Assembly (NCBI GenBank): GCA_025361165.1 | Contig: JANYAU010000088.1 | Location: forward strand, 1 to 40,832 | From: Betaproteobacteria bacterium | GTDB taxonomy: Bacteria > Pseudomonadota > Gammaproteobacteria > Burkholderiales > Thiobacteraceae | Reading direction: 5' to 3' | DNA length: 40,832 nucleotides | Shown here: one piece after another, positions 1-40,832 of the stretch | How positions within the stretch are numbered: position 1 is the first letter of the stretch | Layout of the letters: each line of letters starts with the position of its first letter | Translations under genes and position numbers: made by a program | Notes under the pieces: generated by a model | The model's database searches: none | What the model was told of the DNA's origin: nothing | The model's input: the letters and a program-made list of their open reading frames with translations, nothing else

Positions 1-185
1 GCAACCGCCAAATTGGCAGATAAGCGCCACGGCTGACGCTGCGCGATACGCAGCCCCTCAAACGCTTGCGGGCTGGTGACTTCGTGCACCAAATGGCGGT
101 CGATATAGAGTAGCGTGGTGCTGTCGTGCTCGACATTCACCACATGCGCATTCCATAATTTATCGTAAAGCGTTTGTGCGCTCAT
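1..185 (-). CDS. leuC: 3-isopropylmalate dehydratase large subunit, N-terminal part (window edge)
   Basis: This is the first 61 codons of LeuC, cut by the window edge. LeuC is the large subunit of the aconitase-type 4Fe-4S isomerase that converts 2-isopropylmalate to 3-isopropylmalate in leucine synthesis in the cytoplasm. The translation starts [16 protein letters not shown] and continues with [20 protein letters not shown], the very conserved N-terminal block of the family. The iron-sulfur cysteines lie outside the window. The ATG at 185-183 follows a GGTGG sequence that can serve as ribosome-binding site. The partner leuD and leuB are expected further left on the same strand; this is known from other proteobacteria and not seen here. 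Confidence 0.93.
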
Positions 186-472
186 CACTGCCACCGAAAA
201 ACAGTGATTATAACCGATGGTGCGTGCTGCCGGCCATTGCCATCTCTATCTAACTGATTGTTAAGCATGACAGAAAATGCGGCATCGTACTGGTTCCAGA
301 ATGCGCCGGATTGGGCCGCGTGGGTAGCCCAAGATGCGGATGGAACCTGATGGGCCTATGCAGCCCACCCGAATCAACACGACAGCGGCTGGTATGAAAA
401 TGAGGTCGGCCGCATCCAGCGCCTGGGACTCGGCACGCCCCTCACTGATTGGCATACCACGCTTTGCAAACG
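186..472. other. Intergenic region between MFS transporter and leuC
   Basis: This 287-base gap lies between two minus-strand genes. Short open frames exist on both strands, but their translations are of low quality (biased composition, no recognisable motif, no ribosome-binding site). I see no tRNA and no clear terminator. It presumably contains the leuC promoter. Confidence 0.4.
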
Positions 473-1621
473 CTAACGCGGCTTCGGCTTCAACTTCCAC
501 AGCAGCAGCACCAAGCCCGCCAACGCACAGCCCGCCGCGATCGTGAACGTGCCGCTCGGACCCAGTCTATCCCAGGTATAACCAGCATACAGGCTGCCGA
601 GCGCGCCGCCGGCACCGAATGAAATGCTGTTGTAGAGCGCTTGGCCTTTCGCTTGGTGGCGACCTTTGAAGAAGCGATTGATGAGCGCCACTGCAGCGGC
701 GTGATACGCGCCGAAAGTACCGGCATGCAATACCTGCGCTAAAATAATTAGTCCAGGAAAGTTGATACCCCAGGCGATGAGCAGAAAACGTGCAATCGCA
801 ATCGCAAAACTCGCGATCAAAATATGTTCCAAGGCAAAGCGCCGGAACAGCCGCGGCATAAAAAGAAATACGCCGATTTCGCTTATCACGCCCAAGGCCC
901 ACAGCCAGCCAATGTGGCTTTTACTGTAGCCGTGATCGCCCAAATAGATGGAGTAGAAACTGTAATAGGGGCCATGCGCAGCGGACATCAGAAAGCACGC
1001 CGCGATCAGCGCCAGCACTTGCGGATTGCGCACCAGTTTCCACGCCGAAATATGATCGCTGGCATGCGGCAACACCTCGGCCTCGGGGATATAGCGTGCA
1101 AACACCGCTACACCGGCCAGCATGGCGCACACCATCCACGGCAGCCAGGCAATGGGCGCGTAGTCCAACACATAGCCCACGCCAACCACGGAGACGATGA
1201 AACCCACCGAACCCCACAGCCGGATGCGGCCATAACGCTCCGAGCGCTCGCCGAGATGGCTGAAGGTCGTGGCTTCCACCAAGGGCAATGACGCGCTCCA
1301 AAAGAAACTCATGCCCGCCATGACCCCGAACAACCACCAGAAGCCGTGGCCGAAAAACACGCCCGCGAAAGAGACCAAACTGGCGACGGCCGCGAATTGT
1401 ACGACCGCCACCCGCTTGCCGGAGCGATCCGCCATCCAGCCCCAGATATTGGGGGCGAACATGCGCATCACGGCGAGCAAAGACATCAATACGCCGATAT
1501 CGACTGCGCTGAAACCGAGTGATTTAAGATACGGTGCCCAGTACGGCGACAACGCGCCGACAAAAGCAAAATAGAAATAGTAGTAGCCGGAAAGTTGCCA
1601 GTAGGGAAGGCGCTTAGTCAT
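473..1621 (-). CDS. MFS transporter (MFS_1-like / HcaT-type)
   Basis: This 382-residue integral membrane protein has about 12 hydrophobic segments, the usual size for a small major facilitator. The N-terminus (PYWQLSGYYYFYFAFVGALS) and the loop motif GWMADRSGKRVAV after helix 2 match the MFS_1-like group that contains the 3-phenylpropionate transporter HcaT and nucleoside permeases. Substrate specificity cannot be read from the sequence. It lies 81 bases downstream of aroC on the same strand, and the two may be co-transcribed. No good ribosome-binding site precedes the ATG, but the N-terminus fits the family start. The protein ends in a short basic tail, KLKPKPR. Confidence 0.85.
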   Translation of the reverse strand: MTKRLPYWQLSGYYYFYFAFVGALSPYWAPYLKSLGFSAVDIGVLMSLLAVMRMFAPNIWGWMADRSGKRVAVVQFAAVASLVSFAGVFFGHGFWWLFGVMAGMSFFWSASLPLVEATTFSHLGERSERYGRIRLWGSVGFIVSVVGVGYVLDYAPIAWLPWMVCAMLAGVAVFARYIPEAEVLPHASDHISAWKLVRNPQVLALIAACFLMSAAHGPYYSFYSIYLGDHGYSKSHIGWLWALGVISEIGVFLFMPRLFRRFALEHILIASFAIAIARFLLIAWGINFPGLIILAQVLHAGTFGAYHAAAVALINRFFKGRHQAKGQALYNSISFGAGGALGSLYAGYTWDRLGPSGTFTIAAGCALAGLVLLLWKLKPKPR

Positions 1622-1702
1622 GATTGGCGGTGGCGTAACTGAGCTCGACAGGGAGAATTTAAGGAAAGCTCAGGCATCGTCTGCCTGGAAAACGACCACC
1701 GG

Positions 1703-2806
1703 CTACTTCTTAACCTTGCCCGGAATGGGCGGCACGGGCGGGACGACATCGGCATTCTGCGCACGCTGGCGCAGCGCGTGATCCATGAGCACGATAGCGA
1801 GCAAGGCTTCGACGATGGGTGTGGCACGGATGCCCACGCAGGGATCGTGGCGACCCGTGGTAACGACTTCTGTAGGCTGACCGTGCACATCAATCGAATG
1901 GCGTGGAATGGCGATGCTGGAGGTCGGTTTGATGGCGACCGACACCACGATATCTTGCCCCGAGGAAATGCCGCCGAGAATACCGCCAGCGTTGTTGCCG
2001 ATAAAACCGCCGGGGGTCAATTCGTCGCCGTGCTGACTGCCGCGCTGCGCAACACTAGCGAACCCGGCGCCGACTTCCACGCCCTTGGCCGCATTCAAGC
2101 CCATCATGGCGTAGGCGATATCGGCGTCGAGCCGGTCGTACAACGGTTCACCCAGGCCTACCGGAACGTTCTCCGCCACCACGCAAATTTTCGCGCCGAT
2201 GGAATCTTTTTCTTTGCGGATCGCATCGAGATAGGCTTCGAGTTCGGGCACGATGGCGTTATCCGGCGCGAAGAAGGGATTTTGCTCCACATCTTCCCAG
2301 CGCTTGAATGTAATTTCCTTTTCGCCCATTTGGCTCATGTAGCCGCGAATCACAATGCCGTATTTCTCATGCAACCACTTTTTCGCCACCGCGCCCGCGG
2401 CCACGGTAGGCGCGGTCAACCGCGCCGACGAACGTCCGCCGCCGCGATAATCGCGAATGCCGTACTTTTGCAAATACGTGTAGTCGGCGTGGCCGGGCCG
2501 GAAAGTATCGGCGATATTACCGTAATCTTTACTGCGCTGATCTTCGTTACGGATCAAAAGCGCGATCGGGGTACCGGTGGTCTTGCCTTCGAACACGCCG
2601 GAGAGAATCTCCACCGTATCGGATTCTTTGCGTTGCGTCACATGGCGCGAAGTGCCGGGTTTGCGCCGGTCGAGATCGACTTGCAGATCTTCGGCGCTCA
2701 GGCTCAAGCCCGGCGGGCAACCATCCACCACGCAGCCGATGGCCGGGCCGTGGGATTCGCCGAAGTTGGTAACGCAAAATAATTTGCCGAGGGTGCTGCC
2801 GGACAT
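1703..2806 (-). CDS. aroC: Chorismate synthase
   Basis: AroC removes phosphate from 5-enolpyruvylshikimate-3-phosphate to give chorismate, the last step of the shikimate pathway, using reduced FMN. The 367 residues show the family signatures in order: [15 protein letters not shown] near residue 15, [14 protein letters not shown] near 105, [19 protein letters not shown] near 125, and the C-terminal [20 protein letters not shown]. The length is normal. The C-terminus has a short proline-rich tail. It is divergent from the oxidoreductase gene starting at 2943, so the 136 bases between them must hold both promoters. An MFS gene follows on the same strand. Confidence 0.98.
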
Positions 2807-2942
2807 AATCTTCTTCTAAAAAGCGTGCTCGCCAAAAGAGTAGCGCAAGTTTAACATACCGAACACTTTTGACCCTTGTAGCCCTTGCATAGCGTGGCTT
2901 CGTCCAGAAATCAATCCGACTCGCAACAACAGTGGAGACGCA

Positions 2943-3944
2943 ATGAAAGCCATCATCATGACCGCCGCGGGCAACGCCGATGTCTTACAGCTCGCGGATA
3001 TCGCTATCCCCGAGTTGCCCAGTCCCGACCACATGCGCGTGAAGCTTTCCGCCGCCGGCATCAACCCCCTCGATACCAAGCTGCGTAAAAGCCCCGCCTA
3101 CTACCCGGATAATTTGCCTTGCGTGCTGGGGTGTGATGGCGCAGGCATGGTCGAAGCCGTCGGTGAAAGTGTGCAACGCTTCAAACCCGGTGACGAGGTG
3201 TATTTTTTCAACGGCGGCTTAGGCAACGAACCCGGCAACTACGCCGAATACACCGTGGTGCATCAGGATTTCGCCGCCTTCACTCCGCGTCATGCGACCA
3301 TGGAAGAAGCGGCAGCGCTGCCGCTCGCGCTCATCACCGCGTGGGAATCGCTCTTCGATCGCTGCTGCCTGCAAGCCGACAATACCATCTTGATTCACGG
3401 TGCCGCTGGCGGGGTCGGCCATCTCGCGGTACAGCTCGCCAAACAAACCGGCGCCACCGTGCTCGCTACCGTCGGCTCGCCGGAAAAAGCCGCGTGGGTG
3501 ACCTCGCTCGGCGCGGATCGTGTCTTCGTCTATCGCGATATCGATTTCGCCACTGCCGTATTGGATTGGACCCGCGGGCGCGGTGTCGATGTCGTGTTCG
3601 ACACCGTCGGCGGCGATACCTTCTGCCGCTCCTTTGCCTGCACCCGGGTGTATGGCCGCATCGTGTCGCTGTTGCAATGGGACTGCACGGCGGAGCAAAT
3701 GAAGCTCGCGCGTACCCGCAATCTCGCTTTGATCTCGGAACTCATGCTCACTCCTACCGTACTCGGCATGCACGAAGAACGCGTCCATCAGCGGCGTATT
3801 TTGGAAGAAGGCGCGCGACTGATCGAAGCGGATAAATTAAAAATCAAGGTCTCGCATGTGCTGCCGCTGGCAGAAGCCGCGCGTGCGCACACGATGATCG
3901 AAGAAGGCCACACGACAGGCAAAATCGTGCTGAAGATTGCTTAG
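2943..3944 (+). CDS. Zinc-independent alcohol dehydrogenase-like / NADPH:quinone reductase family protein
   Basis: This 333-residue medium-chain dehydrogenase/reductase resembles zeta-crystallin quinone reductases. The N-terminal GroES-like domain contains GINPLDTKLR and VLGCDGAGMVEAVGE. The nucleotide-binding Rossmann motif is GAAGGVGHLAVQLAK near residue 152, and the C-terminus ends with the typical EEGHTTGKIVLKIA. The cysteine cluster that binds structural zinc in true alcohol dehydrogenases is absent, which fits a quinone or enone reductase that uses NAD(P)H. The exact substrate is unknown. An ATG follows GGAG with suitable spacing (GTGGAGACGCAATG). Confidence 0.88.
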   Translation: MKAIIMTAAGNADVLQLADIAIPELPSPDHMRVKLSAAGINPLDTKLRKSPAYYPDNLPCVLGCDGAGMVEAVGESVQRFKPGDEVYFFNGGLGNEPGNYAEYTVVHQDFAAFTPRHATMEEAAALPLALITAWESLFDRCCLQADNTILIHGAAGGVGHLAVQLAKQTGATVLATVGSPEKAAWVTSLGADRVFVYRDIDFATAVLDWTRGRGVDVVFDTVGGDTFCRSFACTRVYGRIVSLLQWDCTAEQMKLARTRNLALISELMLTPTVLGMHEERVHQRRILEEGARLIEADKLKIKVSHVLPLAEAARAHTMIEEGHTTGKIVLKIA

Positions 3945-4264
3945 CGCCATGAGAATGTTAAGACCAAAAAATATAACCTTCGGCGAAAAATAAAAATCAC
4001 CGCTAACCATTCATCGCACGCGATGACTCAGCCGTAATTCACACATCATCCCGTTCTAGCGGGTATTGCCAATATTTAATCTTTCCGTGAACTGCTGAAA
4101 ATAGCGCTCGCTACGCAAAAATTAAATCCCATTAACGAGAGGATCATTGACAGTATGGACGCTTTGCCGTTGTATAAGCGCATACTCAGATAACAGGTGT
4201 TAGCCCTTTGCTACATCTGGTTTTTTAGAGTACTTTAGTCAACTTTCAGTTTAAGGAGCAATCC
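3945..4264. other. 320-base intergenic region upstream of the hexapeptide-repeat protein
   Basis: No gene is visible. The region is more AT-rich than its neighbours and shows no convincing hairpin terminator for the upstream gene. It holds a TTGACA at 4147-4152 with TTGTAT at 4170-4175 (17-base spacing), a possible but weak sigma70 promoter for the gene at 4265. It also holds the ribosome-binding site AAGGAG at 4253-4258, six bases before the ATG. Confidence 0.4.
4147..4178 (+). promoter_or_regulatory. Possible sigma70 promoter
   Basis: A perfect -35 hexamer TTGACA is followed after 17 bases by TTGTAT or after 20 bases by TATAAG. Neither -10 choice is ideal in both sequence and spacing, so this remains a candidate. 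It would give a leader of about 80 bases for the secreted repeat protein. Confidence 0.3.
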
Positions 4265-4741
4265 ATGTTTAACAAAACCAAAATCGCTGCCGCAATTAGC
4301 GCTGTCTTTCTGCTCGGCGCCGCCGGTGCAACGCTTGCCGCAGACACAACGACAACAGCAACCACGACGGCCAAGCAGCCGCTCGGTCAAGCTATCACCA
4401 GTGTCGACAAAAACCTCGACAAAAACCCGGACAACGTCGGCTTGAAAAACGCCGCAGAGCGTCTAGAGCGCAATAAGGCGCGGCATGATGCAAAAGAGAT
4501 TCATCGTGCCGACCATGACCGCGCCGAGCACGCTGAACGTCACGAGCATGTTGAAAAAGCCGAGCGTGCCGAGAAAATGGAACGCCCTGAGAAAGCGGAG
4601 CGTGCCGAGAAAGCGGAGCGCCCTGAGAAAATAGCGCGTCCTGAAAAAATTGAGCGCCCGGAAAAAGTGGAACGCCCGGAAAAGGTTGAGCGTCCTGAGA
4701 AAGTAGAACGCCCCGAGAAAGCGGAACGTCCCGAGTCGTAA
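4265..4741 (+). CDS. Secreted protein with charged hexapeptide repeats (unknown function)
   Basis: I do not recognise a family. Residues 1-25 form a Sec signal peptide ending in TLAAD (cleavage probably after the LA or AAD region). Residues 26-70 are Thr-rich and then mixed charged. From about residue 95 to the end the protein is a run of hexads of the type ERPEKV/ERAEKA, about ten copies, rich in Glu, Lys, Arg and Pro. Such a tail should be extended or helical and highly soluble, possibly as a periplasmic linker or a polyelectrolyte. AAGGAG precedes the ATG. The gene is 96 bases upstream of an outer-membrane protein gene on the same strand, so a joint role at the cell envelope is possible but not shown. 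Confidence 0.75.
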   Translation: MFNKTKIAAAISAVFLLGAAGATLAADTTTTATTTAKQPLGQAITSVDKNLDKNPDNVGLKNAAERLERNKARHDAKEIHRADHDRAEHAERHEHVEKAERAEKMERPEKAERAEKAERPEKIARPEKIERPEKVERPEKVERPEKVERPEKAERPES

Positions 4742-4763
4742 AACCAGTAAAAGATCAGTAAAC

Positions 4764-4786
4764 GGGTGGGGCCGCTCGTCCCACCC
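4764..4786. repeat. GC-rich hairpin without T-tract
   Basis: GGGTGGG and CCCACCC form a perfect 7-bp stem around a 9-base loop, 22 bases after the repeat-protein stop. No run of T follows on either strand, so it is not a standard intrinsic terminator. It may protect the mRNA 3' end. Confidence 0.5.
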
Positions 4787-4837
4787 AAAATCTGCACTAA
4801 ATCGCGTAATTAACCAGTTAGGTGTCTTTAAAAAATA

Positions 4838-5620
4838 ATGAATAACAAAATGCGGAAAACACGAATCGCCGGAATGCTCCTCAGCGCATTTTTCCTCCAC
4901 ACTGCCTATGCCGCCGATCAAGGCAATTTCAGCCTCACCAGCGGGCTCGACTATAGCTCCGGCAAATATGGCGGCACGCAGTCAACACAGATCCTCTATA
5001 TCCCCCTGACCGGAAAATATGAAGTGGATCGCTGGGCCTTCAAGTTGACGGTTCCCTACGTTCGCATTACCGGGTCCGGGGGCGTCACACGAGATACAGG
5101 CGTTTATAAGGCAAGCGGTACCACGCGGACTACCGCCTCCGGACTGGGCGACGTCGTGGCAGGCGCAAGCTACAATCTCTACGCCAGCGGTGTTACCAAT
5201 GCGCTCTTGGTGGATTTGACCGGCAAAGTCAAATTCGGCACAGCGGATGAAACAAAAGGTTTGGGCACAGGCAAAACCGACTACGCGGCCCAAGTAGATA
5301 TTTACAAGACCGTCAACCAATTCACCGTCTTCGGCACCCTCGGCTACAAAGTATTGGGCAGCCCGGCAGGCACGCAACTGAATAACGTGTCCTATGGCTC
5401 ACTGGGTAGCAGCTATAAATTTACCCCCCAAACCAGCGGCGGCCTTATTCTCGATCTGCGCGAAAAAGCTTTCGCGACCGGCGCGCCGCAGCGCGAGTTG
5501 ACGGCTTTCGTCACGCATAAGATTGACGCAAACTGGAAAACGCAAGCCTATCTCGTGAAAGGCTTCGCCGACGGCAGCCCGGATGGGGGCGGTGGCGCGA
5601 TGCTCACACGCGCGTTCTAG
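4838..5620 (+). CDS. Putative outer-membrane beta-barrel protein (MetA-pathway / transporter-like)
   Basis: This 260-residue protein has a signal peptide (hydrophobic stretch IAGMLLSAFFLHTAYA, cleavage after AYA) and then alternating short amphipathic strands separated by Gly/Thr/Asp-rich turns, ending in an aromatic residue (MLTRAF), as expected for the C-terminal beta-signal of an outer-membrane barrel. The pattern (SSGKYGG, IPLTGKYEVDRWAFKLTVPYVRI) resembles the loosely defined family of outer-membrane proteins named after the meta-pathway of phenol degradation. The transported compound is unknown. A second ATG at codon 5 is an alternative start; neither has a strong ribosome-binding site. 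Confidence 0.72.
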   Translation: MNNKMRKTRIAGMLLSAFFLHTAYAADQGNFSLTSGLDYSSGKYGGTQSTQILYIPLTGKYEVDRWAFKLTVPYVRITGSGGVTRDTGVYKASGTTRTTASGLGDVVAGASYNLYASGVTNALLVDLTGKVKFGTADETKGLGTGKTDYAAQVDIYKTVNQFTVFGTLGYKVLGSPAGTQLNNVSYGSLGSSYKFTPQTSGGLILDLREKAFATGAPQRELTAFVTHKIDANWKTQAYLVKGFADGSPDGGGGAMLTRAF

Positions 5621-5624
5621 TCAG

Positions 5625-5659
5625 ATGTGCTGTTCGGAGGGTGTATCCGAACAGCACAT
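5625..5659. terminator. Strong hairpin between convergent genes
   Basis: A perfect 14-bp stem (ATGTGCTGTTCGGA with TCCGAACAGCACAT) surrounds a 7-base loop just after the barrel gene stop. The following T-run is only three bases. Its position between convergent genes supports a terminator or an mRNA-end stabilising role. Confidence 0.6.
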
Positions 5660-5708
5660 TTCGATCAACGCCGACCGGCTCTGGCAAAGCATCCTCCGGC
5701 CTCAGCAC

Positions 5709-7169
5709 TCATTCTATTTTGCGCAACATCTCCACTCCCCACGCCACGCCGAAACCCGTTACATTGCTCGCCACCGCACCCAAGCCGCCTTCGCAACTGC
5801 TGGCGGAGAGATCCATGTGCAGCCACGGACGTTGCTCGATAAAGCGCATCAAGAATCGCGCAGCCAGGATGTGATCCGCTTCGCCATCCAGGGTGCATTG
5901 TTTGATGTCGGCGATTTTGCTGTCCAGCGCTGGCTCGTAATCGGCATCCAAGGGAAAAGCATTGACGCGTTCGCCACTGATTTTTCCCGCTGCGATTGCG
6001 CCGGCGATTAGGGCTTCGCTATTACTGAAGATGCCGCTGTAGCGGCTGCCGAGCGCCACTGCCATGCTGCCGGTGAGCGTGGCGAAATCGATCATCGCAT
6101 CGGGTTTAGCACGCGCGGCGAGATTGAGCGTGTCGGCCAGCACCATGCGGCCTTCGGCGTCGGTATGCACGATTTCGATCGTCGTGCCGTTTAACGCCGT
6201 GATCACTTCGTTCTGCTTGTAGGCGAGCGGGCCGATATGGTTTTGCGCAATCGCCAGCCAGGCGTCGATGCCGACTTTGAGCTTCAAGCGCGTGACGGCG
6301 AGCAGAATGCCGAGCGCCACGGCGGAGCCGTTCATGTCCTCATGCATGCCTTGCATGTATTTAGCAGATTTTAAATTGTGCCCGCCGGTGTCGAAACAAA
6401 TACCCTTGCCCACCAGCGCGATGCGCTGCTTGGCGCCCTTGGGCGAACAACTTAAATGCACGATGGCCGCATCTTGTTCATGGCTACCCTGCGCTACGGC
6501 GACGAAGGCGCCCGCGCCCATCTTCTTGAGGCGCTTGATATCGAATTCTTCTATTTTCCAGCCATTGGCGCGCGCCAGTTTTTTCACTCGCGTCCGGTAA
6601 TGCCCCGGGGTGAGTTCATTCGGCGGCAGCATGGTGAGTTCGCGCGCCAGGGTATTCCCCTCCGCGACTGCGCACGCTACCGCATGTTTATCGCGCGTCT
6701 GATCACCATAGACGACAATTTTTTTAACCAATTCGGTCTTGGGCTTTTGCTTGCGATTGGGCAAGGCGGCACTATTGACGAGCGCCACATACACCGCCAA
6801 TTCGGCGGCCAAGCTACGCTGCTTGGCGTCGCCGAATACGGCAATCACGATCTCACGCGGCTGTTCAGCGGTAAGCAAGGTCAGCCCTTTGCGCAAGGCC
6901 GTGTATTGCTCGAAGCGCGTGGCATGCTCATCCAGCATCAGCCACGCCGCCGCACCGCCCTGCGGCAAATCGGTTGCAATCGGCGATTTGGCCAACTCGT
7001 CGGCTTGCATGCGTTTGCGTTTAAGCGCGGCGCGCAATAATGTCAGATGCGGCACTTTTTCCACGGTATCGAGTTGCTTCGCGAGCGGCAACACCACTAA
7101 CACATGACTTGCCGCCTGCATTTGTTTGGCACTGATGAGTTGCTTGTTTTCAATTACTTCGGGCAACAT
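5709..7169 (-). CDS. Leucyl aminopeptidase family protein (M17)
   Basis: This cytosolic M17 metallopeptidase of 486 residues removes N-terminal amino acids from peptides. Numbering from the longer frame that starts at the TTG at 7184, the metal ligands and catalytic residues of PepA are all present: K260 and D265 in KGICFDTGGHNLKSAK, K272, D283 in HEDMNG, and D342, E344 and R346 in HTDAEGRM. The family signature is normally NTDAEGRL, so His and Met replacements are notable. I prefer the ATG at 7169 because the ideal Shine-Dalgarno AAGGAGGG lies directly before it and inside the longer TTG-started version. The gene is convergent with the barrel gene and divergent from pdhA. Confidence 0.92.
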   Translation of the reverse strand: MLPEVIENKQLISAKQMQAASHVLVVLPLAKQLDTVEKVPHLTLLRAALKRKRMQADELAKSPIATDLPQGGAAAWLMLDEHATRFEQYTALRKGLTLLTAEQPREIVIAVFGDAKQRSLAAELAVYVALVNSAALPNRKQKPKTELVKKIVVYGDQTRDKHAVACAVAEGNTLARELTMLPPNELTPGHYRTRVKKLARANGWKIEEFDIKRLKKMGAGAFVAVAQGSHEQDAAIVHLSCSPKGAKQRIALVGKGICFDTGGHNLKSAKYMQGMHEDMNGSAVALGILLAVTRLKLKVGIDAWLAIAQNHIGPLAYKQNEVITALNGTTIEIVHTDAEGRMVLADTLNLAARAKPDAMIDFATLTGSMAVALGSRYSGIFSNSEALIAGAIAAGKISGERVNAFPLDADYEPALDSKIADIKQCTLDGEADHILAARFLMRFIEQRPWLHMDLSASSCEGGLGAVASNVTGFGVAWGVEMLRKIE

Positions 7170-7207
7170 TTGCCCTCCTTTCAAGACCGCGAAAACGCAC
7201 TAATGGG

Positions 7208-7238
7208 TTGACTAATACGGGATTTTTCGTAATGATAA
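7208..7238 (+). promoter_or_regulatory. Possible promoter of the PDH operon
   Basis: TTGACT at 7208-7213 is followed after 16 bases by TAATGA, overlapping TGATAA. It lies in the divergent region about 165 bases before the pdhA ATG. It is a weak consensus match. Confidence 0.3.
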
Positions 7239-7402
7239 CAAACTTCGTTCAAGCCACTCCCGAATCAATTAAGGTTCAATAGAAAATAATGGCCACGCCA
7301 ACATGAGCGCGGGAGGGCGCTAACGCTGTCCTCATTTTCTCCATTCAGCGCCACATCATCAAACGATGGCGCGGAATCAACCAGATACTCAAGGAATCGC
7401 GT

Positions 7403-8362
7403 ATGAAACTGGAAGACAAAAAACGCGTTCTGCGTGAAATGGTGCTTGCGCGCCGCTTCGAAGAACGTTGCTATCAAGCTTACATCGAACGCAAGATCGG
7501 CGGCTTTCTGCATTTGTATCCGGGCCAGGAAGCCTGCTGCTACGGCGTGATGGAAGCGGCGCGCCCCGGCCACGATTACGTGATTACCGGCTATCGCGAT
7601 CACGTCCACGCCATGAAATGCGGCGCCGATCCCAAGGCGGTGATGGCCGAACTCTACGGCAAAGAGACCGGCGTATCCAAAGGCCGTGGCGGTTCGATGC
7701 ATATCTTCGATGCAGCGCATCGCTTCATGGGCGGCTATGCCTTGGTGGGCGGACCCTTCCCGCTCGCGGCTGGCATTGCCAAGGCGATCCAGTTAAAAGG
7801 CGGGGACGAGATTTCGATTTGTTTCTTGGGCGACGCAGCCAATAACCAAGGCACTTTCCACGAAACGCTGAATATGGCGGCGCTGTATAAACTGCCGGTG
7901 CTGTTCGTGTGCGAAAATAATCAATACGGTATCGGCACCGCCATCGACCGCTCTACCGCAGTACTGGATCAATTCAAGCGCGTGTGCGGTTACGACATCC
8001 AAGCCAGCCAATGCGACGGCCAAGATTTCGACGTGGTGTACGAGCATGCGAAAAAAGCCGTGGCGCATGTGCGCAATGGGAACGGCCCGTACTTTTTGGA
8101 ACTGATGACCTACCGCTATCGCGGCCACTCGATGTCTGATTCGCGCGGCTATCGCACGCGCGAGGAAGAAGAGTTGTGGAAACAGCGTGACCCGGTTTTC
8201 ATTTTGCGCGATCGATTGATCGACGCCAAAGCGCTCACCCTTGACGAATTCAGCGCCATGGAAAAAGACGTCGACAATTACATTGAAAATGAAGTCATCA
8301 AGTTCGCGGAAGAATCGCCCGAACCGAATGTGGCGGAGCTTGAAAAATACGTGTTGGCTTAA
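7403..8362 (+). CDS. pdhA: Pyruvate dehydrogenase E1 component, alpha subunit
   Basis: This is the thiamine-diphosphate subunit of a heterotetrameric (alpha2beta2) pyruvate dehydrogenase, which decarboxylates pyruvate and passes the acetyl group to lipoyl-E2. The 319 residues contain LYPGQEACCYGVMEA, the GVSKGRGGSMH block, the ThDP/Mg motif GDAANNQGTFHE...CENNQYGIGT, and the loop YRYRGHSMSDS. The ThDP motif begins GDA rather than the usual GDG. Betaproteobacteria generally use the single-chain AceE E1, so a two-subunit E1 here is a noteworthy choice. The ribosome-binding site AAGGA lies 8 bases upstream. It heads the pdhA-pdhB-E2/E3 operon. Confidence 0.95.
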   Translation: MKLEDKKRVLREMVLARRFEERCYQAYIERKIGGFLHLYPGQEACCYGVMEAARPGHDYVITGYRDHVHAMKCGADPKAVMAELYGKETGVSKGRGGSMHIFDAAHRFMGGYALVGGPFPLAAGIAKAIQLKGGDEISICFLGDAANNQGTFHETLNMAALYKLPVLFVCENNQYGIGTAIDRSTAVLDQFKRVCGYDIQASQCDGQDFDVVYEHAKKAVAHVRNGNGPYFLELMTYRYRGHSMSDSRGYRTREEEELWKQRDPVFILRDRLIDAKALTLDEFSAMEKDVDNYIENEVIKFAEESPEPNVAELEKYVLA

Positions 8363-8370
8363 AAGCTTGA

Positions 8371-8546
8371 ACCACGGAGCACAGAGTACACGAGGAAAAC
8401 CAAGAGCAAAAAGCGATAACCGCAAAGGACGCAAAGGTACGCAAAGGAAAATCAAGAACGGGTTTACTTCGCGTACCTTCGCGTACCTTTGCGTCCTTCG
8501 CGGTGAAATGCTTCAGCTTTACTCCGTGTACTCTGTGCTCCGTGGT
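8371..8546. repeat. Long nested inverted repeat between pdhA and pdhB
   Basis: The outer arms at 8371-8392 and 8525-8546 are perfect 22-base inverted copies (ACCACGGAGCACAGAGTACA and its complement). The inner arms at 8419-8442 and 8481-8504 match at 23 of 24 bases and contain the direct unit CGCAAAGGACGCAAAGG. The element fills most of the 205-base gap inside the operon. Units built on ACGGAG and CGCAAAG resemble dispersed intergenic repeats seen in many bacterial genomes. A transcript would fold into a very long hairpin ahead of pdhB. Confidence 0.9.
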
Positions 8547-8567
8547 AAAGATTTAAAAGGATAAATT

Positions 8568-9551
8568 ATGGCTGAAATGATGTATTGGGAAGGGCTGCAG
8601 CGCGCGCACGACGAAGAAATGGCGCGCGATCCGCTGGTGATCTGCATGGGCGAGGATATTGGCGTGGCCGGCGGCACCTACAAAGCCACCAAGGGCTTGT
8701 ATGAAAAATACGGCCCACTGCGCGTGATGGATACACCGATTTCGGAAAATAGCTACACCGGCTTAGGCATCGGCGCTTCGTTCTTGGGCGTGCGCCCGAT
8801 TATCGAAATCATGTCGGTCAACTTTGCTTGGTTGGCTATGGACCAGATGTTCAATTCCGCCGCTAAGGTGCGCTATATGTCGGGCGGCCAACTCACCGCG
8901 CCGGTGGTGTTCCGTTCCCCCGGCGGCAGCGCGCATCAGTTGGGCGCGCAACACTCGGCGCGCATGGAAAAAGTGTTCATGGGCGTGGCGGGTTTGCGCG
9001 TGGTCACGCCCTCTAATCCCAAACAAGCTTACGGCCTGCTCAAATCCGCCGTGCGCTCGGACGACCCGGTGTTCATCTACGAACACGAACTCATGTACAA
9101 CATGAAGGGCGAAGTACCGGATCAAGAGTATTTTCACCCGCTTGAAGGCTCCGAGATCGCCCGTGCCGGCACTGACGTCACCCTGTTCGGCTACAACATC
9201 TCGGTACATTGGTGTCTGAAGGCTGCGGAAATTCTCGCCACGCAATACCACATCAGCGCCGAGGTGGTGGATATGTACTCGCTCGCCCCGCTCGATCGCG
9301 CGGGGATTAAAAAATCGGTCTCCAAAACGCACCGCGCCGTCATTGCGGAAGAAGATGAAGCGCCGTGCGGCGTCGGTTCCGAAGTGATGGCTATCATCAA
9401 CGAAGAATGCTTCTTCGATCTCGATGCCGCACCGGTGCGCGTGCATTCGGCGCTGGTGCCGCAACCCTACAACCACAAGCTGGAAATGGCCGCCATCCCC
9501 GATCACGAAGATGTGGTCAACGCAGTACTGAAGCTGTTTGGCAAAGCATAA
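8568..9551 (+). CDS. pdhB: Pyruvate dehydrogenase E1 component, beta subunit
   Basis: This 327-residue partner of PdhA completes the E1 active site. The conserved blocks are MGEDIGVAGGTYKATKGL, DTPISENSYTGLGIGAS, the FRSPGGSAHQLGAQHS loop, and the C-terminal transketolase domain with DMYSLAPLDRAGIKKSV and EEDEAPCGVGSEV. The family is normally 325-330 residues, so the gene is full length. AAAAGGA precedes the ATG. The E1 beta fold carries the glutamate that activates ThDP (ISEN, about residue 60) and the dimer contacts with E1 alpha. Confidence 0.95.
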   Translation: MAEMMYWEGLQRAHDEEMARDPLVICMGEDIGVAGGTYKATKGLYEKYGPLRVMDTPISENSYTGLGIGASFLGVRPIIEIMSVNFAWLAMDQMFNSAAKVRYMSGGQLTAPVVFRSPGGSAHQLGAQHSARMEKVFMGVAGLRVVTPSNPKQAYGLLKSAVRSDDPVFIYEHELMYNMKGEVPDQEYFHPLEGSEIARAGTDVTLFGYNISVHWCLKAAEILATQYHISAEVVDMYSLAPLDRAGIKKSVSKTHRAVIAEEDEAPCGVGSEVMAIINEECFFDLDAAPVRVHSALVPQPYNHKLEMAAIPDHEDVVNAVLKLFGKA

Positions 9552-9615
9552 TTGAGGTGAGGCGCGGGGTGTAGCAATCCCGCCTTTCATTTCCCTCCCT
9601 CCTCACGGAAAAAAT

Positions 9616-12579
9616 ATGTCCTCACATTACGTCATCATCATGCCGCAACTCTCCGACACCATGACCGAAGGGGTCGTGGTGACGTGGGAAAAGCAGGCCG
9701 GCGACCGCATCGAACGCGGCGATATCGTGGCCACGATCGAGACCGACAAAGCTATCATGGATGTGGAAGTGTTCAAGGCCGGTTATCTGGCGGGGCCGCT
9801 GGCCGAAGTCGGCAGCACCGTGCCGGTCAGCGCCGCCCTTGGCTACATTACCGATACACCGGGCGATCTCGCCATTGCGCAAAATGAAGTCGTCACCCAA
9901 CAAGCACCGTCCGAGATGATTCCGCATCACGCGGGGGTCGCTGTGGTCATGCCGCAACTCTCCGACACCATGACCGAAGGCGTGGTGGTGACGTGGGAAA
10001 AAGAAATCGGCGGCGTGATCAAACGCGGCGACATCGTCGCCACGGTCGAAACCGACAAAGCCATCATGGATGTCGAAGTCTTTCACGAAGGTTTTCTGTC
10101 CGGCCCGATGGCCGATGTCGGCAGCGTGGTGGAAGTCGGCCACCCCATGGCCTTCATCGTCAACGAGGCGAGCAAAGTGGTGGACACGGCCGTCATCATC
10201 ACCGCCGAACACAAAGTGACGGAGGTGCATCACAAAACGGCGGCGGTGCAAAGCACGTCGGCCACACCCAAACCCGCGCCTGCCGTGGTAGCCGCATTGA
10301 GTTCTGCCAAACCCGTAGCCCGCATCGCGGGCCGCAAAGCCTCGCCCTATGCGCGCAAACTCGCCGGGCAATTGGGTGTCGATATGACCAGCGTCGCCGG
10401 CAGCGGGCCGGAAGGCGTGATCGTCGCCGCCGATGTGCAGCGCGCCCGCCCGAGCATGGCGGAAGTCGCGCACAGCTTGCCGCAAGTCGATGTGCCCGGC
10501 CACGGCCGCGCCATGAGCTCGATGGAAAAAGCCGTGTCGCACGCCATGGCGGCTTCCCTCACGCTGCCGACGTTCAACGCCACCATGAACATCGATACCG
10601 CCAAGCTCACGGCGAGCGCCAAAGCACGCAAAATATCGGTGACGGTGGCCATCGCCAAAGCCTGTTCGGTGGCGATGCAAAAATATCCACGCATGAACTG
10701 GTCTTATCAACCGGTAGACAAACTCATCGAGCGCCCCGAGCACAACTTCGGCGTCGCGGTAAAAAGCGACGATGGCGGCCTGGTCGTCCCCATCTTGCAC
10801 AACATTCAAGCCAAAGGCCTCGAAACTTTGCAGGAAGAATGGAACGGCCTGGTGCCGCGCGCCCGAGTGCGCAAGCTCACGCCGGCAGAATTCGCCAACC
10901 CCACGTTTACTATTTCCAACATGGGCATGTTCGGCATTACCCACTTCACCGCCATTCCCACGCCGGGCATCGCGGCGATTCTGGCGATTGCCGCTAACGG
11001 GCCGCAAGGCACGCCCTTCACTATCACCGCCGATCATCGCGTATTGAATGGCGCGGATGTCGCGTCGTATCTGGTTGATCTGAAGCACGCGATTGAAAAC
11101 CCTGAACCCTGGATAACCGGCACGGAGAGTGTACCTATGTCACCTATTCCAGAAGGCAACTGGGATGTGCAAGTACTGGTCATTGGCGGTGGCCCCGGCG
11201 GCGAAGATTGCGCACGGGATCTCACCGAGCACGGCGTGAAAGTCGCGATGATCAACAACGCCCCCTTGCCCGGCGGCGAATGTTTGTGGCGCGGCTGCAT
11301 TCCGTCCAAAGCCTGGCGTCACGCCGCGGATATCATGCGCGACCGCGCGCACGATGCAGCAAAAGGGGTCACCGGCACCGATAAACCAAAAATGATTTGG
11401 GAAACGCTGGAAGCACACCGCAAAAATATTCTGCAAACTCGTGGCGAGCTCGCGCTCAAGACCGACAAGGGCGTGAAAATCGACGTGCGCGAAGGCTTCG
11501 CTTCCTTCATCGATGCGCACACCGTGGAAATCAAACCGGCCCAGGGCGAGGCTTACCGCATGACTTTCGGTGCAGCGGTCATCGCCACCGGCGCCCCACC
11601 CTTTGTGCCGCCGATTCCCGGTGCAAAAGATGGCGTGGCCAGCGGCGGCGTGCTCACCTCCGATACGATTTGGGATTTGCCTAAACCACCGAAGAAACTC
11701 GGCATCATCGGCGGCGGCGTGATCGGTGTGGAGATGGCGCAAATCTGGCGCGACTTCGGCGCGGATATTCTGATGCTCGAAGCCAAAGACCGCATCTTGG
11801 CCGAGATCGAGGAAGAAATCGCCAAGCAATTAACGACCGTGCTCAGCGCAGAATTTCCCGTCGTCGCATCAGCGAAAATCAATGAAATTTCCGGCAAGCC
11901 CGGCAAGATGCTGATCAAGTACAGCGACGCCGAGGGCAAAGCACAAGAATATGCCTGCGACTATGTGCTCATGGCCACCGGCAAACGCCCCGACACCAGC
12001 CAGCTCAAGCTGGATAAAGCCGGTGTCGCACTCGACGGCGCGGCAATCAAAACCGACACCAGCGGCCGCACCAGCACGCCGCATATCTACGCCGTGGGCG
12101 ATGTGATCGGCGGCTACATGCTGGCGCACACCGCCGCTACCCAAGGCCGCGTCGCCGCCTCCAATCTGACCGGACACGCTCGCAACTACAATCAGGACAT
12201 CGATTGCGGCGTGACCTTCAGCCGCCCACAAGCCGGCTTCGTCGGCCTCTCCGTCGCGCAAGCCAAAGCCAAAGGCATCGATGCCGCCGAAGTGAAAATC
12301 CCGATGAGCATCGACGCCAAAGCCATGATCGCTTTAGAGACCGTCGGCATGATCAAACTCGTCGCCGATAAAGCCACGCAAAAAATCATCGGCGTGCATT
12401 TCTTGGCCGATCACACCGATACCCTCATCGGCACCGCGGTGATGATGGTGTCCGGCGGCATGACGCTCACACAAGTGGCCGAAGCCATTTTCCCGCATCC
12501 AACGCAGACCGAACTCTTCGGCGAGTTAGCGCGGCGTTTACAATCGCGACTGCGGCGCACGGCAAAAACAAAAACCTAA
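9616..12579 (+). CDS. Fused dihydrolipoamide acetyltransferase (E2) and dihydrolipoamide dehydrogenase (E3)
   Basis: A single 987-codon frame joins E2 and E3 of pyruvate dehydrogenase. Residues 1-80 and 108-185 are two lipoyl domains, each with ETDKAIMDVEV (lipoyl lysines K45 and K148). Residues 241-277 are the E3/E1-binding domain (SPYARKLAGQLGVD...GSGPEGVI). Residues 294-498 are the acyltransferase core, with the motif DHRVLNG (H474) where DHRxxDG is usual. From about 516 on comes a complete flavoprotein: FAD motif GGGPGG at 524, redox disulfide CLWRGC (C556/C561), NAD motif GGGVIG at 699, and HPTQTE at 961 (catalytic His-Glu pair). An in-frame ATG at codon 508 has its own GGAGAG seven bases upstream, so free E3 might also be made. 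The operon order E1a-E1b-E2E3 supports a PDH role. Confidence 0.95.
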   Translation: MSSHYVIIMPQLSDTMTEGVVVTWEKQAGDRIERGDIVATIETDKAIMDVEVFKAGYLAGPLAEVGSTVPVSAALGYITDTPGDLAIAQNEVVTQQAPSEMIPHHAGVAVVMPQLSDTMTEGVVVTWEKEIGGVIKRGDIVATVETDKAIMDVEVFHEGFLSGPMADVGSVVEVGHPMAFIVNEASKVVDTAVIITAEHKVTEVHHKTAAVQSTSATPKPAPAVVAALSSAKPVARIAGRKASPYARKLAGQLGVDMTSVAGSGPEGVIVAADVQRARPSMAEVAHSLPQVDVPGHGRAMSSMEKAVSHAMAASLTLPTFNATMNIDTAKLTASAKARKISVTVAIAKACSVAMQKYPRMNWSYQPVDKLIERPEHNFGVAVKSDDGGLVVPILHNIQAKGLETLQEEWNGLVPRARVRKLTPAEFANPTFTISNMGMFGITHFTAIPTPGIAAILAIAANGPQGTPFTITADHRVLNGADVASYLVDLKHAIENPEPWITGTESVPMSPIPEGNWDVQVLVIGGGPGGEDCARDLTEHGVKVAMINNAPLPGGECLWRGCIPSKAWRHAADIMRDRAHDAAKGVTGTDKPKMIWETLEAHRKNILQTRGELALKTDKGVKIDVREGFASFIDAHTVEIKPAQGEAYRMTFGAAVIATGAPPFVPPIPGAKDGVASGGVLTSDTIWDLPKPPKKLGIIGGGVIGVEMAQIWRDFGADILMLEAKDRILAEIEEEIAKQLTTVLSAEFPVVASAKINEISGKPGKMLIKYSDAEGKAQEYACDYVLMATGKRPDTSQLKLDKAGVALDGAAIKTDTSGRTSTPHIYAVGDVIGGYMLAHTAATQGRVAASNLTGHARNYNQDIDCGVTFSRPQAGFVGLSVAQAKAKGIDAAEVKIPMSIDAKAMIALETVGMIKLVADKATQKIIGVHFLADHTDTLIGTAVMMVSGGMTLTQVAEAIFPHPTQTELFGELARRLQSRLRRTAKTKT
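11124..11139 (+). promoter_or_regulatory. Internal ribosome-binding site and ATG at the E3 boundary
   Basis: GGAGAG at 11124-11129 is followed by 7 bases and an ATG at 11137-11139, in frame with the fusion (codon 508). Translation from it would give a 480-residue protein, the normal size of a free dihydrolipoamide dehydrogenase. Confidence 0.6.
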
Positions 12580-12590
12580 TCCAGCACGAA

Positions 12591-12623
12591 AAAACGGCGG
12601 AGATATATCCCCGCCGTTTTTTT
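12591..12623 (+). terminator. Intrinsic terminator of the PDH operon
   Basis: AAAACGGCGG and CCGCCGTTTT form a stem around a 10-base AT-rich loop, followed by a run of seven T. It lies 11 bases after the fusion gene stop. The A-run on the left makes it potentially bidirectional for amtB, which converges from the right. Confidence 0.85.
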
Positions 12624-12747
12624 GATATATCTCATTTTATTGTTGACGTAAATAGAGTCTACGACTCATGGCCATTCGCGTACCGGCCTGTATGCACGAT
12701 ACATAGTGCTGCAATACGGCTACCTAGTTCGCGACAACGATTTTCCA

Positions 12748-13947
12748 CTAGGCTGACTCTCTCTCCGGCGTGGCCGATATTTTATGAATCGACAAATCCG
12801 CGCCGTTGAATTCCGCTTCTTGATCGAGGCGAATGCCGACCACCATTTTTATCCCACCGTAGACTACGAAGCCGCCCACCAGCGCGATACCGATGCCCAT
12901 CACCGTGCCGATCAATTGCGCGCTGAGGCTCACGCCACCTAAACCGCCCAGCGCTTTGGCGCCGAAGATGCCGGCGGCGATGCCGCCCCATGCGCCGCAC
13001 AATCCATGCAGCGGCCACACGCCGAGCACGTCGTCGATTTTCCATTTATTTTGGGTGAGCGTGAACATCCACACGAATAAGAAACCTGCCACGCCGCCCG
13101 TCACCAGCGCGCCCACCGGATGCATGATGTCGGAACCCGCGCACACCGCCACCAAACCCGCGAGCGGACCGTTGTGCACGAAACCGGGATCGTTCTTGCC
13201 GGCGATCAAGGCCGCGAGCGTACCGCCTACCATGGCCATCAAGGAATTCACCGCGACCAGGCCACTGATCTTGTCGATAGACTGCGCCGACATGACGTTG
13301 AAGCCGAACCAGCCCACCGTGAGCACCCAAGCGCCCAGCGCGAGAAAAGGAATACTCGATGGCGGATGTGCTGCCATCGCGCCATCTTTGCGATAACGGC
13401 CGTGGCGCGCACCGAGCAGCAAAACTGCCGCTAAGCCAACCCAGCCACCGACGGCATGCACCACCACCGAGCCGGCGAAATCGTGGAACTCCGCGCCGAA
13501 TTGGACATTAAGCCAAGCTTGCACACCGAAGTTCTTATTCCAGACGATGCCTTCGAAGAAGGGGTAGACCAAAGCGACCAGCATGAAGGTCGCCATGAGC
13601 TGCGGATAAAATTTTGCGCGCTCGGCGATGCCGCCGGAGACGATGGCGGGAATTGCCGCCGCAAAAGTGAGCAGGAAAAAGAATTTCACCAACTCATAGC
13701 CGTTCTTCTGCGCCAGTGTCTCCGCACCAGTCATGAAGTGCGTACCATAAGCGATGCCGTAGCCGATGAAAAAATACGCTAGCGTCGAAACGCAAAAATC
13801 CACCAGGATTTTCACCAACGCATTCACCTGATTTTTTTGACGTACTGTACCGAGTTCCAGGAATGCAAAACCCGAATGCATGGCCAGCACCATGATTGCC
13901 CCCAACAGCACAAACAGCGTATCGGTTCCGACTTTTAGCGTTTCCAT
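12748..13947 (-). CDS. amtB: Ammonium transporter
   Basis: This 399-residue Amt/Rh-family channel moves ammonium across the inner membrane. It has about 11 hydrophobic helices, the signature DFAGSVVVHAVGG (D160 and pore His168) and WPLHGLCGAWGG (pore His318), so the twin-histidine pore is intact. There is no extra N-terminal signal peptide beyond the first hydrophobic segment. The C-terminal tail (VVGIRLDQEAEFNGADLSIH) is the usual cytoplasmic region that meets GlnK. No glnK gene adjoins it in this window. Control by sigma54/NtrC is suggested by the AT-rich upstream region. GAGGTAGGA precedes the ATG. Confidence 0.96.
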   Translation of the reverse strand: METLKVGTDTLFVLLGAIMVLAMHSGFAFLELGTVRQKNQVNALVKILVDFCVSTLAYFFIGYGIAYGTHFMTGAETLAQKNGYELVKFFFLLTFAAAIPAIVSGGIAERAKFYPQLMATFMLVALVYPFFEGIVWNKNFGVQAWLNVQFGAEFHDFAGSVVVHAVGGWVGLAAVLLLGARHGRYRKDGAMAAHPPSSIPFLALGAWVLTVGWFGFNVMSAQSIDKISGLVAVNSLMAMVGGTLAALIAGKNDPGFVHNGPLAGLVAVCAGSDIMHPVGALVTGGVAGFLFVWMFTLTQNKWKIDDVLGVWPLHGLCGAWGGIAAGIFGAKALGGLGGVSLSAQLIGTVMGIGIALVGGFVVYGGIKMVVGIRLDQEAEFNGADLSIHKISATPERESA

Positions 13948-13977
13948 TCCTACCTCAATTAATAAAGTTAGAGATAT

Positions 13978-13998
13978 AAAGCAATATTTATTCCCAAT
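13978..13998 (-). promoter_or_regulatory. Candidate sigma54 promoter of amtB
   Basis: On the minus strand the sequence reads GGGAATAAATATTGCTTT. The GG and GC elements are separated by exactly 10 bases as required for -24/-12 promoters, and the -12 box TTGCT matches the consensus. The -24 box is weaker (TGGG instead of TTGG). The start of transcription would fall about 22 bases before the amtB ATG. Confidence 0.55.
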
Positions 13999-14058
13999 TT
14001 ATATATTATATATATTACATGTAGTTACATATAATTATTCATATTAATAAAAGCTAAT

Positions 14059-14075
14059 TGCACTTATTTAGTGCG
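14059..14075. promoter_or_regulatory. Candidate NtrC binding site upstream of amtB
   Basis: TGCACTTATTTAGTGCG is a 17-base dyad that fits the NtrC consensus TGCACY-N5-RGTGCA except for the last base. It is centred about 97 bases upstream of the predicted sigma54 start, a usual enhancer distance. A second half-site, TGCACC, is at 14089-14094. Confidence 0.6.
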
Positions 14076-14197
14076 GATTGATATTTTATGCACCATTTTG
14101 TTTTATTTATGAAAATATTTTAACTAAAGAATCGCTTAGATCCGGCGATACCAATGACTCACGCATATATGTCGATAAGCGCTACTAAAAAAACGTC

Positions 14198-15535
14198 ATG
14201 ACTTGGAATTTCATACCGCGCCCCTTTCGCCGAGCTAAAGATTCCTCAGCGGCTAAGGCTCAATTTGGTACCTCACCACGCATGTCTTCTGACGTGCATA
14301 TCGACACGCCAATTACATCACGACAGGACCCGCTCTTTCTCTCACGTCAACCCATTTTCGATGCCACAGAAAAAGTGCGCGCTTATCAACTTCTCGTGCG
14401 CAAAAGCGGGGTCGCGCCGGAAGCGCCGCCCGATACAGCAGAGCAAAGCGCTCGCCTTATTGTGGATACGCTCAATACTTTCGGCGTACAAGCCGCCTTA
14501 GGTGACCGCTTCGCGTTCATCAGTCTGCCCGAGCAATCTCTGCATAGCGATATCGTGACGCTATTGCCGAAATCGAGTTTTGTATTGGAATACCCAGCAG
14601 AATTTCTCACTTCGCAGAATGCCGAGGCGCGCTGCGAACATCTATTAACGCAAGAATTCAACCTTGCCCGGAGCTGTACGAATGGCGGATGCGATCTCAG
14701 CCAATTGTCGCGCGTAGCAAATTATGTGGTGTACGACCTCGCGCGCCAAAACATCCAGGAGATCGCCGAGCTCGACCGTGCGGTTAAGCCCCACGGGCTA
14801 ATACGCCTGGTTCGGAACATCAATACGCATCGTGACTTTGTCGCCTGCAAGGCGTTCGGGTTCGACCTCTATCAAGGTAATTTCTTCGCCGAAACGGAGA
14901 CGCTGGCCTCCCGTCGGATCGACCCGTCGCGTGCACGCGTCGTGGACATATTCAACCTCGTCATGAATAAAGCCGAAGTCGGCCTCATCGAGGATGCCTT
15001 CAAACACGATGTCGCACTATGCTACAGTCTACTGTGTTATATCAATTCGGTGGGTATTGGCATGCAATACAAAGTGTCGTCGATCAAGAACGCCATCTTA
15101 CTGCTGGGTTACGATTTTTTGTGGCGCTGGCTATCGCTATTGGTTTACGCCGGCATCGATCTCTCTGCGGCCCAGCGCGTGCTGCTCAATACCGCCATCA
15201 TCCGCGGACGGCTGACCGAATTGCTCGGCCAAATGAAACTGTCTGACAAAGAGGCCAATACACTCTTTGTTGTCGGTAATTTTTCCTTACTCGACGCGCT
15301 GCTAGGTATCCCTATGGAACAAGCGTTAACCCGCATCAAGCTCCCGGAGGAAGCAGTCAAGGCACTGCTTCACAAACAGGGTAAATTCGCCCCTTATCTG
15401 GAGTTGGCTCTGGCCTTTGAATCTAATCAACTCGCCCAGGCTGAGCGCCTGTGCGCGGAGTTGGAAATTGATCTCACTGTCGCTAGCCAAGCCCATATAG
15501 CCGCTATTGAATGGGCGGGAATAGTGGCGAAATAG
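14198..15535 (+). CDS. EAL-like/HDOD signalling protein (YuxH type)
   Basis: This 445-residue protein has an N-terminal degenerate EAL domain (about 45-235) and a C-terminal HDOD domain (about 240-430). The region FLSRQPIFDATEKVRAYQLLVRK is typical of YuxH-type proteins, where the EAL glutamate is replaced, so phosphodiesterase activity against c-di-GMP is unlikely. HDOD domains are thought to act as signalling scaffolds. The first ATG lacks a clear ribosome-binding site; a second ATG at 14282 would shorten it by 28 residues and lies just before the conserved part. It is divergent from amtB across the regulatory region and ends at a bidirectional terminator. Confidence 0.82.
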   Translation: MTWNFIPRPFRRAKDSSAAKAQFGTSPRMSSDVHIDTPITSRQDPLFLSRQPIFDATEKVRAYQLLVRKSGVAPEAPPDTAEQSARLIVDTLNTFGVQAALGDRFAFISLPEQSLHSDIVTLLPKSSFVLEYPAEFLTSQNAEARCEHLLTQEFNLARSCTNGGCDLSQLSRVANYVVYDLARQNIQEIAELDRAVKPHGLIRLVRNINTHRDFVACKAFGFDLYQGNFFAETETLASRRIDPSRARVVDIFNLVMNKAEVGLIEDAFKHDVALCYSLLCYINSVGIGMQYKVSSIKNAILLLGYDFLWRWLSLLVYAGIDLSAAQRVLLNTAIIRGRLTELLGQMKLSDKEANTLFVVGNFSLLDALLGIPMEQALTRIKLPEEAVKALLHKQGKFAPYLELALAFESNQLAQAERLCAELEIDLTVASQAHIAAIEWAGIVAK

Positions 15536-15562
15536 CTTCACCGCATACATCACTTCGCAAAC

Positions 15563-15590
15563 AAAAAAGCCCGGCAAGCCGGGCTTTTTT
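15563..15590. terminator. Bidirectional intrinsic terminator
   Basis: AAAAAAGCCCGGC and GCCGGGCTTTTTT are perfectly complementary around a two-base AA centre. The A-run and T-run serve both strands, ending the HDOD gene from the left and the cold-shock gene from the right. Confidence 0.93.
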
Positions 15591-15607
15591 CGTCTCGGGC
15601 AGAACCC

Positions 15608-15814
15608 TTATTCCGGAGGACGGATATTCGACGCTTGTTTGCCTTTAGGGCCAGTGGTGATGTCGAAACTCACCTTCTGATTTTCAGCCAGGGTTTTGAA
15701 ACCATTGCCCTGAATGGCGGAAAAGTGCGCGAACAAATCTTCGCCGCCACCATCCGGGGTAATAAAGCCGAAGCCTTTAGAATCATTAAACCATTTAACT
15801 GTGCCAGTTGCCAT
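15608..15814 (-). CDS. Cold-shock protein, CspA family
   Basis: This 68-residue single-stranded nucleic-acid-binding OB-fold protein has both RNA-binding motifs, KGFGFI (residues 13-18) and LFAHF (27-31). It starts [18 protein letters not shown] and ends with [14 protein letters not shown], a form common in Betaproteobacteria. It likely acts as an RNA chaperone in the cytoplasm. AGGA precedes the ATG. About 217 bases of non-coding sequence precede it, enough for the long temperature-sensitive leader known for this family; I cannot show such folding here. Confidence 0.96.
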
Positions 15815-16031
15815 GTCTAGGAAGTCCTATAAAAGTTGATTAAAGCGGGTAGAAGCCCATGTGCACGACTATCAAGACAGAGCGCTGGCGAGCTGAAGTA
15901 CCAACGAGAAGGGGTTACAGCGACGAACATTACACACCACTTGAAAATCCTGCGGATTGGAAATTACCGCAGTCGCTACGTTTATGCAAGCATTATTTTC
16001 CCTGGGCCGAACACGGCAAATACCCGCCCGA

Positions 16032-16337
16032 TTAGAGCCCTTTGCGATGCGTGCGATTGATAGTTTCGAGCAACACGCGAAAGGGAATCGCGCGGCCATA
16101 TTTCTGCACTACCGGCATGAAAGCCAAATCGGTAGCGGCGGGAAATTGATAGCGGCCGGAAGTCATGTCGTCGAACAGTTTGCGCAAATGGAAATCCAAG
16201 GGCTCGATGAATTGCGCGTAGAGTTCCGCGTCTTCGTCGCCCGCATCTTCATCGATACATGCCCGGAGTTCGTCAATCTCATACACGGCTTGATGCACCA
16301 GATCGAGATATTCGTCCCAGGTAGCCGGATTATTCAT
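16032..16337 (-). CDS. Small acidic protein of unknown function downstream of hdrB
   Basis: I do not recognise a named family. The 101-residue protein starts MNNPATWDEYLDLVHQAV and is acidic and predicted largely helical (IDELRACIDEDAGDEDAEL), with a more basic C-terminus (RVLLETINRTHRKGL). No signal peptide, membrane segment or metal-binding Cys motif is visible. The ATG at 16337 is preceded by GAGGAAG with good spacing, so the longer frame that reads through the palindromes upstream is not the real start. It follows hdrB on the same strand after an 87-base gap with two palindromes, and may be an accessory of the Qmo/Hdr operon. Confidence 0.7.
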   Translation of the reverse strand: MNNPATWDEYLDLVHQAVYEIDELRACIDEDAGDEDAELYAQFIEPLDFHLRKLFDDMTSGRYQFPAATDLAFMPVVQKYGRAIPFRVLLETINRTHRKGL

Positions 16338-16363
16338 GGCGCAGATCTTCCTCAAATAAGAAA

Positions 16364-16383
16364 GGGCGGTTCGCGAACCGCCC
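16364..16383. repeat. Perfect 20-base palindrome
   Basis: GGGCGGTTCGCGAACCGCCC reads the same on both strands. It lies just before the second palindrome at 16394. In RNA it forms a stable hairpin and could reduce read-through from hdrB to the small gene. Confidence 0.9.
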
Positions 16384-16393
16384 CTATCCAATC

Positions 16394-16413
16394 GGGCGAG
16401 GCATGCCTCGCCC
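16394..16413. repeat. Perfect 20-base palindrome, dispersed repeat copy
   Basis: GGGCGAGGCATGCCTCGCCC is a perfect palindrome. The 22 bases at 16397-16418 occur again, in inverse orientation, at 35890-35911 between rnfC and rnfD, so this is a dispersed REP-like element. Confidence 0.9.
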
Positions 16414-16424
16414 CTACACATTAT

Positions 16425-17324
16425 TTATTTCTTTGCGGCAAATGCTTCGAGCTTGGTGGCTTTAATCAAATGGCCGTCGAGGCCCGCTTCTTTGGCGGAA
16501 CCACCGTAGGCGAGCGTCATCAATTGGCTGTAATACAGCACCGGGATATTGAACTTGGTGCCATAGCGCTTGTTCACTGCGCCTTGATAGATCTCGACGT
16601 TGGCTTGGCATAGCGGGCAGGGTGTGACGATCATTTCCGCGCCGTGATCGTAGGCGGATTCGACGATGTCTTTAATTTGTTTCTGGCTTTTTTCCGGCTC
16701 AGAGAAGGCCAGTGCGCCGCCGCAGCAAGTGACTTTCTGATCGTATTTCACCGCTTCGCCGCCCATGGTCTCGACCAGCTTATCGAGATACACCGGGTTC
16801 TCGAACGATTCGCCGTCGATGCCGAAGGGCCGGTTAGTTTGGCAACCGACGTAGCCGGCGAACTTGATGCCTTCCAGCGGTTTCACCACGTGCTTTTTCA
16901 ATTCATCGTAGCCGAAGTCTTCAATCAACACTTCGACCATATGCATGACTTCGGCCTTGCCTTGATATTCCAGCCCGGCTTCTTTGAGCGCTTCGTTGGC
17001 GTCGGCGCGCATGGTGGAATTATGATCCAAGCGCTCTTTGGTTTCGCGTGCTGAGAGCCAGCAGGCGGCGCAGGTGGCAACCACTTTTTGGCCGGGCAAT
17101 TCGCGCTCGGCCATCGCCAAATTACGCGCGTTCATCGCGTGCCGCGGAAGCTCGCCACCTTCGGCGTAGCCAATGGAGGCGCCGCAGCAATTCCAGTCGG
17201 GGATTTCGGTGAGCTTGATATCCAGGGTCTTGCACATCGAATTCACCGACGTGAGATAGTTGGATGCCGATGCGCCCTTTTGCGAAGAGCAACCAGGGTA
17301 AAAAGCGTATTCTTTTGTCGCCAT
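16425..17324 (-). CDS. hdrB: Heterodisulfide reductase-like subunit B
   Basis: This 299-residue protein carries two CCG domains, the cysteine-rich motifs that hold the unusual [4Fe-4S] clusters at the disulfide site of HdrB. The first set is C12, C46-C47 (NCCGAS) and C85/C88 (CAAC); the second is C161 (GCQTNRP), C200-C201 (TCCGGA) and C236/C239 (CPLC). All ligands are present, so it may still reduce or form a disulfide, or pass electrons to a quinone or sulfur carrier. AAGGAG overlaps the hdrC stop codon 10 bases upstream, showing tight coupling. It takes the place of the QmoC membrane subunit found in sulfate reducers. Confidence 0.9.
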   Translation of the reverse strand: MATKEYAFYPGCSSQKGASASNYLTSVNSMCKTLDIKLTEIPDWNCCGASIGYAEGGELPRHAMNARNLAMAERELPGQKVVATCAACWLSARETKERLDHNSTMRADANEALKEAGLEYQGKAEVMHMVEVLIEDFGYDELKKHVVKPLEGIKFAGYVGCQTNRPFGIDGESFENPVYLDKLVETMGGEAVKYDQKVTCCGGALAFSEPEKSQKQIKDIVESAYDHGAEMIVTPCPLCQANVEIYQGAVNKRYGTKFNIPVLYYSQLMTLAYGGSAKEAGLDGHLIKATKLEAFAAKK

Positions 17325-17334
17325 GTGTGTCTCC

Positions 17335-17961
17335 TTAAGCGGCCGTCAGGCCTTTGCGGCGATCTTCAATTTCGCGCGCCTTCTTGAGCATCGCGTGGAT
17401 GCCTTTGGTGTCTTTGCAGCCATGTGGCTTTAACAACTCGATCGGGTTCAGGCGTTTCGCCATAACCATCCCCAAGCCCACACTCGCCATCGTCAATCCA
17501 ACTTTAATGCCGCTGACGAAGCCATCCCTGAAATACAAACCGAGTGATAATTTCAATTCGTTCACGCGACCGGTCTTGATGATGTTGTTCCAGAACAGCG
17601 CAGAGAAATGCCGCGTCGGCTGATTCTTGGGCGCCAAGCCCAGGCGGTGCGCGTAATTGGCCAGGCCGTGCATGATGTGGGTAATCGGGATTTCGCGCGG
17701 GCAGCGTACGATGCAGTTGTAGCATGAGGTGCACATCCACATCGAACTCGAAGTCAGCACTTCTTCGCGCTTGCCGGCGCGGATCATCATGAAAAGTTCT
17801 TGCGGCGGATGCTCCCAGTCCGGGCCGAACGGACAGGAGCCAGAACACACGCCACATTGAATGCACATCTTGACCCAGTCGCCTTCTTCGACGCAGGCTT
17901 CGACTTCCTTGAGGAAGTTGTTGCGGTACTTCGCTACTGCTTGGGCATTGAGATCGCTCAT
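17335..17961 (-). CDS. hdrC: Heterodisulfide reductase-like subunit C
   Basis: This 208-residue iron-sulfur protein has two [4Fe-4S] ferredoxin motifs: CIQCGVCSGSCP (C33, C36, C39, C43) and CTSCYNCIVRCP (C77, C80, C83, C87). HdrC passes electrons between the flavin/iron-sulfur part (here QmoB) and HdrB. Residues 135-175 contain a hydrophobic stretch (VGLTMASVGLGMVMAKRL) that might contact the membrane, but there are no multiple helices as in QmoC. The ribosome-binding site AGGAGA overlaps the qmoB stop, 11 bases before the ATG. Confidence 0.9.
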   Translation of the reverse strand: MSDLNAQAVAKYRNNFLKEVEACVEEGDWVKMCIQCGVCSGSCPFGPDWEHPPQELFMMIRAGKREEVLTSSSMWMCTSCYNCIVRCPREIPITHIMHGLANYAHRLGLAPKNQPTRHFSALFWNNIIKTGRVNELKLSLGLYFRDGFVSGIKVGLTMASVGLGMVMAKRLNPIELLKPHGCKDTKGIHAMLKKAREIEDRRKGLTAA

Positions 17962-17972
17962 TTAGTCGTCTC

Positions 17973-20189
17973 CTAGAACTTGAACGGGCTCATACCAATT
18001 TCTTGGATCTTGGCCGCATAATCGTTAATCAGTTGCGGTACGCGCTCGATGTCGGCAATCGCGACCTCGAAGTTTTGCACCCGCTCGGGCTCGAGATTCA
18101 AGCTCTTCAGCGTGTCGTCTATTTTGGACAGACGCTGACTGGCGATCTCGGACCCCTTCACGAAGTGACACTGATAGTTATCACCGTGCTTGCAGCCCAT
18201 CATCATCACGCCATCGTAGCCGCTGTTCAAGGCATCGGTGACCCAAATCAGGTTGACCGAGCCCAGGCAGCGCACCGGGATCACGCGCACATAAGCGCTA
18301 TAGGTATTGCGATTCATGCCGGCCATATCGAGCGCGGGATAGGCGTCGTTCTCGCACGCCAAAATCAGAATCCGCGGCTTCTCCTGAAATTCGTCGGGAA
18401 TATCCACGGCTTTGATTTGCGAGCCGACCGAATCCACCGAATAGTTTTCAAACGAAATCACGCGCACCGGGCACGCGCCCATGCAAGTGCCGCAGCGGCG
18501 GCAGCGCGATTCGTTGAACACCGGGTAACCCTTCTCGTTCTCGTCGATGGCGCCGAACGGGCACTCCACCGTGCAGCGCTTGCATTGGGTGCAGCCTTCG
18601 ATACGCACAATGGGGAAAGACAGATCGCCGGAGCGCGGATGCGCGGCGCGGCCGACCGCAGCATTTTCGATGGCTTGAATCGCTTTCATGGTAGCGCCAG
18701 TGGCGTCTTCCATCGCCTGAGCGATGTCCATCGGGCGGCGCACCGGGCCGGCGGGATAAATGCCGGTACGGCGCGATTCGTAAGGGAAGCAGATGAAGTG
18801 CGAATCGACGAAGCCTTGCTTTAATTGCGGCACATCTGGGCCCTGACGATAGTTCAAGTTCAGGATAGAAATTTGTTTGAATTCCGCAGCGGCTTCGGTT
18901 TCCGTTTCCAGCTTGCTCGGATCGATATTCACACCGGAATTCGGCACTTGACCGGTAGCCAACACCACCAGATCGGTATCGATCGTTGCGTTCTGGTCAC
19001 CCAGAATCAGATCGTTGAAAACGACTTTCAATCCACTACCGTTGGCTTCGACGCTGGAGACTTTACCCTTGGTAAAAGTTACGCCTTTTCTCTGCGCGCT
19101 GCGGTAGAAATCTTCGCCGTTACCAGGTGTACGCAGATCGTCGTAAATCACCACGGTATCGACGTCCGGATTTTGGTCCTTGAAATACATCGCCTGCTTG
19201 ATACTGGTGTTGCAGCAAGTGCCAGAACAGTAGGACAGATGCTTGCCGGTTTCGTCACGCTGGCCCGCGCATTGCACGAACACCACGGTTTTCACTTCGC
19301 TGCCATCGGCACGTTTGATCGCGCCGCCGGCAGCACGCTTGGCCAGGACTTCCAGGCCGGCTTGATCCACCACGTGCGGGCTCTTGCCGCCGCCCAGTTC
19401 CGGCAATTTTTCCATGTCATACAGCGTAAAGCCGGAAGCTTGCACGATGGCGCCCACATGCTCTTGGCTCACGCTACCGGATTCGGTAGCAATGTCGATC
19501 ATAAATCGACCCGGCGCGCCGTCGGTCTTAGCGATGGTGGCGTTGAGATAAACTTTGATGTTCTTGTCGGTTTGAATCGCGGCGATCATCGCTTCCACGC
19601 CGGTGTCGGCTGGATCGGCGAACGGCTCTTTGAACGCGACGCGCTTCCACAACTGGCCGGCCCAGCCGCCAAGTTGCCCGGTTTTTTCGACCAGCACCAC
19701 TTGGTAGCCAGTCTTCGACGCTTCCAGCGCCGCGGTCATGCCGGTGATGCCGCCACCGACCACGAGCACGGTGTTGTTGCGCTCCGCGGTGGTGCTACCT
19801 TCCGGTTGAACTAATTTCTTGGCTTCGGCACAGGCCATGCGCACGTAGTCTTGCGCCATCTCTTGCGTGGTTTCTTGATGCTCGTCACCGATGGGACGAA
19901 CCCAGATCACGCCCTCGCGCAGATTGGCACGCGACATGGCCACCGCCGGAAAATAAAACGCTTCGGTCTTCGCCCGGCGCGAACAAGCCGCGATCGCAAT
20001 GTGGGTTACGCCTTCTTCGATATCTTTTTGGATCGTTGCCACGCCGTCGGCGTTGCACAAGAAAGCATGCTCGCGCACCAGATGCGCTTTGCCATCGGTT
20101 TTCGCAATTTGCGCCAGCGCTTTGGTGTCCAAGCGCTCGCCCAGACCGCAGCCTTGGCACACGTATGCCGCTATTTTTTGATCTGCCAT
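17973..20189 (-). CDS. qmoB: QmoB-type HdrA/MvhD fusion flavoprotein
   Basis: This 738-residue protein combines an HdrA-like flavoprotein with an MvhD domain, the defining layout of QmoB. In order: an N-terminal Cys-containing segment (CQGCGLGERLD, C11/C14), the FAD motif VVGGGITGMTAALE (144-156), the HdrA cysteine motif YCSGTCC (320-326), two ferredoxin clusters (C533, C536, C539, C543 and C563, C566, C569, C573), and an MvhD part from about 605 with C612, C641, C666 and C674. It should bind FAD and several Fe-S clusters in the cytoplasm and exchange electrons with QmoA and HdrBC. It starts 4 bases after the qmoA stop, with GGAGG overlapping the end of qmoA. Confidence 0.93.
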   Translation of the reverse strand: MADQKIAAYVCQGCGLGERLDTKALAQIAKTDGKAHLVREHAFLCNADGVATIQKDIEEGVTHIAIAACSRRAKTEAFYFPAVAMSRANLREGVIWVRPIGDEHQETTQEMAQDYVRMACAEAKKLVQPEGSTTAERNNTVLVVGGGITGMTAALEASKTGYQVVLVEKTGQLGGWAGQLWKRVAFKEPFADPADTGVEAMIAAIQTDKNIKVYLNATIAKTDGAPGRFMIDIATESGSVSQEHVGAIVQASGFTLYDMEKLPELGGGKSPHVVDQAGLEVLAKRAAGGAIKRADGSEVKTVVFVQCAGQRDETGKHLSYCSGTCCNTSIKQAMYFKDQNPDVDTVVIYDDLRTPGNGEDFYRSAQRKGVTFTKGKVSSVEANGSGLKVVFNDLILGDQNATIDTDLVVLATGQVPNSGVNIDPSKLETETEAAAEFKQISILNLNYRQGPDVPQLKQGFVDSHFICFPYESRRTGIYPAGPVRRPMDIAQAMEDATGATMKAIQAIENAAVGRAAHPRSGDLSFPIVRIEGCTQCKRCTVECPFGAIDENEKGYPVFNESRCRRCGTCMGACPVRVISFENYSVDSVGSQIKAVDIPDEFQEKPRILILACENDAYPALDMAGMNRNTYSAYVRVIPVRCLGSVNLIWVTDALNSGYDGVMMMGCKHGDNYQCHFVKGSEIASQRLSKIDDTLKSLNLEPERVQNFEVAIADIERVPQLINDYAAKIQEIGMSPFKF

Positions 20190-20193
20190 GTTA

Positions 20194-21480
20194 TTAAGCC
20201 TCCGCCCGTGCTACTTGGTTCACGACTTGGATCGCACGCAGTGCGCTCGCCGTCGCCGACTGCACCGCACGATTCACGTCCAGCGCGTTGGTCGCGCAGC
20301 CCGCGCCGAACAGGCCGCCGTTTGCTTCATCCAATTGAATAAAGCCGCTCGAATCCGCCACGATATCCATCGGAATCATGCCCGCCGGTACCGACGGCGC
20401 CATGCCAATCGCCAGTACTACGAGATCGTGCTCGGTGGCGTAGCGGTGATAGCCTTCGGTATCCACACCGTGGCAAATCGGGTTGCCGGTTTTTTCGTCC
20501 TCGACAATTTTCGCCACTTTGGACTTGATGAACTTCACGTTCGGATTGGCTTTGACCTTCTGGTAGAAATCCTCGAAGCGGTCGATGGCGCGAATGTCGA
20601 TGTAGTAAATGGTGGACTTGCCCTCGTCGCCGAATTTCTCGGTAACGTAATTGGTTTGCTTAAGCGAGGCCATGCAGCAAATGCGTGAGCAATGGCGCAA
20701 GTGATTCTCATCGCGCGAACCGGCGCATTGAATAAAGGCCACGTTCTTGGCTTCTTTGCCATCGGACGGACGCAGAATCTTGCCGCCGGTCGGGCCATGC
20801 GGATCGGCCAAGCGCTCGAACTCGACGCTGGTAATCACATTCGCGAAACGGTCATAGCCGTAAGGTTGAATCTTCGCCGCATCGTAGGGCTGCCAGCCGG
20901 TCGCCCACACTACCGCGCCGGCCTTGATCTGTATCGTCTCTTCCTTCATATCGAGATCGATCGCGTCGTACTTGCACGCCGCCTTGGCTTTATCAGCTTC
21001 CGGTGTGCCGATGATGGATGGGTCCAGCACATAGCGCATGGGATAGGCCATGGCATTTGGGATATACGCGGCTTTGATCTTGTTCAAGTTGTAGTTAAAG
21101 GCATTGGGTATCTCGGCCGTAACCGCCTTACCGCACTCACCGCAGGCAGTACAGTTCTCGTTCACATAGCGCGGAGAAAGTTTCACGCTGACGGTGTAGT
21201 CGCCTTTTTGACCGGTAATGCCGGTCACTTCAGCCATCGTCAAGGTGCGAATACGGCGGCTGCCTTTCAGGCGGCGCAAATTGATTTCTAAACCGCAAGT
21301 CGGATGGCACAGCTTGGGGAAATATCGATAGAGCTGCGAAACGCGGCCGCCGAGAGCAGGATTTTTTTCCAGCAAAACGACATCTTTGCCACACTCGGCT
21401 GCCTCTAGGGCCGCTGTCATGCCGCTGATGCCGCCGCCGACCACCAGAATGGTCTGGTTGGTTGCCACTACTTCCGTCAT
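20194..21480 (-). CDS. qmoA: QmoA-type HdrA-like flavoprotein
   Basis: This 428-residue HdrA-like flavoprotein shows the FAD motif VVGGGISGMTAALEAAECG near its start, the segment GGRVSQLYRYFPKLCHPTCG, a cysteine motif CTACGECG (about 110), and the HdrA motif HCSRICCMASLKQ (about 275). Its size matches QmoA (about 410-440 residues), which is shorter than HdrA proper and lacks the C-terminal ferredoxin domain. The ATG at 21480 is chosen because GGAGGAG lies 6 bases upstream; the longer frame would add 18 residues across the ribosome-binding site. It heads the operon qmoA-qmoB-hdrC-hdrB. In sulfate reducers and many sulfur oxidisers Qmo exchanges electrons with APS reductase; no apr gene is in the window. 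Confidence 0.92.
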   Translation of the reverse strand: MTEVVATNQTILVVGGGISGMTAALEAAECGKDVVLLEKNPALGGRVSQLYRYFPKLCHPTCGLEINLRRLKGSRRIRTLTMAEVTGITGQKGDYTVSVKLSPRYVNENCTACGECGKAVTAEIPNAFNYNLNKIKAAYIPNAMAYPMRYVLDPSIIGTPEADKAKAACKYDAIDLDMKEETIQIKAGAVVWATGWQPYDAAKIQPYGYDRFANVITSVEFERLADPHGPTGGKILRPSDGKEAKNVAFIQCAGSRDENHLRHCSRICCMASLKQTNYVTEKFGDEGKSTIYYIDIRAIDRFEDFYQKVKANPNVKFIKSKVAKIVEDEKTGNPICHGVDTEGYHRYATEHDLVVLAIGMAPSVPAGMIPMDIVADSSGFIQLDEANGGLFGAGCATNALDVNRAVQSATASALRAIQVVNQVARAEA

Positions 21481-21709
21481 GAGGTCTCCTCCAACTACGG
21501 ATGGGTTGCTGACCGGCGGCGTTCCCGCCACCAATCATTAAAGAAAATCTGTGCTTTTTTTCGTGTGCCCAATAGCTAAGCGGACGCTTTTTAAGACTCG
21601 AGATATTACTCTCAATCCCTAGCCCATTCCACATTCGGCCCGGCAAAAAACAATTGAAAATACTTATGCGGCAATAGAAGCCGTAAATTTGGGCGCGATC
21701 AGGGGTGCT

Positions 21710-22264
21710 TCAATGCTGCGCTACGCGCGGCATATTGCATATCTCCCCTGGCTCGGCAGGGACATCGCGCACTTCAAACGTCATGCTCTCCAGATCGCCC
21801 ATGATATAGGTCGGCGGCGAACCCACGCCGCCCACGGTACCGGGATTGAGCAGCAAGGTCTTGCCGCCCTTGATGTTGTCCACCCACTGAATCTCGGAAC
21901 GATGATCATGCCCGCAGCACACCACATCCCAATCGCCGGTGGTCGCCATGCCGCGTGCGTAATGCGGGTAATGCACCATAAAAATTTTCTTGCCGGCGAA
22001 TTCTAGCGCCGCATCCGGACCGTGGTACTGCACCACACTTGCCGGCTCGCAACTGAGTTTACCCAGGCTAAACAAATCGCCGGTATTGTTGCCGTGCACC
22101 ACATGCACCGGCAAACCATGTTTTTGCAGCACGCGCAGCGTGGTCGGCGCCACCACATCGCCGCAATGCAGCACCGCTTCCGCGCCGCGGGCTTTGGCAT
22201 CCGCCACCGCATGATCGAGCAAACGGCGATTATCGTGGCTATCGGAGAGAATACAGAGTTTCAT
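21710..22264 (-). CDS. YfcE/MJ0936-type metallophosphoesterase
   Basis: This 184-residue phosphodiesterase belongs to the small calcineurin-like family of YfcE. The metal ligands are visible in order: SDSHDN (D8, H10), HCGDVV (D36), HGNNTG (N58 region), HYPHYARG and CCGHDHRS near the C-terminus. The start MKLCILSDSHDN is the typical beginning of the family; a longer frame upstream has no support. The natural substrate is unknown, though relatives cleave artificial phosphodiesters. It sits 229 bases upstream of qmoA on the same strand, which is too far for obvious coupling. Confidence 0.88.
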   Translation of the reverse strand: MKLCILSDSHDNRRLLDHAVADAKARGAEAVLHCGDVVAPTTLRVLQKHGLPVHVVHGNNTGDLFSLGKLSCEPASVVQYHGPDAALEFAGKKIFMVHYPHYARGMATTGDWDVVCCGHDHRSEIQWVDNIKGGKTLLLNPGTVGGVGSPPTYIMGDLESMTFEVRDVPAEPGEICNMPRVAQH

Positions 22265-22332
22265 GGCACGCCTAAAAGTTGAAACAGAAAAAGCGCGCAT
22301 GCTAACACAAGGCGGATGCTCGGTAAGCTCCA

Positions 22333-24678
22333 TCACGCGATGGCTGGCTTGGCGAAGTAATATCCCTGCGCCCAATCGACGCCGAGATCGCACAGCACTT
22401 GCGCGGTTTCGGAATCTTCCACGCATTCGGCCACAGTGAGAATATTGAATTTCTGCGCGGTGTTGACCAGCGTATCCACCAACTGGCGAATACGTTTGTC
22501 GGTGGTGATGCGCCCTACCATCCAACCTTCGATTTTGATGAAATTGACCGGTAATTCGGCTAGATAGAGGAAGGACGAATAGCCGCTGCCGAAGTCGTCG
22601 AGCGCGAGGCGAAAGCCGAAGTCGGTGAGTGGTTTAAGGTGTTTTTTCAGCAGCAGGATATCGCCCAATTGGCGCTCGGTGATCTCGATCACGATCGGTT
22701 TCTCTGCCGTGTCTTCCAAGCCGCAGCTTTCGCACAAGGTGCGCGCGCGCTGCAGCAAGCCTGCCACCGCCTCCGGGTTGGCGAGGAATTGCGGCGAGAG
22801 ATTGATGAAGTGCGCTAGCTCCCCCTCGCCATTGGCCTTGGGGGATTGCACGCTTTGCGCGCAGCGCTCGAGCGCGCCGGTCGAAATGCTTTGGTCGATA
22901 GCGGAGATAAGATGCAAGGCCTCTGCCGCTTGAATAAAGTTGATCGCCGGGATCAGCGAGTCATCCTTGGCGCGAATGCGCGCCAGCGCTTCCTCGGCGA
23001 CGATGCGGCCGGTGCGCAAATTGACGATCGGTTGATAAGCGGGCAGCAAGCGTCCTTCGTGCAGCGCGCTTTGCACTTGCGAGCCTTCCCAAATCACACT
23101 GCCCTTGCGGCTGCTGTCCTTGCCCGCGCACATCACTTTGTCTCGCCCGGCGTGTTTAGCTTCGTATAACAGCGCGTCTGCCTGAGCGAGCATGCTCTCG
23201 ATATCGGTATGCTCGGCACCGTAAAGCGCCACGCCCATACTCACTGTCACCGGTAGCTCGCCTTGCGTCAGTACGATAGGGTTAGCTTTAACTTGCTTGC
23301 GCAGGCGTTCCGCCGCGGTGATGGCGCCACGCCGGTCCATATCGTGAAAACACACGATGAATTCTTCGCCCCCCCAGCGCGCGATCCAGTCGCCGCCGCG
23401 CAGGTTGGCCGCCATGTTGTCCGCCACATGCTTTAACACTTGATCGCCGATGTGGTGGCCGTATTGGTCGTTCACTAATTTGAAGCGGTCGATATCGACG
23501 ATGGCAACGGCAAAATTGCCGTGGTCGCGCCGCGCCCGGCCCCACTCCAGTTCCAACCGATCCTCCGCCGCACGCCGGTTGGCCAAACCTGTAAGGTGAT
23601 CCTCCATCGCGATACGCGTGATTTCGTGCTCGGCCTTTTTGCGCTCGGTGATATCGACTTCGATCGCGACATAGTGTGTCACTTCCGCTTCGTCGTCGCG
23701 CACCGGCACAATGGAAAGATCGAGCCAGTACGGATTGCCGCTTTTGTGGTAATTAAGCATTTCGACTTGAATCGGCTTGTTCGCCGCCAGCGCTTCGCGG
23801 ATCATTACCCGCGTCGCCTGGCTCGTCTCCGGCCCTTGTAGAAAGTGCGGCGTCTTGCCCATCACTTCCTCTTCGCTATAGCCGGTGATCACGGCGAACG
23901 CCGGGTTAACGTACACGATTTCCTGCTTCGCATTGGTGATCAAAATTGCCTGGCTAGACGCTTCGATCGCGGTCGAGAGCAAGCGCCTGTGCTGCGCCTC
24001 GCTCTCGGTCTGCGTGACATTGACCGCGAAGCCATGCAGCAACTCAGCAGGGGTTTTACCGTCGATATAGGCGATGACATCAAGCGCGATTGGACGGCCA
24101 TCGGCATGCTTGGCTTTGACCGACACCCGCTCGGTTTTTTCCAGATTGCGCGCCGCCGCGTTGAGACGCGAGAACGCTTGCTTGCCAAACAGGGCGCTGG
24201 TCGGTTGCCCGATCAAATCCTCGCGCAAATAGCCGCAAAAATCGAGGAAGCTGTCGTCCGCCTCCATAATCACGCTGTCGTCGAGACGCAGCGTGAAGCG
24301 GCCCATGTGCGTGGCTTCGAGAAAATCGCGCTCGTAGCGCATGGCCAACACTTGCTCGTGAGTCTGAATCGCGCTCAGCAACTCGGCGATGCTACCGCCC
24401 ACCAGCAAACCGACCAGTTCGTTGGAATGCGAGAACACCTCGTTGAGTTGCACGCGAGCGCGCGCGTCCTCGCCCTTGGCGGAGAGATTCACCGCAGATG
24501 CCGCCGCTTTCAAAAACTGCTTGTGGACGCGACCCATGCGTACCCAAGCTTCGTGCAGATCGTCACCGGAGAGTTGTTTGATAAGCCGCGGATCAGCAGC
24601 TTCATAGCCATGCCAATATTCTGCAGGAGGTAAACCCGCTTCGGCAGCCGCCCCGTCGGCAAGAACGCGATCCACCAC
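22333..24678 (-). CDS. CZB-like, PAS, GGDEF and EAL domain c-di-GMP signalling protein
   Basis: This is a cytoplasmic sensor with both c-di-GMP synthesis and breakdown domains. Residues 1-90 resemble the C-terminal half of a chemoreceptor zinc-binding (CZB) domain (HEAWVRMGRVHKQF). Two PAS domains follow (about 120-220 and 235-350, the second with ITGYSEEEVMGKTPHFLQGPE), then GGDEF (about 360-520, motif GGEEF with DIDRFKLVNDQYGHHIGD), then EAL (about 540-781). The EAL glutamate is present as EEALAR, with DDFGSGYSS and ECVED, so both activities may be intact. The GTG at 24678 is only a formal start: the frame stays open and CZB-like for 24 more codons up to an ATC at 24750 that has a GGAG seven bases before it. 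No transmembrane segment is seen. Confidence 0.88.
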   Translation of the reverse strand: MVDRVLADGAAAEAGLPPAEYWHGYEAADPRLIKQLSGDDLHEAWVRMGRVHKQFLKAAASAVNLSAKGEDARARVQLNEVFSHSNELVGLLVGGSIAELLSAIQTHEQVLAMRYERDFLEATHMGRFTLRLDDSVIMEADDSFLDFCGYLREDLIGQPTSALFGKQAFSRLNAAARNLEKTERVSVKAKHADGRPIALDVIAYIDGKTPAELLHGFAVNVTQTESEAQHRRLLSTAIEASSQAILITNAKQEIVYVNPAFAVITGYSEEEVMGKTPHFLQGPETSQATRVMIREALAANKPIQVEMLNYHKSGNPYWLDLSIVPVRDDEAEVTHYVAIEVDITERKKAEHEITRIAMEDHLTGLANRRAAEDRLELEWGRARRDHGNFAVAIVDIDRFKLVNDQYGHHIGDQVLKHVADNMAANLRGGDWIARWGGEEFIVCFHDMDRRGAITAAERLRKQVKANPIVLTQGELPVTVSMGVALYGAEHTDIESMLAQADALLYEAKHAGRDKVMCAGKDSSRKGSVIWEGSQVQSALHEGRLLPAYQPIVNLRTGRIVAEEALARIRAKDDSLIPAINFIQAAEALHLISAIDQSISTGALERCAQSVQSPKANGEGELAHFINLSPQFLANPEAVAGLLQRARTLCESCGLEDTAEKPIVIEITERQLGDILLLKKHLKPLTDFGFRLALDDFGSGYSSFLYLAELPVNFIKIEGWMVGRITTDKRIRQLVDTLVNTAQKFNILTVAECVEDSETAQVLCDLGVDWAQGYYFAKPAIA

Positions 24679-24812
24679 GCCTTTTAAATAGAGTAAATGA
24701 TGCTGTAGCTCGATTAAGAGCGGCGGGAAAACGGTCTTGAAAGTGGCGATAAGTTAGCTCCAAAAAATCTTCGCGCCATCATAAACCTCACATTACATGG
24801 GAGCAATGAGAT

Positions 24813-26228
24813 TTATGCACGGCGCCAGGTGGTGCCTTGCGGGCCATCTTCGAGGATGATGCCGGCTTCGGTCAGTTCCTTGCGGATGGCATCGGCACGG
24901 GCGAAGTCGCGGGCCTTGCGCGCGGCGAGGCGTTCGGTGATGAGTTGGTCGATTCCCTCTGAAGAGTAATTGGTTGTAGCAGCGATTACTGTGCCGAGCG
25001 CGGCCGTAATTGACTGACCCGTAAGCGTAACGGATACATCCCCTTTAAGGTGATGTGCATTTTGCAGCAAACCTAATACGCCCCCTAGCGCCTTCAATAA
25101 TCCCGATAAGCGGCCCGACTTGGTTTTATTCGCCTCGCGCGCCAACTCGAACAGCACCGTGATTGCGCCATGGCTGTCGAAATCGTCGTCCATCGCTTGC
25201 TTGAATTTCGCGGCATAGGGATCGTTCCAGTCGATTTCCACCGTTTCCGGTGGCACGCTTTGCAATGCAATGTAAAGCCCACGCAAGGACTGTTTCGCAT
25301 CCTGCAAATGCTGGTCGGAATAATTCAAGGGGCTGCGATAGTGCGCGCGCAAAATAAAAAAGCGCACCGTCTCCGCATCGAATTGCTTCAGCACTTCGCG
25401 AATGGTGAAGAAGTTGCCCAACGACTTCGACATCTTCTCGTTGTCCACGCGCACGAAGCCGTTATGCATCCAATAATTCACGAAGGCGTGATCGTGCGCG
25501 CCTTCGCTTTGCGCGATTTCATTTTCGTGATGGGGAAACTGCAAGTCCTGGCCGCCGCCGTGGATATCGAAGTGCTCGCCCAGATAATGTTCGCTCATCA
25601 CCGAGCATTCGATATGCCAGCCGGGGCGGCCTTTGCCCCAAGGCGAATCCCAAGCCGGTTCATTCGGTTTGGCGGCTTTCCATAGCACGAAATCCAGCGG
25701 ATCGCGCTTGTGGGGGTCCACGTCGACGCGCTCGCCCGCGCGCAAGTCGTCCAACGATTTGCCGGAGAGTTTGCCGTAGCCCTCGAAGCGATGCACGGCG
25801 TAATACACGTCGCCGTTCGCCGCGGGATAAGCCAGGCCCTTGTCCACCAGCGTTTGTATCATCTGCACCATGCCCGGCACGAACTGCGTGGCGCGCGGCT
25901 CGTGGGTCGGCGGCAGAATGCCGAGCTGGGCTTCGTCTTCATGCATGAATTGAATAAAACGATTGGTCAGCGCATCGATCGGCTCGTTATTCTCCGCCGC
26001 GCGCTTGATAATTTTGTCGTCGATATCCGTAACATTGCGCACATAATTCACCTCGAAGCCGCTCGTTTGCAGCCAGCGGTACGCCATGTCGAACACCACC
26101 ATTACCCGCGCATGGCCCAGGTGGCAAAAGTCGTACACCGTCATGCCACACACGTACATGCGCACCTTGCCCGGCGTAATCGGATGAAAAGTTTGTTTGG
26201 CGCGCGCGAGCGAATTGTAAATCAGCAT
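24813..26228 (-). CDS. cysS: Cysteinyl-tRNA synthetase
   Basis: This 471-residue class I synthetase attaches cysteine to its tRNA. It has the zinc-site cysteine in [16 protein letters not shown] (HIGH motif as HLGH), the second zinc region [22 protein letters not shown], and the KMSKS motif as KMSKSLGN near residue 270. The C-terminal anticodon region ends with [14 protein letters not shown], usual for the family. It begins 6 bases after the gltX stop, so the two synthetase genes form an operon. Confidence 0.98.
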
Positions 26229-26234
26229 CGCTGA

Positions 26235-27650
26235 CTAATCGATTTCGTTGGATAACACATGCTGCGTCAGCCGATGGCGCGCGCGCTCATAGCTGATGAG
26301 GCTGAACAGCGCCGGCATCTCCGGGCCGAAGGTCTGGCCGGTGAGCGCGGCGCGCAGCGGCAAAAATAAACCTTTGCCCGCAGCACCGCTGGCTTGCTTC
26401 ACCCGATTGGCGAAGGTCTTGAAATCCATATCCTCGCTTAAGGCATCGACTGCGGCGCGGAACAAGTCACTGGATGTGGATTCCAGCACCAGCCGCGCAT
26501 CGTCCGAGAACGGCAGCGCCTCTGCAAACACCGCTTCCGCCCACAGCCGCGCTTCGTGCGGAAATACGATATTGGCGCGCACCGCACACGCGAAGTCCGC
26601 GAGATTCGTTTCCGGCACCAACCCTTTGAGCGCCGGAGCAAGCCAAGTGATCAACTGCGCCTCGTCGATTTTTTGCACCGCTTGCGCTTGCCAATAATCG
26701 AGTTGGATGCGATCGTAGCGTGCCGGTGCGCGGCCCAGGTGAGATTGATCGAAGGCCGCGGCCAGCGCATCGAGATCCATCAATTCGGTCTCGACGAAAT
26801 GGTGGCCCAGGCGCGCCAAGTAATTGTTGACCGCGATCGGAAAATAACCCATCTCACGCAACTCTTGCACCGAGAGGCTGCCACCGCGCTTGGAGAGCGG
26901 CGCGCCGTGAGCATCGACGATGAGTGAGATATGGCCATAGGTTGGTATCGGTAGTTCCATTGCTTGCAGCAGCGCGATCTGGCGCGGCGTGTTGGTGAGG
27001 TGATCCTCACCGCGCAGCACATGGGTCACGCCCATCAAGGCATCGTCCACCGCATTCACGAAAAAGAAGGCGAAGCTGCCGTCGGAGCGGCGGATAATGA
27101 AATCGCCGATATCCTCCGAGGGAAATTTCTGCGGGCCGCGCACCACGTCGTCGAAGGTTAGCACCGCGCTTTTCGGCATGCGAAAACGCAGCGTGTAGGG
27201 CATGCCGTCGGCTTTTTTCTGGGCGGCTTCGTCCGCTTTCAGATGGGCGCACTTGCCGGAATAGCGCGGCGGTTTGCCGGCGGCGGCTTGCACTTTGCGC
27301 GACACTTCCAATTCGAGCGCGGTGCAAAAACAGGGATACACTTTTCCCTGCGCCTCTAATTGCGTGAGATATTTGTCATATACTTCGCTGCGCTGCGACT
27401 GGCGATAGGGTGCGGCCGCGCCGCCCGCGGCTTCGCCTTCTTGCCAATCCAGCTCCAACCAGTGCAAGTCTTGTTGCAGCGCCTCGATATACGCTTCGCG
27501 GCTGCGCTCGGCGTCGGTGTCTTCGATGCGCAATAAGAATACCCCGCGCTCTTTTTTGGCCAGCAGCACGTTGAATAGCGCAGTGCGCACATTGCCGAAA
27601 TGGATGAGTCCGGTGGGGCTGGGAGCGAAGCGCGTTTTCAGAAGAGGCAT
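26235..27650 (-). CDS. gltX: Glutamyl-tRNA synthetase
   Basis: This 471-residue class I synthetase charges tRNA with glutamate. It has FAPSPTGLIHFGNVRTALFN (HIGH motif as HFGN), the zinc-binding segment CFCTALELE with the later GKCAHL, and the KMSKS-like loop LSKRGGSLSVQEL near residue 240. The length and C-terminal domain are normal. It is divergent from the TPR gene at 27740 and co-directional with cysS. No strong ribosome-binding site precedes the ATG. Confidence 0.97.
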   Translation of the reverse strand: MPLLKTRFAPSPTGLIHFGNVRTALFNVLLAKKERGVFLLRIEDTDAERSREAYIEALQQDLHWLELDWQEGEAAGGAAAPYRQSQRSEVYDKYLTQLEAQGKVYPCFCTALELEVSRKVQAAAGKPPRYSGKCAHLKADEAAQKKADGMPYTLRFRMPKSAVLTFDDVVRGPQKFPSEDIGDFIIRRSDGSFAFFFVNAVDDALMGVTHVLRGEDHLTNTPRQIALLQAMELPIPTYGHISLIVDAHGAPLSKRGGSLSVQELREMGYFPIAVNNYLARLGHHFVETELMDLDALAAAFDQSHLGRAPARYDRIQLDYWQAQAVQKIDEAQLITWLAPALKGLVPETNLADFACAVRANIVFPHEARLWAEAVFAEALPFSDDARLVLESTSSDLFRAAVDALSEDMDFKTFANRVKQASGAAGKGLFLPLRAALTGQTFGPEMPALFSLISYERARHRLTQHVLSNEID

Positions 27651-27739
27651 GAAATAGGAAAAACGATTGTCGCCGAGGCGTGGTTGTTGTTAAAATCGGT
27701 GCTTAGAACAAGGGCTTAACTGGACGAAAGTATAACATA

Positions 27740-28807
27740 ATGACTTCAACACGCATTGTCTCCGCCCTCGCTATCACGGCATTCTGTTTCGCCGCAGCAA
27801 GTATCCCCGTCCATGCCGACGAACTTCAAGATATTCAAACCTTAGTCAAGCAGGGTAACTACCCCCAGGCGTTGGATCGCACCAACACCTATCTCGCGAG
27901 CCGGCCCAAGGATGCGCAAGGCCGCTTCCTGAAAGGCGTGATTCTTACCGAGCAAAATAAAACAGCGGAAGCCATCAAGGTATTCACTGCCTTGACCGAA
28001 GACTACCCGGAACTACCCGAGCCTTATAACAATCTAGCCGTACTGTATGCCTCGCAGCAGCAATATGACAAAGCGCGGCTAGCCTTGGAAACGGCGATTC
28101 AGACCCATCCCTCCTACGCCACGGCGCATGAGAATCTGGGCGATATCTATGCCAAGATGGCGAGCCAAGCCTACGACCGCGCCTTGCAATTGGATAAATC
28201 CAATACCGCGGCGCAAACCAAACTGTCCTTAATCAAAGAAATCTTCCCGGTTAACAACCGTTTTCAGCGGCCCAGCGTCAAGCCCAGCGTCGCCGCCCCG
28301 GTAGCGGCTAAACCCGCAGTGCTTGCCGCGGTAAGCCCGGTGGCGCCTAAGCCCGTTACGCCCCCTCCCGTGCCAGCGGTGCCGGTTGCGGCCAAACCGG
28401 CTGAGAAACCCATAGAAAAAATAACTGAAAAACCCGCAGAAAAAGCCGATATACCCAAACAAGACGCAACCCAAGCGATTGTGGATATGGTCAACAAATG
28501 GGCCCACGCGTGGTCGAGCAAAAATGCGGGGGAATACTTGAGCCACTACGCGCCGGATTTCAAAACGCCCAAGGGTGAGTCGCGCGCGGAATGGGAAAAA
28601 ATGCGCAAGGAGCGCATTAGCGCACCGAAGAAAATTCAAGTGAGCATTTCGGCGGTGAAAGTCACCCTGAAAGATGAACACCACGCCAGCGTCACTTTCC
28701 GCCAGCACTATACGGCGGGCGCACTTAACACCTCGACCACCAAGACTTTGGTGCTCGTCAAATCTGGAGATACATGGCTTATTCAGCAAGAGCGCGTTGG
28801 GTCGTAA
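27740..28807 (+). CDS. Periplasmic TPR protein with C-terminal NTF2-like domain
   Basis: This 355-residue protein has a signal peptide (residues 1-26, ending VHADELQ). TPR-like helices follow at about 30-165 (RFLKGVILTEQNKTAEAIKVF and ASQQQYDKARLALETAIQ). A linker rich in Pro, Ala and Lys spans 175-245. The NTF2/SnoaL-like domain spans about 250-355 (WAHAWSSKNAGEYLSHYAPDF). The same C-terminal domain occurs in the next gene, which it overlaps by 34 bases. This suggests a shared role in the cell envelope with the L,D-transpeptidase, perhaps as a cofactor or a peptidoglycan-binding adaptor. Confidence 0.8.
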   Translation: MTSTRIVSALAITAFCFAAASIPVHADELQDIQTLVKQGNYPQALDRTNTYLASRPKDAQGRFLKGVILTEQNKTAEAIKVFTALTEDYPELPEPYNNLAVLYASQQQYDKARLALETAIQTHPSYATAHENLGDIYAKMASQAYDRALQLDKSNTAAQTKLSLIKEIFPVNNRFQRPSVKPSVAAPVAAKPAVLAAVSPVAPKPVTPPPVPAVPVAAKPAEKPIEKITEKPAEKADIPKQDATQAIVDMVNKWAHAWSSKNAGEYLSHYAPDFKTPKGESRAEWEKMRKERISAPKKIQVSISAVKVTLKDEHHASVTFRQHYTAGALNTSTTKTLVLVKSGDTWLIQQERVGS

Positions 28808-30081
28808 GCACTTTAACTATGCTGGGTAAGCACACCCGCATGGCGCGCACGCTTGCTTTCTGCTCGCAGCATCGCGGCAAATTGCTGGTGCTGTGTACCT
28901 GGCTCATTTTGTTGCCGCTCACTGAGCCGCCCGCCACTGCCATGGGTAGCCGGCCTGGCTCAGCCACTGGTAGCCGGAGCGTGGTAAACACGCCGGAAGC
29001 GCTGCTGGTGCAAAGCCTGATTGATATCCAAAACAATCGTCTTGATGTGGCGTTGAAGCAAATCAATACGCTGCTTTCGATTAGCCCGAACTTTCGTTTA
29101 GCGCATCTCATCCGCGGCGATTTGCTGATGGCGCGTACGCGCGCGATCGCCACGCTCGGCAACGCCCCCGGCCCGGCCAATCAACTATCCGATTTGCGCG
29201 ACGAAGCGCGCGTACGGCTGCAACATTACCTCGACCCCGCGCCGCTCGATCTGGTACCGGAGTATTTACTGCAATTCGACCCGAACCAACGCAATGCCAT
29301 TGTGGTTGATACCAATAAATCGCGACTGTATCTGTATAAGAACGACAACGGCGCACCGCGTTATGTTGCCGACTACTACATCACCAGCGGTAAGAACGGC
29401 GCGGAAAAATTAAAAGAAGGCGACCACCGCACGCCGGTCGGCGTGTATTTTGTGGTCGATAACTTACCCAAGGCCAAACTATCGGACTTCTATGGTGAGG
29501 GCGCTTTTCCCATCAACTATCCTAACGAATGGGATAAGCACCTAGGCAAGAACGGCCACGGCATTTGGCTGCATGGGGTGCCTAGCAATACCTATAGCCG
29601 CCCGCCGCGCGCTAGCAGCGGCTGCGTGGTACTGGCCAACGAAGATTTAAAAAGCGTTGAAAAATTTTTGCAAGTTGGCCATACGCCGGTCATTATTAGC
29701 AACGATATCGCGTGGATTGACCGCAAAGCATGGAAGAATCAACGCGACGCCATCGACCGGGATATAGACGCCTGGCGCCGCGACTGGGAAAGTCGCAACA
29801 CTGAGCGCTATCTGAGCCATTACGCGCCGCAATTTTCCAATGGCGAGCAAAGCCGCGCCGCTTGGGCTGCACAAAAACATGCGGTGAACGCATCCAAGAC
29901 TTTGGTTAAAGTAAAGTTATCCAATATCAGCGTGTTCCGCTATCCGGGCAAAGAAAACATGGCCGTTGTGACCTTCGACCAAGATTACCGCAGCAATAAT
30001 CTAAGCAACCAAATGCGCAAGCGCCAATACTGGATGCAAGATGGCGATACCTGGAAGATCGTTTTCGAGGGTGCGGCTTAA
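28774..30081 (+). CDS. L,D-transpeptidase (YkuD) with C-terminal NTF2-like domain
   Basis: This 435-residue secreted enzyme should cross-link or modify peptidoglycan. A hydrophobic segment at about 36-52 (KLLVLCTWLILLPL) acts as signal or anchor. A helical region with TPR-like character covers 70-140. The YkuD domain spans about 175-310 with the catalytic motif HGVPSNTYS...ASSGCVVL (H and C both present). The last 110 residues are an NTF2-like domain (WESRNTERYLSHYAPQF) homologous to that of the upstream protein. The ATG at 28774 overlaps the upstream gene by 34 bases and has GGAG four bases before it. A second ATG at 28819 lacks such a site. Confidence 0.86.
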   Translation: MAYSARARWVVSTLTMLGKHTRMARTLAFCSQHRGKLLVLCTWLILLPLTEPPATAMGSRPGSATGSRSVVNTPEALLVQSLIDIQNNRLDVALKQINTLLSISPNFRLAHLIRGDLLMARTRAIATLGNAPGPANQLSDLRDEARVRLQHYLDPAPLDLVPEYLLQFDPNQRNAIVVDTNKSRLYLYKNDNGAPRYVADYYITSGKNGAEKLKEGDHRTPVGVYFVVDNLPKAKLSDFYGEGAFPINYPNEWDKHLGKNGHGIWLHGVPSNTYSRPPRASSGCVVLANEDLKSVEKFLQVGHTPVIISNDIAWIDRKAWKNQRDAIDRDIDAWRRDWESRNTERYLSHYAPQFSNGEQSRAAWAAQKHAVNASKTLVKVKLSNISVFRYPGKENMAVVTFDQDYRSNNLSNQMRKRQYWMQDGDTWKIVFEGAA

Positions 30082-30154
30082 ATTAAGCGTAATGCACCCA
30101 TCCCCAAAACCCCTTTAACCTAAGAATTCCACACTGAACACTTAGGAGGTCATG

Positions 30155-30814
30155 ATGAAACTGCTGATTACCACATTCATGTTGGGACTTACCATTGGTG
30201 CCGCACACGCCGCCAACCCGATGGTGGAGATACAAACCAGCCAAGGCAACATCGTGGTTGAGCTATACCCGAAGAAAGCGCCGAAGACCGTGGAGAACTT
30301 CTTGCATTACGTGAATACCGGTTTTTATGAAGGAACAGTATTCCATCGCGTGATAAAGGATTTCGTGGTGCAAGGCGGCGCGTTCGATAAATCACTCGAT
30401 TGGCGTAAGCCGGATGAACCCCCGATTCCGAACGAAGCCAAGAACGGTCTGACCAATGAGCCGGGCACCATTGCCATGGCGCACGATCGCGACCCGAACT
30501 CAGCCACGTCGCAATTCTTTTTCAACTTGGAGAGCAACAAACATCTTAATCACTACCGCGACGATCCAGGTTATTACGGGCAATGCGTTTTCGGCAAAAT
30601 CGTCAAAGGTATGGACGTAGCCAAAAAAATTGCAGACTTTCAGACTGGCGCCGGCGGTCCGTTCAAGGCCGATGTGCCGACAGAAGCGGTGGTGATAGAA
30701 AAAGTTGCACTCCTACCCGCAGCAGCCGAACCGCAACCCAAAAAATCAAAAATGAAAGGAAAATCGAATGGTAAAACTAAAAACGAACCACGGCGAAATC
30801 TCGCTGGAACTTGA
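30155..30814 (+). CDS. ppiA: Peptidyl-prolyl cis-trans isomerase, periplasmic cyclophilin
   Basis: This cyclophilin speeds up proline isomerisation during folding in the periplasm. It has a signal peptide ([19 protein letters not shown]) and the cyclophilin core with [35 protein letters not shown] and CVFGKIVKG. Catalytic Arg (FHR) and Phe/Gln residues are present. The ATG at 30155 fits AGGAGGT (30144-30150) better than the ATG three bases earlier. The C-terminus carries an extra basic tail rich in Lys that runs 47 bases into ppiB, as if an earlier stop codon had been lost. Confidence 0.92.
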
Positions 30815-31259
30815 TGCAGAGAAAGCGCCGCTTACAGTCGAGAATTTTCTCCAGTACGTGCGCGATGGTTTCTTCACCAACACCATTTTTCACCGCGTGA
30901 TTGACGGCTTCATGATCCAAGGCGGCGGCTTCGAAGCGGGTATGAACCAAAAACCCACCCGCGCGCAGGTCAAGAACGAAGCCGACAACGGCCTCAAGAA
31001 TGATGCCTACACCGTCGCCATGGCGCGCACGCCGGATCCCCATTCCGCCACCGCACAATTCTTCATTAATTTGTCGAATAACGATTTTCTCAACTACACT
31101 TCAGCCACCCCGCAAGGCTGGGGCTATTGCGTGTTCGGCAAAGTCGTCGCAGGCCAAGACGTCGTGGATAAAATCAGAAAAGTACGCACCGGCAGCCGCG
31201 CCGGCCATCAAGATGTGCCGGCCGACGACGCTGTCATCGAGAGCGCGGAAATCGTTTGA
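30768..31259 (+). CDS. ppiB: Peptidyl-prolyl cis-trans isomerase, cytoplasmic cyclophilin
   Basis: This 163-residue cyclophilin has no signal peptide, so it works in the cytoplasm. It starts [16 protein letters not shown] and shows [34 protein letters not shown] and the C-terminal [16 protein letters not shown]. It overlaps the end of the periplasmic cyclophilin gene by 47 bases in another frame, so translation is probably coupled. AAAGGA is its ribosome-binding site. The adjacency of the two isomerases suggests gene duplication followed by different targeting. Confidence 0.96.
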
Positions 31260-31269
31260 ACGTGAGCGG

Positions 31270-31320
31270 TGAGGAGCGAGGCGTAAAAAATTCGCTCCTC
31301 ATCTTACGCTTCTCACCTCA
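31270..31320. repeat. Inverted repeat between ppiB and lpxH
   Basis: GTGAGGAGCGA and TCGCTCCTCA pair in a hairpin, followed by a second related run, CTTCTCACCTCAC. There is no clear T-tract. It may be a REP-like sequence or a partial terminator between the two genes. Confidence 0.5.
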
Positions 31321-31325
31321 CTAAC

Positions 31326-32060
31326 ATGCCGCACTCCCTCTTCATCTCCGACCTGCACCTGTGCCCTACCCGCCCTGCGATCAACGCGCTGTTCGGGCGC
31401 TTCATCCAAGACACCGCACCCCACGCTGAAGCGCTGTACATTCTGGGCGATTTTTTCGAGTATTGGGCCGGCGATGATGATCTCGCTGAACCCTTTCATA
31501 CCGCCATTACGCATCAACTGGATGCGCTGGCAAAAACCGGCACGCGCATTTACCTCATGCACGGCAACCGAGATTTCTTAATCAGCAAAGACTTCCTGCG
31601 CGCTGCATCGGCGACCTTGCTGCCCGACCCGACCTTGATCAACCTCTATGGCCAGCCCACTTTGCTCATGCACGGCGACACCCTGTGCAGCGATGATGTA
31701 GCGTATCAAAATTTTCGCGGCCAGGTGCGCAGCCCGGAATGGCAACACGCTTTTCTCGCCACGCCGCTACCCGCGCGCAAAGCGCAAATCGAGGTCCTGC
31801 GCAAACAAAGCGCGCAAGCCAAATCCACCAAGCCGGCCGAGATCATGGACACCAACGCCGACACCGTCACCGCTGCCCTGCGCGCCCACGGTTACCCGCG
31901 TATCATTCACGGCCACACGCATCGCCCGGCACGGCACGTGCATGAGGTGGATGGCAAAGTATGTGAACGCTGGGTGTTGCCCGATTGGTATGAGACCGGC
32001 GGCTATCTGCGCTGCGATGCCGCGGGATGTGAGACGCATAGTTTGGAAATTTCAGCATAA
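31326..32060 (+). CDS. lpxH: UDP-2,3-diacylglucosamine diphosphatase
   Basis: LpxH cleaves UDP-2,3-diacylglucosamine to lipid X and UMP in lipid A synthesis at the inner membrane. The 244 residues contain all metallophosphoesterase ligands: SDLHL (D9, H11), GDFFEYWAGDD (D42), HGNRDF (N81), HGDTL (H116) and HGHTHRPARH near residue 200. The length is typical. The presence of lpxH confirms a Gram-negative outer membrane. It lies downstream of ppiB after a hairpin, a gene order common in proteobacteria. Confidence 0.97.
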   Translation: MPHSLFISDLHLCPTRPAINALFGRFIQDTAPHAEALYILGDFFEYWAGDDDLAEPFHTAITHQLDALAKTGTRIYLMHGNRDFLISKDFLRAASATLLPDPTLINLYGQPTLLMHGDTLCSDDVAYQNFRGQVRSPEWQHAFLATPLPARKAQIEVLRKQSAQAKSTKPAEIMDTNADTVTAALRAHGYPRIIHGHTHRPARHVHEVDGKVCERWVLPDWYETGGYLRCDAAGCETHSLEISA

Positions 32061-32082
32061 GGAGTGAAAGCATGGTGGATAA

Positions 32083-32442
32083 ACAAATCCCGACTATCAT
32101 TTTGCCGGTACCAGCAAAATGATCGAACTGGGCAAGGGCGGCGTGCGCGAAGTCGAGGCCTATCAACTCTCCCGCTTCGCCTGCTACCTCATCGCACAGA
32201 ACGGCGACCCGCGCAAACCGAAAATTGCCCATGCGCAGAAATACTTCGCTGTCCAGGCACGGCGGCAAGAACTCACCGATCAGCTTGCCGCCGATGTCGA
32301 GCGGTTGGAACTCCGCAAGCAAACCTCGGAGGAATTCAAAGCGCTCTCAGGCGCGGCCCAACAAGCGGATGAAAAAGACGCGGGCGGTTTGCTTGGCGAG
32401 GCCATAGACAAAAGCAAGAAAGATAAGCTAACTCAAGCCTAG
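32083..32442 (+). pseudogene. Remnant of DNA-damage-inducible protein D (DinD)
   Basis: The frame from 32083 encodes YHFAGTSKMIELGKGGVREV, then LSRFACYLIAQNGDPRKP and YFAVQARRQELTD. This is the central part of DinD-like proteins as I remember the family (LSRYACYLVVQNGDPAKP in E. coli). The N-terminal half is missing (a stop codon sits at 32080-32082) and the protein ends soon after the central part, so about 120 codons remain of roughly 270. A short version from the ATG at 32119 (107 residues) could still be translated. A separate start with AAGGAG at 32073 opens another frame that soon stops, which hints at a frameshift or deletion at the junction with lpxH. Confidence 0.75.
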
Positions 32443-32490
32443 TACCCGAATGAACATAACCCATCCCACTTCTACCGGAGTTGCCATACC

Positions 32491-32901
32491 ATGCCATTGA
32501 TGATCCGCCGCTACCTCTATCGCCTCGTCATCTCGTTTCTCATCCAAGCCGTCGTGAGCGGCACCGCCCTTTCGGCGGACACTTCCGCTCAGAAATATCC
32601 TAACGTCGTTTCCGTCAAGGTACACGCCCGCGGCTCCGATAACTTCGACTTCGACGTCACGGTTTCTTCTCCCTATGACACACCCCAACGCTACGCAGAC
32701 GCCTTCCGCGCTATGGACAAGGATGGCACGGTATTCGGTGAGCGCACGCTCGTGCACGACCACGCCACAGAACAGCCCTTTACCAGAGATTTATACGGTG
32801 TAAACATCCCTCGTGGTGTGCGTGTAGTCGTGATCCAGGCAAGAGATCAGCACTATGGCTATGGTGGCAAGACCGTCGAAGTTGTCTTGCCTGGGCGCTG
32901 A
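32491..32901 (+). CDS. Secreted protein of unknown function
   Basis: I do not recognise the family. The 136 residues begin with a signal peptide (hydrophobic part LVISFLIQAVVSGTALSAD). The rest looks like a compact beta-rich domain with the segments VVSVKVHARGSDNFDFDVTV, DTPQRYADAFRAMD and VVVIQARDQHYGYGGKTVEV. There are no cysteines in the mature part and no clear metal motif, although several His residues occur (HDHATEQ, DQHYGYGG). It lies between the dinD remnant and rnfA on the same strand, with 206 non-coding bases before rnfA. Confidence 0.72.
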   Translation: MPLMIRRYLYRLVISFLIQAVVSGTALSADTSAQKYPNVVSVKVHARGSDNFDFDVTVSSPYDTPQRYADAFRAMDKDGTVFGERTLVHDHATEQPFTRDLYGVNIPRGVRVVVIQARDQHYGYGGKTVEVVLPGR

Positions 32902-33107
32902 GAGAATGAAAGAAATACCGTCTGCACTATGCGTTGAATCCCTGCATTCTAGAAACGCGGGTTGCCGTCTCAGCGCTATTTAACTACCCGCTAATAACGT
33001 CTGCATCAATCCCGAAAACCGGCTACCCATTTGGAATAACCATGCGCCGTATAGTTGCGTAGGGTAAGCGCGAGGCCGATAATGCTAAAAAGCCCGATTG
33101 AAAGTCT

Positions 33108-33683
33108 ATGGAAAACTATTTTCTCATTTTGATTAGCACGGTGTTCGTCAACAACATCGTGCTGGTGCGTATTCTCGGCCTGTGCCCCTTCATGGGCGTT
33201 TCGAAAAAACTCGAAGCTTCGATCGGCATGGCGGCCGCGACCGCGTTTGTACTGACGCTTGGTTCCGGTGCGAGTTTTTTGATCGACAAGTATCTGCTCG
33301 GCACCGATCTGATTTACCTGCGCACACTATCATTCATCGTGGTGATTGCGGCTATCGTGCAATTCACCGAAATGTTTTTGCACAAGGTGTTCCCGCTGCT
33401 GTATCAAATGCTGGGCATTTATTTGCCGCTCATCACCACCAACTGCGCGGTGCTGGGCATTCCGCTGCTGATCGTGCAGGAGCGGCATAATCTGGTCGAA
33501 GCTTTGTTGATCGGTTTAGGTGGTGCGCTTGGTTTCTCCATGGTGCTGATTATTTTTGCCGGCATGCGCGAGCGGCTGGAGAGCGCGGATATGCCGCAAG
33601 TCTTCCGTGGCTCGGCCATCGCCATGATCACGGCCGGCTTGATGAGCATCGCCTTCATGGGTTTCTCCGGATTGGCGAAGTAA
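33108..33683 (+). CDS. rnfA: Electron transport complex subunit RnfA/RsxA
   Basis: This 191-residue membrane protein has six hydrophobic helices. The start [20 protein letters not shown] and [20 protein letters not shown] are typical of RnfA/NqrE, with the Cys that binds a membrane [2Fe-2S] cluster together with RnfE; a second Cys is in [10 protein letters not shown]. It belongs to the ion-pumping Rnf complex that couples electron flow between ferredoxin and NAD to proton or sodium transport (in some bacteria it also resets SoxR). It heads the operon rnfABCDGE. Confidence 0.96.
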
Positions 33684-33693
33684 TTCGATCCCT

Positions 33694-34242
33694 ATGCTGA
33701 CTGCTTTGCTTGTCATGATCGGCCTCGCCCTATTTTTAGGGCTGGTGCTCGGCTTTTCCGCGATTAAGTTCAAAGTCGAAGACAATCCGCTGGTGCAAAA
33801 GATCGACGCGATCCTACCCCAAACCCAGTGCGGCCAATGCGGCTTCCCCGGCTGCAAACCCTACGCCACGGCGATAGCGAAGGGCGAAGCGGACATCAAT
33901 CAATGCCCGCCGGGCGGCGAGGAAGGCATTCGCAAGCTGGCCGAGTTGTTGGGCGTGGAAGCCAAGCCCCTGAACGCCGAACATGGTGTACCCAAGCCGA
34001 AATCGGTAGCGGTGATCGATGAGAACTTGTGCATTGGTTGCACCCTGTGCATTCAGGCCTGCCCGGTGGATGCGATTTTAGGCGCGGCAAAACACATGCA
34101 TACCATCATTGCGCAAGAATGCACCGGCTGTGAGTTATGCCTTCCCCCTTGTCCGGTGGATTGCATCCGCATGGAACCGATTCAAGAAGACATCGCAAAC
34201 TGGAAATGGAAATCCCCTGTGTATTCCATGAAGCGCACCTGA
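33694..34242 (+). CDS. rnfB: Electron transport complex subunit RnfB/RsxB
   Basis: This 182-residue iron-sulfur subunit has one N-terminal membrane helix (about 1-24). It carries a [4Fe-4S] motif CGQCGFPGC (C46, C49, C54) with C71, and two ferredoxin clusters (C113, C116, C119, C123 and C143, C146, C149, C153). It accepts electrons from ferredoxin. Its stop codon TGA overlaps the rnfC ATG by one base, so translation is coupled. The C-terminal tail ends with [12 protein letters not shown]. Confidence 0.95.
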
Positions 34243-35873
34243 TGCGACAACTCCATAAATTTCACGGCGGCGTGCACTCGCCGCAGCACAAGCAAGAATC
34301 GACCGCGCGTCCGATCGCGGCCGCGCGATTGCCGACGCGCCTTGTCGTGCCCATGCATCAGCACATCGGCAATCGCGCTAAACCGCTGGTACAAGTGGGT
34401 GATACAGTGCTCAAAGGCCAGATGATAGGCCAAGCCGATGGTTATGTTTCGTGCGCGGTGCATGCGCCGACCTCCGGCGTGGTCACCGCTATTGAGATGG
34501 CTACCGTGCCACATCCTTCCGGCCTGCCCGATCTGTGCATCACCATCGCACCCGATGGCGCGGAGCGTTGGGTGGAACGCACCCCGCTCGACTACCGAGC
34601 AATGAACCCGAGCGAGCTGCGCAATCGTCTGCGTGACTTGGGCCTAGCTGGCTTGGGCGGCGCGGTGTTCCCCAGCCATGCCAAACTTAATCCAGGCAAA
34701 CAGCCTAAAGTACCGACGCTAATTTTAAATGGCGCCGAGTGCGAGCCGTGGATCACTTGCGACGATATGCTGATGCGGGAGCGCGCCGCCGAGATCGTCG
34801 CCGGCGCGAAAATCATGCAGCACATGCTGGGGTCGGATGAAGTATTAATCGGCATCGAAGACAATAAACCCGAAGCCCTCGCCGCGATGCGCGCGGCATG
34901 TGCGGGCACCGCTTTCGAAGTGATCGCCGTGCCGACGATTTACCCCGGTGGCGGCGCTAAGCAATTGACCAAAGTACTCCTCGGCAAAGAACCGCCCGCC
35001 GGCGGACGCTCCACCGATATCGGCGTGCAGGTGTTCAACATCGCCACCAGCTATAGCCTGGCGCGCGCGGTGCTGCACGGCGAGCCGCTGATTTCGCGCA
35101 TCGTCACCGTCACCGGCAATGTCGAGCGGCCACAAAATTTTGAAGTCTTGCTTGGCACGCCGGTCAAGGAATTGGTCGCGCTCGCAGGGAAACCGCGTAG
35201 CGATACTCATGGCTATATCATGGGCGGGCCGATGATGGGGTTTACGCTACCCGCCGATCACGCGCCGGTAGTCAAAGCCACCAACTGCCTGATCGCCAGC
35301 TCACCCGCGCTGTTTCCGCCATCTCCCCCGGCACTCCCCTGTATTCGCTGCACGCAATGCGCGCAAGCCTGCCCGGTCGGCTTGCAGCCGCAAGACTTGT
35401 ACTGGTTCGCGCGTGGACGCGAGTTCGGCAAAGCGCAAGAGTATGATTTATTCGACTGCATCGAATGCGGCTGCTGCGATTATGTCTGCCCCAGCCATAT
35501 TCCGCTGGTGCAATATTACCGCTTCGCGAAAAGCGAAATCTGGGCGCGCGAGCGCGAGAAAAACCAAGCCGATGTCGCGCGCGAGCGGCATGAGTTCCGC
35601 GAAACTCGGCTCGAACGCGCTGAAAAAGAACGCGCCGAAAAATTGGCGGCCAAAACCCAAGGCTCGAAAACACCAGCCAGCGGCGACACCGATGCCAAAC
35701 AAGCCGCGATCCAAGCTGCGATTGAACGCGCCAAATTAAAGCGCGCCGGCGTAGTGCCGCAGAACGTGGAAAACTTGCCAGCGGAAAGACTGAAAGAGAT
35801 TGAAGAAATCGAAGCGCGGCGTATTAAGCTAAAGGAAGCGATGGAAAAGCAAAATGAAACTTGGCCGGATTAA
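34242..35873 (+). CDS. rnfC: Electron transport complex subunit RnfC/RsxC
   Basis: RnfC is the soluble-side subunit that binds NADH and FMN. The 543 residues start [18 protein letters not shown], followed by the glycine-rich FMN/NADH region (GLAGLGGAVFPSHAKL, residues 134-149) and two [4Fe-4S] motifs: CIRCTQCAQACP (C367-C377) and CIECGCCDYVCP (C406-C416). From about 430 on a charged Ala/Glu/Lys/Arg-rich coiled-coil tail follows, as often in proteobacterial RnfC. The start at 34242 overlaps the rnfB stop by one base; a longer frame that reaches upstream into rnfB is not supported. Confidence 0.94.
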   Translation: MRQLHKFHGGVHSPQHKQESTARPIAAARLPTRLVVPMHQHIGNRAKPLVQVGDTVLKGQMIGQADGYVSCAVHAPTSGVVTAIEMATVPHPSGLPDLCITIAPDGAERWVERTPLDYRAMNPSELRNRLRDLGLAGLGGAVFPSHAKLNPGKQPKVPTLILNGAECEPWITCDDMLMRERAAEIVAGAKIMQHMLGSDEVLIGIEDNKPEALAAMRAACAGTAFEVIAVPTIYPGGGAKQLTKVLLGKEPPAGGRSTDIGVQVFNIATSYSLARAVLHGEPLISRIVTVTGNVERPQNFEVLLGTPVKELVALAGKPRSDTHGYIMGGPMMGFTLPADHAPVVKATNCLIASSPALFPPSPPALPCIRCTQCAQACPVGLQPQDLYWFARGREFGKAQEYDLFDCIECGCCDYVCPSHIPLVQYYRFAKSEIWAREREKNQADVARERHEFRETRLERAEKERAEKLAAKTQGSKTPASGDTDAKQAAIQAAIERAKLKRAGVVPQNVENLPAERLKEIEEIEARRIKLKEAMEKQNETWPD

Positions 35874-35889
35874 ACCAAGCCGGCGCTAC

Positions 35890-35911
35890 TGTAGGGGCGA
35901 GGCATGCCTCG
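35890..35911. repeat. Dispersed repeat copy between rnfC and rnfD
   Basis: These 22 bases are identical to the reverse complement of 16397-16418 and contain the palindrome CGAGGCATGCCTCG. This second copy lies 16 bases after the rnfC stop. Confidence 0.88.
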
Positions 35912-35934
35912 GCCCTGCAATTTTGCCGTGGGCG

Positions 35935-36030
35935 AAATCTCCCCTGCCCTCCTCTTTGCCAAAGAGGGGAACCTACTATGAAGCACTGCTTAGAAGGTTC
36001 CCCCTTTGGCAAAGGGGGGCAGGGGGATTT
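35935..36030. repeat. Imperfect inverted-repeat element between rnfC and rnfD
   Basis: The left arm (35935-35973) and right arm (35995-36030) are inverted copies built on CCCCTGCCCTCCTCTTTGCC and its complement, with a few mismatches. Each arm has its own small hairpin (CCTCTTTGCCAAAGAGG). The centre is about 21 bases. This looks like a REP or mini-transposon type element inserted into the rnf operon. Confidence 0.85.
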
Positions 36031-36098
36031 GAATGGGTATTGTCCCAAAAAAACACCGCAACGAGATGAACGCGCAGTCGACGAAAGCATATAACTAA

Positions 36099-37118
36099 AT
36101 GGCCTTTATCTCTAATACCTCGAGCGTCAGCAGCGTGATGTTGAAAGTACTGTTCGCGCTCATACCCGCGATCGCGATATACCAACTTTATTTCGGACCG
36201 GCGATTTTGGTGGAACTCGCACTCGCCAGTATCACCGCAATTCTGGCTGAGACACTGATACTGCGTGTGCGCCGCCTGCCGGTGATGCCATTCTTAATGG
36301 ATGGCAGCGCCTTGGTCACCGCGTGGTTGTTGGCGCTGTCCATGCCGCCGCTCGCGCCTTGGTGGCTGATCGTTATCGCCACCTTGTTCGCCATCATTAT
36401 CGCCAAGCATTTGTATGGCGGATTGGGCAATAATTTATTCAACCCGGCGATGGTCGGCTATGCGGTGATGTTGATTTCCTTCCCGGCGCACATGACCCAA
36501 TGGCCGGCGGTAGAGGGGCTCGCGCATGCGCATTTGTCCTTCGGTGAAACATTGCGCTTTATCTTCGGCGGCGACTTGCCGGCGAGCATGCGTCTGGATG
36601 CGCTGACGATGGCCACGCCACTCGACACACTGCGTACCCAGCTGCTGCTCGGGCGGCCGGTGCAGGATATCTCTGCTATGCCGGTATTCGGCTATATCGG
36701 GGGGAAGGGCAGCGAATTGATTGCGCTCGCCTACTTGGCCGGCGGTACATATCTATTGCAGCAACGCATTATCACTTGGCACATTCCCGCCGCCTTTATC
36801 GGCAGCCTGGCGTTACTGGCATTCGGTTTCAATGCTTTCGATTCCGCGCGCTATGTCGCGCCGTGGTTTCATCTTGCGACCAGCAGCGCCATGCTGGGTG
36901 CTTTTTTCATCGCTACCGACCCAGTCAGCGGCGCGACCACGCCCAAAGGTAAAATTATTTTCGGTGCGAGCATCGGCGCCTTGGTCTATGTCATTCGCAC
37001 CTGGGGCGGCTATCCTGACGGGGTGGCGTTCGCCGTGTTGATTATGAATATGTGCGTGCCGCTAATCGACGCCTTCACTCAACCGCGCGTGTTTGGCCAC
37101 GACAAGAAAAAGCCATGA
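36099..37118 (+). CDS. rnfD: Electron transport complex subunit RnfD/RsxD
   Basis: This 339-residue membrane protein has about nine hydrophobic helices and should carry a covalent FMN. The likely attachment threonine is T173 in DALTMATPLD. Other family marks are HLYGGLGNNLFNPAMVGYA and ATDPVSGATTPKGK near residue 280. It is part of the membrane core with RnfA, RnfE and RnfG. The ATG has only a weak ribosome-binding site, because the normal link to rnfC is broken by the 225-base gap with repeats. Its stop overlaps the rnfG start (ATGA). Confidence 0.94.
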   Translation: MAFISNTSSVSSVMLKVLFALIPAIAIYQLYFGPAILVELALASITAILAETLILRVRRLPVMPFLMDGSALVTAWLLALSMPPLAPWWLIVIATLFAIIIAKHLYGGLGNNLFNPAMVGYAVMLISFPAHMTQWPAVEGLAHAHLSFGETLRFIFGGDLPASMRLDALTMATPLDTLRTQLLLGRPVQDISAMPVFGYIGGKGSELIALAYLAGGTYLLQQRIITWHIPAAFIGSLALLAFGFNAFDSARYVAPWFHLATSSAMLGAFFIATDPVSGATTPKGKIIFGASIGALVYVIRTWGGYPDGVAFAVLIMNMCVPLIDAFTQPRVFGHDKKKP

Positions 37119-37759
37119 CGACGGCCACTAAAAATTCGCTGCGCACGGCGTTCATCTTAATTGCCTTCACAGCCGTGGGAACCGGATTACTGGCTTACAC
37201 CTTCGACATCACCAAAGGCAATATTGCCAAAAATGAAGAGCAAGCCAAACGCGAACTCATCGATCAAGCGTTGCCAAAATCGCTTTACGACAACGATATC
37301 GTCAACGATGTGGTGGTGCTCTCGCCTACCCCTGAATTGGGAACTACTCACGCTTCCAACGCTTATCGCGCACGCTTGCACGGCGCACCTGCGGCCCTGG
37401 TGCTGGAAGCCATCGCCCCCGACGGCTATAGTGGCAAAATCCAACTCCTGATTGCGATTCAAACCAATGGCGAACTCGCCGGCGTGCGCGTGGTCACCCA
37501 CAATGAAACACCGGGCTTGGGCGATTACATCGACATCGCCAAGAGCGATTGGATTAAGCAATTCGACCATACTTCTCTTGCCAAGTACGATGCGCAAGCG
37601 TGGCAGGTAAAAAAAGACGGCGGCCGCTTCGACTACATGAGCGGCGCCACCATCACGCCACGCGCGGTGGTGAAAGCAGTGCACAAAGCGTTGCGCTATT
37701 ATGAACAACACGGCGGCGAGATTTTTGCGCAGCCCACGCAAGTCAAGGAGAAAACATGA
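37115..37759 (+). CDS. rnfG: Electron transport complex subunit RnfG/RsxG
   Basis: This 214-residue subunit has one N-terminal membrane helix (LRTAFILIAFTAVGTGLLAY) and a periplasmic FMN-binding domain. The covalent FMN motif SGATIT lies at residues 176-181. The segment HNETPGLGDYIDIAKSDW is conserved in the family. The ATG at 37115 overlaps the rnfD stop (ATGA), which fixes the start; a longer upstream frame runs through the end of rnfD and is not used. Its own stop overlaps the rnfE start. Confidence 0.94.
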   Translation: MTTATKNSLRTAFILIAFTAVGTGLLAYTFDITKGNIAKNEEQAKRELIDQALPKSLYDNDIVNDVVVLSPTPELGTTHASNAYRARLHGAPAALVLEAIAPDGYSGKIQLLIAIQTNGELAGVRVVTHNETPGLGDYIDIAKSDWIKQFDHTSLAKYDAQAWQVKKDGGRFDYMSGATITPRAVVKAVHKALRYYEQHGGEIFAQPTQVKEKT

Positions 37760-38439
37760 GCCAGCCAGCCTATCGTGAAATTATCGGGAACGGTTTGTGG
37801 AAACAAAATACCGGTGTGGTGCAATTGCTGGGCATGTGCCCGCTCCTCGCCATCAGCACCTCGGTAGTGAACGCCGTGAGTTTGGGACTCGCCACCGCGC
37901 TGGTGATGGCCGCCAGCAACGGCGCCATCTCCCTCATCCGCAATCTGGTGCCGAAAGAAATCCGCATCGCGGTATTTATTCTCATCATCGCCGCCCTGGT
38001 GACAGCGATTCAGTTGGCGCTGAACGCCTTCGTGCATCCGCTGTATCTGGTACTGGGAATTTTCATTCCGCTCATCACCACCAATTGCATCGTACTCGCA
38101 CGCACCGAAGCCTTCGCCTCCAAAAACCGTTTTATGCCGTCGGTGGTGGATGGCTTCATGATGGGTCTCGGGCTCACCTTAGTGCTGGTGGTGCTGGGCG
38201 GGCTGCGCGAACTGGTGGGCAAAGGCACACTGCTCTCCGGCATCGATCTCGTATTCGGCGCCACGTCAAAAGCCTGGGTGTGGCATGTGCTGCCGGACTA
38301 CAAAGGTTTCCTACTCGCGGTGCTGCCGCCTGGCGCATTCTTTGGGTTGGGCTTACTCATTGCCGGTAAAAACTGGTATGAGCAGCGCGCGGCGCGTGCT
38401 AACGCGACAATACCGATTTCATTGGCGCCGCATGCGTGA
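37756..38439 (+). CDS. rnfE: Electron transport complex subunit RnfE/RsxE
   Basis: This 227-residue membrane subunit is related to RnfA. It has six helices, GLWKQNTGVVQLLGMCPLLA with the cluster-binding Cys near the start, and LITTNCIVLARTEAFAS with the second one. It overlaps rnfG by four bases (ATGA). With RnfA it holds a [2Fe-2S] cluster in the membrane core. It is the last gene of rnfABCDGE; the nth gene that often follows in Gammaproteobacteria is absent, and an AT-rich cassette begins 45 bases later. Confidence 0.95.
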   Translation: MSQPAYREIIGNGLWKQNTGVVQLLGMCPLLAISTSVVNAVSLGLATALVMAASNGAISLIRNLVPKEIRIAVFILIIAALVTAIQLALNAFVHPLYLVLGIFIPLITTNCIVLARTEAFASKNRFMPSVVDGFMMGLGLTLVLVVLGGLRELVGKGTLLSGIDLVFGATSKAWVWHVLPDYKGFLLAVLPPGAFFGLGLLIAGKNWYEQRAARANATIPISLAPHA

Positions 38440-38523
38440 AAAAATCTCACCCTAGAGGTACAGAGTAAATGGTGAAAAATCTGTCGAGTCTGACCCCATG
38501 TATGCTTGCCTAAGGAATCTTCC

Positions 38524-38928
38524 ATGCCAGAATTCAAAATACTAACGAATGTAATTAACTTCATGGAATCCAATGGCTCAACGTACAAAGTTGTAACGTT
38601 TTCTATTGATCAAGATTTGGCAAATGAGATTAACTCAAAGCACGGAACAAAGTATTCAGTTCAAGTGCTTGAGAAAGCCGCAGACAAATGCATAGCGCAC
38701 GAATGGATTGAGCGGCGATCACTTGATGGCAAATATGACAATTTAGGCATAACACCAAAGGGAATAGGTGCAGCAAGATCAAAAACGAAAGCTGAAGAAC
38801 TTAAAGCGTCGCGGAGTAGATTGAAGAAAATTTCAGATTACATAGAAGACCACAAAGGGCTATTTGTTGCATTAGGTCTCATCGTGGCTCTTGCTACCTT
38901 TGCTTCCAAATTTTTAAGGGGCAAATAA
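38524..38928 (+). CDS. Winged-helix-like protein with C-terminal membrane anchor
   Basis: I do not recognise a named family. The 134 residues begin with a helical segment and a winged-helix-like region (about 1-85: ILTNVINFMESNGSTYKV, VQVLEKAADKCIAHEWIERR, LGITPKGIGAAR). A charged helix follows (about 85-108), then one hydrophobic helix at the very end (GLFVALGLIVALATFASKFL). It is thus a tail-anchored protein with a DNA- or protein-binding head. The ATG at 38524 has AAGGA upstream; an earlier TTG is not needed. Its stop overlaps the start of the next gene. The DNA is clearly richer in A and T than the flanking rnf genes. Confidence 0.78.
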   Translation: MPEFKILTNVINFMESNGSTYKVVTFSIDQDLANEINSKHGTKYSVQVLEKAADKCIAHEWIERRSLDGKYDNLGITPKGIGAARSKTKAEELKASRSRLKKISDYIEDHKGLFVALGLIVALATFASKFLRGK

Positions 38929-39158
38929 TGGAAGACAAGACTTTTCAAATTTCCTTGAAGTGTTTATTTTGTGATTGCGAATTGCAAGGAAAAACAGAGG
39001 AGAAATATGTGCCTGGAGACATGATCAAATGTCAGAAGTGCGGCGAGCTAAACGATTACGATGCACTTATGGACGTTGCAATCGAAGAAGGAAAAAAATC
39101 TGTTGCAGAGTATGCAACGGATGAGATAAGAAAAATGCTGAAGAACACTTTCAAATAG
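38928..39158 (+). CDS. Small zinc-ribbon protein
   Basis: This 76-residue protein has two Cys pairs, CLFC (C12, C15; followed by DC) and CQKC (C35, C38), spaced as in a zinc ribbon. Its C-terminus is a charged helix (KSVAEYATDEIRKMLKNTF). It overlaps the upstream gene by one base (TAATG), so both proteins are made from one transcript. No function is known to me. Membership in the inverted-repeat cassette and low GC suggest transfer. Confidence 0.78.
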   Translation: MEDKTFQISLKCLFCDCELQGKTEEKYVPGDMIKCQKCGELNDYDALMDVAIEEGKKSVAEYATDEIRKMLKNTFK

Positions 39159-39409
39159 TTAGGCTTCATTAAAAAGTAAATAGAATAAAGAGTAAATAGG
39201 GTCAGACTCGATTTATTCGCCCCGAATAGGCTACCCTTGAAGTCGCGGCGCGCCTCCCGGAAAAGCACCTTGACCGGAGTCAAGAATTTACGTATTACGT
39301 GCTTAGCCAAATCGATTCCGTCAAGACTCGTATTGAACAACGTGAGTGCTCTACCGGCGTTTCAGCGACACACGTCGGCGGCCAGGCTCAGCACATTGGG
39401 AGTTGCTTG
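39159..39409. other. Intergenic region with inverted repeat and a small dyad
   Basis: No gene is supported here. The region contains the right inverted repeat of the cassette (39199-39211) and a dyad CTTGAC-CGGA-GTCAAG (39269-39284), which resembles operators of MerR-type regulators. A minus-strand frame includes GIDLAKHV, but nothing further supports a transposase. Confidence 0.45.
39269..39284. promoter_or_regulatory. MerR-type-like dyad
   Basis: CTTGAC and GTCAAG flank a 4-base centre. Such dyads lie between the -35 and -10 boxes of MerR-regulated promoters. No matching regulator gene is seen nearby, so this is only a candidate operator for the DMT transporter gene about 125 bases downstream. 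Confidence 0.25.
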
Positions 39410-40258
39410 ATGTCACGTACACGGGTGTTTGTCCTCACGCTACTCGCCATGACCGCTTTCGCGGGAAACTCTTTGCTCTGCCGATTGGCGCTGAAAGACA
39501 CCCACATTGACGCAGCCAGTTTCACTTCCATTCGCATCATCTCTGGCGCGCTTATTCTTTGGCTGATCGTACGCATGCGTGGTGGCACGCACAGCGCGTC
39601 GGGCAGTTGGCTCTCTGCACTTGCCCTTTTTTTGTATGCGGGCGGATTTTCATTTGCCTATGTCAGTCTGCCGGCCGGGACGGGGGCATTGCTGCTTTTC
39701 GGCGCAGTACAAGTAACGATGATTGGCTATGGGCTTTGGGCTGGAGAGCCGCTTCGAAAGCAGCAGGCTGCTGGTTTTATACTCGCATTCGGCGGTCTCA
39801 TCGGCCTGTTGTTGCCTGGACTCTCGGCCCCGCCGTTGCAAGGTTCACTATTGATGCTTGGCGCTGGTGTGGCCTGGGGGGTGTATTCCTTGCGCGGCAC
39901 AAGCTCTGGCGGCGATGCTACTCGCAATACCGCGGGAAATTTCTTACGCGCTGTGCCTTTTGCGGTGGCACTGAGTGTGGCCAGGTTTCCTTGGGCTTCG
40001 TTCGATAGCGTGGGCGTTTGGTACGCGATAGCGTCCGGGGCACTGACTTCGGGGCTTGGATACAGCATTTGGTACACCGCCTTGAAGGGATTGAGAACAA
40101 GCAGTGCAGCCACGGTGCAACTCAGTGTGCCCGTAATCGCGGCTGTTGGCGGCATGGTTTTCCTGGGTGAACACCTTATGGTACGTTTTTTGATCACGTC
40201 CGCCGTCATTCTTGGCGGGATCGCATTGGTGATTGTCGACAAACGGCATACTATATAA
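39410..40258 (+). CDS. DMT-family transporter (EamA type)
   Basis: This 282-residue protein has about ten hydrophobic helices in two similar halves, the usual EamA arrangement. Marks include TAFAGNSLLCRLALKDTHID at the start, YAGGFSFAYVSLPAGTGALL in helix 3-4, and AATVQLSVPVIAAVGGMVFLGE in the second half. It is a likely exporter of a small metabolite in the inner membrane; the substrate is unknown. I chose the ATG at 39410, because GGGAG precedes it and the family start matches; the longer frame adds 37 residues without hydrophobic content. Confidence 0.87.
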   Translation: MSRTRVFVLTLLAMTAFAGNSLLCRLALKDTHIDAASFTSIRIISGALILWLIVRMRGGTHSASGSWLSALALFLYAGGFSFAYVSLPAGTGALLLFGAVQVTMIGYGLWAGEPLRKQQAAGFILAFGGLIGLLLPGLSAPPLQGSLLMLGAGVAWGVYSLRGTSSGGDATRNTAGNFLRAVPFAVALSVARFPWASFDSVGVWYAIASGALTSGLGYSIWYTALKGLRTSSAATVQLSVPVIAAVGGMVFLGEHLMVRFLITSAVILGGIALVIVDKRHTI

Positions 40259-40406
40259 CGCAGTAGTTCTGTAGGCGCATCCGAGTATCTGTGCCCAAGC
40301 AAGCACTGCAGCGAATGCACCAAAAGTGGCGTGCCGCTGAAGGGCGACGTTCGGCGACACCGATCAAGTAGCCCTTAATTTTTTGCCGTTCACAAGGAGA
40401 GTGAAA

Positions 40407-40832
40407 ATGCACATAACGAACAAACAGTCGGGGACAAATATTCATGAAGTCGCGGATGGAATTTACCGCATCAATACGCCAGTTGCGAAGTTAGGCGGGT
40501 TCTCTTTCAATCAATTTTTGATTATGGATGATGCGCCATTACTCTTCCACACCGGGCCGCGCAAGATGTTCCCGCTGGTACGGGAGGCAGTCGCAAGCGT
40601 ATTGCCCGTGGAACGGCTGCGCTACATTGGCTTGTCGCACGTTGAGGCAGATGAGTGCGGTTCGCTCAACGAATGGCTCGCGGTGGCGCCACAGTCCTCG
40701 CCGCTGTGCGGCAAAGTGGCGGCGCTGGTGTCAATTGATGATATGGCCGACCGGCCGGCGCGCGCACTCACGGACGGGGAAACGCTCTCGCTTGGAAAAC
40801 ATACCATGCGCTGGTTCGACACACCGCATCTA
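40407..40832 (+). CDS. Metallo-beta-lactamase-fold oxygen-binding di-iron protein, N-terminal part (window edge)
   Basis: Only the first 142 residues are inside the window. The domain has the di-iron motif SHVEADECGSL (H78, E80, D82), which corresponds to HxExDxxG of flavodiiron and ODP-type proteins. The preceding region (EVADGIYRINTPV, FSFNQFLIMDDAPLLFHTGP) matches the start of this group. ODP proteins bind oxygen at a di-iron site and may act in oxygen sensing or detoxification. AAGGAGA lies seven bases before the ATG. Whether a flavodoxin domain or a signalling domain follows is hidden by the window end. Confidence 0.85.
   Translation, partial: MHITNKQSGTNIHEVADGIYRINTPVAKLGGFSFNQFLIMDDAPLLFHTGPRKMFPLVREAVASVLPVERLRYIGLSHVEADECGSLNEWLAVAPQSSPLCGKVAALVSIDDMADRPARALTDGETLSLGKHTMRWFDTPHL

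Follow-up and report, generated by a model that had tools for sequence, protein, structure and literature searches.

Pyruvate dehydrogenase (PDH) complexes with an alpha2beta2 E1, such as those of Geobacillus stearothermophilus and mitochondria, are built from E1alpha and E1beta chains, an E2 that runs from lipoyl domains through a peripheral-subunit-binding domain (PSBD) to the catalytic core, and a flavoprotein E3. The functional unit is a trimer for E2 and a dimer for E3, and in complexes of this type the PSBD binds either E1 or E3, as is established for the G. stearothermophilus complex. In the literature, the PSBD is described as binding E1/E3 chains (PMC6270654), the cavity of the canonical 60-mer E2 is given a diameter of 12.8 nm, and domains gene-fused to E2p were modelled as an inner layer (PMC10082823). 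A precedent for fusing a trimeric to a dimeric component is the 800-kDa hexamer OdhA, in which a 17-residue linker joins E2 to E1 (PMC10415282).

Here, we analyzed a window of 40,832 nucleotides, the whole stretch of DNA under study (contig JANYAU010000088.1, from a betaproteobacterium that GTDB places in the Gammaproteobacteria, Burkholderiales), for which a fusion of PDH E2 and E3 in one gene had been predicted. Domain content, catalytic residues and independent genomes agree with this prediction.

One reading frame for E2 and E3

The frame at 9616-12579 is exactly as predicted, with an ATG start and 987 codons free of interruption. Its product has a calculated mass of 104.4 kDa. The gene follows pdhA and pdhB, with a gap of 64 bases between the E1beta and fusion genes. 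Domains were called at Pfam curated cut-offs and equivalogs at NCBIfam cut-offs, giving the following features:

7403..8362, + strand: pdhA, E1 alpha subunit, 319 aa (TIGR03182, 410.5 bits against a cut-off of 393.85; Pfam E1_dh)
8568..9551, + strand: pdhB, E1 beta subunit, 327 aa (NF006667, 353.3 bits against a cut-off of 321; Pfam Transket_pyr and Transketolase_C)
9616..12579, + strand: E2-E3 fusion gene, a single open frame of 987 codons plus stop, 987 aa
9634..9843, + strand: lipoyl domain 1, residues 7-76 (best copy of Pfam Biotin_lipoyl), with lipoyl lysine K45 in ETDKA
9931..10185, + strand: lipoyl domain 2, about residues 106-190 (second Biotin_lipoyl stretch in Pfam), with lipoyl lysine K148 in ETDKA
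10336..10440, + strand: PSBD, residues 241-275 (Pfam E3_binding, E 3.3e-13)
10510..11112, + strand: acetyltransferase core, residues 299-499, with active site His474/Asn478 (Pfam 2-oxoacid_dh; alignment, conservation and fold match)
11113..11172, + strand: E2-E3 linker, residues 500-518, ending IPEGNWD (from length and conservation across fusions)
11170..12555, + strand: E3 dihydrolipoyl dehydrogenase, residues 519-980 (Pfam Pyr_redox_2 at 519-844 and Pyr_redox_dim at 866-971)
12588..12620, + strand: inverted repeat with a T-run directly 3' of the fusion stop, read from the sequence as AAAACGGCGGAGATATATCCCCGCCGTTTTTTT

The hairpin at 12588-12620 is the probable operon terminator, and the next gene, on the opposite strand, is an ammonium-transporter-like frame (12748-13947, named by eye from sequence). 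The gap between pdhA and pdhB (8363-8567) is occupied by an inverted-repeat element (CGCAAAGGACGCAAAGG ... CCTTTGCGTCCTTCGCGG) whose family has about 50 matches genome-wide, both orientations counted.

The predicted two lipoyl domains, subunit-binding domain, acyltransferase core and E3 all score over the Pfam curated cut-offs, the 2-oxoacid_dh domain with 152.9 bits against 23. The E3 redox residues were correctly called complete, comprising the pair C556/C561 in GGECLWRGCIPSK and His961/Glu966 in HPHPTQTE. Both halves stay under the NCBIfam equivalog cut-offs (286 bits against 445 for the E2 part with TIGR01349, 346.7 bits against 408.8 for the E3 part with TIGR01350), so that the activity of each half is read from its residues. 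These were followed through an alignment of 67 fusions. Both lipoyl domains are present in 59 of them, one in seven, and one protein is truncated; K45 is invariant wherever lipoyl domain 1 occurs, and K148 is found in 66 of 67, with one gap. H474 and N478 of the DHRxx[DN]G motif are present in all 67, Asn478 replacing the commoner Asp, as it does in the E2p of A. vinelandii (Asn614). On the E3 side, C556 and C561 never vary, and 66 of 67 fusions keep His961 and Glu966.

Distribution and origin of the fusion

In the order sample, 15 of the 59 genomes besides that of the window carry an uninterrupted fusion frame (63-91% identity); in the class sample, the fusion occurs in 75 of 369 genomes, identity mostly being 50-63%. 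No fusion was found outside the class among the 398 genomes of the phylum sample, in which the matches were three genomes of the window's order, the window genome included. Carriers include the single-contig assemblies G078, G093, G139, G180, G183, G190 and G369. At the 25 loci on named contigs, the fusion occurs in Thiobacillus, Hydrogenophilaceae, Burkholderiales and Gammaproteobacteria records, with the frame intact in most, several running off the contig and one (L040) consisting of the E3 part only. At all 64 fusion loci that could be tested, the gene immediately upstream is E1beta, in the same orientation; E1alpha is upstream in 62.

A quick maximum-likelihood tree of 96 E3 sequences unites all 70 fusion E3s in one group with support 100, and both the lipoyl-E3s and the OGDH-linked E3s of the class fall elsewhere. 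A single free protein lies within the fusion group: L040:5953-7428, a stand-alone E3 beside unrelated genes, nested deep among Hydrogenophilaceae-like fusions. Given this nesting, the retained linker end (PAGDWDVQV), and the conventional E2 and lipoyl-E3 present in the same genome, it is most likely a former part of a fusion. The tree indicates one fusion event, after which E3 became a free protein again at least once. The converse case is a stand-alone short-core E2 in genome G267 (L092:1584-2894), which stops just after PGRWLI; a GGDEF-EAL gene and a small toxin-antitoxin-like frame stand between it and E1beta. No fusion-type E3 was found in G267, where it has apparently been lost.

Several irregular loci were noted in passing. 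In the single-contig genome G343, an E2 half and an E3 half (L088, L089) are separated by about 2.1 Mb, and each breaks off within a domain, reflecting a misassembly or a rearrangement. A 150-aa copy of the fusion E3 C-terminal end (L096, G001:C33:25767-26216; 89% identity) sits about 4 kb from the fusion gene of that relative. Two long frames (L084, L086) that looked like E1beta-E2-E3 triple fusions were rejected as such, the extension being open frame upstream of the start and E1beta a separate frame.

Relation to AceE and OGDH

The window genome, about 94% complete, contains a single 2-oxoacid_dh domain, making the fusion its sole 2-oxoacid dehydrogenase E2; at this completeness, neither an OGDH E1 nor AceE was found in it. 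Across the class sample (n=369), none of the 75 fusion genomes has AceE, compared with 247 of the 294 others (Fisher p about 4e-46; the genomes are related, so this value should not be read as a chance probability). As the exclusion holds across dozens of families with no single exception, the fusion complex is very likely a functional replacement of the homodimeric AceE-type PDH, and most likely the only PDH of the cell.

OGDH, in turn, is missing in 37/75 fusion genomes versus 53/294 others of the class sample (p about 1e-7), and in 13/16 versus 6/44 of the order sample. With OGDH missing from many of them, fusion genomes frequently have no need of a shared E3. OGDH loss was nevertheless rejected as the sole cause of the fusion: it is enriched, but the genomes are not independent, and about half of the fusion genomes keep OGDH, so that independence from a shared E3 does not by itself explain the fusion. 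Where looked at, in the fusion genomes G080 and G142, OGDH has its own E2 and E3 genes.

Glycine cleavage needs an E3, and the window genome holds gcvT, gcvH, gcvPA and gcvPB (named from sequence), which the E3 of the fusion might conceivably serve in trans. The nearest free E3 candidate there, 490 aa long and encoded in a dsr-like cluster, scores 398 bits against a cut-off of 408.8. This E3-like flavoprotein (GGNCLNQGCIPKK), at L121:2138-3610, lies among genes resembling dsrN/dsrR/dsrO/dsrP, and the dsr-like cluster suggests a sulfur oxidizer. Another E3-like flavoprotein, at L122:1324-2718, has a shifted redox motif, GGCGLNRGCVPKN, with five residues between the cysteines.

A shortened E2 core and a conserved joint

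Relative to conventional E2s of the same class, every fusion compared is 14 residues shorter between strand ILAIA and the DHR of the active site. The 2-oxoacid_dh Pfam scores of the fusions, 145-168 bits versus about 270-290 for most conventional PDH/OGDH E2s of the order, fit this loss. The core ends in PxxW[MLI], in which Trp499 is invariant, whereas conventional E2s have Leu. From here to E3 the distance is short: the equivalents of W499 and V520 are 16-28 residues apart in 66 of 67 fusions (16 in 36/67) and 43 apart in one. The linker end IPEGxWD is conserved, and mean pairwise identity across the joint is 0.57, versus 0.27 for the flexible lipoyl-PSBD linker (190-238), suggesting that this short, conserved stretch is a structural joint.

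The full-length AlphaFold2 model has a mean pLDDT of 60.6, too weak for placing E2 relative to E3. The E2 core model (mean pLDDT 71) matches the E2 cores of 24- and 60-mers with VIA-align Z about 24, and its alignment extends through model residue 218, that is residue 504 of the protein.

Proposed function

From the domain order, the conserved catalytic residues and operon, the single fusion lineage and the mutual exclusion with AceE, we consider it highly probable that the gene product is a bifunctional E2p-E3 subunit, working with the E1alpha and E1beta of its operon in the sole PDH complex of the organism. In the cycle that we envisage, the alpha2beta2 E1 would dock on the PSBD and acetylate the lipoyl-lysines, the swinging lipoyl arms would deliver the acetyl group to His474/Asn478 in the active site of E2, and the dihydrolipoyl groups would then reach an E3 attached at the C-terminal end of that core or of an adjacent one. 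Covalent attachment would fix the E2:E3 ratio at 1:1 and leave the PSBD free for E1. The original prediction expected the E3-binding domain to become partly redundant. This is unlikely, as the PSBD is kept in 67/67 aligned fusions with five residues (P244, R247, A250, G264 and D273) invariant, and the E1 of the operon is of the alpha/beta type. Since an attached E3 needs no docking, the PSBD is probably the docking site for E1 alone.

Three readings would undercut this proposal, and the data weigh against each to a different degree. That an assembly or frame error merged two separate genes might be suspected from the draft state of the window genome (169 contigs), but the same stop-free frame recurs in dozens of independent genomes, some of them single-contig; between residues 498 and 516, where a stop was thought possibly to have been missed, there is none, and the stretch is conserved in relatives. 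We therefore give such an error practically no credence. A complex acting on another substrate, such as acetoin or branched-chain 2-oxoacids, would agree with E2 and E3 parts that score under the PDH equivalog cut-offs, yet it is very improbable considering that E1alpha and E1beta pass PDH models (TIGR03182 and NF006667), that the exclusion with AceE is perfect over 369 genomes, and that the window genome has no 2-oxoacid dehydrogenase E2 other than the fusion. Unlikely, too, is a fusion that is translated whole and then cleaved into ordinary E2 and E3, with the usual PSBD-based assembly: the retained PSBD and the existence of each half as a gene, in the free E3 of L040 and the free short-core E2 of L092, are in line with cleavage, but the linker from W499 to IPEGxWD is short and better conserved than the flexible 190-238 linker.

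Assembly of the particle

A covalent E3 on each E2 of a 24- or 60-mer core had been assumed for this protein. The covalent E3 holds, but a normal cage is not to be presumed, given that the core is modified and that 60 E3s exceed the cavity. By our calculation, 60 E3 domains of 50 kDa and 61 nm3 each need about 3,640 nm3, versus about 1,100 nm3 available in the 60-mer, so that a closed cage with E3 inside fails if the C-terminus points inwards here too. Because E2 is a trimer and E3 a dimer, we propose that E3 dimers would join E2 trimers, either in a hexamer of about 630 kDa, with two E2 trimers and three E3 dimers, or in a more extended open lattice. Similar to OdhA and unlike a plain cage with PSBD-held E3, this arrangement is as apt to prove right as wrong. 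The open trimer-dimer form itself is a guess by analogy with the actinobacterial enzyme. More broadly, and tentatively, the fusions may represent a widespread class of PDH in which E3 dimers rather than E2-E2 contacts hold the E2 trimers, forming a self-assembling particle with no textbook cage and a PSBD that serves E1 alone. A conventional 24- or 60-mer cage could instead have been kept, with E3 outside or near the two-fold contacts and the fusion merely fixing stoichiometry. Such a cage is conceivable, if doubtful: the E2 C-terminal helix and hydrophobic end are retained, the trimer-trimer contact segment of cage-type E2s is present in the sequence (PxxW[MLI]), and the core model can be aligned with cage-forming E2s as far as residue 504, but the E3 domains are too bulky for the interior and all fusions compared have lost the stretch before DHR.

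Comparison with known systems

We found no paper on a PDH E2-E3 fusion in the open-access literature, the scope of our search (5.39 million papers); the subunit is apparently undescribed, although such proteins are in public genomes, presumably annotated as E3 or E2. With both halves under curated equivalog cut-offs, these genomes may be scored as being without E2p. The textbook plan of PDH, regarded as nearly universal, has E1 and E3 held loosely on an E2 cage; it is seemingly changed in about a fifth of the sampled class genomes, and the fusion lineage offers a clean natural test of whether a PDH requires E1 and E3 to compete for one domain, the E3 stoichiometry to vary and the cage to be closed.

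Compared with the PDHs of G. stearothermophilus and mitochondria, the locus shares the E1 type, the E2 domain order and the flavoprotein E3; E2 and E3 are separate there, whereas here E3 is covalent and the core is 14 residues shorter before the active site. Lipoyl-E3s (such as PDB 5u25, 602 aa, and E3s of 604-619 aa in the class) likewise have E3 covalently joined to a part of E2, but this is the lipoyl domain alone and not the whole E2, and the E3 tree sets the two types apart. The actinobacterial E2o-E1o fusion OdhA/KGD, like the present protein, combines a trimeric E2 core, a short linker and a dimeric catalytic domain (PMC10415282). No OdhA-like Phe-containing insertion was seen in the fusion, though an invariant Trp stands at its E2 C-terminus. 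The partner domain differs as well, being E1 in OdhA, which uses lipoyl domains in trans, and E3 here.
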